Source of the DNA: Hexactinellida sp. DTS-2022
Taxonomy: Eukaryota > Porifera > Hexactinellida
DNA: 64,000 bases
Assembly (NCBI GenBank): GCA_028753945.1
Contig: JAPNXP010000001.1
Location: 3,028,501 to 3,092,500, forward strand
Direction: 5' to 3'
The notes beneath the pieces are model-generated. The model was given only the letters and a program-made list of their open reading frames with translations. It did no database searches and was not told where the DNA came from. The translations under genes and the position numbers were made by a program. Of the stretch, positions 1 through 64,000 are shown piece after piece; positions within the stretch are counted from its first letter, which is position 1; the number at the start of each line of letters is the position of its first letter.

Positions 1-2741
1 ACAGAAATTTAGCAGTTGACGTTACCAATAACTATTCTATCAAGATTAAGCATTCTAGTTTAATGTCCTGCAAAGTATAAAATGTTTTTGTTATTGTAAT
101 TCGTTTCAATATAAGTGTAGATTTACATTTTAGACTAACGAGCGAAGCGAGCGAGAAAATTTTTTGAGGTGTCTAAGGATCTTGACCGATGTACAGGGGA
201 AAATTGGAGCCACGTACAGGTATATGACTCAAATGGATTGGAAAATGTGACTCATTAAATTGAATTCAATAGCATCAATGAATCAGAGAATTAAATAGTT
301 CAATATATTTTACCAGGGAGTCATTGCCGCGAGGTGAGGATTTCTACCAGGGGGGGGGGCATTGCCCCCCTATGCCCCCCCGTGGCGACGTCCCTGTCCC
401 GAGGTGACTCTATTAAGAGGATTCGACTACTAGCATCACGATTTTCAACTGATATTTTTCTAGAGGTCCATTTACATGCTCCACCTACATATCTTTGTTG
501 TTTTCGATTACAAAAGATATCTAACATAAACCAATTGTAGAATTCAAAACGGGCTTAGATGGATATTTAAGCCCGCCACTTTCTGTTAGCTGCATAAGTT
601 TCAGCACAGAATCTGACACTAAATATAGAACAATTATTCTCGTTCAACCCTCAAGATTGCAATCAGATTCGATTGTTTCAGGTACTGATGGACAGAACAG
701 CATGAAATAAATGAAATTAAAGCAACTGTTAACTACATTCAATTATTGATAGATCAATAGTTTCATCAAGAAATGGCTATAAATTGAATTCTACATCACC
801 AGTGGAATATGGAGAAATTGACTTGATAAATAGGTAAAAGAATTTAATTCAGATTTTTATTATTTAAAACATAATCTTGATTTTGATCTATTTTGTTGAA
901 GTAAATCACAGTTATATTTAATTATTAGTACATATCTTGTTTCCTATCCGCCCTAGCAAGTTATTGACGCTATGAAGTAATAATGCCAGTTTCTTGTAGA
1001 TAGAATGGATAAAATTCATTATTTATTTAAATTTAAATAATCATTTATATCAAACAGCCCTGTCCACTTTATATTAATGATCAGATCTAAAATGGATTTC
1101 ATACATTTAAATTATGACATTCCTTTCCTTTGAACAATTCAATTAGTCGACTCGCGAAGATATGCCAAGAAATCGTTTTTATGATCAAATGCTGCAAACT
1201 TTCTAATGTATGAGCATTAGGAGATATATGCACATCCAACTCTGTTCATATTATTATTGCCAACATTTGACATTGCACCTTTGTTCTTTGGGTTAAATGT
1301 TTTTTCGAATTAAACGAGAGTAAATTACAAACCCGGTAATTCTGAGCTATCACTATTATGTTCATTATTATTTTGCAAATCATCGATGACCTTCTTAATG
1401 TGCTCTTATGCTCGAGGTATGTAAAATGCATGTTTTTTTATTATTACCAGCATTGGAAACAGTAATACAGTAGGCAGATAAATAGGTATTCACTCCCAGT
1501 TGTTAATTACTGATAAAATAATATGAGAGTCATGAGACGTGTACTATATGATATTTATATTTCATGAATCACAAGGTGCTATTTCTTTGTCGTGATAGTT
1601 ATTCCCAAAGAAAGTACAATCACTGAGGAATTTACTTCAATCGTAATTGCTTTTCGGAAGTTATTAAACACAATTAAATGTGGAGACCATTGTAATGTAC
1701 TCGGACCCTGATATCATTACACGAAATGTACGCCCACACAAAACTTAGCTGGTAAAGTCTGAATTTGGAAAAATGAAACTCACTGAGCTGGAAAATTCTC
1801 TACTGATCTAATCTAGCTCCTTATATCCCCGCAAGGTTAAAGAAAAACCTTACGAGTACGTATTTCAGAACAGAATCGACCTAGGAAATGTAGTTTGTAG
1901 AACCTTTAATGACAATAAAGTGTCTTTTTCTACAGGTTGATTATTTCGAGGAAATCCTAAACTATTGCTTGATATTCTGTATAGTTGCAAAGTTATAGCA
2001 TTGGTTTGGTAACTTTTGAACTCCCGTAGTAAGACTTCTGGGCATGAATGAATTGAGTCTTCAGGAAACCGTTTATTTATTCAAAAATAACATTAGTAAA
2101 ACTCCATGTAATTAAATTACAACAATTGGTATACAGTCCTTATTATCTTTGTCAACAAACTACTCAATATAGAAAAGGCCTGATTTCCACATTATTTTAT
2201 ACCTTTGTGTGCATCCGTCAAAGGCCAAAGTATTGGTAAATTCAACACCATATTATGTGTTCCTGTTGTCATTTGTTAGAATTGGTCATGTTGTTATTTG
2301 TTAGAATCTGTCAAGTTGTCATTTATTAGATTTTGTCATGTCATTTGTCAGAATTTGTGATGTTGTCAATTCTCAGAATTTGTGATATTGCTATAGTACC
2401 AGCTTCTAAGTTTTATTTTGCTGGTTAAATGAAATCACTAAATGTGGAATTAGTAAACAAATCAAATGGTTTCTTATGACCAATCGAGTGCATTATGTAC
2501 ATCCATATTAATAAATACGCATAAGTACATTATATCCCGAGTCCCGACAATAATTCAGAATTTACTTATCTAATATGGAGTACACGCTTACAATTTATAA
2601 ACATAATCGCGGGACAATTTATGAGGTTGCTGATGGACATAAGTGTATTTCGTCCAAAAGAATGGTCACTTATATTTATTTGAGATGTGTTTTGATCCGT
2701 AACGGTTGTAAATCTTATGATAAAAGAACCATGATTCGAAT
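1..2741. other. Non-coding left edge with transposon debris
   Basis: No gene is recognisable here. Bases about 304-400 carry a G-run/C-run segment ending in a CAGGGACG-like terminus read on the - strand, which resembles a hAT end. Bases about 121-160 hold a short GAGCGAAGCGAGCGAG motif like the tails of the Helitron-like copies elsewhere in the window. Bases 2250-2400 are an imperfect tandem repeat, listed separately. From about 560 to 2240 I see only A+T-rich sequence without a coherent frame. If the ESRP gene extends left, this stretch lies in its upstream intron. Confidence 0.5.
2250..2400. repeat. Imperfect tandem repeat, unit about 28 bp
   Basis: Around five degenerate copies of a unit built on TTGTCATTTGTTAGAATT follow one another. 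They are separated by small changes such as TGTTATTTG and TGTCAATTC. No coding frame or terminal inverted repeat accompanies them. It is probably a decayed minisatellite. Confidence 0.6.
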
Positions 2742-3560
2742 TTGATAAGTATCATTTCCTGGCATAATCATGGACACAGTGAATATAATAATGATATATA
2801 CTTGGTAAAAGCGAAATGTAAGGAATCTGCGAAAACATCGCGTTGTAATTTACGGAAGGTTTTCAATTATGTAACGAGAAGCGATCCAACAGGCAGAAAA
2901 ATTTCTATTCAGTGTTGCGAGTCTACAATGTATCGCTGTAGAAGGAAACTTCAACCCAAAATTCCCCAAACGCTTTCCGAATTTGAGATGCAATTGCCAG
3001 GAACAATATTCGGAATGCATTTCAAAGCTTCTGTTTTTTAGAGGCGATGACAGTGGATTCATCTTTTTCTGATGAAATTACCTCCATAATGCTACAAATA
3101 TCAGAAATTTGTTTTGACGGTACCTTTTACTGTACCACTGCAGTTTACCAGCTTTGGACGATCTTTATCGTCATTGATCAACATGTACTCCCTGCTATAC
3201 ATTGTCTTCTGACTGGAAAATCTGAATAATTATATCATGGAGTTCTGTCAAAAATTCAGCAAATTCTTCCAAAATTTGAACCTCAAATAGCAATGTAGGA
3301 CTGGGAACAGGCAGCACTAATTTTATAGAACGATGTTCAATGGGATCAAGTTACAAGGCTGTTGGTTCCATTATACCCAGCGAATTTGAAAGAAGGTTCA
3401 GAAAGTAAATCTTGCAAAGACATACACCAATAATGATGAATTTTAAAATTACTTACTCTGTATTATGGCTCTACCGTTCTTACCTCCAGATGAAATACAG
3501 CCTACATGCGATCAATTTAATGGACAAAATCTTGCTCTCAAAGAGCATCAAATGGATAGA
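2742..3560 (+). pseudogene. FLYWCH/MULE-type transposase relic
   Basis: This is a broken Mutator-like (MULE) DDE transposase. The first open segment (2742-3041) matches the linker that precedes the catalytic domain in animal FLYWCH-MULE proteins. The second (3047-3229) contains CFDGTFYCTTAVYQLWTIF, in which the Asp of DGTF is the expected first catalytic acid, followed by LPAIHCLLTGK. Downstream, after an in-frame TAG, comes DWEQAA, the expected second Asp motif. Further fragments resembling the CHxH-like region follow (CWFHYTQRIWKKVQ) after another frameshift. At least two frameshifts and one nonsense codon make it non-functional. No terminal inverted repeats were found around it. Family assignment rests on motif recognition, not a search. 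Confidence 0.7.
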
Positions 3561-4238
3561 GTGGAGAAACTCAAACATTATTTAATGATTACGTTAGCAT
3601 TTACTCTAATATTTTATTTAATAATTGCTATTGTATCAATATGATATCTCTTTGGATGATTAATAGAAATTGTTGAATAGTTGCATACACTCTCCTTTTG
3701 TTATATATGATAATTACATACCAGTAAGCATTTATACATATTGAAAATCTCGGTTAGTTTGTATCCTCTCGGGAGAGAAAAAATACTACGTTTATTAAAG
3801 TACGTAACACTATATAGAGATACTTATAAATTGACAAACTTTGTTTATACATATTAGTACGTACTAAGCCGATGTAGATACTAAACGAGGTACGTACTGT
3901 TTTCATCGTAACTTGATACCTACCATGGACGTACAACATCTATCGTAACTTGATACCCTCTAGTAAAGATTAATGTTACGTGTTTGTGTATAGCGTCGTA
4001 GGGACCTGATTTTGTTCGTCTTATCAGGAAATTCGTAAAACCTCTTATACAAATTCGTATAAACCTTAACCATTCAAATAAAACATCCACTATTCCACGT
4101 TTATTACAATGATATGTATTAAATACATCTGTAAAGAAAAATAGGTTGGGTTTTGATTAGAGTTCTTTATTGCTTGAGTTCTAGTTTTCTACCTCACATA
4201 CGTTATCAGTTATCACCAGTTACTCCCGTGACTTTCTG
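3561..4238. other. No recognisable feature
   Basis: The stretch is A+T-rich with several short direct and inverted echoes of TACGTAC and CGTAACTTGATACC (near 3907 and 3950). There is no frame, RNA gene or transposon end I can support. Confidence 0.4.
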
Positions 4239-4945
4239 TTAAATATCCGCAGTTGAGCTGTTGGCGTGATTTTTATTCATAAATGAATCGTATTCCGAAT
4301 TTGTTAAACCAATGACAGGCTCATAATGTATGTTGTGTAAGTTGGAAATGTAGAGAGAGAGTGCACGCGGATATCTTGAACAATCAATACAACAAGAATA
4401 TCGGTTCCAAATGGTTCTTCTATGATTGTTGTGTTTTTCAAATTGTTCTGTTGCGATATAGACATCAGAATTGAGCATGCCAGAAACAGCCATCACTTCT
4501 ACCTCACTAGCCCAAATGCCTCCACCAGTCATTCCCGGCTGTTTTAGATAATTGATAGGTGAAGAGTCTTTACTGAAAGTCTTCAGATATCTTTTAATCA
4601 ATGCTATCCCTGTTGTTACCATGTATCGGCACACCTCTGCTCTAAGTCTGACGTGGTGGATTTCTGTCCTTGTTAACATCTTGGAAATGCATCGGAAACA
4701 GCAGTTTCATCCATTTCTATCTTTTCCGTTTGACAAGGATTTAACTTCGAGAGAAGAGAACCTGTTGATGTCGATTGCTGTATGAAGTTCTCAAATAATC
4801 TTATTCCCAGTTCTTGTGACTTTCCATCTGCCATTTTTTGGGATAGAAATATAGTAAGGACCTTTTGCAAGAAGACTTGAAAACTTGGATGGCATGTTTT
4901 CACTCTCGGAGGCAAACAATCGGTCGATCATTTCTGTTTCCAGGT
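4239..4945 (-). pseudogene. OTU-type cysteine protease relic with two in-frame TGA codons
   Basis: Read on the - strand this is one continuous frame interrupted only by two TGA stops. Near its middle is the OTU catalytic segment G-(stop)-N-C-C-F-R-C-I-S, matching the D-G-N-C-x-F-R-A motif of OTU deubiquitinases. The nucleophile Cys is present, but a TGA sits between Gly and Asn. About 90 residues later GGGIWASEVEVMAVSGML matches the W-G-x-x-x-E-L region. LHNIHYEPV supplies the C-terminal His of the catalytic dyad. The upstream part contains SKFSSLLAKGPYYISIPKNG. OTU domains occur in host proteins and in several transposons, including Helentron-type elements and some retroelements. In this transposon-rich setting a mobile origin is likely. 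The protein would be inactive unless TGA is read through. Confidence 0.65.
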
Positions 4946-5196
4946 GGTCACAAATCTAGTTAGTTAACCAGTTAAAGCCATATAAGATTATAGTGTCCAA
5001 CTCACAATTGGGTACATAGCTTTGTATGCGTATTCAATGCAATATCGTTTCTGTGAAGTGGGGTTTTAGTTTTTTTTTTTAATCGAAAGCCTGTTCTGCA
5101 CACTGGAGAAGAATATTCATTATCTCTTCTCTCTACAAACCATTTGAATAGATTAAATTATATTAACATAATTATTCATATCCACAGTAGAACTCA

Positions 5197-5332
5197 AGGG
5201 CGCCGGCGGCACGGGTGCACCCGTTGCTCCGGTCAATTTTGAAGGGGGTACAGTGGCTCCCCCCCCCCCCAATTTTGGTTTATCATTTCTATTTGTGCAT
5301 CTCGTTGTTCCGGCGGGTCGCCGGCGCCCCAG
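5197..5332. mobile_element. Short GC-rich hAT-like MITE
   Basis: The ends CAAGGGCGCCGGCGGC and GGGTCGCCGGCGCCCCAG form an imperfect inverted repeat around a C-run. The terminal motif resembles the CAGGGGCGCCGG ends of the hAT element at 58246. A GAACT lies on both sides, but not at an offset that gives a clean 8-bp duplication. Confidence 0.45.
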
Positions 5333-5711
5333 GAACTGTAATAAGGATGTTCTAATTTTCTCTTAAGAGGAGTACGTCTTAATCGAGTTCAACTGTACAT
5401 AATTTGATTAAACTAACCATTTTCGAAAGGCGTGACTTTAGTAAGAACGGAGCATATGATGGTAATAGTTGGACACATTTGTCTGGTCGAAGTATTATGG
5501 AGTAATTCTTGTAAATTAGAAATGTAAAGCTGCTGTTTTAACTTCGTAATTACATCCTCCTTTAAAATAGAACGTATTTAGATACGGAAATTTATTGTGC
5601 ATTCAGATTCAATTAATTAAATTTTTTATATAGTATAAACTCATTTTCAAAGAATTTAATTCATTCAAGCTTGTTTCTCGCGAAATACCGTAATATACTG
5701 TTCTGATAGAT

Positions 5712-5957
5712 CAGTAGTTCTTAACCTGGGGGAAATTTCCCCCTGGGGGTAAATTTCGGGAATATAAGGGGGAAATCAATTTAGACAAAATTAATAATAA
5801 TAATAAAACAAAATAAAATAATACCTCCTAACATTGATCCACTTGTGGCCAAGAAGCAGTTATCCCCGGACAGCTAATAATTTGTAATTTCAAGGATATT
5901 TTATTCCTTATTCTACAAATGAAGGGGGGTTTTCATAAATAAGGTTAAGAACGACTG
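5712..5957. mobile_element. hAT MITE with 8-bp target duplication TGATAGAT
   Basis: The left end is CAGTAGTTCTTAACCTGGGG. The right end, read inward, is CAGTCGTTCTTAACCT. TGATAGAT flanks it perfectly on both sides (5704-5711 and 5958-5965), as expected for hAT insertion. The interior is 246 bp and non-coding. The terminus is of the CAGTGGTTCTTAACC class shared by many animal hAT families, including SPIN-like elements. Confidence 0.9.
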
Positions 5958-6375
5958 TGATAGATGCATAATCTAAGTGGAAAATAATAGTATTAACTTT
6001 TGTATTAACTTTTTAGTAGTAATTGCTGTATAACGAATCTCTATTTTCCTACCTTTGGTTTCTTACAATTATTGTTTAATTTCATGTCTCTGTTCCTTTT
6101 ACAAAGTTTAATCATCTGGGATGGATTTATCGAGATATCGTCATCTGGTTCGCTTTCAAGGTTGTCATGTTCTTCTGTAAGTGGCTACAATATAGAACAC
6201 ACCCTACATTACACTCTACACTAGAAGGCAAATATTCTTGCATGCAACAATGTTTCATTGTGTATGTTAATTTTTTTTCAACATAATTTGAATGCAACTT
6301 TGTTGCTTCATGCTTTTCAGATAATAATAATCTATGCTATTAAACCACATTCCTGGGTGGGTGTGTGTATATGTA

Positions 6376-6560
6376 CAGTCGACTCCGCTTAATTGGGTCA
6401 CATCGGGACCAGGTCATTTTGACCCGATTAAGCGGAGAAACCGATTAACCAAAAATATTTTAAGCAGAACTGTAATTCCGTCCCATAAATCCGGTGAAAT
6501 TTTGACCCTATTAAGCGGAGAAACCGATTAACCGGTGTCCCGATTAAGCGGAGTCTACTG
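6376..6560. mobile_element. Tigger/pogo-type MITE inserted in the Helitron-like element
   Basis: The termini are CAGTCGACTCCGCTTAAT and, inward from the right, CAGTAGACTCCGCTTAATCG. They are flanked by TA on both sides, the target choice of the Tc1/mariner-pogo superfamily. The interior is short copies of the motif CGATTAAGCGGAGAAACC. Related elements occur at 34675, 51674 and 58482. Confidence 0.85.
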
Positions 6561-6564
6561 TATA

Positions 6565-6590
6565 TATATATATATATATACGTACATTTG
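6565..6590. repeat. (TA)n microsatellite
   Basis: A run of TA dinucleotides directly follows the Tigger-type MITE and may have grown from its TA target duplication. Confidence 0.7.
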
Positions 6591-7043
6591 TTTGTATGTT
6601 ACTAGTTGTTTGAAGAAGGTGGACGGTTTCCAATTGAGATTTTTGGCATATAGGGGTAACTTTTGGCCCCCGTCAACAAGTTGAGGTTTCCACTCAAAAT
6701 TTCTCACACATCTACAAGTTATGACGTCATTGTCACATTTCGAGAACCCTAAAAATTCACTTAATCGCACATAATTCGCGCTCTCTAAGAGATAAAAATC
6801 TGAAAATTTATAGAACATGTTTATTAATGATGCGGACACGTTGGTCACACCAGATTACGAATGCTAACTCATTATCGCATGATGACGTAATCACTAAAAT
6901 TTCATATTATATAATTTCACTATTTAGGCCTATTGCCGCTTTATAATCAATGTTAGAAGTATGTAAACCACACATCAACCGCGAAGCGTTTAATGTGTGG
7001 TTGTGTTCTGCCGCGAAGCGACTTAACAAGCGAAGCGCGCTAG

Positions 7044-7714
7044 TAATAATAATATACCAAGGTAAAGAGATTATTACTGTGCCACTATAGTGGCCCTGCG
7101 CCCATTATTGAAATGAATGCCTTGGTTAGTTATAATAAATTATTATTGTACCGACTATACAATAGTATACTAAAATGTAAGATAATAACTGCAAAATTAT
7201 ATTTTTATGAACTTAAGAATTTTTAGTGAAAACGCAATTCTATTCACTTGTGTTTTATAGATAAACAGGAAATTGAAAAGAGTAAGATCCTCAATCATAT
7301 AATATTACATGCGTATATTCGTTATATTATATGGTGTCATCATTAGTAATATATAACAATTAGTGGAATTACATATTAAAATGTGCACTGTAATAAACTA
7401 ATAATATTTTCATGAGACTAGTAATCAACACGAAGTTACTACCTAAAATTTGATATGTTATCAATAATCAATACTTGAATATCTCACTTTATACTTATCA
7501 TCAAACCTCAATGCCGTAGCAATATGAGGTTACATTTTGGTTATTACCTGGAGCAGATTAATTGTGAAAATTATAAAAATTAATTGAGACATGCGAAACA
7601 ATTAATTTTATACATGTATAGTGTATCGACTGAATCAAAATTGTAAGAGGTGAATTCAAATTAGATCCCACGTGACTTCATATTTCCATAAAACGGCAGA
7701 CATGTCTCTCATTT
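7044..7714. other. No recognisable feature
   Basis: The sequence is A+T-rich and non-coding in all frames. No terminal repeats, hairpins of note or RNA genes were seen. Confidence 0.4.
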
Positions 7715-7769
7715 CATGTTGTCTTGCTATCTAAAATTGAGGGGGAATCGGATAAACACACACTCAGGT

Positions 7770-7914
7770 GAATGTCCTTATATCAGGGTATCCAGGGACG
7801 TTTTGTCTTTATATCTCAAAAAGTGTCCCTATATCCTAAAAGTGTCCTTATATCCTAGCGTTTTTGTCCCTATATGGGGGGATATAGGGACAGTTTTGTC
7901 TTTATATAGACATG

Positions 7915-7945
<31 letters not shown>
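7770..7945. repeat. Degenerate GTCCCTATATC repeat followed by (AC)n
   Basis: About six variants of GTCC(C/T)TATATC are spaced 20-35 bp apart between 7770 and 7910, including an inverted copy (GATATAGGGAC). They are followed at 7915-7943 by an uninterrupted (AC)n tract. Open reading through this region is a by-product of the repeat, not a gene. Confidence 0.7.
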
Positions 7946-8611
7946 CAATGTTCTTTTAATATATAGATAGATGGATATATCTCACCTTGCTAGTAAACTC
8001 TTTACCTTGATCATGCTAGCATATTTTCGGGACTCCAAATGTGAGATAGATACCTAGTAGCTCAGCAATAATTTGTTCTCAAGTTATGATTATTTAGCCT
8101 AAAATTTTCTACACACTACAATTTTTTCAGAATGTATTTTTTTCGAAAGACAGTTTTATGATGAAATTTATACCCACAAAGGCTAAAGACGATAATGTTG
8201 TTCCATTGAAAGTCGAGATTTTTACGAGATAATCTTTTATAGAATTTAGTACCAAACCCATTTGACATATTTTGTTTAGTATGCCCAAATTCTCCACATT
8301 TCGGAGACTTTAAATAAATGGACCACTCTTTTTTGGTGATCAAACGAATACACCCTTTGAATTATTAACAAGTAAGTCTATATCGCGAGGATTTCTCTAT
8401 ACCCTATAATCAGCTTGTTACAAGTTCAACTCTTTCTTCTGAAAACTCTATACGCATGTCCATCAACACAATCCCTGATGAGTTCTGCGCAATGAGTTAA
8501 GAGTTTGTGAAATATTGGGAGTTATGCTTGCCCTTGGAGGTCATATAGTATTGTTTAATGTGTTGATTTGCATAAGTTCTCTAAACATCTATGTTATTAA
8601 CCTGCCTGCCT

Positions 8612-8655
8612 GCAATTTTACAAGTTGCAACTGGAATTGCAACTTGTAAAATTGC
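8612..8655. repeat. Perfect 19-bp hairpin
   Basis: GCAATTTTACAAGTTGCAA at 8612-8630 is exactly reverse-complementary to TTGCAACTTGTAAAATTGC at 8637-8655, with a 6-base loop. It may be a folded transposon remnant. No terminator or RNA gene context supports another role. Confidence 0.8.
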
Positions 8656-8750
8656 GAAAAGGTTTTTATTAATTATTAATAGACTTTATCCCTAATTTCT
8701 AGGGTGATTAATTGGTTTACCCAAATTATGAATTTTTGATAATTGACAAT

Positions 8751-9129
8751 GCACTGTTGCGTCTGATTTTAACTCGCGTCTGATCTTAACTCGTTACTAA
8801 AGCAGTACCATGGATACTGTTATACCGTCTCATTTTCGTTCTTGATAACTTAAAGTACTTTAACTTTCATTAATATATTCTGACCAACAAATCCTTCGCT
8901 TTTTGGGTAATGAGTATTTTGCAAACAATGATTTCAAGCAAATTATGAAATCATAGTTCATTATTTGCCATTTGTGCATACATTATAATTCAATGAGTAC
9001 CACTATTCACCTTGGGACAGTTAATGTTATCAATAACTAGTTAAAATCAGTTGGTATAACAGTATCCATGGTATAGCTATAGCAACGAGTAAATATCAGA
9101 CGCGAGTTAAATCAGACGCAACAGCACTG
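8751..9129. mobile_element. Inverted-repeat element of unresolved family
   Basis: The left end GCACTGTTGCGTCTGATTTT plus a following ACTCGCGTCTGAT is mirrored on the right by TCAGACGCGAGTTAAAT and CAGACGCAACAGCACTGC. A second mirrored block carries TACCATGGATACTGTTATACC. The element is about 380 bp and ends roughly 275 bp upstream of the first ESRP exon. No clean target duplication was found. Confidence 0.65.
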
Positions 9130-9403
9130 CCTTGCAACATTTCCTTTTGACGTTGTGCCTCCATCTTTACTCGGTAAAGATGGGTCTGACGCCAGTTTTT
9201 GCTTCTAAAACTGTGCGGGTTAATTGACTCCTCTGAAAGGGAAAATATGGTTACTCTGCATATATAATCCCTTCTCTTTAATACTAAAAATTTATAACCG
9301 CTTATAAGCCTTGGATAGCCACATTGGTTACAATTATATACAATTTGTTGATAATATTTAATGTTAAATAATATTTTACATTTATCATATTTATATTTTT
9401 TAG

Positions 9404-9706
9404 CTATATTGAAATTCTGCACTCTAATGTTGGGATCTTTAAAATTATCGCGGAAAGATTTTCTTCTGATAAACCAAAATATACATTTGAATCTGTTGCT
9501 AGATTGAGAGGATTGCCCTTTAGATGTACGGAGGAGTCGATTTCAGAATTTATTCGTCAAAAATCTCAAGTTTTTGGAGAATCTAAAGGAATTCTTATTA
9601 TTGAAAATGAAAAATCCCTCCCATCTGGTGACGCCTTTGTTCTATTTCAATTCGAAAATGACATTGAAAAAGCGTTACAACTGGATCGAACTTATCTTGA
9701 TGAAAG
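9404..9706 (+). CDS. ESRP: ESRP-family splicing regulator, internal exon A (second qRRM)
   Basis: ESRP proteins are nuclear RNA-binding regulators of epithelial alternative splicing that bind G/U-rich motifs through quasi-RRMs. The exon follows a T-rich tract ending in TAG (9401-9403) and ends AAAG|GTAT. It begins with the last base of a split codon, then YIEILHSN, the tail of the preceding qRRM. The linker GIFKIIAERFSS corresponds to the human DFLKIAGG linker. It then encodes a complete qRRM body: LRGLPF (RNP2-like), KGILII, and SGDAFVLFQFE (RNP1-like), ending LDE plus two bases of the next codon. The exon is 303 nt, phase 2 in and phase 2 out. KGIL...GDAFVLF is closest to ESRP qRRM2, not hnRNP H/F. 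The first qRRM and N-terminal domain are not visible, so the gene is 5'-incomplete here. Confidence 0.85.
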
Positions 9707-9906
9707 GTATTTTTAGTCTATTTATATTCCTTAAGTAATATCTTATATAGACCATAGTTTTTTGTAGACTAAATTCGGCAATAATAAATTTCAGTTTTCT
9801 TTATTAAAATTACCTTTATAATTAAATCCTTCCTCTTTACTTAAACTGAATTCTGTGCTCTGGAAATTTATTATTTTTATTAATATATTGTTTGCTTTTA
9901 TTCTAG

Positions 9907-10039
9907 CGTCAGTTGTGTACTTCATAGCCCACATGAACGGCACGTCCATTTGAAAACTGATATTTCAGAAGATCATATCGTCTACACCCCCGTTCGAAAA
10001 TTTATCAATAAAGGATTTCATATCTTAAATATTCACTGG
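9907..10039 (+). other. Possible cryptic or alternative exon
   Basis: A strong acceptor-like tract (TTTGCTTTTATTCTAG) precedes an open segment starting at 9907 that would continue in frame from exon A as V-S-C-V-L-H-S-P-H-E-R-H-V-H-L-K-T-D. It stays open through IVYTPVRKFINKGF. A weak donor CTGG|GTATAT lies at 10039/10040. Use of that donor gives 133 nt, which would shift the frame into exon B. Beyond it the sequence runs into a G-run/C-run hAT-like fragment (about 10055-10180). The protein segment is not one I recognise. Confidence 0.25.
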
Positions 10040-10049
10040 GTATATCACC

Positions 10050-10185
10050 ATATAGGGGGGGATCCAGGACTTATTCTAAGGGGGTGTTGTCATTTACAAA
10101 AAAATAACTCATTCCAACAGGGCGTCTGGTGGTGCTGTAAGCCCCCCTGTTATGTTCAGGGGCAACTCCCCTGTAAACAAGATAC
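10050..10185. mobile_element. hAT-like terminal fragment
   Basis: GGGGGGGATCCAGGACTTATTC and the mirrored GCCCCCCTGTTATGTTCAGGGGC are typical of ends of the GGATCCAGGGGGG class of hAT elements. No intact pair of termini or target duplication is visible. Confidence 0.35.
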
Positions 10186-11117
10186 GATATAGTGCTATTT
10201 ACCCAAACTTTCAATACCTAACAAATGCTCTACTTAGTGGATTATTCTTGACATTTCGAAAATTTTCGATACCGTGTGCCACACTGTGCCCATTGTTTCT
10301 CAGAATGGCCCAATTTCCAGCAAGGGTTCAGATTTCGATTTAAGATCGCCCACATCTGTTTCGAGGAGGGATTTTTTTATTATGGCCAATAGGTTAGCCC
10401 AGAGATCAAATAACTATAAAGGTCCATACTATAGTGTTAGAAAATATAAATATTAATTTGATGGAATTATTAGTAATTTGGAAAATAATCCAATAGTATT
10501 AAAGGTTAGGTTCGCTAATTGAGGTAATTATAGCAACTGACACAACTGCACACTTATTAATACAGAGTTAGTGAAAATCATAGGTGATTTATCAAATGTC
10601 ATTTAAATTCAAAGGGGGGGGGGGGGTTGTAAATCCCCAAATTTCCCCTGTTCCGCTACAGCCATATCTGTTGTCATTAACTTTTATTTACAGTTTTGGC
10701 CTGCTTATCCATTTTTATTTTAAAGTTTGCTATTCTAGCATAGTAAATCAAATGAGATCGGTTATAACTAGGAATTTAATACTCAATTTATTTGTATTTT
10801 ATAAACTAAGAAAACACTCCGCAAACACTATAGGTTATACAGTAAATTCCAATAATACCATTTTGGAAGTATCGACTATATTACCTTATACCTCTTACCA
10901 TAAAAGCAGTTAATTTTATTCCCTTACATCTAATTAAATAAGAACGTCCCTTGAACTTCAATAAAGTGGCGGCGCCAGGCATCAAAGTAACTGAGGACCA
11001 AGTTCATTTTATCGGGGCCCACTTTTTTACACCCTATACTTTTATTCCACCTAAGCTTTAATTGTGTTTGCATATTTAAACTGTTATAATTTACTAAACA
11101 AAATAATTGTCTGAGTA

Positions 11118-11399
11118 CACTCTAACCTCCCTTATCCGGGCATTGTGATCCGGATGGTGCCCATATTGGCATAACTTGGAATTTCCCGGACATGAATCCA
11201 TATTTTCTAAATTATTCAAAATTTAAAACTGATGTTTCCTGGTTGTTTGTAATTTAAGATATGTATCTGTTATATAATTTAGTTATTTAACTCCATGATT
11301 GATTAAATGAATACATATTAGTTTGTCTTTTCACCAAAAGGGTGCAAGGTTGTGGAAAGTTCCAGGATCTGTGAAGTTCGGATGACGGAGGTTTAAGTG
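11118..11399. mobile_element. TA-flanked MITE, Tigger-like
   Basis: The ends are CACTCTAACCTCCCTTATCC and, inward from the right, CACTTAAACCTCCGTCATCC, each bordered by TA. The terminal motif and TA target fit the pogo/Tigger group. The interior is non-coding. Confidence 0.65.
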
Positions 11400-12109
11400 T
11401 ATTGTAAATGTCCAATGATTAATTCCATATTTATTTTTTCTGTACGCTCTTAGTTTTAAGAGTGGGTCCCAAAATCTCCCAAGTCGTAAGTCATCCACCC
11501 AACTGCGTAAACATGTTTTAAACATTTTCATCCAAGAAAATTACGTTTCGTTTTCTGCTGTGGTATTGGGATGTTACCATTCATTTTGGTAGGTCTTATA
11601 CAGTTGTGTATAGCATACAGCGATGTGGCTCGAGGATTTGCAGCATATCGAGGTTTTTTCATTCTGGCGCAGATTTCTGAAGTACACTGAAAACATCACA
11701 TTAACTTTTTATTAGGAGTTCTCGCTAATTATAATGTTCAAGAAATGTATTGAATTAGGATGCATATTGTATTTATACAAAGGTAGTTGGATTCCAACTT
11801 TTTTCGATCGAATGGCATCGCACAACTAGGTTTCCCTCATCAGTGGTTTACATAAATCCCTGAATCCATTATAGCTAGGCTAAAAACAAATAAGAAGCAC
11901 CAGGAAGTCAGAGGCAGATACTTGGTAGGCAAACCGTATTTTTGCGTGCAAGAATGAACTTAGGCCTCCCCTGGCCAGCCCTTCACGCTGCCACTGCTAC
12001 GATATAGCGCGAATTGAATGTAAGCATTCTAGAAAAATTCTGGTTTCCAGATGTCAGGGAATGGAACAAATTTTCCGGGTTTCGGGAAATTTGCTTTCTT
12101 ATATATTTA

Positions 12110-12254
12110 CAGTGAATCCCAGTTATAACGAGTCAGATTTTACGAAATGGATATTTTCCCTCGGAGAACTAAATGTATTAATTATCATCCGCTTCTAACG
12201 AAGATCCGGATATAGCGAAGGTCCTTAGCACTTCATTATAACTAGAGTTGACTG
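12110..12254. mobile_element. Tigger/pogo-type MITE
   Basis: The left end is CAGTGAATCCCAGTTATAAC after TA. The right end read inward is CAGTCAACTCTAGTTATAAT. The subterminal motif TATAACGA is shared with the elements at 13034 and 13554. The right TA has decayed to TT. Confidence 0.65.
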
Positions 12255-12322
12255 TTGTAATTTGGACGATAATGAATAGTCTACTACTCTTAAAGTTAGT
12301 ATTTCTAAGTGCTTATTAGGTA

Positions 12323-12635
12323 CAGTACACCCTCGCTAATCCGAACCCCGCTAATCCGAACCCTCGCTTATCCGAACAGGAGAAACCAAAATATGCTTCT
12401 AATAAATGTGGGAAAAAATCGTAAATTGCAATGGAAGTATAAAAAGTAAGTATCAGCCAAGTATTTTAAGGAGTACACAAGATGTTTAGTGCGAATTGAC
12501 AATGTTTGTACAAGTTTGGTTCGGATTATCGAGGTTCTCATTTATACATGCCCATAGAAAATGCATTATTTCACTAATCGGAACAGAAGATTTTTGAATC
12601 GGAACACCTCTGTTCGGATTAGCGAGGGTGTACTG
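12323..12635. mobile_element. Tigger/pogo-type MITE with TA duplication
   Basis: CAGTACACCCTCGCTAATCC at the left and the same sequence inward from the right form perfect 20-bp terminal inverted repeats, flanked by TA on both sides. The subterminal unit CGCTAATCCGAACC is repeated three times at the left end. Confidence 0.9.
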
Positions 12636-13033
12636 TATCATAATAATTTAATACATTACTTTTCTAAGTTAATTAGGTTGCTGTACGTTGTTTTGATCGA
12701 ATTTTCTCATCTTTTGGTACATGGGTTTGTATTCAACTCCTACAGTAATAAATAAAATATTACCACTTGGGATACAAAGTAATGGTAAAAATTCCCATTA
12801 CTTAAATAATGTTAGCGTGAAGTTCCCGCTGTATCTGAATTAACAAAAATTAGAAAATCACTTTATCCGATATGTACTGTAAAATATTATTTAATGTAAA
12901 ATATAACTTATCATTGGTAAACGATACCCATTCAGTAAATTCGTTGATAATGAAGAGATTGATACCTCATTTTGAGTGTATTAAACTCCACCTTATTGGA
13001 TGGCTTGACGAAACGCTGTTTATTATATACATA

Positions 13034-13430
13034 CAGTCAACTCCGGTTATAACGAAGTGCTCAGGACTGTAGTTTCATTTCGTAATAAGCGGAGTTTGTT
13101 ATAACAGGAGTTCGTTTTATGCGGAGTTCAATCTTAAAATATTTCAAATCAGGTTTAATTTCGTTGTAACCGGAATTCATTTATAAACGAATTTCGTTGT
13201 AACCGGAGTTCATTAAAAGCAGAATTCGTTATACTTGGAGTTCGTTTTAACCGAAGTAAAATCAATAGCTCAGAGGCTAAATGGGATTATATATGACTCC
13301 GTAATATATCAATTTCGTTGTAAACTAAGTTTTAATAATGTAATCTGATAGAAGGATTTCGGACCATTGAAGACTTCGTTATAAGCAGGCACTTCGTTAT
13401 ATCCGATTTGGTTATAACGGGAGTAGACTA
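13034..13430. mobile_element. Tigger/pogo-type MITE with internal unit repeats
   Basis: The left terminus is CAGTCAACTCCGGTTATAAC. The right terminus, inward, is TAGTCTACTCCCGTTATAAC, with TA at both borders. The interior repeats TTCGTT(A/G)TAACCGGAGTTC several times, so the terminal motif has spread through the element. Confidence 0.75.
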
Positions 13431-13553
13431 TAAGTATACTACTTAGGTATGAATAATAAGTTATTTGGGGCGCTGCATTTGCACACTCATTATATTGTCT
13501 TTTGTTGAGTTTGATGTTAACGTTTGTTTATAATTATGATGTCATTTGTTATA

Positions 13554-13728
13554 CAGTAAACTCCAGTTATAACCAAGTCGGATATAACGAAATAGCTGAT
13601 TTTAACGAAATGGAGATTTTCCCCCCAGAGCACTAAATTAACTAATTATTATCCGCTTGTAACGAATATCCGGATATAACTGATGAATTTACAGGTTCGA
13701 ATCACTTCGTTATAGCGAGAGCTTAATG
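13554..13728. mobile_element. Tigger/pogo-type MITE
   Basis: CAGTAAACTCCAGTTATAAC at the left and CATTAAGCTCTCGCTATAAC inward from the right are flanked by TA. The interior GATATAACGAAATAGCTG matches the 12110 element. Confidence 0.7.
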
Positions 13729-13861
13729 TAATTTGCGATGTTGGCATTCGTTAGAATTGTCATGTTAATGCTCTATAATGATATTAATAGTTTAATTTTG
13801 AATAGATTTGTATAGATATGTATATTATTATTTTAAGGATAACAGAAATAGTAGAGAAATT

Positions 13862-14183
13862 CAGACATGGGGTCAAGCCCTTTCAAAAGGGCTTAAGTCC
13901 AAGCACATCCCTTATCAGAGGGGCTTAAGCTCAAGCCCTTTTTCTAAGCCCTTTTTAAAAAGGGCTTAAGTCCAAGCTCAAGCCTTTAATACCGGGCATA
14001 AGTCCGGACTTAAGTCTTTACTATAATATTTAGAAATCCATACCGTATTTTATTGAATAAGTGTCTTGAAAAGGGCTTGAAGCTCATGTATAAAGGGTTA
14101 AGTCCAAGTCCGGAGTTAAGCCCTTTTATTAAAGAAGGACTAAAGTCAGGATTGAAGCCCTTTGGCGCTAGTCCCCATGCCTG
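13862..14183. mobile_element. Palindromic-repeat MITE (AAGCCCTTTT motif)
   Basis: The ends CAGACATGGGG and, inward, CAGGCATGGGG bracket repeated AAGCCCTTTTTAAAAAGGGCTT-type units of both orientations, so the element is self-complementary along much of its length. GTAGAGA occurs on both sides, but offset by three bases on the left, so I do not claim a target duplication. hAT affinity is likely from the CAG ends. Confidence 0.6.
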
Positions 14184-14199
14184 GTAGAGATACATTACA

Positions 14200-16150
14200 A
14201 ATTTAAATATGAATAATATAACTTAAAATTTAAGATATTAGTTTCCGATAGATCGTCAATCGAGGAATATATGTCCAAAGTATAGAATAGTGGCGCAACA
14301 ATTTCCATAGCATTTAGCATGTTTGCATTACATAAATATCAATTTGGTTTTGCGAGAAACCAAAAAATATTGATATTCGGTGATAATATACTTTTATTGG
14401 AATAATTATTGTCATCTGAGGACAGTTTTTGACAGTTTTGGGGAAATAGACATTTTTGTAGCAGATAGCCACAAATGATGTATTATTGACATATAGGTTA
14501 TTGATAGCTGCAAACCGAATGGCATCATAAAAAATAATGTTTTAATCTCATAACAGTCTTTTTGGAAGATTACTGGTAATTTCATGATTAATTATATTTT
14601 GGTTTTATCACATTCGTTTATTATTCACCCATGATCATTGATAATAAATCCTAAACATTGGGGAAAATAATTCAAAAATTAGTCTTATCCCAGGGTATTA
14701 TAATATTGCATTGCATTTTACAGGGTAGATGGATGCTGAAAGTACTTATCGCAGGTGTAATTACTCTTATGAAACAGAGATAGTTTTGATAGCATAGTTG
14801 TCTAATGTGGAAAATTGCTAGTGCCTAGATTTCTCCCGAATCTCATAAAATTATCTTACTGAAATTTCATAAGTTGATTTGCTGACTGAGAGATTTAACA
14901 TTAAATTATCATAAGCTGCTTTGTTATTCATTATTACTATCAGTTAATGGAAGAATAAAACTAAAATAAATGGGATAAATAGTGGAGAAATTGAATTTAC
15001 ATTATATGAATTTTCTGAGGGAACAATGGTAAATTGAAAGGATAAGTAGAGGGGGGGTTCTAAAATTTATGATAGATTCAAGTCAATAAGTATTTAGACA
15101 AATTAGAGGCATTGCAATAAGTGACCAAGACCACCCAAAGTTTTTGAACCGAATGTGAAAATCAAATAGTCTCCCATCATTAGATGATCTCTCTCAATAT
15201 TAGTCAACTTCATGACTCAATCAGAATCAAATTTACCCGTACTATATTACATATTGCGTATGGACACTAGTAAGATAAAACTGCTATTGAGGCTTCATAT
15301 TTGCATACACTATTGCTCTAGTAATGGTAAATAACATTCGAATGTTTTCTTAACCATAAATTTATTTTGAAAATGAGTATTACACTACTCATTCTTATTC
15401 ACAGTATTCATGGTTCTAGATACATTGTGGACTTGAAAATTTAGTTTAGAGGTTTTAGATTATGCTGAATCCAAGAAAAGTAATAGGAAATAGATTTTAC
15501 AATGTTGCAAACTTGCACTATTTCCTCTGGTTTCCCCACTGTCTTCAGTCTATTTATTAATCAATTGATTATGAGGGTTGGGAAAATCTTTTGCTCCTAA
15601 GTATATTTTGAGACCCTGTAGGATTGTAGTGACTAGGAACATATATACTATTTGTGTTAGTGGTCCAATAACATTAAAACAATTAATTATGTCCTATAAA
15701 CGCATTATTAGTTACATTTTTCCAAGTGCCAGTGTATTATACAGCCATTTGTAAATACGCTCTTATTCCTGGTCTGATCCATTTTATACGCCTAAATCAC
15801 AAATTAATCTACGGTATTAGGGAGGATTCGAAATTTTCGCGATCCAAAATTCATATTTACAAAAATCATTCTCCAAAAGGAGCGTCTCGCGCTCCTGGAT
15901 AATTCCTTGTTTCCCACATTGGCTTTTCAATTGATTATGTCAACTACTCTTCGTTGTTTATCATTGATTAAACTTCAGCCAGCATGTGTCCACCTAAACT
16001 CAATTTAATGAATCTTACAACTTTAACATTATCCGAAATTAACTAGTTTTGAAATAATATACAATAATGAGAATGGCATACGTTAAAGAGAACGGCATTA
16101 TGACAAAAAAGTTATTTTTGTGTTCTAAATACATTATTAGAATATAGCCT
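14200..16150. other. Intronic sequence without recognisable feature
   Basis: This is A+T-rich, with no open frame, terminal repeat or RNA gene supported. It is part of ESRP intron A-B. Confidence 0.4.
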
Positions 16151-16154
16151 ACTG

Positions 16155-16210
16155 AAGGCAGGCCTCACAGTAGAATGGTATTTTGGACCAGGGATGCGGT
16201 CGAAGCCGGG
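16155..16210. repeat. Arm of a distant inverted repeat (partner near 22580-22645)
   Basis: TCACAGTAGAATGGTATTTT followed by GATGCGGTCGAAGCC recurs inverted at 22580-22645 as GGCTTCGACCGCATCCCTG and CACCATTCTACTGTGAGAC. The arms are about 6.4 kb apart and both lie inside ESRP intron A-B. Confidence 0.75.
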
Positions 16211-16267
16211 ATATATTATTCAACCATAATGTATTTTTTCCAAAAACTATTTACATTCACCCATATA

Positions 16268-16451
16268 CAGGTAAACCTCCCAAAGCGGCACCCATCGGGA
16301 GAATGATTTTGTGCCGCTTCTCGGAGGTTGCCGCTTTGGGAGGTTGCTCGTAGGGTAAAACTCCCAAAGCGGCACCCATCGGGAGAATGGTTTTGTGCCG
16401 CTTCTCGGAGGTTGCCGCTACTCGGAGGTGCCGCTTTGGGAGGTTTACCTG
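16268..16451. mobile_element. Tigger/pogo-type MITE with perfect ends
   Basis: CAGGTAAACCTCCCAAAGCG at the left is exactly mirrored at the right and bordered by TA. The interior contains a second copy of the AAAGCGGCACCCATCGGGAG block, indicating partial internal duplication. Confidence 0.9.
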
Positions 16452-16587
16452 TAGTTTATATTTTAAATTGATATTATAAGATTAATTCAAAAACAATGTA
16501 CACTGATTATGTGTATATCTTCTAGTCGTACTTAGCTGTCCATTAAGTATATAATTTGTTGTTATTTTGCTAGCTATTAATCTAAAG

Positions 16588-17525
16588 ATGCCAACCAGTT
16601 GTTCGGCTCCAAGTTACAAAAGCAATTACAAATCAGAAGATCGCGTTACGCTTTTTACGATGCCCCAGAAACCTGAACCACTCAGACACAGTGTTTGCCA
16701 GAAAAGAACACCCCTGAAAAAACCGGTTTTTCCACCCCGGAAAAGGGCACTAAATTTGGAAAAAAACATTTATGACCATATATGGCAACACTGCATGCCC
16801 ATCTATGGTATGCTTCTATATGCAAGAGACAAATTTTCTAATGAGATTCTACACTTCTAGTGCACCGATTGTTAAATTTGGGACTTTTGAGAGTGGGACA
16901 CGTCCCTAATGTTAAACTATGGTTAGTGGATTAACCACTGAATACACTGATAATAAGTCTGATATACGTATATGATATGTTTAGTAATACGAAGTACCAA
17001 AGGTGCTAGGTGAACGCTGATAAGTGTGGTATACAGGAATTCTTCGATACCAAATAATCATTTAAAAGTAATCTGACCATATGAAAGATATCAAATTGTG
17101 GAATATGCATTTACTTACTATAGACGGTAAAATAGTAACCGCACTGTCACCGAAATATATTAATCATTCGTGGGCCAGTAAATAGAAAATGCAGAAAAGT
17201 CCAGAAAAGGGTGTTTTTTTCCGGAAAAACCGGTTTTTTCCATCTACCCCGGTCTTTTCTAGAAAAGGGCGTTTTTTTTCGAACACTGCTCAGACAAGCT
17301 TGGATTCGGGCAATTCGCAGAGACGAAATATATATACTGAAGCCAATTTTCATTTGCGTGAACCATTTCAGAGAAGATGTCGAGTACACACATAGGGTTC
17401 CCAATGGAGACGGTACATTTCGAGAAATTCCACGTGTGAACCCCTAGCTTAAAGATGATGCTGTGCCAGTTTTTCTACCAGGCTGTCCAGCTACTATTTC
17501 AAACTGTCCCAAAGCACAGTCGTTT
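16588..17525 (+). pseudogene. THAP zinc-finger domain fossil interrupted by a hAT element
   Basis: The segment 16588-16688 starts MPTSCSAPSYKSNYKS and continues VTLFTMPQKPEPLR, the N-terminal half of a THAP (C2CH) DNA-binding domain. After the inserted element at 16689-17288 the same frame resumes with QAWIRAIRR (the conserved Trp), then ICVNHF, the C-x-x-H pair. A later KDDAVPVFLPGC matches the AVPxxF motif. One zinc ligand is changed (Tyr at the second Cys position). A TAG interrupts the segment before the AVP motif. THAP domains occur in P-element and other transposases and in derived host proteins. P-element/THAP9-like C-termini elsewhere in this window make a P-like origin plausible. It lies in ESRP intron A-B. 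Confidence 0.75.
16689..17288. mobile_element. hAT element inserted in the THAP fossil, duplication CTCAGACA
   Basis: The ends CAGTGTTTGCCAGAAAAG and, inward, CAGTGTTCGAAAAAAAAC bracket 600 bp. The 8-bp target CTCAGACA is perfectly duplicated at 16681-16688 and 17289-17296. Removing the element and one target copy restores the THAP reading frame. Subterminal GAAAA(A)CCGG(T)TTTT(T)CC blocks are present in inverted pairs near both ends. Confidence 0.92.
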
Positions 17526-17529
17526 GTCA

Positions 17530-18740
17530 TATGACTCAAAGGAAGATGAATTCTTCTCTCAAACCTTATCACTTAGCCTGAAGTCAGACGCGAAGAAGCA
17601 CAAAAGTTCAAGATTGATATTTTCCAGGATATGCAAGATAATTATCATTTCTTTCTCTACCTAAAACTTGGTCATAATGGTATCCTGATGAATATAGTTT
17701 AATTTTTATGCGTCCTAGTTTGAATAATTATTGTGTTAATATCGATTCTTAGTTGCTAGTATAATTTGATCTTTTCGTTCTAGCGTTTTGTAGGGGTGAG
17801 ATTTCTCCACTTTCGATAATTTTTGTAAGTGATATTCGACAACTTGAATCAATTCTGAATTCAATATCTAGAAAGCCACTTCCCTGTGAATCCTCGAAGA
17901 AAATGATTCCACTACTGCGTCCCATTTTTCATTAGCAAAATATTAGATCCAACAAGCGATCGACAGTCTGAATACTTCTCCCGACTTAGAATCAGACTAG
18001 TGTCCACAACTTAGTAGACTTCTTTTCATTCAATGCCAGTTATAAAACAGCCTTGCTCCACAAAACAGGCGTAGATACAACATACACACAGATACTGTCT
18101 CTTAAAACACTCCTGATCTCTCCAGGTTGCTATAAGTAGCTACTGCATATGTCTTGTTTACCCTTCCTCACTTCAATACTTCGGAAAAGCTGTATTCTAA
18201 TTTAAACGAACATGCTTATATGGCATTTCCATAAAGAGAGTAGAATGTCACATATTCTGAAGTGTTACTATTAAATGCTGAACAACGTTGATCGTTTAGA
18301 ATAGCTAATGCAGCAACTATGGACTCTTGAATGACTTTTAAACTAACTTGACATTCTGTCGTTCTAAACTAGTAGCAGGATAACAAGATTTCAAAGTCAA
18401 GCGTGGGGCTAGTTTCGCCAAACTTGCTTTCTCAGAATTATAGTGTACGAACATCATTAAAAGTAGCACAACACAACCTTGGAGGGTATGAACAAGAATA
18501 AATTTGGATGTCCATTAAATTAGGATTTTACTATCAGACTTCAGATTTAACCAATTGTTTCGAATTGTTTTTAATATGTGTACTAAATAAAAGGTAAGAA
18601 ACTAACACTCTATGAATATCACAAGGATTAGGAACTCGACATTCCAGTTTAACATTAGGAGAGTACAGATGAAAAACTTTCACGTTAAGATGATAGTTGT
18701 CCGTCGAGATTATCTGAAGGACCAAGCCACAAACATCAAC
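17530..18740. other. Intronic sequence without recognisable feature
   Basis: After the THAP fossil a short open stretch continues to about 17664 but carries no motif I recognise. The rest is non-coding. It may include internal parts of the transposon that carried the THAP domain or the hAT element that follows. Confidence 0.35.
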
Positions 18741-18749
18741 ATCTCGAAT

Positions 18750-20008
18750 GCATGACTAACGTAACTATGGCAAATATTTTCTCTGCAGATAAAGACGCAC
18801 AAGGCAAAAGACGAACAACACAGGACCATTTTTTATAAAGACTAGAAACCATGATTGCGAATAATATTTTTGGAGGATATTATATAATATTTTTGGTTTT
18901 CGAAGAAACACAAAAAGAGGTTTATCCTAATGAACATATGGTCTCTGCTAAAAGTCTTACAGACACGAGGTGGTCTTGTAGATTCTTAGCTTTGGATACA
19001 ATTTATCGCAAACTGAAAGCAATTTTAATTTCTTTACAGAAAGTATCCACAACAAATTCCAGTTATGCAGAAGTGGCCGCAGGGCTCTACCATAAAATTA
19101 TATCTAGTAAATTCATCATTTCCCTCGTCTTTTTACATGAAGTTCTTGGAAAAATTCAAACTCTCAATTTATGTATGCAGGAAAAGAATATAAAATGGAT
19201 TTCCATTGTTTCCGAGATACATGCAATAAAACAACAATTAGAAATGATAAATATTTCAGAAATCATTGGAAAAGCAAGCATCAAATGCTCAGAGATTGGG
19301 ATTACTATAAATTATGAAGATCCTTTACAATCATTAAGAAGTAATAATCTTTATGATCCTAAGTTATTTTGTCAGGAGCTAAAAGAAAAGTCAATCAACA
19401 ATATTATTAAAGAATTTGATCGTCGTTTTTCAAAAGGTAACATACAACTATTATCTTCATTAGATTCCTTAGATGCATCTAAGCAAGCCTATTTAGATTT
19501 CGATGCAATAACATATATCGCCGAACATTTCAAGAATTGTATCACTTTTGATTTTATGCTTCTCAAAAACGAGTGCGAAAGAGCCAAAATTGTGCTAAAA
19601 GATGGCTATCCATTAGACTTAGACTTTTACCCTCAATTAAAGAAGTTAATTATGATCTCCAAAACCATCCCTGTCAGCACTGCAACAGTCGAGAGAAGCT
19701 TTAGTGCTATGAATCGAATATTAAGTTGGGCTAGATCTAGTCTTGATAGCTCTAGAGCAAGTGATTTGATGACAATTTCTTTGAATAGAGATATTGTGAA
19801 AGCATTCAATTTAGATAGTGTGTTGGAAAGGTGGATGATGCAGAAGAAGCGAGTGATTCCATGCTAGCTAATCCGCCTCATCCTTGTAGAATTTCAAAAA
19901 ATTATTTCTTTCTTGTTTACTAATCTTTATTGTTTATTAATTAATTTCAGTTATTCTTATGTTGAAAAACTGGGGGGGGCAATAGCCCCCCCCAGGAATC
20001 CGCCGTTG
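18750..20008 (+). pseudogene. hAT (ZMYM1/TTF-type) transposase relic with 3' terminus
   Basis: The long open frame 18851-19867 (338 residues) encodes the C-terminal part of a hAT transposase. LTDTRWSCRFLALDTI near residue 37-52 is the conserved RW block. PVSTATVERSFSAMNRI and LMTISLNRDIV near the end form the hAT dimerisation domain. Just upstream, 18797-18836 encodes KRRTTQDHFL then a stop, which resembles the extreme N-terminus of such proteins. The zinc-finger and first catalytic regions therefore look deleted. After the TAG, a G-run/C-run palindrome and GGAATCCGCCGTTG (to 20008) form a typical hAT 3' end, CAACGGCGGATTCC when read inward. The left terminus was not located. A full-length member would be roughly twice as long. 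Confidence 0.8.
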
Positions 20009-20065
20009 AGTAACACTTCCTTGATGCTGGACTAAGAAGAGTCAATAAAAAGACGCCATTCTGAT

Positions 20066-20624
20066 GGTTAGTGTTGAACCCCTAAAGCCCCCATCAAAGC
20101 GTCGATGTTGTTACAAAAGCACAGAGTATTGTACATTTCGAAATAAATTGAGAAATCTTCATGACGAGTCCTAAAACTGATGTTTTTGTCCCCTCCTCAA
20201 GCAAGTTTCTCTGTTTCAATCTGGAACCAAGTAATTCACTTTGTTCTTTGGTTAAATTCAGATCTCTGACTAGATCATCTAATTCGCCTTGATTTATTAG
20301 ATGTGGGAGAGTGACTACTAATTCCAATGCAGATGGAATTAACTCCTCATCAGATTCCAACGAAATAATTTCATCTACAGGTAAAGACATCATGTGAATT
20401 ATGTTGAGGTTTAGGATTTCAAAGTCTTCTGTATGATTAACTGGACCCATTGCAGAGGCGAGGTTAGGGTAGATTATGTTCTTTTTGTTCTTAGCAGAGA
20501 ACCCCGAAATATCAGTGATGCAAAAGTAGCAATCAGTTACATGATATTTTTGCTCTCCCCAGATCATAGGAACTGCAAAAGGCATTGGTTTGCGTGAACC
20601 ATTCAACCAATTCCTTAAACACAT
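20066..20624 (-). pseudogene. Transposon-associated ORF of an unclassified invertebrate family
   Basis: The frame begins WLNGSRKPMPFAVPMIWGE, then HVTDCYFCITDISGFSAKNK (a C-x2-C pair), YPNLASAM, and LDDLVRDLNLTKEQSELLGS followed by RLKQRNLLEEGTK. I know this block order from repeated, uncharacterised transposon-like proteins in arthropods and cnidarians. There, LLGSRL...GTK is followed by a segment like RTRHEDF and CFCNNIDALM. Here the latter is present in another frame (about 20066-20165), so there is one frameshift, and the larger C-terminal domain is missing. I do not assign a superfamily. Confidence 0.6.
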
Positions 20625-21093
20625 AGCACAAGTGGTTTAACTAAAATGTGGGGCCCAACTCTTATCTTGATCGCCTTTCATGCAACCAAAATATTTTGCT
20701 CATAACACTTTTTCACCAGAGGTGTCATATTACGTAATTGAGATTTAGGAGTAAACTTTCCACAAATGTAACAGAAGCAATTAGGGTGGTTTTACATTGA
20801 CGAGACATTATAGATGCAAAATTGAGAAGTAATAACTAGTAATAACTAAAATAGAAATAATTATGTTTAGTAGAAAATTTCTTTAGAAATTACACGAAAT
20901 TAGAAAAAATTTAAATAGCCGATTTTTCAAAAGCCTTACGTGATAAAGAAAAACAGATTATATATTCGGAATCAGCATAGTCGAAAGCATATAATGTACT
21001 ATTTGGTATTCAAGAACCAAAAGATTTTCAAAATTTGTTGGACAGTGAATTATTAGCAAATCAACTAAAAATTATAATTATTTTGTTGTAAGT

Positions 21094-21403
21094 CAATGGT
21101 TTTCAACCTTTTATGTACTACGGAACCCCTAGATTGTTTGTAGCAGCTCGCGGAACCCTACAATTCTAATTCCTCTACGAATATATTTATAACAAATTAA
21201 TTACATTTATTTATTTATTAGTATTGTCAGGTACAGTTTCAATGTGAGATCTGTGATTGTTTACTATTTGCATATTTCTTTTATTCATGGTCTGATAGTC
21301 AATAAGCTGCTAAAGATTTTATTTCCGATTGACTATTATGAGTCTCTGATGTATTTACATCGATTTGCCAATAATCCCGCGGAACCCCGGTTGAAAACCA
21401 CTG
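21094..21403. mobile_element. hAT MITE with duplication TTGTAAGT
   Basis: CAATGGTTTTCAACC at the left and CAGTGGTTTTCAACC inward from the right are flanked by perfect TTGTAAGT copies (21086-21093, 21404-21411). The interior carries the GGTTCCG(C)GG blocks typical of this family. A homologous copy in the opposite orientation is at 24729-25035. Confidence 0.93.
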
Positions 21404-21568
21404 TTGTAAGTAAAGAATTGAAAAACGAAAGTTGAAGAATTCAATTCTTAATTCATGTATTTTAATATTTTAATATCTTTATTTATGTTCTTATTAATCT
21501 ATTTATCCTTTTTAATTCTGAATTTAAGCGCGGCCAGTCTTACACCAACCCTTCCAAACCTCAATATA

Positions 21569-22132
21569 CACTAACCGGCCAAAAGTATTTGAACAGCAAT
21601 AATTTGTATTCAGACATTTGAGGTTATACCAGCATAATAACATTAGTAGATTCTACAAAATGGTTATTTACATGAAACAATATGTAAAGTATAATAAAAC
21701 AGCAAAATTTTCGAATTTACATTTTTATGGAGGCGTTAAACACATTAAATATATGATTAACTAATTAAATAATTTATTTGTGATCATTAAGATGCATTGA
21801 TATTATATTAATTCTGATAGCTGATTTGAATTCCACATAGTTAAATTAGTCTAAGTACATAATTTCAAATCAATCCGAATATTATCTACTGTGATGCAGC
21901 CACATTTCCATTTGTGCCACTTATGCCACAAGTGGCACGTGGCAGAAACACTTATGCCACTTCGTGAATATTTTCTAAATTTAATTGAAATCACAATATT
22001 TTCAAATGTATATCTATAATAAGATATTTATAGTCATTTCATAGTAGTTTAGATAGCCGTTATTAAGTTACCGGATGAGTATTGTGTGTGCATTAAAATC
22101 CCTATTGTTCAAATACTTTTGGCTGGCTAGTG
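21569..22132. mobile_element. Tc1/mariner-type MITE, TA-flanked
   Basis: The left end is CACTAACCGGCCAAAAGTAT. The right end, inward, is CACTAGCCAGCCAAAAGTAT, with TA on both sides. An internal GCCACTTATGCCACAAGTGG block is shared with the copy starting at 34277. There is no transposase frame. Confidence 0.85.
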
Positions 22133-22768
22133 TATGTTGTTTGATTGATTAGAAGTCTAAATGTTTAGTATGTAATTGTATGTAGTTTGAATTGTTTAAT
22201 CATCATTGTAGATGTTAGTTATTACGTAACTTGTTACTATGAATTAAAAAATATATACTGTTTGTTTTAATTTGAATTGTATTAGTAATCAGTGCTTTAC
22301 TGATGGGTTTGTAATTTATTACACATGTAAATCATATTAGCCAGTTTATTTTAAAAAGTAAATATCAGTTTTGGATAATTTAACAATTTAATTAATTAAT
22401 TAACCAATGCCCAGGAATGTGAAAGTAAAATCGGAAGTTAATTCACTTTCAAATTAAATTGAAAGTAAAATGGGATTTTTCTATTTATACCTTCTACCCC
22501 TATGCACCGGGAGTTAAAAGTGTTTTTTTCTACCACTATGTATTATAATTTGCAACCAAACATGATATAAAGTTTACTTCATTGTTTGGCTTCGACCGCA
22601 TCCCTGATCCAAAAACACCATTCTACTGTGAGACTTGTCTTTAGTAGTCTATGATTAGAGTAACAACAATTAATATTTATTAATCAACGCACTATGATGT
22701 ATTTCCTTTATTTGTCTTTTCTATTTTTCTATTTAGTAGTAATGAAGATATCATTTAGAGATATCTTA

Positions 22769-22921
22769 TATGTAGACCGTCTATTTCTAGACCAGGTTTT
22801 CTTACATATACATTAGTATTACCCATAAAAAGTAGGGCAAGTAGTCTACAGAATTTATAGACGGTCTACAATTTTTTTGGCTTATTTGTATGGGCTTTTA
22901 TAGACCGTCTACATATAAGGA
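22769..22921. mobile_element. Small inverted-repeat element
   Basis: CTTATATGTAGACCGTCTAT at the left is mirrored by ATAGACCGTCTACATATAAG at the right. An extra internal copy of TATAGACGGTCTACA is present near 22858-22872. The superfamily is not resolved. Confidence 0.7.
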
Positions 22922-23356
22922 TGCTCTATAATTATTACATATATTCGAATATTGTCAAGTCTAGCTATTATGAACAAAGTTTTTGATCCTTTGAGTGTTC
23001 TTACTGAAACAGCCTAACTGTTTATAATTGGAACTTATTTTTAATATTCACGATGTTTTATTATCGAATAGTAATTTCGAAATGTCGTTGATAGTTGATT
23101 AAAATCCTGTGTATAGAAATGTAGGGATTCGGTTAAATGCATACTACACTGTTGTATTTTTAGACATACATTCAAATTTATATGCAATCAATTTATGCTG
23201 TAACTCGGGCCTGATGACTTTGTTCTTTTTTGAAATTTTATCGATTAATATCTATTCGTTGATTTATTATCTCAGATCCAATTCTTCATTTTGTCACAAC
23301 TATATTTACTCTTCCTGAACTTTAACTTCTTACTTTTGAATTAATAATGTTTGTAG

Positions 23357-23746
23357 ATATATTGAGATATTTAAATCGAACATTGGTGAACTACTCCAGA
23401 TTGCTTGTCGGCAACATATTCCTTCATCATTTGCTCGTTTTATTGGGTTTTCACCTATGGATTGTTTTCGTAAAAACGATAAACCACTAATATACAAGGA
23501 TAATATCCACGATAATCCTTGTTTTCGAGATGATTGTGTACGTCTTAGGGGTCTTCCCTTTTCAGCTACTGTTGATGATATCTTAGAATTCTTTTGCCGA
23601 TTTTCTGATGAAATCTTACAAAGAGGAATTCACTTTGTATTTAATCAGAGTGGACAGCCTACTGGGGAATGTTATGTACAGATGTCCTCTTATAATTCTG
23701 CCCAATGTGCTGCAAAATATCTCCATAAAAGATATCTCGAAAACAG
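23357..23746 (+). CDS. ESRP: ESRP-family splicing regulator, internal exon B (third qRRM)
   Basis: The acceptor ATGTTTGTAG precedes 23357 and the donor AACAG|GTGTTG follows 23746. The exon is 390 nt, phase 2 in and out. It starts YIEIFKSNIGELLQIACRQH, finishing the qRRM begun in exon A, and continues with a roughly 45-residue linker. It then encodes a full qRRM: DDCVRLRGLPFSATVDDILE, GIHFVFNQSGQPTGE, and CYVQM, ending YLEN plus two bases. Human ESRP qRRM3 has the same pattern ([20 protein letters not shown], G-V-H-x-V-x-N-x-x-G, QM), which makes ESRP more likely than hnRNP H/F or GRSF1. The RNP1-like segment is GECYVQM where most paralogues have GDAFVQF. The codon split with exon C restores Arg. 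Confidence 0.87.
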
Positions 23747-24728
23747 GTGTTGCAAATATTTATTATTGTACTAATAGCCATTGTAAATATACTGTGTTTT
23801 ATTTTGGTATTTTCTTACGCTGACGCATTTCCTGACCAAAATGCTAGGAATTTTTTTTATTAACAAGGGATTATTTAATATAATATGTGCATAATACCTG
23901 TACTGCTTCACATGTTATATTAAGTATTAACTAATATATGATTTGATTTAATTTGACTTGGGTGAATATAAATATTAATTTGCAGCCCCTTCAAAATGAT
24001 CCCTTAGTATAACAAACTAAAAATTCATTGAGTTAAAGTAAACGAATCTACCACTCGATCACCATAATTTTAATCATTTGGTCTTGTGTTATCTTCAAAT
24101 TATAACACATGAGATATCTACCCTAAATTTCATCAAACTGTAATATTTCTCTGTACTATTGAAAAGATACGCACTATAAATAATAATTAACTTAGGCGAT
24201 GAATCGACACTTGTTTCACAATTCTCAATACAAACAGTAGCCGCCAATTATAAACGGCTAATAAGTGGAATCTAAAATACAAACACATCATCATTATGAG
24301 AGAAATGTCTAATTGCTAAGGAATATGCTACATAATGTTGAATGACTATCTTAGAAGCATAATAACTGCGCAATTTGGCAATCGAATTCTGTAAAATTTG
24401 GTATTTCCTCATGGATTTTGTAGCTACAAAAATTTCATTATATATTTAAAGTATCAATTAACCAGAGCATCAATCTATGCACTCATAATGGATTTTGATA
24501 TACCAGTCAATTAGTATAGGGTTCCTAAGAGCGATTTACTTGTATTAATTACTAAATTAAATCCACTCTATTTACATAGAAGTTACATATTTCCCAGCAA
24601 CACGCTATTTAATTTATTTTCCCCCATGTATGATCAATTAAAATTAGAGGATAATTAAAGATTGTTAGCATACCTAAAATTGGAATCATTATCTCATCCG
24701 AAAATGCACTTAATACATTGCATTAGAC

Positions 24729-25035
24729 CAGTGGTTTTCAACCGGGGTTCCGTGGAACTCAAGGGTTCCGCGGGATTATTGGCAAATCGATGTAAATACA
24801 TCAGAGACTCAGAATAGTCAATCGGAAATACAATATTTAGCAGCTTATTGACTATCAGACCACGAATAAAAGAAATATGCAAAAGTAAACAATCACAGAT
24901 CTCACATTGAAACTGTACCTGACAATATTAGTTAATAAATAAATATTTTTTAAATTTGTTATAAATATATTCGTAGAGGAATAAGAAGTGTAGGGTTCCG
25001 CGTGCTGCCACAAACAATTTAGGGGTTCCGTAATA
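24729..25035. mobile_element. hAT MITE with one terminus deleted, duplication CATTAGAC
   Basis: The left end CAGTGGTTTTCAACCGGGG is preceded by CATTAGAC (24721-24728). The right part aligns with the 21094 element up to GGGGTTCCGTAATACAT, but the last roughly 20 bp, including the GGTTGAAAACC terminus, is missing. CATTAGAC nevertheless recurs at 25036-25043. A short CAT shared by the element and the target duplication suggests a microhomology deletion of the end. Confidence 0.8.
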
Positions 25036-25077
25036 CATTAGACGATCCAGATTTGACATTAGACGATCCAGATTTGA
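25036..25077. repeat. 21-bp tandem duplication beside the hAT target site
   Basis: CATTAGACGATCCAGATTTG plus A occurs twice in direct succession (25036-25056, 25057-25077). The copies read TLDDPDL twice in an open + frame that continues to 25394. Confidence 0.9.
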
Positions 25078-25394
25078 CTGAATTTTTGATCAAAGTTGCC
25101 GAGTTTACGACAATTAATCACGAAAGAATTATCAGCAACAATTCATCGTCACTGTTCTTCAGAATACCAGCTGGTAGCTCGTGGAAGAGGCATCTTTCTC
25201 AATATTCGGTTTCCCTTTCTCTTACGCTTGTTTTCAGAACATTTAGTCAACTATATGAACAATACATTTTCCCGCAGCTTTTATACAATTTTGCTCTTAA
25301 ATTGCTTCAATTGTTTCTTATGACCAATTCTCTCATACAAGAAGTTTTAATAATATCCAATGTTGAACTATTACCTACGACAAATTGTTGGTGA
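25053..25394 (+). pseudogene. Unrecognised open segment
   Basis: From the duplicated LDDPDL the + frame continues EFLIKVAEFTTINHERIIS and stays open for about 113 residues. An overlapping frame is also open. I do not recognise a domain and it has no clear start, splice signals or neighbours that define a gene. It could be a transposase fragment into which the 24729 element inserted. Confidence 0.2.
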
Positions 25395-25635
25395 TGAACT
25401 GTCGTACATCCTAAGATCCCATTCGATCCCAGTTTCTAAAAGGATTTATGATTCAATCAAGGTCTAGCTTACAATATTTTGATATTACATTAACTATACG
25501 TATATTATGTTATTATATATTTTGAACCAAAAGGGCTCATCTTAGGAAAGAGTATATGTTAAAATTTATCATTGTAAATTACTAATATATTTGTTTCTTT
25601 ATTATTGATTTTAAGAAATTTATATCATTATAGTG

Positions 25636-25832
25636 CAGGGTTATTTTAAGGTTGAGACCTTGATGTAACTCAGCGCGGCCTTAGTGTAACTCAACACTGC
25701 AGTGGCCGCGGCCGACCCATAATCGTGGTGTAACTCAACACTGCACAGGCCCAGGCCGACCCGAATCGTGGTGTAACTCCAAAAAATCTTGGTGCAAAAT
25801 TTACACCAATATCGGACTTAAAAAAACCCCTG
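25636..25832. mobile_element. hAT MITE with near-perfect 8-bp duplication
   Basis: CAGGGTTATTTTAAG and, inward from the right, CAGGGGTTTTTTTAAG bracket 197 bp rich in GTGTAACTC(A/C) and GGCCG units. The flanks TTATAGTG and ATATAGTG differ at one base. A shorter relative lies at 46823-46932. Confidence 0.8.
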
Positions 25833-25899
25833 ATATAGTGTAAAATTGGCCTATAAATATTAGAAAAAGAATCGGGAGCTACTGCTAACAATTTTCGAT

Positions 25900-26010
25900 C
25901 AAATCCAATCACGATTGTATTTTAGAATGACGAAGTTCCAATCACGATACTCAAAAAATGATTGCGATGCGGATCGGACGATCATGGATCGAAATTCCCT
26001 AGTGCTCTTT
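25900..26010. repeat. GATCAC/GATCG-rich degenerate repeat
   Basis: Variants of AATCACGAT and GATCGGACGATC recur here. Similar blocks are at 42900-42960 and 43125-43200. They are probably ends of an unclassified MITE. Confidence 0.4.
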
Positions 26011-26432
26011 ACAAAAATACAAATTTTTTATGATGCCAATCATTCAGTTTGGAGCTGTCAATGATACTTCATAAGTGGGTATCGACTATCAAAATTCAAC
26101 AACCATTATCAGCTTCAGCGCAGCAGTCGCTAAACTATGAGCTTGTTAACTGAAGTTGAACCATGACGTTGTTAAGAATGGTTATTCAATTACAATTTCA
26201 AAGCCAATATTACAATTTTCAAATCCATTGCCTGATGGATTTTTGAATACTTGCATTTAAGAATAGTGGTGATTCGTGTATAAATGATGAAAAATGGTCA
26301 GTTCTACCCAAACACGGCGTAAAGTGTCGAGGAAATGAGTAGGACAATATAATTAACAGTTTAAAGTGGTGAAATTTTCACGCTTGAAATCGATGTGCAT
26401 CTTCATTTTCACACTTGAGAATGACAAATGAT

Positions 26433-27592
26433 TTTCAGACCCATTAAGATTGACCAGTTTAGAAGGCTTCCTGATTGTACAAGAGACAGCTGAGAGAATC
26501 CTAATGGAGACATTTATTAATCCCGAAACCAAACTAATTGAACAAGATGGTATTGATCTCCCGCAAGGGCTTGTGAAAATAAAAGTATACCGTAGTATGT
26601 TTGATGGGAAAATGTCGGGTATCCTAACCGGTGTTGGCGGTGCAAAATGCCAATTATGCACAGCTACACGACTTTGATCTAGTAAGATCTGGATTCCCAA
26701 TTAATAGAACTATATCAGCTGCAAGAGATATTTTTTCTTCCGTTGAGAAGACTGAGTGTTTATCACCCCATCTCAAGAACGATTTGGCTTAACTCATGAA
26801 CCATTATCCGAAATTGAGACAATACCTGCTTCTCCTCTCCATTCATACACATGTTTATTTCGATGGTTAATGACACTTGTATACCATTTACATTATGGAT
26901 CCAATAAATGGTCACCAACATCTGCTAAAGTAAAAAATCATTGAAATTTGTTCGTGATTTCTTACAAGAAAAAAACAGGCCTAAAAATTGACCAACCTTC
27001 TAGTGATGGAGGTACAACATCCACCGGTAACTTAGCTCGTGAATGTTTTAGCAATAAAAATAACTTCATACATTGGATTACAACCTTAGTTCCAGCGGAT
27101 TTCCATGATTCTCTCACGAAAATTCTCAACAATCTCACAGCTGTCCTGCGCTCTTTCAGTATAGTAGGAGATAAATACCGATACCCAAGGTCTTCTATGT
27201 CGAGAAACATACGAATTCATCTTAGTAAAATTCCCATGGGTGAATATAACCCCATCCCTCCACAAGTTGTTAGCTCATAGCACGGAGTTAATTAGGGATT
27301 GTAACAACGGGTTCGGGATGAAAGAATTTTCTGAAGAAGCAGTTGAATCATGTAACAAGATGATTCGCAAATACCGTGAACATCTCTCTCGAAAAAATTC
27401 ATTCGGTTTAAACACGATAGATATCTTTGTGCGTATTTTATCTCAAAGCGACCAGTTTTGACTTCATTTACACATCACGTAGTTTGCAAGAAATGTGGAG
27501 AACCGAGCCACATTTGCAAACTACATTGCAATACTTCTTTTCTCCAATCGGAGCAAGATAATCTATTAAAAGCATTGTTTATATAAGTTATA
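26433..27592 (+). pseudogene. RAG1/Transib-like DDE transposase relic
   Basis: Five + strand segments in shifting frames follow the order of the RAG1 catalytic core. At 26450-26677, GAKCQLCTATR aligns with the zinc-binding CTLCDATR of vertebrate RAG1. At about 26760-26940, LTHEPLSEIETIPASPLHSY corresponds to the region after it. At 26948-27240, DQPSSDGGTTSTGNLARECF corresponds to the RAG1 MNGNFARKL block, followed by LVPADFHDSLTKILNNLTAV. At 27246-27461, LHKLLAHSTELIRD and FSEEAVESCNKMIRKYREH match HKTLAHVPEIIE and ASEGNESGNKLFRRFRK. The Glu of S-E-E or E-S aligns with the third catalytic acid. After one more frameshift CKKCGEPSHICKLHC resembles the zinc-binding tail of RAG1-like and Transib proteins. 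It has at least four frameshifts and no intact ends. It lies inside ESRP intron B-C. No RAG2-like Kelch sequence is seen. Confidence 0.75.
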
Positions 27593-27803
27593 TTTTGTTA
27601 TGCCAGCTTTTCTAAGTACTATTCAGTTCAGTAGACAATGATTATTGGAAAAAATATTTTGCCATAATTTTGGTTGTAGAAGCTGTAGTAAAACTGACCA
27701 TACCAGCCGATTCCTAATAGTCGGTGACCCATATGCAATTAATACATTTTAAGTGTGTAGGAAGCATGCAAACTCCTATATCCCCTCAGGTGGCTGTTTC
27801 CCC

Positions 27804-27810
27804 CACTGTG
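27804..27810. other. CACTGTG heptamer downstream of the RAG1-like relic
   Basis: CACTGTG, the inverse of the RSS heptamer CACAGTG, lies about 210 bp after the end of the relic. It is in the orientation expected for a right element end and is followed by GAGGG. A matching left end was not found, so it may be coincidence. Confidence 0.2.
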
Positions 27811-28287
27811 GAGGGGTTTGGAGGATGAGTTAAGGGAAGAGTTCTCGCAAGGATTTTTGTTGTAAGTGTACATGAGAGTGAGATATAATTAATGTCAATG
27901 ATTTAATGAAACCTTCAAATAATAATATTGACTCAAAGGTACATGCCCACTTACGACATGTGAATAAAGGGTACAATAGCTTTCAAGAAGGACATGCACC
28001 TTTTGATAGAGGCCTAGCGAGAACCCTCGTTAAGGGCTATATATATCGTTTATAGAGAAAATATTTAAATATTTAATTTTGGTATTAGTAGTTTGGAAAT
28101 TGCTCTTTCGTCAGTGAATAGATCAAGTAAAGCTATATAATAAATCTGTAAAATCAAAAAATTATCAGCTTTTTATGAAACGATCAAATGTAGCCAAAAA
28201 AATATATTTGTAAATAAATACTTTATTCAAATAGGCGAATATTTTTTGAAAATCTTATTTGGGTTGTATGATATACATTAGCGTATA

Positions 28288-28674
28288 CAGTACATAATGG
28301 ATATAGTGATAATTTTTCCGCTTTAGGTGTATTCCCATGCAAATCCTAAACAAATTTTATTGGTTATAGTGATATCATTATCGGATATAGTGATAATTTG
28401 TGCACAGATTATACAAAATCTTTGGATCTTTTGCTTCCTTGCCCCCATAATTTCTTATTTACAGTATAAATATCGTTGCCAGTTCAATTCGAGATGGAAT
28501 TTTATTATACTTTTTGGAAATTAAGTATTCAGAATGTATACAGTCATATATTAGATCTTGTGCTGCAGTGGATATAGTGATATTTTGGATATAGTGATAT
28601 TTTAGATATACTGATAATTTGACCAAAAAACCCCATATCCCTACCATTATCACTTTTTTCATTATGTAATGTAC
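28288..28674. mobile_element. MITE with GGATATAGTGATA units, copy 1
   Basis: CAGTACATAATGGATATAGT at the left, after TA, is mirrored by ATTATGTAATGTAC near the right end. The unit GGATATAGTGATA(A/T)TTT occurs repeatedly near both ends. The homologous copy at 48709-49109 lies in the opposite orientation and shares internal CCCCATAATTT and ATTTACAGTATAAATATCG. Confidence 0.75.
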
Positions 28675-28866
28675 CCACCTACCAAAAGCTTTCCTAATTT
28701 CGTACCAAGCAATATTTTCTGACACAAATGGCACATGGCGGTAATATGTTCTGCATTATAGTATCTTTTAAGTTTGGTTGATAGTTTAAGATACTAAAAT
28801 TTTGTTCATCTTTAGTTCCTGCCTTGTTCAACCGATTTTAACGTTTCTTTATGTTAATAACTAGTA

Positions 28867-29050
28867 CAGTGGATGCCGGTTATAAGCACATCGTCGGGAA
28901 CTGCACTTGATGTGCTTATAACCAGCATGTTCTTAAAACCGACATAAATTATATAGGGTAGATGGCATCCGTTTTCCAACATAGTTTTCTTATAACCGGT
29001 GTGCTTATATCCGACATCTTCTTTATATACCGTATTTAGAATTTTCTCAG
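28867..29050. mobile_element. Tigger-like end, single terminus
   Basis: TA then CAGTGGATGCCGGTTATAAG begins a segment with repeated TTATAACCGG(T/C) units, as in the 13034 element. The opposite terminus is not found, so it is probably truncated. Confidence 0.5.
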
Positions 29051-29110
29051 CCAAAGTAATTCTGAGATCTAGAATTCCAAACTGCATTCAGACTTACTTG
29101 ATTCGGAGTA

Positions 29111-29256
29111 CAGTCGAAATCGGGTTTTTTTGCCCCCCAAAATGCACGACAAAAGGAGGCAAAAAAACCCAATAAGCAAAAAAAACCCATGGAAAACACA
29201 TTAAGATATCACATTTTTGCACGACAAAAGGAGGCAAAAAAACCCAATTTAGACTA
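29111..29256. mobile_element. TA-flanked MITE
   Basis: CAGTCGAAATCGGGTTTTTT at the left and TAGTCTAAATTGGGTTTTTT inward from the right are flanked on the left by TA. The block GCACGACAAAAGGAGGCAAA occurs twice inside. Confidence 0.7.
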
Positions 29257-29259
29257 CTT

Positions 29260-30490
29260 TTTTGATAACAAAAACAAATGTTTAATAAGATTGTTATTTA
29301 TTTAATTTGAGTATCACCTCAAAAACATACATTTTTAATAATTTAAAGTAATGTTCATGAATGTACAAATGTATTTTGAAATTATTTATTGGTTTGGTGT
29401 GTTTTGGGAAATTGTAATAAAATCACATTAGTAATTTATTGAGCTCCATGTATAATCTGTAATGTATCGATTTATCAAATATTATCCATTTCGACAAAAT
29501 AAGTGGTTTTCGATAATATTTACCCTTTAATCCAAACCTCAATTTTTTGTTGATGACGAATCTTATCAAATTGCTTGCCATTTGGCCTATCGCATCTAAA
29601 ATCTGGCTAATTATTGATAAGAAGCACTTAGTTTATTCTTTGCGCTAGGCCAAAGTGTAACTTATATGATAAGAAGCGCTAACACCTACCTTGGAATTTA
29701 TATTTACATTCAATGCTATCTTATCAGTCGATTACATCTTTTTGCTCTATCTTGCAGTACATTATTTCACTAGGAATTAATTTGTTTGAATGGACTCGAT
29801 CCTGCTAGCAAAGCAGTGTCATAGCCAATGAAAAAATTTTCTTCACTCAAATCAACATTTAAAATGAAATGCATATCAAAATGCTTATAAAAGGTTTTGA
29901 ATCGAAGTTAGATAGTATACTAACGTTCAAATGTAATTAGAATAAATCGAACACAAACTAAGCCTATAAATGTACTTTTTTTAATTATTTAAATGTATAG
30001 TGCCATTTGTAATTTTGAGAATCACTCTAAATTACAATGTATAAACAATCTTCGTATTTGTTTATTCAAATATTCAAAAGGTGTATGCTGATTATATATT
30101 TCTATGCTGATTTACTGTCAGTATAGAAATATTACACTGATTGATATAATTTAATAGGGATAAAAATTATTTGTCCAAAATTGTTTAAAATTATAATTTT
30201 GCATACACTACGGAAATGTAAACAAAAGTACAATGGGAAAATTTTATATATCATTAATCATCATTGTTAGAATTATTTATGAAAATCTTACAATGTGTGG
30301 CAAAATGGCGATTATGGGGTAATAGGTATTTACGTTAATGGTAAGCATAAAAGTTGCATTAGCACAGGTAGGAAATCGACTCCGTAGAATCCAATATTTT
30401 TTTCTAACTCAACAAGAAATATGTGAAAATGACATCATCATTCATTTATTTTGAATATAGGTCAATAATAATAAAATATTTATTACTCCA
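29260..30490. other. Intronic sequence without recognisable feature
   Basis: This is A+T-rich, with no coding frame or terminal repeats I can support. Confidence 0.4.
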
Positions 30491-30499
30491 GAGTCTATA

Positions 30500-31543
30500 C
30501 ACTCCCCTACCAAAATATTCGTACTCAAAAAATTCCCATAGAAAATCGAAATATAGTGTGTCTAGAAAAATGGATATTGTATTCGAAATATATGAGACAT
30601 TGCTATTTTGATGCCAGATTCTTATTCTGCGCTTTCGAAATATCCTTAGCAGAACCCTTCACCTCTTTTAGCTACTGATTAGGTTGAAAATTACCATATA
30701 TTGACACTATGTGCCACTTATTCCCACCTTTTTTTCTGTCGGAAATTGTATGAATGGTAAATGGTCCACCAGATGATTACTTCCAAACTAATCAATATGT
30801 TTTTGAATTGAAAACTTCTACAAAGGATAATTCGGAAGCGTTGAACACGAATCTGCAATTAAAATGCCCACATCTGATATTATTTGGATGCATTAGCGAC
30901 AGGGAATGAAAGGTTCACGAACGAACTTATTGAACTTGAACTGAACGAACTGAACGCCGGGCATTTAAGGGATTCACGGTGAACGAACTGAACGAACGCC
31001 AACGGTTTCCGAACGGAGATTGAACGAATTGAACGAACTGAACGAACTGAATTGAACGGATTGAATGAACTGAACTGAACGAACTAAACTGAATAAAGTT
31101 AAATTATAAATATAGACCCATTAAATATAATAGGTGACTGCAAAAGTGCTAATTCCGGACATCCCTCGTGGACTCATGTCTGTTAGCTTAGATTCTAGCT
31201 TCTTAACCTGAACTTCAATAACAGTTTGGAGGACCGAATAGTCTATCATAAACGGAATAGTTCGTACCACTTACTGTACACTGAACGAACTGAACTAAAC
31301 GAATTGAACGGATTGAACGAACGCGGGTTAGCCCGTGAACGAACTGAACGAACGCTGGTGGAGCTGAAGTTAGGAGGTGAACTTGAACGAACTGAACGTG
31401 CGTCAATTTAAGATGAACTGAATTGCGTCAATTCTGTCCGTTCGTGAACCTTTCATTCCCTGATTAGCGAATAATATTTGACTTATATAATACTATTTCC
31501 TATCGGAATATTTGGGTGTAAGAATACTTTTGATAGGGGAGTG
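30500..31543. mobile_element. Tc1/mariner-type MITE carrying an inserted hAT element
   Basis: CACTCCCCTACCAAAATATT at the left and CACTCCCCTATCAAAAGTAT inward from the right are bordered by TA. Without the 563-bp hAT insertion at 30900 and its target copy the element is about 470 bp and non-coding. The terminal CACT...CAAAAGTATTC motif is shared with the elements at 21569 and 34277. Confidence 0.85.
30900..31462. mobile_element. hAT element with GAACGAACT-repeat interior, duplication ATTAGCGA
   Basis: CAGGGAATGAAAGGTTCACG at the left is exactly mirrored at the right, and ATTAGCGA is duplicated at 30892-30899 and 31463-31470. Most of the rest is degenerate tandem GAACGAACTGAAC units on one strand. 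A central non-repetitive core occupies about 31095-31275. No transposase remains. Confidence 0.95.
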
Positions 31544-31802
31544 TATATATGCTAGTTAGTAAAATTGATCATGTATCATGTGCGTAGGCTTCGGTAGGTT
31601 TGGGAGAGCCATGGTTCTACGACTAAATTACACAAGCAGTATTTTCAATTAAACATTTTCAAAATTGTACAAAAGGACCTACCCATTGGGACTCATAATA
31701 CATAATACCAATCTTTAACTCGAGGCTACGGCTTATGTGACATTGCAATAGCTGGTCTACCTTATGTTAACATTTTTATGGAAACAAGAACAAAGTTAAT
31801 AT

Positions 31803-32262
31803 CAGGGTTGCCAATCCAATCCAATCGGGAAGATTTTCGATTGCCGATTGCTGCATTTTTCATCGATTGGATTGTCGATTGGATTGGTTCAATTTTTATC
31901 AATTGGATTGCAATCGATGAATTTTCATCGATATATTCGATTGTTTGTTTTTTCAATTTCTAAATAATGCCAAAATTTAAAATGCTCAATTGCTCGTCAA
32001 TTAAACCCAATAATATATGTTTTAAGTTTGAACATATGATGAAACATAACTCTTTTTGATACGATCGAAAAAATCGGAGAAACAATCCAAAAAATCGATG
32101 ATATTTTGGATTGTCGATTGCGATTGGATTGTCATCCGAATAATCGATTGTCGAAATTTAGATCGCCGATTGTCCAAATTTGGCTCGATTGGATTGGATT
32201 GTCGATTGGATTGGATTGGATTGGATTGGATTGGATTGGATTGGATTGGATTGGCAACCCTG
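31803..32262. mobile_element. hAT element with GGATT-repeat interior, duplication GTTAATAT
   Basis: CAGGGTTGCCAATCCAATCC and its exact inverse at the right are flanked by GTTAATAT at 31795-31802 and 32263-32270. From 32190 the interior is an almost pure (GGATT)n array. Near the left end the same unit occurs in the other orientation, so the two halves can pair. Confidence 0.96.
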
Positions 32263-32344
32263 GTTAATATACCTAGGAGGCTAATACAAATAATTCAGTA
32301 ACTATATACGGTAGTATGAATTGACATTTATTGATTGCTTTCCA

Positions 32345-32764
32345 CAAGGGTGGGGTTGGTTAACCGATCTGAGGCTACGGTTACAATTCGATTTCTCGCC
32401 ACGGTTAACCAGTTAACCGCCCATCCTACTCAATACAATAAATCCTTTATAAAAATGTAAATATAGTACAGAATAAGACTCAGCTGTATAAAGTATGATC
32501 GCATAAGTATATTTTCTGATACGATCGTGCTTTAGGTAAATTTAAATTAATGTTGTCTAATAAAATTTATTAAGTGGTGATGAGAAATGGATTTAGGACT
32601 ATCATATTCTAATAAAATACAAATAATTTTAATACCTTGTACATTAATTTCCCAATAACTATGCTGATATTCAACAGACCGGCTAACTGGTTAATAAAAT
32701 CTATAACCGTTAACCGATGTCAACAACGGTTAACCGGTTAGCCGGTTAACCGAATCCAGCCTTG
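32345..32764. mobile_element. hAT-like element with GGTTAACCG palindromes, duplication CTTTCCA
   Basis: CAAGGGTGGGGTTGGTTAAC and, inward from the right, CAAGGCTGGATTCGGTTAAC are flanked by CTTTCCA (32338-32344 and 32765-32771), a 7-bp match. Subterminal GGTTAACCGGTT palindromes occur at both ends. It is 420 bp and non-coding. Confidence 0.85.
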
Positions 32765-33050
32765 CTTTCCATAAGTGAATTATTGTATAATGGGTATTGT
32801 ACGCAGTTTGTAGGGTCTTTATATACCTTTATAGCTTTGAAAGATTTATTACCAGTAGAGGGATGCTTTTACACAATATACGGACTAATTTCAATTAGAT
32901 TTTGTCCAGATATAGTGATACTTCTGTCGTTAGCAACTTAAGTATCATATGTGTCTTTATTAGGAACAAATTCACTTATATTGTCAACTTTGAAGAGTTA
33001 GTACTGATTACAAATAGTTATTATTCAAGCAAAATCAATTTATATTATTT

Positions 33051-33134
33051 TTAACCATTATTTGTAAACAATTAGGTATAGTTGTTTACAAATAATGGTT
33101 TAATTTCCCTCCTAGTTAACTAGGAGGGAAATTA
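33051..33134. repeat. Two adjacent perfect hairpins
   Basis: TTAACCATTATTTGTAAACA and TGTTTACAAATAATGGTT form a stem around a short loop (33051-33103). Immediately after, 33101-33134 is a 34-bp perfect palindrome centred on GTTAAC with arms AATTTCCCTCCTAG. No gene or RNA polymerase III signal is nearby. Confidence 0.85.
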
Positions 33135-34276
33135 GTCAATTAAGATGAATGTTCAAAATAGGAAAAATTGAAAAACCGTCCGATTCTCTTGACCAACTTT
33201 TTACTTTAGCTCGAAAATATATTTTGGCGCCTTTGGGCTGGCATAGAAATATTTTAAATCGAAGCTTAGATAAATAGACAATATACAAACACAAACAATA
33301 CAGCTCGCAATTGTTTGCATTCTAAGATCGGACAGTTGGAATATTTGCCACAATGCAAGAAGTTATTAATAGAATAGCACGCAAAAATTCCTAAAATAAT
33401 CACATTGTTAGTTCAGATTGAAAACTAGTTAAAATCTATCAAATGATGTATAAGAATACACATATATGTTTGAATTACCAAATAATCAGGCATAATTAAA
33501 TATAGCAACGTTGGCTAAAACTAGATATTTGTGGTTTTTCATAAATTGAATTTTCAAATTTTGTGCATAACTTTGAGACTTTTTGTAGGCATAATATATT
33601 TAACCTGGCAAGTGACAATAACATTTTTCTATTCGTTCAACACTAAAGAATTGAATTACGCATTTAAATTAGCATTTAGCTATGACAAATCTTTACCTAT
33701 TACCCCATGGTTGCACACTGTGTCTTAGCTTTCGAACAGTGCGTAACTTTGAATATTTTTTCCATTGCCACTTTCTGTTGCTTTGAAAATGCAAAAAACT
33801 AATTATTCTCTGCTATTCAATAGTATATCCTAGCGATTACGCAAATGTATGGCAGATATTGTATAATGTAAACAACTGTGCAATTAATGACGATTTCATC
33901 AATAAGTGCTTTGAACTATGAACTAATATTGGGTTTTGAAATTGAAGGGAGTTAGTTTTGTACAATTCGGAGGCTATTTATTGTGGGGTGCACCAGAGAC
34001 AGCTATACTAGAAAAAGTGATCATCAGGTTTCTATGAGTTCCAATCCACATTATAATTACATTCAGTACGGATCTACCCCCTTTACATGACTGAATTATT
34101 TTGTTTAGATTAGGGGTGCAACGAATATTCGTTCGTTTGAGAGAATATTAGATTGAAACACATATATGTTTGTTACTTTTCGACAACAACATATTTTTTT
34201 TTTCAGATTAGAGAGGAGTAGAATCTCGATTTATTATTGTTAAATTATACATACCGTATACTTATTCTATTATATA

Positions 34277-34995
34277 CACTACCAGGACAAAAGTATTCGA
34301 CCACCCAACATTTTCCCATTGAAAATACTCGTACTATTGTAGGTTTAACAATGGAAGATAGTGTATGGAAATTACATGAGATATTGCTATTTCGATTACA
34401 AATTCGTATTCTGTGCATTCGAATTATCAATTGTAGAAGCTTTCAATTCATCCCTAGTTGATTTGGTTAAAAGTTATCATCCTGTGCCACTATACACTTT
34501 TCCCAAATTTCCACTATGGGAGAGATGGGAACAGGTCGCACATGTTGCCATTTGATGATAATTTTCAACCGAATTGATATGTAATCTATTTGAAAGCATC
34601 TATAATGGGTAATTCGAACGCGTAGAATACGAATCTGAATTCAAAATAGCAAACTCATTAATGATATAATTATACTGTGAACTCCGCTTAATAGAGCCAT
34701 CGGTTAATAAATTTCTCCGCTTAATCAGGTCAAAGTAACCTGGTCCCGAGGTGACTCTATTAAGCGGAGTTGACTGTATATACAAATTCATAATTCAGAA
34801 TGGAATACCACATGGTAGAATTTCCCTAGGTGCATAATTTTCTCCTTAATTTCTTCTTAGCAATTGTGCCACTTGTGACAGGTGGCACGTGACACGTGGC
34901 AGGAACACATACCACTTCATGGATATTGGATAAAAAGAACTTAAAATCACGATGTTATGAAATTTATAACTCTAGCAATATACTATTTAAAGTAA
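34277..34995. mobile_element. Tc1/mariner-type MITE, right end lost
   Basis: TA then CACTACCAGGACAAAAGTAT begins a region homologous to the 21569 element, including GTGCCACTTG and GGTGGCACGTG blocks near 34866-34890. It carries a Tigger-type MITE at 34675-34776. The right end is replaced by hAT-like sequence at about 34996. Confidence 0.65.
34675..34776. mobile_element. Tigger/pogo-type MITE nested in the Tc1-like MITE
   Basis: CTGTGAACTCCGCTTAATAG at the left and CAGTCAACTCCGCTTAATAG inward from the right are flanked by TA. The family is the same as at 6376. Confidence 0.85.
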
Positions 34996-35420
34996 TTCAA
35001 CCTGGGGGCGCGATCCCCAAGGCGGTCGCGAAGGCTTTATAGGGGTTCGGGTAAAGTTCCGAGAAATTTACATAAAATCGTTAAATTTACCGAGATACAT
35101 GTCAAAACTTATTTAAATTATCTACATTTAATTACGTATATTGTGTGGACATTTGTGCATGTATTTAAAGTGCAGTGTGTATGTGTAATGTACACGCAAT
35201 ATTTACGCAATCAGCTTTCAGGGCATTTGCGATAATTTTACTTATATAGCATTGTAGTTATCTCATAATTGTCAGAATATGCTTGAAACTTGAGGTGCAT
35301 CGATTTATTTGAACCTTAGGAATACTTATTACACATGAATAAAAACTTTAACATTATCATTGTGGGGGTGGCGAAAAAGGCTAAAAGGGGTCGCATGGTA
35401 CAAAAGGTTGAAAACCGCTG
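34996..35420. mobile_element. hAT MITE with truncated left end
   Basis: The right end read inward is CAGCGGTTTTCAACCTTTTG. The left side begins at CAACCTGGGGGCGCGATCCC and lacks about 10 terminal bases. The interior GGGGGTGGCGAAAA and GGTCGC blocks are typical of the CAGTGGTT(T/C)TCAACC hAT group. Confidence 0.65.
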
Positions 35421-35765
35421 CGTTAGTGCATATCTATATAACTTTTCAAGTTGTGGCCAATTCGACATTACTAATTACTATTGATTTGTAAATCAGGCCA
35501 TTTGAGGTGAATAATAGGAATAGTTTAAGAAATCAAGTTTATTCAACAGTTATGCTTGTAATATTTGAACACCTCTCTTTACAACTTTACGCCCACACCA
35601 GCATAGCTAGCATAGTTTATATCTTATAATATATTGAAGTTCATTTATTCTTTAAAATATTATTTTATAATTTCGCTCTTCTTCCTAGTACGTTAATTAT
35701 TCACAAATATGCGTTTTAGTGCGGGGCATTAAGACGGACCTTTGTTATTGTTCATTTTCATATAG
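35421..35765. other. End of ESRP intron B-C
   Basis: This short stretch between the hAT MITE and the acceptor of exon C is A+T-rich and unremarkable. Confidence 0.4.
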
Positions 35766-36159
35766 ATATATAGAAGTTTATGTTAGTTCTCACTTCAAAT
35801 TACAGAGGAGATCTCCTATCATGGGGAGTTTTGATGATTCTTATTCTGAAATTCTTATAAATAGCAAAGGAAAGAAAAGACGAAATTACTCACCAAACTT
35901 TGTAACCAGACGAGAAGACAGAAGATTCAGGATTAAACTTCGTGGACTTCCATATGCCTCCTGTAAACGAGAGATTGCGTTATTTTTCTACGATTACGGA
36001 ATTGAAGAACAAGATGTTGTGTTTCTGGATGTAGGCTACCGTCGCACAGGCGAAGCATTCGTTTACTTCCCTTCAGGGGAAAAAGCAAGGCGTGCTGTTA
36101 GGGAAAAACATAATAAATATATTGGAGATAGGTATATAGAACTATTTGAGGATTTTTGA
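35766..36159 (+). CDS. ESRP: ESRP-family splicing regulator, terminal exon C (last qRRM)
   Basis: The acceptor TTTTCATATAG precedes 35766. The exon opens YIEVYVSSHFKLQRRSP, finishing the exon B qRRM, then a basic linker (GKKRRNY, RREDRRF). It then encodes a final qRRM: RIKLRGLPYASCKREIALFF, then DVVFLDVG, then GEAFVYFPSG, and RYIELFEDF followed by TGA at 36157-36159. The protein ends immediately after the fold. Vertebrate ESRPs instead carry a long proline-rich tail and a degenerate last motif, so this arrangement is compact. In the other two qRRMs an intron splits the R-Y-I-E codon; here the site is uninterrupted. No AATAAA was seen in the next 130 bases; a T-rich tract with TTTATTAATTG lies near 36240. 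Confidence 0.85.
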
Positions 36160-36288
36160 GAAATATATGCTTAAATTTGGTATAAACTTAATAATGTATA
36201 GACATCGCTTTATTCTTCTAATATTGATTTATTTGTCAAATTTTTATTAATTGTAGAAGTATGAATAGTATTTATTTTTATTATTGAA

Positions 36289-36558
36289 CAGGGGCCTATT
36301 CACTAACAATTCTTAACTTTTTTCTTAACTTTGTTTTCTTGAAATTATGAGAATATCGAAATAATATTTAAAGTATCTTGTCTAAAGGTCTGAAATAACG
36401 AAAATACCTTGGAATCTAGATCTTGTTCAATTCCTCAAAATTTCTTCAGAGTATTTTCACCTTTTAAGTTAAGCATGACTTCATATTCTTAAATTTTTTA
36501 GATTCTATATGAATATGAGATAAGAAAAAAGTTAAGAAGTTTAGTGAATAAGGCCCCA
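36289..36558. mobile_element. MITE just downstream of ESRP
   Basis: CAGGGGCCTATTCACTAACA and, inward from the right, CTGGGGCCTTATTCACTAAA continue into a mirrored TTCTTAACTTTTTTCTTA. The inverted repeats are about 35 bp. No target duplication is visible. It lies 130 bp after the ESRP stop and may be within its 3' UTR. Confidence 0.75.
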
Positions 36559-36559
36559 G

Positions 36560-37075
36560 GTCACTCTTAAATTTGCTTATTTGTGTGTTTAATTCAAAAG
36601 GACCGTATAAAATGCTTTAAACCGAGGTGCTTAGCTTATCACGGCGCCTGAATTTGCGTAAGATATTCAAATATTAATGCATTATTCCTTGTTCAAGAAT
36701 TAGTCAAGTTCGGCACCAAATTTTTTTATTTATTTAATGTGGAGTTCAACTAGTCAAGTAAAAATCCTTTAAATTCATAACGCTGCTCATAACAGGAAGC
36801 GAAACCGGAACTATGACGTAGTATTTTGGAACTTATTTTTGTATTTGTACTTTTTATAATAATTCACTACGTATACAGAAAGTTTGAACATTTTTGTTTA
36901 ACTGACCTCTGAGTTGTTTGCTATTAAAGCAAACAACCGAAATTCATAATACTAAAATACCGGGAATGCACCAATGTTCCATGATCTGGAGGACGGGTTT
37001 ATCCGTGAAGCAAGTGGGATAGGCCAACCTTCCTTGGAGCGATAATAATGAAATTCGTACCTGTACTTAATGCTG
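36560..37075. other. No recognisable feature
   Basis: Non-coding A+T-rich sequence. No terminal repeat or RNA gene supported. Confidence 0.4.
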
Positions 37076-37083
37076 CTGAAAAT

Positions 37084-37935
37084 TAGGGGTGTACCGGATA
37101 TCCGGTTCTAATCCGGTATCCGGCCAGTTACCGGATATCCGGCCGGAACCGGATATGAACAACTATCCGGCCGGAAACGGTCCCAATTGTATTTGTGTAT
37201 GAATTAAAAAATAACTATCCGAATATAAAGTGAATTTCCATAGATCTAGGGTCATTAATTGTCCATTCCTTCTGTCGTTCTAATGTCTGGTACAGGTTTT
37301 CTTGTATAGATATTCTTGGAGTAGAAATTAGATAATGTGTAATAGCTGAACTAGTTGATTGAAAAATACTATGATCACCTTGATGTGAATTTCTACAAGA
37401 GGATTTCATTTATAGTTTTTTTTTGTAAATTTCTGGATGTGAATGTTTTATGTGGTTCCACAGTGGTGACGTGCTATATATTTTAGGAATTTTACCACGT
37501 GATATATGTATTGGCATCACATTCATTACAGACTGCTCTGAAGAATCGTTCTTAGATAGTGAGAAAAATATCAAATTTCACTCATGCTGGGATTGATAAA
37601 AAATGCAACCTTTCAAGCTAATAGGAACAGCGAAAATATGTAGGAATCGAAAATAAATATGTTATTGGAAAGATCTTATTTACCAAAGGTGAATGCGATT
37701 GAAAGTATATTCATATACTGTATCAATTATGGAATCACATAAATTATTTCGAAGCCTCCCTAAAAATCACAAGCTTAGTATATGTACAAATGAATCAAGA
37801 ATAAGCAGAACTTGTTCTTGATATCATATTATGGTATCGTTTGTCAAAATCATATTTAGCCGGATATCCGGTTAATTGAGCGCCGGATATCTGGATCCGG
37901 CCGGAGTAGAGAATCTCTAATCCGGTACAGCTCTA
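37084..37935 (-). mobile_element. hAT element with BED zinc-finger fossil, duplication CTGAAAAT
   Basis: TAGGGGTGTACCGGATATCC at the left and TAGAGCTGTACCGGATTAGA inward from the right are flanked by perfect CTGAAAAT copies (37076-37083, 37936-37943). Subterminal CCGGATATCCGG units occur at both ends. On the - strand about 37420-37545 encodes AVCNECDANTYIT then, after one frameshift, KIPKIYSTSPLWNHIKHSHPE. The C-x2-C and H-x4-H pattern is a BED-type zinc finger, as at the N-terminus of hAT transposases. The following segment to 37215 continues SSCRNSHQGDHSIFQ and KEWTINDPRSMEIH. The catalytic region is deleted. This is an internally deleted autonomous element, not a simple MITE. Confidence 0.88.
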
Positions 37936-37943
37936 CTGAAAAT

Positions 37944-38108
37944 GCCATATTCGCCCGTATATGTAGCGACAGCAATTGGATGATCAGGATGCCAATAGCA
38001 TTCGGACAAAGTCGGAATTACCGGACATGTACTCTCTCGAATTAAGGACACACGGAAATTTCGATGTCCTACTTTGAATGAATTATATTTGAATGCAAGT
38101 GTTAACAA
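37944..38108 (-). pseudogene. Unrecognised open fragment
   Basis: The - frame encodes LAFKYNSFKVGHRNFRVSLI and WHPDHPIAVATYTGEYGIFS directly up to the hAT insertion. Composition is more GC-rich than the surroundings. I cannot name a family. It may belong to the same decayed element as the integrase-like tail further right. Confidence 0.25.
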
Positions 38109-38522
38109 AAGTCATACCTTGCCATCCACATTTTGACGGAATGGCTAAACGATTATTGGGGTGGTGAAACAGATATGTCTGCAAGCGGATCGACACCTAT
38201 CAAGGGGTCATGGCCCCAATTACTCAATGAAATGAGCTTCCATATGGTTGTAATGAAAAACTAAACTAGCCGCATATCATGACCTACAAATGAGAACCAC
38301 GCTGGACAGAATTATTCCCATCGATGAACTTGTAATGACTATTATAGTGATAGTATACGTACTACGAACAGGATCTCTCCTAGTCCTCTCTCGAGCGATC
38401 TTCATAGTGTGAGTCTAAGAAGTACGAGGTTTGCCTCATTTTGATTTATCCACTATAGTACCGGTATCGATGTAGATTTTTATCTTCCGATAAAGCCACC
38501 ACTTTCTCGTCGAGACGCTAGC

Positions 38523-38880
38523 AATTTATCACGCTCGTTTTCCCTCTAAAGTGATTTCAATATTAGAGACCTTATCAAAGGTTTTTTTCTCGATGTTATG
38601 CTCTACGATTGATACATCAGGCTTGTAGCTCGACATCACATCAGTTGTTGCATAAATGCTCTCACACTCTGTCATATCGCTAGTATGCGCAATAGCGTCA
38701 TTCAGGTCGTTATATAACGGAGTTACACTGGCGTCAATAACCATTGTCGGTGTTTCTCCTATATCTACATATATCTTCACGTTATTGATATGCACCAATC
38801 TTTCTTTCGCTGATAAATAACCCCGGTCCACGCGTCTTTGTATACCGAAAGGACCATAGTATTTAGCTGACAGCGAATCT
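38523..38880 (-). pseudogene. Possible Ty3-type integrase C-terminal (GPY/F) remnant
   Basis: The - frame starts after a stop with DSLSAKYYGPFGIQRRV and continues ERLVHINNVKIYVDIGETP, then about 70 more residues to two stops. Y-Y-G-P-F-x-I followed about 20 residues later by a VH(I/V)xxxK-Y motif is the GPY/F module at the end of Ty3/gypsy integrases. The rest is not recognised. Only a fragment remains. No LTRs or reverse transcriptase were seen. Confidence 0.4.
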
Positions 38881-40560
38881 TATGCTATATTTCACTTAGT
38901 ATCATGTCTGTTCCGAATTTAGGTTGTAATGGTTCTTACCCCTAGCGTGGTTTCTCTTGATATTCGCCTGGGTGGAATGGCTCCTCTCTTTTCAGTGCTT
39001 GGAGGTCACCCCACGAGTCGAGCGGCGATTCAGCTTCTTTTAGAACTAATAGGCAGGGGAGGTTTGATAATGTCAAAAACCTCGCGACCTGTAAATTGCC
39101 ACGTACCAAAATATCGTTTTTTTTCTGACGAGAAGGGTACAACAATCATAATAAGTTAATAACCTAATCCTTGTTAATGCAGGTTAGACTCCCTCGTATT
39201 ATTCTGAAGGGAGTCAAAATAAATAATGATGTCTATTTGAAGATGTTTTAGTATTCACTTAAACTTTGGGCAAGAATCATTTCAAAGGAGACAACTGGGT
39301 GTTTTAACAAGACTCTTTACCGTCCCACAAAGCAAAGGACACCATGTATGGAGTGGTTAAACATTTACGCTTGAATAGCAATTATTTTGTACCTTTTGAG
39401 AACCAAGATTCGCACTTTTTCTTTTTTCATTTAAATTATAATTGACTTGAACAGTGAAGTACATAAACTTTTCATAAGTATTCACCATTCTTGTAAACAC
39501 AAATTTGTCGTTATACTTCTCACTCATAATTGTGGATACGTGTTCTTACCTCGAGACTCCAGAAGACTCAAAAGAGCACCAACTTGACCTATGTTGAATG
39601 AGTTGGCGCGAATATCAAATATTGGAGAGTCAATGTCCCCCTAATCCTGCCAAATATTATTATCTTATTCTCCTTACAAGAAATCAAAAGCGATCTTAAC
39701 CTTAAATAATTTGTCGATCCATTTCTCCAACTTCAGAGGAAGTCATTAATATATTTTGCAATCTTAATAGCTCTCAATGATCGAAATTCTATCAATCTCG
39801 ACATTCATCTTCTCCCACTTATTGTGTTAGTGGTTACGCTATTTACAGATTTCTTTAAACAGCTGGTTGTCATTATTGCATTTAGCTACTCATTGAAAAT
39901 AAAAATATAGAGATTAGACATGCAAGTAAAGTATGATTCCGATAAAGATCGTGGTTCTCTGAAATGGCATTCTAATTGAGTCAATTATAGTACTGTGATA
40001 AGTATTCATCAAAATTGGTAAGATTAAGTTTTAAAAACTATTCTTCTCACCTTAAAAAAGTGCAAATTCAATTACCTTAAAATAATTTTTTTACTTGTAT
40101 AGAAAAATCGGTGAATCGAAACGTGTACTAAATATTTGTGGTCCTTGTGGAAGCAAGGGAAGTCAGGCAGAGATTCTTCGTGGAATGCGAGTTTATGGGG
40201 ACAATTGCCATTCCCAAACAACTGATAACTTGTGAATTGAACGTTTTGAAAATGGCAGTACTTTAACTACCAACACCGAGGCTCTCAATATTCAATGGGA
40301 CACTAGGGGAATATAGACCTAATCTCTCGAACAATTGATACATATAGGTGTCTCTATCAGGCAATTAGAGGATCCTGGGATCCTCTAATTATCTTAATTA
40401 ATTGTCTTAATAATCAGACAATCCTTGAAATATTTATTGAGTCTCTTGAGTCAAACGCTTAAAATAGTAACGTATCTTCCCCATGTTTCATAAAAAGGAG
40501 GTCTGTGGAGAGGAGGGGAATACTTCGGATAACATTTTTTCTTCTTAATATAAAAAAATA
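38881..40560. other. No recognisable feature
   Basis: Overlapping short open frames at 38929-39159 on both strands carry no motif I know. The rest to the second Helitron-like copy is non-coding. A mirrored GAGGATCCTGGGATCCTC at about 40369-40386 is a small palindrome. Confidence 0.35.
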
Positions 40561-40567
40561 TTTAGAG

Positions 40568-41080
40568 TCTATACTATTAACACACAAGCCTGGGTGGGTG
40601 GGTGTATATGTGGGTGTATATATTTGTTTGTATGTTCCGAGTTGATTGAAGAAACTGAAAGGTTTCCAAATGTGAATTTTGGCATATAGGGGTAACCTTT
40701 GCCCCCGTCAACAAGTTGAGGTTTCCACTCAAAATTTCTCACCTCGACAAGTTATGACGTCATTGTCACATTTCGAGAACCCTGAAAATTCACTTAATCA
40801 GCCATAATTCGAGTCCTCTAAGAGTTATCATAAAAATCTGAAAATTTAATAGAACATGTACATTAATGATGCGGACACGTTGGCCACACCAGATCGCCAC
40901 TATGCTAGCTCATTATCGCATGATAACGTAATCATTAAAATTTCACATTGTTAAATTTGACTATTTAGGCCTCTTTTACGCTTTATAATCAATATATGGA
41001 GTATATAAACACCAACCGCGAAGCAGTTGGTGTGTGGTTGTGTTCTTCCGCGAAGCGACCTAGCAAGCGAAGCGCGCTAG
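40568..41080 (+). mobile_element. Helitron-like non-autonomous element, copy 2
   Basis: The copy begins TCTATACTATTAA and ends GCGCGCTAG before T. It lacks the Tigger insertion present in copy 1, so its 513 bp approximate the native length. The ACACCAAC-loop-GTTGGTGT stem near 41005-41035 corresponds to the differently sequenced stem in copy 1, so the hairpin is kept while its bases changed. The base before the start is G, not the expected A. Confidence 0.7.
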
Positions 41081-41596
41081 TATACGTATATAAACTGTCC
41101 AAAAAAGGTTTTTGTCCCAAGATCTAGGGTTTGCCTAGGCAAAACAGAGCGTTTCCTATGGCTCATTTTGCCGAGTCTCACATAATTGCAAAACTTCAGA
41201 AGTAATTAACCAACTTGTGGCCAACTTTGTGATCACGGAAACGATAGCAGGAACATGACGTGATCCATAATTACAAGACAACTACAGCCTTAGACCCAGA
41301 CGCTTCTAAATTTCTTTTAAAATGCCCTTTATTCGCAAGTTGGTTCTTCCCTTTAGTACTGGTTATAACTTTGATTTACTAATCGCAATAAATAGTCTTA
41401 ATTGATATCAATTAACACATATATTTGGATTATTTTAATGAACCTAAGAACAACAAACATTACAGGTAAATATATTAAACAGTTGTGGACAAATTGTCCC
41501 TGTGGGAAGTGTCAGGATCCCGATTTAATAATTGTAGAGAATAACATACTTTACTATGTATTTGAAAATTACCATACAAACTCAGGCATTTAGATA

Positions 41597-42331
41597 TCAC
41601 GACAAATGTGATAACATATATATAAATTGTTGCATACGAGCCTTTTTTAATGTCTTCGACCGTGTGCTAACTAAATGGTGAGGAAAATATCCCAAATAAC
41701 AAAAACAATCATTTTCAAAAACCAAAGAATTTGAAGAAGTAATATCGAGGAAACGGTGGTACTTATTAGTGATAATATCTTTTGAAGAACTAGTATTATA
41801 AACATTCTTTTTGAAATTTCGAATTAAAAGTAGTGGATAAATTTTTGATCTTGTTAAATTTCGTCCGTATATCGTCTCTTTTTTATCTTTAGGAGATTTG
41901 ATACAGAGGAGTTTATTTGTCGGTTGATTTAAATAAATGCGATGGATAACGATACCAGGAATTTGTTGATTAAGTGTTATTTGATAAAAGGATTCATTTT
42001 GAAACAAATTAGGAGAATATTGGTTAAAAATTAACCTGTTCCTATCCAATTCAGCAATGTTAAAATAATCAACTTGAGCAATAATCGTAGAGAAGGATTT
42101 ATCATTTAAGAGTGAAATCGCATTCTTTGAAATAATCTAAAATAGATAGATATTAGTAACCAATCTGGGCAGTGGGCATGGAAGTATACTATGTTTATAA
42201 TAAAAAATTTTTAATGCCATTGCTCTTGTACAAATCTCTAAAAACGAATCAATTTGTAGATTATTAAAATACAATAACATAAATACAATATTATTAAAGA
42301 ATAACAGGTGTTTGTTAGAGCTTGGGAGCAA
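41597..42331 (-). CDS. Two unrecognised - strand open segments
   Basis: Segments 42137-42331 (64 residues) and 41597-42049 (150 residues) are open on the - strand. The longer one is rich in Asn, Lys and Ser and contains IPGIVIHRIYLNQPTNK and CFCYLGYFPHHLVSTRSK. I recognise no domain. They could be two exons of a small gene or parts of a decayed transposase. No clear splice pair or start context decides this. Confidence 0.25.
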
Positions 42332-43699
42332 CTAACCAAATTACATAATAATTTCATCCCTAAATATCATTTACTTACTATTTAAGTCTATTGAGGGTCT
42401 TGTATAGACAAGTTGAATTCTTGTGCAAAATTTGAGTAAGCCAAGAAAACTTCATTTGAGTTGTAATGCCATTTAATTTATTTTTATTACAATGGAAACT
42501 TAAATCTAGCTAAGTGAATAACCAAGACTAGAGCCGAAAATATTTTAATAATCTAGAAAAAATAACCCACTCTGGGTGTCTTTTTCTCTGGATAAAATTG
42601 AGTTGAGTGTGTTTTTCTAACACTAGTACACTAGATGTTAACTAAAAGTTAGAAGTAGATTACTCTTAGATTTAGTAGCAGGAAATACATTTTATAGAGT
42701 AGTCAAAGTATTCGACTATACATACAGCAGGGGTTAATATAGGAGGTGCACCTGCCCCCTGATCCTTCAAGTGCCCCAGCAGAAAAACCAGTTGCACAAC
42801 GAAGTTTTAATTTATGCACCCTTAAGAATTTACATTTACCAAACTGCCTTCCTTGCATGCAAATCCTGTTTTAAACACTGTATAGGCCATTGTGAACACA
42901 TGATCGTACGATCCGTATCGCGATCTCGATCCATTTTTGATTAATAAGGCCTAATTTTACATTATATTATAATTAATTTCTTATTGATAAATATTAGATA
43001 AAACAATCTGTAAATTAGAAACATGTATTATTTGACTCAAATTTTCGAAACCAACTTATTACAGTTTGTTAATATCTGATTAATTTTAATTTCAAAGGAT
43101 CATAAAAAGGAGTTCATAGAAACTAGAATCGTTATTGGGATCTTAGATGATATTAATAGCTAGGATCGGGATAGGCATCGCGATGCATTTTTTAAGATCT
43201 TATAATGCCCTAATATTTATAATAGGCTTTACAGAAATAGCAATTGAGTGTACTTTGTTTCACTAGTAATTATGCATATACTATTACATAGATTGAACCG
43301 TGACCTTCGTTATATAAGCCCTTACTACTGAGTAGATTTTGCTGGACCATGGATTACTTAAAGGCCATTGATTATTAGCTAACATATCTTTATCTCAATA
43401 GCTAGTATTGACAGACCTGAGAAATGCATTATAATTGTATAGGAAGTTAGGAACATGATATCAAGGCATACTTAACACCCTTTAGAACAAATGTTTAATA
43501 TATTACTTCCATTATTCTCATAGAGTTGACGTTAAAAGGAATTATGACCTACTATAATACTGTTATCCATGGTATTTCTTCTATTTGAAATTTATTAGAA
43601 TACTGTTTACATAATCAATTCTCTTAGCTGAGAAGCCAAACAAGTGTCTGTGTTTGGATGTAGAATATCTAATGTGTTTATTCTTAAGCAAATGTCTGA
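42332..43699. other. Sparse repeats, no gene
   Basis: Near 42725-42800 a GGGGTTAATATAGGAGGTGC segment with C-runs looks like an isolated hAT-type end. GATCG/GCGATC repeats occur at 42900-42960 and 43125-43200. The rest shows nothing. Confidence 0.35.
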
Positions 43700-43744
43700 C
43701 AGGTAGCTCACATACAGATATCGATCAAAAAATACAGTTTGTTC

Positions 43745-44764
43745 TGTTGTTTAACTACCATGACAGTTTAACTACCTTGTATTAGTATAACCATGGATAT
43801 TCCAGCCATGACAGTTTAACTACCAATAACAATTCTACAACTTCTTTGTATGACTTCCTCAACTTGTAGTTCCTATTGCATGATGACGCATTTTTTCCCA
43901 CATAACGTATACAATCTAATAGGCTGTTATGATTGTGTTACTTAGATTATATTTCGTTGTTTTTCAATTCAGCCGTCAATTATTTCTGACTAATATTATT
44001 TATTGATATTTAATTTCCCTACAAACTCCTCCCATGATTAGCCATGGAACCATTAGAATATTTCAAATTAACAACTTTCCCAAAATCCGAGTTGTTCCCA
44101 ATGAGCTGACCATTAAGTCTGCTAGGTTATACCACTCCCGCTATATATTTGGTTAACCGATCTAATCACTACCAACCTGTCATCGATTTAAATAATTGCT
44201 GCTATTCTTCATTCTTTGATTCGTATAGTTTTAGCGATGCAATTATCATTGAATAAAAGTTCATTAGTATTATGTGCTTAAAATAATATACTGTACTATG
44301 AATACAAATTTATTGTTGTTCAAATACTTATGGACAGGTAGTGTATTTTAAAAGATATTAAACCAAGGGTCCATAATGGGTTAGTAAATGGGCTTATTGC
44401 CCATTTAGTTTAATACAAACAAGCTAAAAAAAACTGGGAGTCAATTGATGATGTAATAAATCAAAGAAATTCCTTATTTCCCCAATTTTTTTCTAATGGT
44501 AGACACATGGAACATTAAATCGATGTAATGTAATTCAGTTAATAAAGAAAAGATATAAAATTATTACCTCTATATACCATTTCTCAGCGATTTATAGTAA
44601 GTATGATGAGGTATTAGCTTTGATTGAAAGGATGCGTAATCATGCAATATGAACTACAAGTCGAGGAAGACAAAGAATTTGTACAATTGTTATTGGTAGT
44701 TAAACTGTCATGGCTGGAATATACATGGTATACTAATACAAGGTAGTTAAACTGTCATGCAACA
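43745..44764. mobile_element. Element inserted in a TIR, 4-bp duplication GTTC
   Basis: TGTTGTTTAACTACCATGAC and, inward from the right, TGTTGCATGACAGTTTAACT bracket the insert, with GTTC at 43741-43744 and 44765-44768. The uninterrupted right TIR of the host reads GTTTGTTCAAAACC, confirming the insertion point. A longer internal inverted block (AACCATGGATATTCCAGCCA and its inverse) is present near both ends. It has no coding capacity. Confidence 0.85.
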
Positions 44765-45031
44765 GTTCAAAACCTATCTGGAGTGATAGAGTAGCATCTC
44801 TACATTCAAAATATATATGCATTATTTAAAATTATTCGTACGCAAAACAAATTTAAATCCCAATTTTATTTTCACTTTATTTCTAACACTTACTTTCTTG
44901 TGGTATTTGCTCTATGAATTCAATACATGCCAATTAGTAGTGTTTAACGCATATCCATTTAGATTATCTTAACATAAACAATAAATATTGGTTGAATATA
45001 TTAATTCACATGTTATATTTAATTGTACTTC

Positions 45032-45888
45032 TCATTTATTTAAATTAATTACTCTCGTTTTCATCTTGTAATTCCTCCCAAATAGCTGTAGCATCATCAG
45101 AAGCAAGAGATATAAAATAGAAATCGCATACTGCGTTGAACAATGACTCACAATAGCCTTTTGTATCATCACCGCTTTTGAATCTTTTCCACACATTGTT
45201 AAAATAATGGTAACTAGATTCCAATGCCTGCCTGACACTACACCCAATCCTTTATCTGTAGGTAAATACTTTAGCAGAAAGGGAACCAAATGGCGGCATA
45301 CGATGTGTAATTTTGTTGTACAAGAAATCCCACATATTTTGTAGGCTTCTTCGAATTCAAAGATCTTTTCCTGAAACTCTGGAGTAGATCTGGCTATCCC
45401 AAAACACGAAGATATCACAGAATCAAATCTTCTTAATGCTATGAAGGCAATACAATTCCCATTTAGAAACAAATATCCATGATGTTTCAGTAGTAATCGC
45501 ATAGAATTCCCTTCGAAACTACCACCATTGGAGTTACTTTTTTTATGTTGTATATTTTCAAACTATCCTGATGGATCCTAATTTCGTCTTTGGACATGGA
45601 TTCTAAAATCACATCATAGTGTCTCTGTCCTATTCCAAGCATCAAATGTAGCTCTGGGAGATTGAGAATAGCCATGTTTTCTCTGAATCTAATTCCAATA
45701 TCCTGAAATACTGTGGGGTTTTCGACTTCCTTGGTAATTTTGATTTTTCTTTCAATCCCCATAATCTCTGCAAAATTCTTCATATTGAGAGCATGCTGAG
45801 TTGCCCCTCTTAGCCCCCATTTCCCAATATCGTCAAGATTATCCCTTTCATCCCAGTTACACCATGGACAGGGATGCCTTCCAGGCAT
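45032..45888 (-). pseudogene. Transposon ORF of the long-TIR element
   Basis: Read leftward, 45888-45487 starts MPGRHPCPWCNWDERDN with a C-x2-C pair and contains LNLPELHLMLGIGQRHYDVI. After a frameshift near 45495 it continues to 45032 with DSVISSCFGIARSTPEFQEK and ISCTTKLHIVCRHLVPFLLK. The succession C-x2-C, PELHLxLG, SSCFG, K-x-HIV-x-x-H is one I know from repeated, uncharacterised transposon proteins in cnidarians and arthropods. I cannot name its superfamily. One frameshift and a missing upstream part make this copy inactive. Its position between 240-bp inverted repeats ties it to the element at 43700-46323. Confidence 0.6.
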
Positions 45889-46323
45889 GATACCTATTTC
45901 CCATACGTTTTATGCTTAAAATATCTGAGAGTTTCAAGACTGACAGGTCATGCACTACTTGAAGCAGAAATATCCAAATAAGAACTGGCTGTGAGATGCA
46001 CCGGATGTCCTCCTGAAAGACGTGGTAGTTCGAGCTCTAAATCATCACTTACATCCAAACGCTTAATGATTTCATCTCCTACAAGTTACTATCAAAGTAT
46101 TATTTAACACTACTAATTGGCATGTATTGAATTCTAAGAGAAAATACCACAAGAAAGACAGGTTAGAAATAAAGTGAAATAATAAAATTGGGATTAAAAT
46201 TTGTTTTGCACATGAATAATTATAAATATGCATATTTTGAATGTAGAGATGCTACTCTATCACTCCAGATAGGTTTTGAACAAACTGTATTTTTTTGATC
46301 GAGAACTGTATGTGAGCCACCTG

Positions 46324-46822
46324 CGCTAGCTAGTAGCTAGATAAATAAATATCTAGATATCTGGTATTTATATAGTAAGGGCTACTTGTAAGGAATGGAA
46401 TGAAGGAATTAATTTCTCAGCTTGTTATGTGGTGTTTTTATACATGATGAGGAGTGGGCTTCCTTAAACAGCAAGTCAGTTCCATGGAGTTGGATTCCAT
46501 ATTAGCAATTCTAAAAATATATCAGTTCCCAATTATTATTAGTAGGCTGCAAATTGGAAGGTATTGGTTGTATTAATTAGATATTAAAAATACAGGGAAT
46601 TTATGAAAGTGTTGACTGATACGAGGCATTGTATGCAGGGATAGATCAAGTATAAAACCTCAGGGGATGTATATACTAGTATTAACTGACGTGTACATAG
46701 TATATAATACTATTCTATGTATTATTGCAATTACCATCACCCCCTCTCAGGAAAAGGGGTGCATGAAGGAGGCAGGGGGTCATTTTCGAAAAAATATTTT
46801 TAGGGGGATCCATACCTCAATA
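46324..46822. other. No recognisable feature
   Basis: Mostly non-coding. A GC-tinted block with CCCCCTCTCAGGAAAAGGGG near 46740 may be an isolated transposon end. Confidence 0.35.
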
Positions 46823-46932
46823 CAGGTACCGATCTTGGTGTAAATTTTGCAACAAGACCTTTCGGAGTTACACCACGATTCGGTTCGGCCGCGGCCGTTC
46901 CAGTGTTGAGATACACCTTTTTAATAACCCTG
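46823..46932. mobile_element. Short hAT MITE related to 25636
   Basis: CAGGTACCGATCTTGGTGTA starts the element and AATAACCCTG ends it. The flanks CCTCAATA and CCTCAATG match at seven of eight bases. It shares the GGTGTAAATTTTGC, GTTACACCACGATTCGG and GGCCGCGGCCG blocks with the 25636 element in inverse order. Confidence 0.75.
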
Positions 46933-47361
46933 CCTCAATGATTGATTCTTGTAATCAATTATAGTGAAATCATTCCAAAGATGATATATAAAACAATGGG
47001 TAACATGGTCGGGCCTTGAAACTCATCGTAGAAGCGAAATTGCATTGTAAGCGCGATGAGCGATGTATTTTTTAACTTGCTCAACATCACGAGGAAACAA
47101 TGGGGCACTGTGATGAGTTCCGTCATTCGGCTGGCTAACCAATTCAAGACCCTTCATCGTGGAGAAAACGATGAAGTGTCTTGACCTGGAGACGCCGAGC
47201 TGAAAACTCAGCGCGTCATACACCGATAACCTAGCGTTGAATTGTGGATTTCCTCACACTAACAGAAGCACTCCAACTGGTCCTGTAATTTGGAAAAATA
47301 TCTTTTTGTGACATAATTGACAATATCCATTGCTTGTTGAGCCAAAGTGGGCTTTGCAGGC

Positions 47362-47740
47362 CAGAGTGGACCATGGGTCAACATTGGTGACCCATGACCC
47401 ATGACCCATTGACCCATTGACCCATGACCCATCGAGGATCCATTGACCCATCACACAATTTTAAATATCTATATACTATACTGTAACATTAACAGAATAA
47501 GAATAACAGTAAAAATTACCTCAACAAACCTACTTGTTGCAATGTCGAATATGTTTAGTCTTTCAATGCACATCAATGTTTAATAATAATAATGATGATG
47601 AGTGATTCGTATTTTAACTGAAGAATACATTGAAATTCCTAATGGGTCATGGGTCACGGAGCCGTGACCCATGACCCATCTGACCCATCGATTTAGGTGA
47701 CCCATCTGACCCATGACCCATCGACCCATGGTCCACTCTG
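47362..47740. mobile_element. MITE with TGACCCA repeats, duplication TTGCAGGC
   Basis: CAGAGTGGACCATGGGTCAA and, inward from the right, CAGAGTGGACCATGGGTCGA are flanked by TTGCAGGC (47354-47361, 47741-47748). Both subterminal zones are tandem TGACCCATGACCCA units in opposite orientation. A 379-bp compact member of the family at 53461-55917. Confidence 0.94.
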
Positions 47741-47748
47741 TTGCAGGC

Positions 47749-48539
47749 GTCTTGTAGAACAGGTGCGTAAACTTGGGGTGTGCGGCGGGTGCCTGACACC
47801 GACGGCTGTGATGCCATGGTGCCAATGGTGTCTGGCACCTTGGCATTTTCAAACCGAAATTAACCCCACAAACTTAATTTAGCAGATGGCGAGTTAATTA
47901 ATTTTTCAATAGAGACACAAAAACACAAAATGAATATTTATCCAGAAAAATATATAACTAGGGAATGAACAAAGTGTCCTGGCACCATGGATATTTTGAT
48001 GAAGTTTACGCCCATGTTGTAGAATAAGGATTAGAAAATCACCGGCACAGTACTTGTAGATCACTAGAGGAACTTCTTTCGTGATGAGCTCGCCAAACCT
48101 ATGAACTTGTCCCCTATCTTTCCAGTGCTTCATTAAGCCCTTTGGATCTGCAGTAGGCTGAGATTTACATTAATGATTTAGATCGTTATTCAGAGCATCA
48201 TACAGCGGTTCACCACTAAGAGCTCAACAAGCACAAAATCGCTTGAAACAATGCAAATGTAGTAAGACCTCTGCTCATCATGTTTCGTCAAACAGAATTA
48301 TCAAACTGGGACATTTTTTGATTTTTTGAGCCCTTGATTTATCATCAGGCAGTAGATAGTGCGATCATAATAAATTGGGTCTATGCCGATGCCCAATCGG
48401 TTTTGTGTACACTATCGAAGTAACTCATTGCCACTCAGTACTACCAGATGTAGAATCTGTTTAATAAATTAAATTCATTAAATTACACAACTGGAATCTC
48501 AAAAACCAAGATGAGTTTATAGCAAGATTATATACATTC
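47749..48539. other. Mostly featureless; GC-rich palindrome near 47790
   Basis: GGTGCCTGACACCGACGG and ATGGTGTCTGGCACCTTGG form an imperfect inverted repeat at about 47785-47845. Elsewhere no gene or transposon end is supported. Confidence 0.35.
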
Positions 48540-48694
48540 AAGGGTTCTTAAACATTTTGACCCATTGGCCCTTGACCCATGTGTGAATTACCACGCCAAT
48601 CACACTTCTGGCTACAGTGACGCAAAACCTTGCATTTTGTAAGGGTATGACGCCCCCTACAAACCTTTACGATCAGCAGTTTAAGAAACCCTGC
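48540..48694. mobile_element. Probable hAT MITE
   Basis: CAAGGGTTCTTAAACATTTT at the left and CAGGGTTTCTTAAACTGCTG inward from the right form inverted ends. No target duplication was visible. It contains one TTGACCCAT unit. Confidence 0.6.
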
Positions 48695-48708
48695 TCTAAA
48701 TGATGGTA

Positions 48709-49109
48709 CAGTACATATTGTATATAGGGATAATGGTGGGGATATCTGATTTGTCGCCAAATTATCACTATATCCAATATATCACGATACCCATTATATC
48801 ACTATATCCACTGTATCACCGCATCTAATATATGACTGTATACATTGTCTATACTTATATTCTGATAAGAATAATCAAATTCCTTATCAAATTCAAGTGG
48901 TAACGATATTTATACTGTAAAATATGAAATTATGGGGTCCAGGAAGGTCAAAAATCCAATATTCTTGTGTAATCTGTACACAAATTATCACAATATCCAA
49001 TAATGATATCACTATAACCAATACAATTTGTATGGGATTTGTTTGGGGACGAACCTAAAGCTGCAAAATTATCACTATATCCAATATATCACTATATCTA
49101 TTATGTACT
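48709..49109. mobile_element. MITE with TATCACTATATCC units, copy 2
   Basis: Opposite orientation to 28288. It begins CAGTACATATTGTATATAGG after TA and ends ATCTATTATGTAC. TATCACTATATCCA(A/T) is repeated about eight times in two clusters. Confidence 0.75.
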
Positions 49110-49406
49110 TTCTTGTCCTTAAGAGAAGAACTGCACCCGCATTATTGATTATAAGCTAACGCGTAATGTAAAATAAAATGTGTAAGATACAAAATTCTTT
49201 ATTAATTCATTAATAATCAACAATTCAGTGCGGATTTGGGTGGGGCTCGAATTTGTTGATTGAAATTAATATGTTTACATAACATAAAAAGTATACTGAG
49301 GTGAATATTACATGGAGTATAGTCAATATGTAGGAGGAAGTCGTTCTCCAGGAAAAGGTCAAAATATGAAATACAGCATAGTGACTTTGATTAAGCACAT
49401 AATATA

Positions 49407-49693
49407 CAGTAAATTCCAATTGTCAAAACAAACAATTTGTATAACCATGGGAATCAAAATATTAGTTTGATCAAATGAAATAATTAATTGATATGTTGGG
49501 TATACGTAAATAAAGGTTCTATGTGTACGTAAAATGTAAATACAGGTGCTAGGGCCCTGTAAATATATTCGTTATATCCGGATATACCTTATATCGATAA
49601 AGATTGATGTATTTAATTCTCTGGTGAAAAATCTCCAATTCGTTTTAAGCGTCCATTTTGTTATATCCGACTTCGTTATAACGGGGGTCACTG
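49407..49693. mobile_element. Tigger/pogo-type MITE
   Basis: The right end read inward, CAGTGACCCCCGTTATAACG, is bordered by TA and followed by TCGGATATAAC units as in 13554. The left end CAGTAAATTCCAATTGTC after TA is more diverged. Confidence 0.6.
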
Positions 49694-50225
49694 TACTGTA
49701 TATTTGTGCATAGTTTTGATAAATCATTTGCTCAGAGCGTAAACTGGGAGGTACAAATACAGATTTAGAAGATACATTATAATTTACTAATTTATCAAAG
49801 GTTCCATGACCAAGGAATGTATCCCGGGATTCAGATTACTCTTCACAAAGTTCAAAAAGAGATATATATGGTACAAATGCAATCTTGAAGTACGAGTTTA
49901 TGTAAGATTTTTCATATTGAAATGTTTTGGACAGTGTATCCCTAGACATTTTTATTTCGATTTTATTCGTATTTTGAAATTAACTTATTCATGTGATAGA
50001 CAATAGTGTAGCGGGTCCAGGCCACGGTCAGTCCAGCAGAGGCCCCGTCTGTCGCACCTAGGGTTTGCCCCGCTTAAATCCAGGTTAAAGAGCCGCTGCA
50101 AAATCTCATATAAATCTCGAGTTTATGAACATACCAAAGTATTTGAACAATTCGGAATTTTAATGCAGACACAATAATCATTGGGTAAATTATTATTGGG
50201 TAAATTATTTTGAAATAAAGTGCGT
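49694..50225. other. Transposon debris, no gene
   Basis: A GC-rich patch at 50010-50080 and a Tc1-like ACCAAAGTATTTGAACA fragment near 50133 are visible. No coding sequence is supported. Confidence 0.35.
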
Positions 50226-51045
50226 ACAGCACGTAATATAAACTTAGAAATGATCCTCTTGAGCACCACTTTGGCTTGTACCGAATGATGTCGGGTGCTC
50301 AATATCATGTAAGCCTATGTCAAATATTGGAATCTGAACGACGAATCAAGTTATCCAACATCCTTAAATTATTTTCGAGAGAGTCTTCAGAGCGTCAGAT
50401 ATCATCGAAGGCGTTTTTAGATTCTTGTACTCCAGCTTGTAACCTCGATCCTAATCCCTCTCTCAATCTTGATTTGTACCTCTCAGCGATTGAAGTTAAT
50501 TTTCAACTGGAATTAAATACTCCATTACTCCAATCATTGTATTTTATTGTAGGGTATGCAGTACATGTATATTACAAGCATTCTAGCAAATGTAATACTT
50601 GTCTCTCACTGCTCACAGAAGATAACGAAATGGAAATTGAAATACCGTCCGATTCCAAGTACAAACTTATTCAGATAATAGACAGAGGTTCACTCAAATG
50701 GCCAAGTAACTATGTCATAGAAGCTATTGTTACATTATGGAAGGTTTTTCTTCCATCGAAAACCAGCCACATTTAATGAACAGTTTTATCACAGGACAAT
50801 CGCATCATTTAGAACGCTTAACAACAACTGTTATTGAAAACGAACAAGCGAATTATGGCGAAACGTATTCAGTACTTGTGGCATACTGCTGTGGGACATA
50901 CTAAAAGAATTGTTGACATCCACATCAAACTGCATCCTTTCCAATAAAATAAAAAACCTTAATTCCCTGCAGACAGTTCAAATCGAAAATACTCGTAATT
51001 GAAGAAAGTCAAGCCCAATTAGCTCACTAATTTATGTAGAGTTAA
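50226..51045 (+). pseudogene. P-element/THAP9-like transposase C-terminal relic
   Basis: The + frame 50260-50776 reads FGLYRMMSGAQYHVSLCQ, then a variable region, LYFIVGYAVHVYYKH, KCNTCLSLL (C-x2-C), and IQIIDRGSLKWPSNYVIEAI. The order F-G-x-x-R-x-x-G, a hydrophobic Y-I-x-G-Y, C-x2-C and L-x-x-R-G-x-L-x-x-P-S is the C-terminal layout of P-element and THAP9-type transposases. After the TAA, another frame continues with HHLERLTTTVIENEQANYGE and TSNCILSNKIKNLNS. These align with the end of the - strand relative at 63546-64000. The N-terminal THAP domain and catalytic core are absent here. It is a decayed fragment. Confidence 0.65.
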
Positions 51046-51470
51046 CTTATTTTAGTAATCTCTTAATTTATATTGAATTTAATCATTTACTATATTACAA
51101 TGATACTTGCACATAGTATCTAGATTAAATATATGCAAAATATTACTATATACTTTGCTTATCAATTAGTATATATATATTGTAACTTGGTCAATGGCCT
51201 TTGATAGCATCCATGGTCAATATTTTGATCACACTGAATAGGCCTTATTATAACGTAGGTCACGATACTACCTAGTTTTTATTTATTTTGATAAACCATA
51301 TCTATAATGTAGAGTTGTTACTGTCCGCTTGTTATTTTTCCTCATGACAGTCTAACTCAAGTAGCACACAAATTTTGGCAATTTCAAATAAAGTTCCTAA
51401 GCATAATTTGAAATATGTAATCTTTCCAGAAATTTCAATAGAAAACAAAATTTTTGGAAATTTTACAAAA
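51046..51470. other. No recognisable feature
   Basis: A+T-rich and non-coding. It may include the left part of the Tigger-type element that ends at 51674. Confidence 0.35.
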
Positions 51471-51674
51471 CTAGTTCTGATCAATTTGAATTTTCTATTG
51501 AGCGAGTACCAATTTGAACCCAATTGGTTGAGTTTGTCCCGACAAGCGGAGTTGTCCCAATTATCAGAATTTTTTAAGTATTAGCTTCTATGGAAAAGAT
51601 TTTGTTCTTGGGGAGTTGTCCCAATTAAGCGGTTGTCCCGATTAACTGCTGTCCCAATCAAGCGGAGTCTACTG
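51471..51674. mobile_element. Tigger/pogo-type element, right portion
   Basis: The right end read inward is CAGTAGACTCCGCTTGATTG, bordered by TA, with repeated TGTCCCAATTAAGCGG units. AATTTTCTATTGAGCGAG(T/C)A upstream is shared with the interior of the 58482 element, showing the same family. The left terminus is uncertain. Confidence 0.65.
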
Positions 51675-51745
51675 TAATTGCATTATTTATTTCGTTGAAA
51701 AATAATTTAATTATTAATTTAGTTTTCAAAATAATTGAGTTGAGT

Positions 51746-53251
51746 CATGGCCTACTTAATGGAGTCAGGAAGTTAAATATGGCCAGTTTCTATAGAACGT
51801 CTCTACTAAGTTAATCAGAACACTCCAATTTTATATCAGCATGACTGGAAGCACATAAAAAGTCATCAAAAAAATTCTAGAAGATTATAATGTATATTCT
51901 TGTCAGGAAAGTAGAAAACGTCCCAAAATCCGTCTGAAATTCGGGCAAAAGGACACCAAACCACGTGGCACCGGTCATTTATAACGGGTCTAAAAACCTT
52001 TGTTATATAATCATAATCCTGGTAAAGTAGTCTAAAATCTGATGCTGTTAGTGTCCGGAAGTTAGAACTAAGCTCTAACGAAGATTTTATTTTTGCTTAC
52101 GTCATCAAATTGTGCCACATGACACATCCATATATGGTAAACAAAATCATAGAATGTAAACTACAAGGTATGTAGTCCCAATTTGTTGCCCAGTGAATTT
52201 GTATTGATTAATTGACATCGTTACATGGTTAGAGCTAGTCGCAACGACTTCTGATTCGTGAGATAATTAATTTTTCCGTAATCAAAAGTGGCGCATCTAT
52301 ATGACCATATATGGACAAAGAAATTAAAATTTGCAGAAATATGAATTTTAGTATCTCAACTGTTTAGAGTCATTCTAATAGGTCTAAATCCAAATTTGCC
52401 AAATTTATCTTGTTTTTCTAGCATACTTTTAACATAGTAAACGCGATATAAATGTTCAAAATTGGAACATGGTTATACCCAGAAGTAGTAGAATAAAATA
52501 TATCGAAATTATAAATGGAATGTTGACACATTCCTCGGTTGCCATGGAAATTGTATATTTCCTAAAATGTGCCATAACTCAAAAACTATGAATGTTATGT
52601 AAACTAGACTGGTACTGATCTGTCCGGAATAGGTAACTTCCTATTTATCGATAATACATTTCATATGCCTAACTTCAATAATTTTTGAGATAATGGGATA
52701 ATTAACACTTAATTCATTATTAGGTAATGACTCACTATCTCAAAAATTATTGTAGTTAGGCATATAAAATGTATTATCGATGAATAGGAAGTTACTTATT
52801 CCGGACAGATCAGTGCCAGTCTAGTTTACATAACATTCATAGTTTTTGAGTTATGGCACATTTAGGAAATATACATTTTCCATGGCAACCGAGGAATGTG
52901 TAAACATTCCATTTAAAATTTCGATATTTTATTCTACTACTTCTGGGTATAACCATGTTCCAATTTTGAACATTTATAACGCGTTTAACTATGTTAAAAG
53001 TATGCTAGAAAAACAAGATAATTCGCAACCAAAATAACCATAACGTCATCAGATGATGACATATCACAATTCTGGAGGGTACTATGTATACCTGGATACC
53101 ATATTCCTATATAGTTATAATACACTTTTCAGCTCTATCATTACTAATTATTCGAATAAAGATCAATTCTCCATTTTGAAAATTAGAAACTGGCCTCTTT
53201 GTTTTATGGCCTTCTCAGCGACATATATAGCCGTATATTAAGTAGGCCATG
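51746..53251. mobile_element. Foldback element with long inverted arms, duplication GTTGAGT
   Basis: The ends CATGGCCTACTTAAT and its inverse are flanked by GTTGAGT (51739-51745 and 53252-53258). Inner arms of about 280 bp (52410-52691 and 52737-53010) are nearly perfect inverse copies around a 45-bp centre. The outer arms match with indels. Short open frames in the right arm are chance products. Confidence 0.85.
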
Positions 53252-53830
53252 GTTGAGTAGCATAATTATTGGTACATCAGTATTTAATTATATCAGAGGA
53301 TCCGGATGCTTGGATTCTTAATCAAAATCCAGTCATATCGTTCTATACACTATGACAATGTGCGCATATCAATTTTTCTAGTTAATTAGTTTTAGCAATA
53401 TTATTCCTCAATTTCATCCTTGCAAATTGGAATTTTTTATATGAGATTCATTATCCTCACCAGAGTGGACCATGGTTCGATGGGTCATGGGTCATTGATC
53501 AGATGGGTCATGGGTCACGGATCTGTGACCCATGACCCATGACCCATTTGGAATTTCGATGTTCGTCCAGTTATAGTATGAATCAAATTAACCCAGAAAC
53601 ATTACAGGGTATCTCCTTAGTATTTGAACCAAAATTAATTGATTGACAAACATCATGCAGATATTGTGAGTCGCATTGTGTTACATAATGTTTATAAATA
53701 ATAAAATAGATATTTAAAAAGGTCAATGGGAAACACGATAGGTCAAAGCGTTACTTGATGGGTCAATGGGTCACTCGATGGGTCATGGGTCACAAACGCG
53801 ATGGGTCAGATGTGTCATGGGTCACCAATG

Positions 53831-55886
53831 AATGGCGGAAAATTCGTCGCCAGAAAATTCGTCACGGAAAATTGGTCGCTTGGAAAATTGGTCGCCGGAA
53901 AATTGGTCGCCAGAAAATTAGTCGCAGGGACAATTCTTCTAATATATAGTTGACTCTTGGGTCACTTTAACGGAAACACATCCAAATAAAGGAAAGTTTC
54001 CGGTCCTGGTTAAATTGCCTCAATTAAGAGTTTATCCGATTAACCAGTAGCTCTTTCTAATGTAGTATATACTGTAGTTCTTTTCTTTATAAAATGAGTT
54101 CAATAATAGTTTCTTTATAATAAATATGATTAATGAGAGGGCTAGGGAAGCACAAGTTAGAAAAATATTGTATCATCACAAGTTAAAATTATAGGCAATG
54201 CCACGAAGATAAACCAATATATCACGTTTTTGATAGTCTCCAACGATATTTTGTAGTCTTTTTTTCCTGACCGATGGACTGTTTAGATCGTTGCTTAATG
54301 GACCCACCTTCGCACTTAGCATAAATCGCTTCTTGAAGGGATTCTTCCCTCTGTAAGTGGAACAAAAGCTTAGGAAAGCTTGGGTGCGCCTGATTTGAAG
54401 GCGTTGTGCCATCCTTCAACACGGTTATTAGAACGAGGCATGCTATTAAGTATTCTTGTGTACATGTTCCATAATCTGATAGGAAATGGAGGTATCCGTC
54501 GAGTATTGTCAGGAAGCTTTTTGCCAATATAGTAGTCTTCAAAATACTTCGCAATATTGCATGCTGATTGGGGGGATTCTGTCATTAAGATATTGAAACT
54601 ATCAACTACGTACATCAGTTTCTGGCACAAATGCCAGACTCGGCAGCATTTTGAGTTTAATCCCATACTCCATGTCTTAACTATACTCTGAAGCTAGTCC
54701 TTCAGTCTGGATTTCCTGTATATGTTCTGCGATAAGTGAAAAAAGCATCCTGATGTGGAAGCGGTGAAGTGAGATTCTATGGAGTTTATTGAGGCCTTTT
54801 CGAAGTCAACCATAATTGATGTGGGGTTTAATGCTGGTTCGATTTCAAGTAGTTTTGAAAACATTCTATCGTAAGTTGTTTTGCTTTACTATTAAGTAAT
54901 GCATAAATACATGGGAATAAGTAACCATTTCTCTGTGCATGAATGGTATATAGTTGAAAGAAGTGTTCTGGGAAGACGTTAAAAGTTCCATCACAATACC
55001 AACTATCACTTTCTTTGAGTAATGTAAGAAATTTTGGAGTTCCAAAAAGAAGCAGTCTGTTAAAATCACCATTGCCAGAATCGAAGAACAAAAATGTTTC
55101 ACCTTTGGAAGTTAATGTATATCGATGCGGTATACAATTTCTGCACAAGAGGTAGGATTCCCAAAATCATTACCTTGTATCTTTTTGTATTTTCTAATTG
55201 TTTTCTTTACAGAATCAAATATTGGGAATTTATTTATGCTTTGTACTGGCAAACTTTGAACTACACTACATAGAAGACTCCTGGTACTCGTTTCCGAATC
55301 AGAAGCATTAATCTTTAGGATGTTATAAGCTTTTAACATTTCTAACTTAGCTGGGTCGGATCCATGAGAATGTCCACAAATCAATTCTGATGAAGTTGTG
55401 GGTTTTATTATATTGTTGCTTCTCGTATGTATTCTTGAATTCGCATACCCAGTAAACTCGACATCAATCGATCATTCTGTTGAGTGGGTGTATAAAGCAT
55501 TCAACAGTTGCTTTATCCTTCTTTCTTTCACTCTTGATACTTTGAATGGTAAATGGAGTAGCCATTCTTTGACGATGTTGATCAGGTTTATAGATTTAAT
55601 TAAATATAGATAGAAATACACGTATGTAGTATACATAGCCAGTCAGATATGTTTTAATAAAAGTAACTGAGGGTGTTTATACATTGAAAGTGACGAATCC
55701 ATATTATATAATAGAATTAAATGATAAATGGATAATTAGAATTGCGGTTTTTAGCACTCAATTGAAGAAACCATATTATCGAAGAAAAATAAATAAACAA
55801 CCTTGCACCCATTGAACACGCGACTTATTTCCCATGCGACCAATTTTCCGGCGACCAATTTTCCAAGAAACGAATTTTCCGATAAC
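53831..55886 (-). mobile_element. MULE transposon, nearly complete, duplication GGTCACCAATG
   Basis: GGTCACCAATG is present at 53820-53830 and 55887-55897. MULEs typically make 8-11 bp duplications. The ends are AATGGCGGAAAATTCGTCGC and, inward from the right, GTTATCGGAAAATTCGTTTC. They run into arrays of GGAAAATTGGTCGCC units at both sides. It encodes the MULE transposase on the - strand (next entry). The insertion sits inside the TGACCCA-repeat MITE. Confidence 0.92.
54176..55384 (-). pseudogene. MULE transposase with frameshifts but DDE residues visible
   Basis: The - strand carries successive segments. About 55384-55112 is an N-terminal region. Then 55148-54828 has SDSWYCDGTFNVFPEHFFQL and YTIHAQRNGYLFPCIYALL, containing the first catalytic Asp in CDGTF. 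Near 54815-54775, in another frame, SIMVDFEKASINS supplies the second Asp. Then 54666-54370 has CRVWHLCQKL and NNRVEGWHNAF, whose Glu is the expected third acid. At least three frameshifts break the frame, so it is inactive, yet all three catalytic residues are preserved. This pattern fits a fairly recent loss. The protein moves the element that surrounds it (53831-55886). Confidence 0.82.
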
Positions 55887-55925
55887 GGTCACCAATGTTG
55901 ACCCATGGTCCACTCTGATCCTCAC

Positions 55926-56066
55926 CCCTTATACACTTGTAAAGCATCTTAGTATATAAGATATTTCTGAATCCATCCTATAAAATGCCTCACATTTACG
56001 TTTTTAAAGCTTTCCAATATTCCACCTATATTTCCGAAATTTATCGCATAATGATATAAAAACTTG
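55926..56066. other. Short featureless spacer
   Basis: Nothing recognisable between the MULE stack and the next MITE. Confidence 0.4.
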
Positions 56067-56390
56067 CAGGGTTGATAAAAAAAAGTCCTACTTTTTTTAA
56101 TTGAATCAGACATTTTTGATTTAAATCAGAATTTTGATTTTAATTGGTTTTTTTTGCAATCTATATCACACTGGCGTATATTATTTGGCTAATAGATTAA
56201 TTACTTTGATAATGACTCATTATCAATGGAATTTGACTCATTATCAATGTACGTATTTCTTTTCTTCTCGCAAAAAACAATAGACATAAAAAACCTGATT
56301 TAAATCAAAAAAATCTGATCTAAATAAAAAAGTCCGACTTTTTGATTTATATCATGATTTAAATCACTTCATATAAATTAAACAACCCTG
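56067..56390. mobile_element. hAT-like MITE with TGATTTAAATCA palindromes
   Basis: CAGGGTTGATAAAAAAAAGT at the left and CAGGGTTGTTTAATTTATAT inward from the right bracket many TGATTTAAATCA or AAATCTGA units in both orientations. No clear target duplication. The motif class is common in animal genomes. Confidence 0.7.
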
Positions 56391-56830
56391 ATAATAAGTT
56401 TAGCAATCATCTGTCTTGAGACGATATGGATAGTATGATGTAAATGCCAAATATATAAGGTATATTTTAGGGATACAATCATCAATCAAACCGCACCTTT
56501 GAATTCATAAATCTTTAATATGCATCCATAATTATTGTATACAAAATTTATATGAATACCTTAGTGGTTCACTTATCAGTACTCGTACGATTTGCACTCC
56601 CTAATTTCAACCAGTATCACTTATTCTGTCCAATCTTGTCCCAGGCTGCAGTACGATCTATTTACGTGATATTTCTACTTAATTTTCAATTTTCCCAAAT
56701 ATGAGAGATCACGCGAGCAATGGTACAGAGCTATTCCTAGACCAAGGAAAGATTATGAAGGCAACAAACGTATGAAGATATTCAATAGGATTTCATATCC
56801 TTATATCGTATACTAAATTAAATTTTACAT
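56391..56830. other. No recognisable feature
   Basis: Non-coding sequence leading to the THAP fossil. An acceptor-like TTTTACATTTAG lies at its right edge. Confidence 0.35.
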
Positions 56831-56834
56831 TTAG

Positions 56835-57243
56835 GTATGCATACACCATTTCAGAGAAGGAGACATCGAGATCATACCAATATTTTGATGACAGCGAACT
56901 ATGACTATTCCCCACGAAAGAGTGGCTCTAAAGAAAGGTGGGGTTCCAAGCATATTTCCTAATTGTCCTTCCTACTTATCTGATTCGAATTCAAACCCGG
57001 AGACTTTAAAAGATGACAAGGTACGTTTGATGATGGAAACTGCCTACATTGAGAGCCTTGCTGATAACGACGAAATAGTGTCTAAGTTTCTTATTGATAC
57101 ATTTTCTGAACTTCTTTCCATGTTGCGTTTGATTGATCTCAGGAGCGGTTGGATTTTTATCATACCATTCAGGAAACATCCTTTCTATTTTTTGAAAATT
57201 CTTATTACTGATTCCGGCCCGGAATCGAACGTTCAGTCTTAAT
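56835..57243 (+). pseudogene. Second THAP-domain fossil (C-terminal half)
   Basis: After TTTTACATTTAG the + frame reads VCIHHFREGDIEIIPIF, then two TGA codons, then TIPHERVALKKGGVPSIFP. CIHHF supplies the C-x2-H ligands and GGVPSIFP is the AVPxxF motif that closes a THAP domain. The frame stays open to 57243 through SLADNDEIVSKFLIDTFSEL, the variable region beyond the finger. The first half of the finger is absent. The boundary falls at nearly the same position as the hAT-free join in the 16588 fossil, so an ancestral intron there is possible. It is likely part of a P-like transposon. Confidence 0.65.
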
Positions 57244-58094
57244 TGACCATGATTTATTTATCAAAGCATTTGGTAATATAATATTCCAAATAGTATTGCA
57301 TTACTGACACCGTACATTGTAAATTCACTTTATGAGGTAGATAACTTTCCTTACCAACTCATAGTCAACGCACATGCACAGAACATTCCATAAACAAGCA
57401 TGCCAAATTTTCTATTATTGAGCTAGAAAGCATAATTAACATTGTTGAATGTGACACACTAGATCTAGATGTAACTGATAATCTATTCACTTGACTGAAT
57501 CTAAATTTTTTGTTGTATTTTATTGTAGGACAACTGACAAACTTAATCCATTCAAAAAATATCCGACCATATGATATATTAACTCTTGAAAGTATTTTCA
57601 ATAAAAATTCACGGATTATCACCAGCCTGTTATTGAAATATCCAGCCATCTAATTGTTTAATTTTGCCATATGAGCGAAACTTGCTTCATATTAACACTC
57701 TGGGGATAGTTGGTGACGAATTTCGAATACTTAAGGAAATAACGACAGGGAGGGAACGCCATGTGATACTTTAAATCAGTTTCTGAACGTGGGCGATAAA
57801 ACGATCAGTGGCAATATAATACAATTAAAGAGGGGGTGATGGTAACTGTCTCGATTCGCTAATGGGGGCGACCGACTGAAAAAGGTTGAGAAACGCTGCT
57901 TAAAATGGAGGAAGTTCATATATGCAGTGATGTATCATATAAAGGAGGGGCTCTAAATGATAAAGTTTTAAACCATTGTGTGCCTCATTCCTTTGGGGTC
58001 TTCCTCCGCAGCTTATTTATATTCAATAATTACCAAATCTATAATTGATATTGAGATTTTTGGTCTCTTTGTCGAAACTATTTGTACTGACAAC
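57244..58094. other. Decayed continuation, hAT end at about 57894
   Basis: Fragments at 57390-57650 on the + strand (IIELESIINIVECDTL and FLLYFIVGQL) vaguely recall P-like C-termini but are too broken to assign. GGTTGAGAAACGCTG ending near 57898 is a CAGCGTTTCTCAACC hAT terminus without a visible partner. Confidence 0.3.
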
Positions 58095-58245
58095 CAGTGG
58101 CGGATTTAGAGGGGGTGCAGGTTTTAAGCAATACTCATGTGAAAATTTGTGATTTCACTTTTAAGTATTTTGGATTAGAAAAAACTTTGTTAATGAATCA
58201 CAAATAATAGTACTAAAGTTTCATATACTAATATACACATTGTAG

Positions 58246-60145
58246 CAGGGGCGCCGGAACTCATTTGTATCAGGGTGGGTATACTTCCCGGTATACATAA
58301 AATGAAAAAAAAATTCAATAAGACTAATAACGAGAATACACGTTTCTTGTTTATAACTATAAGGAATACCTTTATAAGGAATTTTGAGGCTGAAATTGAC
58401 AAAATATTAAAGGAACTTCAGCCTGAAATTTTAATTAGTGTTCGTTATTTTTTAAAACGTGTAACTAAAAGAAATTATATACAGTCTACTCCGCTTAATT
58501 TGGACACGTTTGTTCCAGGCCTCTTGTCCCAATTAAGCGAAAAACCTTTGTAAAGTAGTGATTACCTACTAATTTTGGTTTTAAACCTGTTACAACAATT
58601 CCTCCAATGCCTGCGGATCATTGATTATTCTCAAACCCATAGAATGAACCGCAATATTCTCTGGACGGTTTGATATATCCCTGAACCACAAGGTAATAAT
58701 CTCTGGTATATTTCGATATTACTGAAATCAATAAGAAATAGACAATATTGAGATATTTTGTCCTGCCTCATCAGTATTGACAAAGATTATTAGAATTTGT
58801 TCCGAATCTCTGATCAATATGAATTTTCTATTGAGCGAGCACCAATTTTGAACCAAATTTTAGTGTGCTTCTTCTAGTAAAACGTTATAGTAGGGTCCTA
58901 CTATAGTTATATTATAATTTATAAGTGCCCACTACTAAATTTACCTCTGTCGGTCTTCCGGCCGGCCGTACGCGATGGCCTGACTACACCGTTAGGGATA
59001 GAGTTTTCAAATTTCGTCTGTAGATATAGAATTTTCTGGAGATGATCACCTCGAAGCCAGATTTCTCAATTTAGCTTTTGTTCGTCAGTTATATCGAAAT
59101 ATATATTCTGGGCTAGTGACTCTTTCGTTAATAATTCGAATTAGTTATTGAAAATATAGAGGTTGTATTCTCATAAGGATGTTCTTTCTATATATCAATT
59201 AGAATTAATAGGTCGCTAATCAATTCTACGTTATATTAACGATTATTTACATAAATCAGCCATTTCTCCATATTGTAATTACTCTATAGTCTATAGTATA
59301 CTGAATACAATAGAACATATTACATAAGCCTACTACTATCTGCTAGATAATGACTGTTAGTGATTGGTTTGTATTACTTTGTGTTTGAATATGTATTTCA
59401 TACAAATGCAATGAAAACACTTGGAAGTTGGAACATTTTACAAGTTGATGATGATGATGTCTATTGTATTAATCAAAATAGCAACGTAAATACTACACGT
59501 GTCCTAATTTATATTTGTAATAATTTAAATTAATCTTTAATTAATTCAAACTATTTGAAGTCTTCACAATTCAAACAATAATTTAATTATATTACACTAT
59601 GATAATTGTAATTTAAATATTGAAATTCTAGTTAAATTATAGTGCAATCAGAAGGAGCACACTCCCTCAAATTAAACATTGGGGAAGTTGAACTAGAAGG
59701 AGCACACTCCCATCCCGTCTGTGAGGGGCTTTTGCTAGTTTGTCCCGATTAAGCGGAGTTTGTCCCGATTAACCGAAAATTTAGTAATTGCTTCTAATGA
59801 AGCATTCTGTTCTTGGGGCGTTGTCCCAATTAGCGGCTGTCCCGATTAACCGGTGTCCCAATTAAGCGGAGTACACTGTATAATCATTAATTAGAAACCT
59901 CCAGAGGGGTTATAGATAACATATACTTGTTATACATTCTGAATGTCTATGAACCTCTATGAATTTGGTGACAAATTGTGAACAAATCTAAACAAAATTG
60001 GATCTTGGATGACAGCAATTACTTAAATCAATTGAATAAAAATATTGATTGGAATATCGAGCATTAACAGGGTGGGTTAAACCTACCCTAAATAATTTTA
60101 GGGTGGGTCCACACCCACCCTTCCACCCCACTTTCGGCGCCCCTG
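58246..60145. mobile_element. Middle hAT element, duplication CATTGTAG
   Basis: CAGGGGCGCCGGAACTCATT and, inward, CAGGGGCGCCGAAAGTGGGG are flanked by perfect CATTGTAG copies (58238-58245, 60146-60153). Subterminal GGGTGGGT units occur at both ends. It contains a Tigger-type element at 58482-59878. Its own length is about 500 bp. Confidence 0.95.
58482..59878. mobile_element. Innermost Tigger/pogo-type element
   Basis: CAGTCTACTCCGCTTAATTT at the left and CAGTGTACTCCGCTTAATTG inward from the right are flanked by TA. It is 1,397 bp with TGTCCCAATTAAGCG arrays at both ends. The interior shows no transposase frame but includes a duplicated AGAAGGAGCACACTCCC (59650-59730). Confidence 0.9.
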
Positions 60146-60522
60146 CATTGTAGTATGCTTCTTCTAATAGAAAAACGTTATATTAGGGTTCTACTATAGT
60201 TTTATACTAAAAGTGCACACTATTAATAACAACTAATAACAACACAAAACACCATTAAATCATAAAATTAACATAAGTTTTTTTAAATCATGAAATGGAA
60301 TAAACTAACGCATTTTTTATTTTCCTTCATTTTTATTGCATTCCCTTGAAAATAATCTGCGACCCCTAGTGAAAATACCTAGCGCCGCCCCTGCTAACAA
60401 CTATCCGTTAAATGTTACTGTTTCTAAGTTATTTTCAGATGACGGGAAAACATAACATCCTAAGGTTGTATATTCTTCTTACCCAGATCGAAATCTTGAA
60501 TTATTTTTTGATATTGTTCATA

Positions 60523-61004
60523 CAGTGTAACCTCGCTAACCGGGGAATTTGGGACTACAGATTTTGAAGTTATTCCCCAGTCCCCGGTTAGGGGTGTCTC
60601 TATTTATTGATTTTCCTATGGTCTTGACTTTCTATTGAAACTTATATTTTAGCACACTTAGCATCACAGACTTTTTCGGAAATTCTAATTAGCCGTGTAG
60701 CTTATTTGTGTTCTAGAAACTTTCAGATTTAGGGAAACTAGTAGAATGATTGTTTGTATTAAGTAAAGTACTATTAGTAAGACACTGTAATAATACTATT
60801 CATCTCGACTTATGTTATAAATTCCCCGTTTAGCGAGGTTAGGATTTATAGTAATATACGAAGTCGTAACCAGATCACATTCCCCATTCCCCGCTTAGGG
60901 CAATTCCCCGGTTAGAGAGAGTCATTTGTATATTAAACGACGAAATCAAAAAAAGAATTCCCCGCTCCCCGCTTATCGAGCCCCCGGTTAGCAAGGTTAC
61001 ACTG
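60523..61004. mobile_element. Tigger/pogo-type MITE
   Basis: CAGTGTAACCTCGCTAACCG and, inward, CAGTGTAACCTTGCTAACCG are flanked by TA. ATTCCCC(A/G)(G/C)TCCCCGGTTAG units are repeated near the ends. Confidence 0.9.
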
Positions 61005-62010
61005 TATTATCAAGTCATTAAAAAAATCCTTTTATATATCCCAAGTTCGATGAATGTACAATTGATTTATATAAATCCGTAAATCCATCTTGTACTCAGT
61101 ACATAATGTATACACCTACAGCCAACATTATTATTAAAGCCACCAGTGGCGTAACGAAGGAGCCTGGGTCCCCTCGCCAATCTAAAGGATCGGAGCCCAC
61201 AGTGGTTTATTGACAGGGAGTTGGACAATTTTTTACCTATTCTGATCTCTTCAAAAACGTTTTTATCGTGTTCAGCATAATCGAGAACCTAGGTAACTGT
61301 TTTTACAGTTAAAAATTCCGAGTAGAATTAGAAATATGATGCAGTGTCTATAGTTTCAATGACTAAATAAAATTAAGAAATTTTGTGGTTAACTATTATG
61401 AATCATTTCATGCTCGTGTATCTCATTAGGTTTCGATCACAATCAGCTAATACTTTCACAGTGTTTAATTATAGTTCATATCATCCTAAAAATGTTGAAT
61501 ACTCTTCATAGAATTATTTGTCCTTTAGTATAATTATCATTGCAAATTATGATTAGCTGGAAGTGTCCGAACTGCTAAATTCCATGTATTGGTATTGCGT
61601 AAACTTGTAGTGTCGTGTCGTGTCGTTTTACTAGCCCTATTTTTATATAAAGTTTAAGTATATAGCTTGAGTATATAGCTTGAATTTTAACCACTTTCCA
61701 GCCCCGCGCAACTGCGCGCAAAATAAAATCTACTTGTCTATATACGGGGGCTTTGAAGATTTATATACGAAGATTTTAATTTTTTTTCAAAATTTCATCA
61801 ATTAGTAAACTAAATGAATAATTTAGAAGCGTGTGATTACCTTTCAACCAAGGAAACTATACGGGTTGCTGTAAATGTAATATAAATGCAAGGGTGATCA
61901 AATGCCAAAATTGGAACAAGAAAAACTGGTCGAACCATTGATGTTAAAAAGCTGGTTATTTGACTGGCCTAGCTCTCGAATTACATTATCAACTTAATTT
62001 ATATCTACAC
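61005..62010. other. No gene; isolated hAT-like end at 61146
   Basis: CAGTGGCGTAACGAAGGAGC near 61146 and CAGTGG about 70 bases later look like a small hAT remnant. The rest is non-coding. Confidence 0.4.
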
Positions 62011-62145
62011 CAGGTGTGTCAAACTCGATTCGAATAGTGGGCCAATTTCATAACCCCAGCCCTTTACCCGGGCCATATTCCAGATATTTTAATGGATTGC
62101 GGGCCACATCTGAGCAACCGGCGGGCCACCAGTTTGACACGCCTG
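62011..62145. mobile_element. Short hAT MITE, duplication ATCTACAC
   Basis: CAGGTGTGTCAAACTCGATT and, inward, CAGGCGTGTCAAACTGGTGG are flanked by perfect ATCTACAC (62003-62010, 62146-62153). The GCGGGCCAC(A/C) blocks are typical of a widespread animal hAT group. Confidence 0.94.
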
Positions 62146-62327
62146 ATCTACACCATGAATTTATTTAGAGATGCATATAAATGAATTAGCTCTAGTTTAT
62201 TTGAAAAACTCTACAAATCAAACCAAGACAGGCCCATATTCTATAAATCTTATTAGACCTTCAGGAACAACGCATTAATGGATTTGTAGGTGGAGATTTT
62301 AGAAAATAGGAAAATATTTTCGAGGCA

Positions 62328-62520
62328 TTATTTAGGTCCCCCCTCCCCAAGTACACCACGTTCTGGATTGTTATTAATTGTGACATATACAGCGTTAAAT
62401 AGTGGGATTAGTATTGAAGTAATTATATTGGCAATGGCAAGTAGTAGTATTATCAGTGCAAGGGGACCGGAGACCGGGCCCCGAGGAGTTGGGGGCTTTG
62501 TGCTGTAGAACTTTATAGTG
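62328..62520 (-). CDS. Unidentified single-pass membrane segment
   Basis: On the - strand, after CTACAG, the frame reads TKPPTPRGPVSGPLALIILL and then LAIANIITSILIPLFNAVYV, ending NNNPERGVLGEGGPK and TAA. It is a proline/glycine-rich stretch, one strong transmembrane helix, then a short polar tail. The local G+C is well above the surroundings. It could be the last exon of a small membrane protein, an organelle-derived fragment, or chance. I do not recognise it. The ATG at 62564 is available if unspliced. Confidence 0.3.
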
Positions 62521-62599
62521 GATCGATAGAAGTGCAGTAAAGTATTATGTAAGAAATTGTCCATTACCCCCCATTTATAGCAGTAATTTTGAATGGGGA

Positions 62600-62690
62600 T
62601 AAAAACTTCCTGAAAAGAACACCCCTATTAGCGTGAAAGTGCGGAATGGTTTCCCATTCCCCGCTTCCCCGCTAAGAGAGGTATAGTGGT
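62600..62690. mobile_element. Tigger-like single end
   Basis: Read inward from the right, ACTATACCTCTCTTAGCGGG and AAGCGGGGAATGGG resemble the 60523 element. No left partner was found. Confidence 0.45.
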
Positions 62691-62731
62691 ATGGAAAGAT
62701 TTTGTATCATACAGATAGCAATATGAACACA

Positions 62732-63118
62732 TCAATAATTACATAAGCTTACGAGTAAAACTTTCTCCAATGTAATCAATGTATAAAAATAAATTCCTAA
62801 AATATCCTTAGAAGATTCTTCAAAAGTAGTTGAACAAATTTCATTATGAATAAGATTGCAAAGTAGATCAAGTGATTTTGTATATACAAGGTTAACAGTT
62901 AACAAAATAGATTTCTTTCTCAATTCTTTAAAGATGATTTCTGGAATTGGATTTAGATTAAGGAAATCTGCAAGTTTAAGGCAACATGTTTTCAAATGAG
63001 ATAGTAGAGAGACAACAATTTGATAGCTTCTTAGAAATATGTACCAACATGTATTGCAAAGGAATGTATTATTATTACTAAAATTATGTGTTATCACGAT
63101 AAGAGAAAATTCACTCAA
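62732..63118 (-). pseudogene. Unrecognised open segment next to a P-like relic
   Basis: A 128-residue - strand frame, rich in Leu, Ile and Asn, contains LRKKSILLTVNLVYTKSLDL. No motif is recognised. It lies downstream of, and on the same strand as, the P-like C-terminus and could be chance or decayed flanking sequence. Confidence 0.15.
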
Positions 63119-63545
63119 GGTACATTTGCCATAAATGTGTTTCTAAAGAGGACAATATGTGAAAAAATTGACTGAAAAGAAATTTAATTAAGTACACAAA
63201 AGTGAAAATATATAATGCCAGATGCTATGGGACATATAACGAGTTAAATCAAATTGGATTTGTAACAGCCTACTTTACTCAGGCCTGACAGTAAAACACC
63301 ATAGATAAAAACGAAGGCATAAATCATTAATTGAAAATAGAATCATATGTTGGCGCTAGTTGGGCTACAATGATTTTTACATCAGACAATGGCCTAGCCA
63401 ATGGTTTACAATAAAGAAATAGTATTCCTTTTTTGTTAAAATGAGGTTTATTAGTGTTTTTCACTATACACTAACACTATTGTTAATTAATTATTCATAC
63501 AAAAGTTAAAATGCTACAACAAAGTATTGCTTGCGAAGTACTTGA

Positions 63546-64000
63546 TTACTGAACTCTTAGTTTCTTTAATTTACGATTATCTTCTCCTCTTGAGGATACA
63601 TGTGAATTATAATTTTTAACCATGTTGGAGATAAGACAGTTTGAGGCTACAAAAAACAATTTACGTATGATCTCCCAACCATCAGTATTACAAATTGAGC
63701 ATCTGTTGCTCCAGGGTTCACTAGAGTCATTCTCAAGGATTCTAATAGACAGACCAATTAATATTTGCCGAGGTTTTTCGGTGACAAATCTTGTCCAGAT
63801 ATCAATATCTTGTCTTAGAGTGATTAGAAAACTCCAAACAATAATGATCGACTCTAAGACAGAATTTGAAGACCACTTCAATGATCCTCTTTCCAAGATT
63901 TCAATGAGCTTATATATTTTAGGTTCTTCTGGATCAAACAATAAGTACTTATCAATAATTAATAAATCTTGGCAGACACGACAATGCGTTAATTTCTTGT
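63546..64000 (-). pseudogene. P-element/THAP9-like transposase C-terminus, running off the right edge
   Basis: From the window end leftward the - frame reads KKLTHCRVCQDLLIIDKYLL, then IYKLIEILERGSLKWSSNSV. It continues through DIWTRFVTEKPRQILIG and ASNCLISNMVKNYNS to a stop after RKLKKLRVQ. C-x2-C followed by L-x-x-R-G-S-L-K-W-x-S matches the relic at 50226-51045 block by block. It is the best preserved copy in the window: about 148 codons remain open, with no stop to the window edge. Whether it is a full gene cannot be judged, because the rest lies beyond 64000. Confidence 0.65.

Follow-up and report, generated by a model that had tools for sequence, protein, structure and literature searches.

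RAG1, the enzyme that shuffles antibody genes in vertebrates, came from transposons related to Transib. Among its described relatives, the HzTransib element of Helicoverpa zea has ends described as symmetric, whereas those of the sponge elements analysed here are asymmetric, like those of amphioxus ProtoRAG, for which the same source gives spacers of 27 and 31 bp (PMC8289069). Tao et al. 2022 (PMC9435367) described Subgroup I Transibs with a zinc-domain segment, a RAG1L-like tail and asymmetric ends, as well as AanRAGL, an element of a pelagophyte alga with two-part ends and spacers of 4 and 13 bp; the article also reports Transibs by the hundred from other metazoans, sponges possibly among them, and on our reading of a figure legend the ctenophore and Hydra Transibs belong to Subgroup I. 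In Martin et al. 2020 (PMC7204232), a CCGHC tail is tied to invertebrate RAG1L, and 22% is given as the bound on core identity between Transib and RAG1/RAG1L. Titles and the opening lines of abstracts retrieved for glass sponge, Porifera, Amphimedon and sponge RAG1 contained no report of sponge Transibs, and the main texts of the Oopsacas and Aphrocallistes genome papers mention no RAG1 or, in the Aphrocallistes paper, Transib. The kind of element treated below is already known; its host and its scale look new.

The relic and its host gene

The window, a stretch of 64,000 nucleotides from contig JAPNXP010000001.1 of the glass sponge Hexactinellida sp. DTS-2022, carries at 26483-27810 of the plus strand what we take, with a probability of about 94%, to be the decayed 3' part, 3' end kept, of a cut-and-paste DNA transposon of the Transib superfamily, sited in an intron of a gene for a splicing factor. 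The initial annotation had placed a RAG1/Transib-like transposase fossil at 26433..27592; the place was right, but the limits move, since DNA matches to the furthest-reaching copies start at 26483-26499 and stop at 27810, an element end common to those copies that reads CACAGTGGGG (CACAGTGGGGGAAAC) on the minus strand. The transposase remnant itself (26483..27586, plus strand), traced from open frames, DNA matches and tblastn in frames +2 and +3 with P0008, a full-length relative used for frame comparison, is 5'-truncated and frame-broken and covers approximately the C-terminal half of the protein. All four sequence blocks named in that annotation are present on the plus strand in the order it gave: KCQLCTATR in the frame 26432-26677, GGTTSTGNLAREC in the frame 26945-27280, and both HKLLAHSTELI and EEAVESCNKMIRKYREH in a 97-aa frame at 27168-27461.

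Counting codons from these frames places the second catalytic Asp (in SMFDGKM) at 26603..26605, the ZnC2-type cysteines of the zinc domain (CQLC) at 26648..26659, its ZnH2-type histidines (HKLLAH) at 27261..27278 and the catalytic Glu (in SEEAVESCNK) at 27345..27347, all on the plus strand and all in invariant alignment columns (D373, C388 and C391, H598 and H603, and E626, respectively). A relic of a C-terminal CCHC zinc knuckle (CKKCGEPSHICKLHC) follows at 27485..27529 of the plus strand, in the frame 27380-27586 and aligned to the knuckle of P0008, and the 3' terminal inverted repeat occupies 27775..27810 of the minus strand, with CACAGTGG at the very end (27810) and GGGATATAGG as its second element. 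Of the catalytic triad, this copy retains the second Asp and the Glu, while the first Asp is absent because of the 5' truncation; the copy has a 3' end only, and when the window was searched by blastn with complete cousins, the missing 5' part turned up nowhere else in it, the sole matches being short stretches resembling element ends. The tblastn match to P0008 contains stops and changes frame at 27160-27168 and again near 27452, and because the Glu block and the zinc knuckle occupy different frames, the transposase gene is broken. In DNA comparisons within the genome, eight further loci match the relic region at 82-92%, the closest of them at 90-92%, and a ninth reaches 73%; the matches extend over as much as 1.36 kb. 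No frame of any kind in the stretches around the loci of the relic's own subfamily (L039-L045 and L047) exceeds 346 codons, so that this subfamily looks dead, and the window relic is by itself an ordinary dead Transib copy.

The relic has quasi-RRM exons of an ESRP/hnRNP-H-like gene on either side and the same orientation as that gene. The flanking plus-strand frames are an RRM frame at 9372..9713 (Pfam RRM_1, 7.3e-7), a quasi-RRM frame upstream of the relic at 23340..23771 (hnRNP H, 1.7e-20; ESRP1, 5.4e-19; Pfam RRM_1, 2.1e-5) and an RRM frame downstream of it at 35689..36156 (Pfam RRM_1, 1.9e-7). Since hnRNP H and ESRP1 are the best matches of the middle frame, the ESRP identity that had been proposed for the host gene is plausible, and we infer the proposed intron placement from the flanking exons. 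On the minus strand at 8384-9213, ahead of the first RRM frame, tblastn picks up pieces of another Transib transposase relic, which has decayed further than this one. A probable internal-deletion derivative occupies 61198-61952 of the plus strand; its 5' end at 61198 reads CACAGTGG, and this is followed by a start that resembles a transposase N-terminus (MNNLEACDYLSTKETIRVA, read from the DNA by eye) and then by a C-terminal tail piece at 61884-61952. Short stretches at 21564-21722 and 44297-44345, 78-84% similar to part of L046, are perhaps non-autonomous elements.

Among six relic frames scanned against Pfam RAG1, the 97-aa frame matched (E=7.8e-4, 18.1 bits, under the 25-bit cut-off) and the other five did not. 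The same frame matched the solved HzTransib transposase at 3e-7, BbRAG1L at 0.03 and RAG1 at 0.13 or weaker, which bears out the family proposed at the outset; HzTransib, not an unrelated transposase family, came out best, and the DDE columns are invariant across 20 aligned rows. HzTransib is also the best match of the intact cousins, both in sequence and in predicted fold, and these cousins have the traits of the Transib superfamily, namely a RAG1-core-like DDE transposase, ends starting with CAC and 5-bp target duplications. An alternative interpretation is that the relic was a RAG1-like transposon (RAGL, RAG1L_B or ProtoRAG-type) that formerly carried a RAG2-like gene, but we consider this improbable because profile scores to BbRAG1L (70 bits) and RAG1 (62 bits) trail that to HzTransib (162 bits), and because identity in a fold alignment of one predicted model is 25% to HzTransib against ~17-18% to BbRAG1L and ~16-18% to RAG1, such that, in that one model, the 22% bound for RAG1/RAG1L is not reached at ~17-18%. 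The RAG2-like partner that the initial annotation proposed to look for did not appear either: RAG2 (PF03089) and the RAG2 PHD domain (PF13341) had no match in the genome, in a weak search without a positive control, and the non-coding parts of nine complete elements held no frame longer than 88 aa, although spliced exons could hide there. A RAG1L or RAGL identity is thus disfavoured. The same scores and identities lend no support to the placement first envisaged, between Transib and the RAG1-like B-type families, and the tree leaves the sponge group unplaced (see below); the idea of an intermediate nevertheless has some merit, given the RAG1-length zinc segment, the knuckle in many tails and the asymmetric RSS-like ends.

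Membership of another DDE family with a similar fold, such as P element or Hermes/hAT, is highly improbable, since both the gap in fold Z and the element ends argue against it, and we reject it on fold Z as calculated for a predicted structure. We likewise give almost no weight to the interpretation that the fragment is an exapted coding piece still in use, whether as a host exon or as a domesticated transposase: its sense orientation inside the presumed host gene would suit such a role, but stops and shifts break its frames, the first catalytic Asp is missing, and eight other loci are 82-92% alike, none of those checked having a long transposase frame.

Transib copies and signs of recent mobility in the glass sponge genome

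The relic is not isolated: there are at least 150 matches to its 97-aa frame in the genome (112.4 Mb in 18 contigs; 150 of 404 first-look candidates were scored). Intact copies, which the initial annotation had considered worth seeking, are indeed present: the matches listed include at least 18 open frames of at least 600 aa with no internal stop, as counted from the table. The relic's kin are elements of 2.9-3.8 kb with apparently one gene, encoding a transposase of ~700 aa. Five near-identical copies of ~3.08 kb (L031, L032, L033, L034 and L036, the others being 98.6-99.1% identical to L031) all end in the same 18-bp repeat and all have perfect 5-bp target duplications (5/5); genome-wide there are 19 occurrences of the 18-mer and none of its reversed control. 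Stop to stop, L031 and L036 have open frames of 711 and 713 codons, and the longest frames of L032, L033 and L034 have 324-444 codons. These patterns suggest that the genome holds a large set of Transibs that were recently mobile. Kapitonov and Koonin 2015 (PMC4411706) report autonomous Transibs in animals at one or at most a few copies; the glass sponge genome is an outlier because of its at least 18 long open frames among at least 150 matches and its near-identical insertions.

All 15 organism-named protein relatives of an intact cousin, among 85 listed from a capped set of 7997 candidates scored, come from the glass sponge Oopsacas minuta, and several Oopsacas proteins are labelled V(D)J recombination-activating protein in UniRef. 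No nearest non-sponge relative was found among 49 proteins listed from a capped set of 7996 candidates scored, the named ones again all being from Oopsacas minuta. One scan of microbial contigs with a 16-row profile gave 70 bacterial or archaeal pattern matches, none of them confirmed, and lends no support to a microbial source.

Element ends, zinc domain and phylogeny

Element ends were sought as CAC and GTG with 11/16 matching end bases and 4/5 matching flank bases. A CACAGTG-type pair was found in 17 of 31 sequences (30 loci and the window), with none or a poor pair in the other 14; the pair of L052, flanked by AAATG on both sides, was found later. CACAGTG opens and closes all ten family representatives with both ends found, these being drawn from loci that already had a CACAGTG-type pair and leaving out near copies (L031-L034, L042 and L048), L038 with its swapped ends and the late-found L052. 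Each end also has a second block, often GGAAATAG-like, which at the 3' end is set 9-10 bp deeper inside the element than at the 5' end. With the two ends of each representative offset by 9 or 10 bp, shifts picked after inspection of the ends, the ten best 10-mer matches sum to 91/100, a score reached by none of 5000 shuffles (mean 45.5, maximum 59). Across all shifts from -14 to +14, the scan peaks at 9 (71) and 10 (64), besides a peak at 0 (68) that represents the shared outer repeat. L058 is weak when taken alone (7/10, shuffle fraction 0.06), L042 has two equally good shifts (-8 and 10), and L048, a copy with an indel, has a shift of 14. L055 and L056 have their own form of the block, identical at both ends, which suggests that the block is read by the transposase. 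In L038 (1300-5077), which has a CATTA duplication, the 5'-type and 3'-type ends are swapped with respect to the transposase frame, as would follow from an inversion of the interior.

The sponge transposases have a zinc-domain segment of RAG1 length: the interval from CxxC to the later His spans 66-70 residues in 17 sponge rows compared with 31 in three HzTransib-type rows. A C-terminal zinc knuckle is present in 24 of 39 scorable sponge tails and in none of 15 scored HzTransib-type rows. The pattern is unmatched in the remaining 15 sponge tails, among them P0009, which has the cysteines without the His. Parsimony gives three state changes within the sponge part of the tree, and the knuckle is absent or unscorable in the most basal lineages of the sponge group; because of these changes, these basal lineages and the 15/39 unmatched tails, a knuckle that is simply ancestral and shared with RAG1L has no support from parsimony.

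The tree included the 64 of 70 aligned rows that were long enough, plus BbRAG1L and mouse RAG1 (66 in all), with long branches and with neither an outgroup nor a Subgroup I reference. It contains three groups: 47 sponge-type rows (100/98, or 82/35 when L060 joins), 16 HzTransib-type rows (100/99; nine insect-named) and the two RAG rows (100/100); with these three groups, no outgroup and no Subgroup I reference, the sponge group is left unplaced. Oopsacas rows are interspersed among those of the present genome (P0041 with L059, for example), so the radiation is older than the divergence of the two sponge lineages, unless elements moved between them. L060 (G000:C2:3227000-3231500) represents a deep lineage that shares 28% identity with L036; its zinc segment is of RAG1 length, its tail is unscorable, and its 3' end has the same heptamer and a GGAAATAGG block.

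Proposed mechanism and comparison with known systems

The transposase would bind both ends of its element, through the outer CACAGTG and a second element that on the 3' side lies deeper by about one helical turn, making use of both end elements; cleavage would proceed by nick and hairpin at a DDE RNase H-like site and be followed by insertion with a 5-bp target duplication. The window copy, with its 5' end and first catalytic Asp gone and its frames broken, would no longer be mobile. We put forward as a tentative idea, rather doubtful at present, that glass sponges keep a living, high-copy, RAG-proximal Transib radiation in which the exact V(D)J heptamer is already followed by a short spacer at one end and a long spacer at the other. 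Were the transposase also to need one end of each kind, a 12/23-like rule of spacer asymmetry would have existed without RAG2, and sponges would be working models of the pre-RAG2 state. Such elements would offer many natural transposase-end pairs from an early-branching animal phylum, and these pairs could date the RSS heptamer, the paired spacers, the RAG2-docking segment and the C-terminal zinc tail.

The sponge elements share with the 12/23 RSS of vertebrate RAG1 the consensus heptamer CACAGTG and a difference in spacing of about one helical turn, but their second element is GGAAATAG-like where the vertebrate nonamer is ACAAAAACC, no RAG2 was found with them in the weak search described above, and identity to RAG1 in the fold alignment is 16-18%. 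They resemble ProtoRAG/BbRAG1L of amphioxus in zinc-domain length and in a predicted fold that matches over 498 residues; they differ in their lower scores to BbRAG1L and in that no RAG2L was found, in a weak search. The 9-10 bp asymmetry of their ends is close to the 9 bp of AanRAGL, but AanRAGL carries both RAG1L and RAG2L, and its element sequences are unlike the sponge ones. With HzTransib they share the DDE core, the zinc residues and the GTT.GN.AR block, whereas HzTransib has a shorter zinc interval (31 versus 66-70 residues) and no C-terminal knuckle. Compared with Subgroup I Transibs, they differ in their glass sponge host, their high copy number and the 15/39 scorable tails that depart from the knuckle pattern, but the likeness extends to the retained zinc-domain segment, perhaps to a zinc tail in many families, and to asymmetric two-part ends. 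Judged by interval lengths, and reading that interval as alpha11-alpha12, the equivalent of this Subgroup I trait is kept; the CCGHC-type CTT1 tail may have a counterpart in the knuckle of 24/39 scorable sponge rows; and asymmetric two-part ends are present in the ten representatives, with a shift of 9-10 bp, one of them weak alone.
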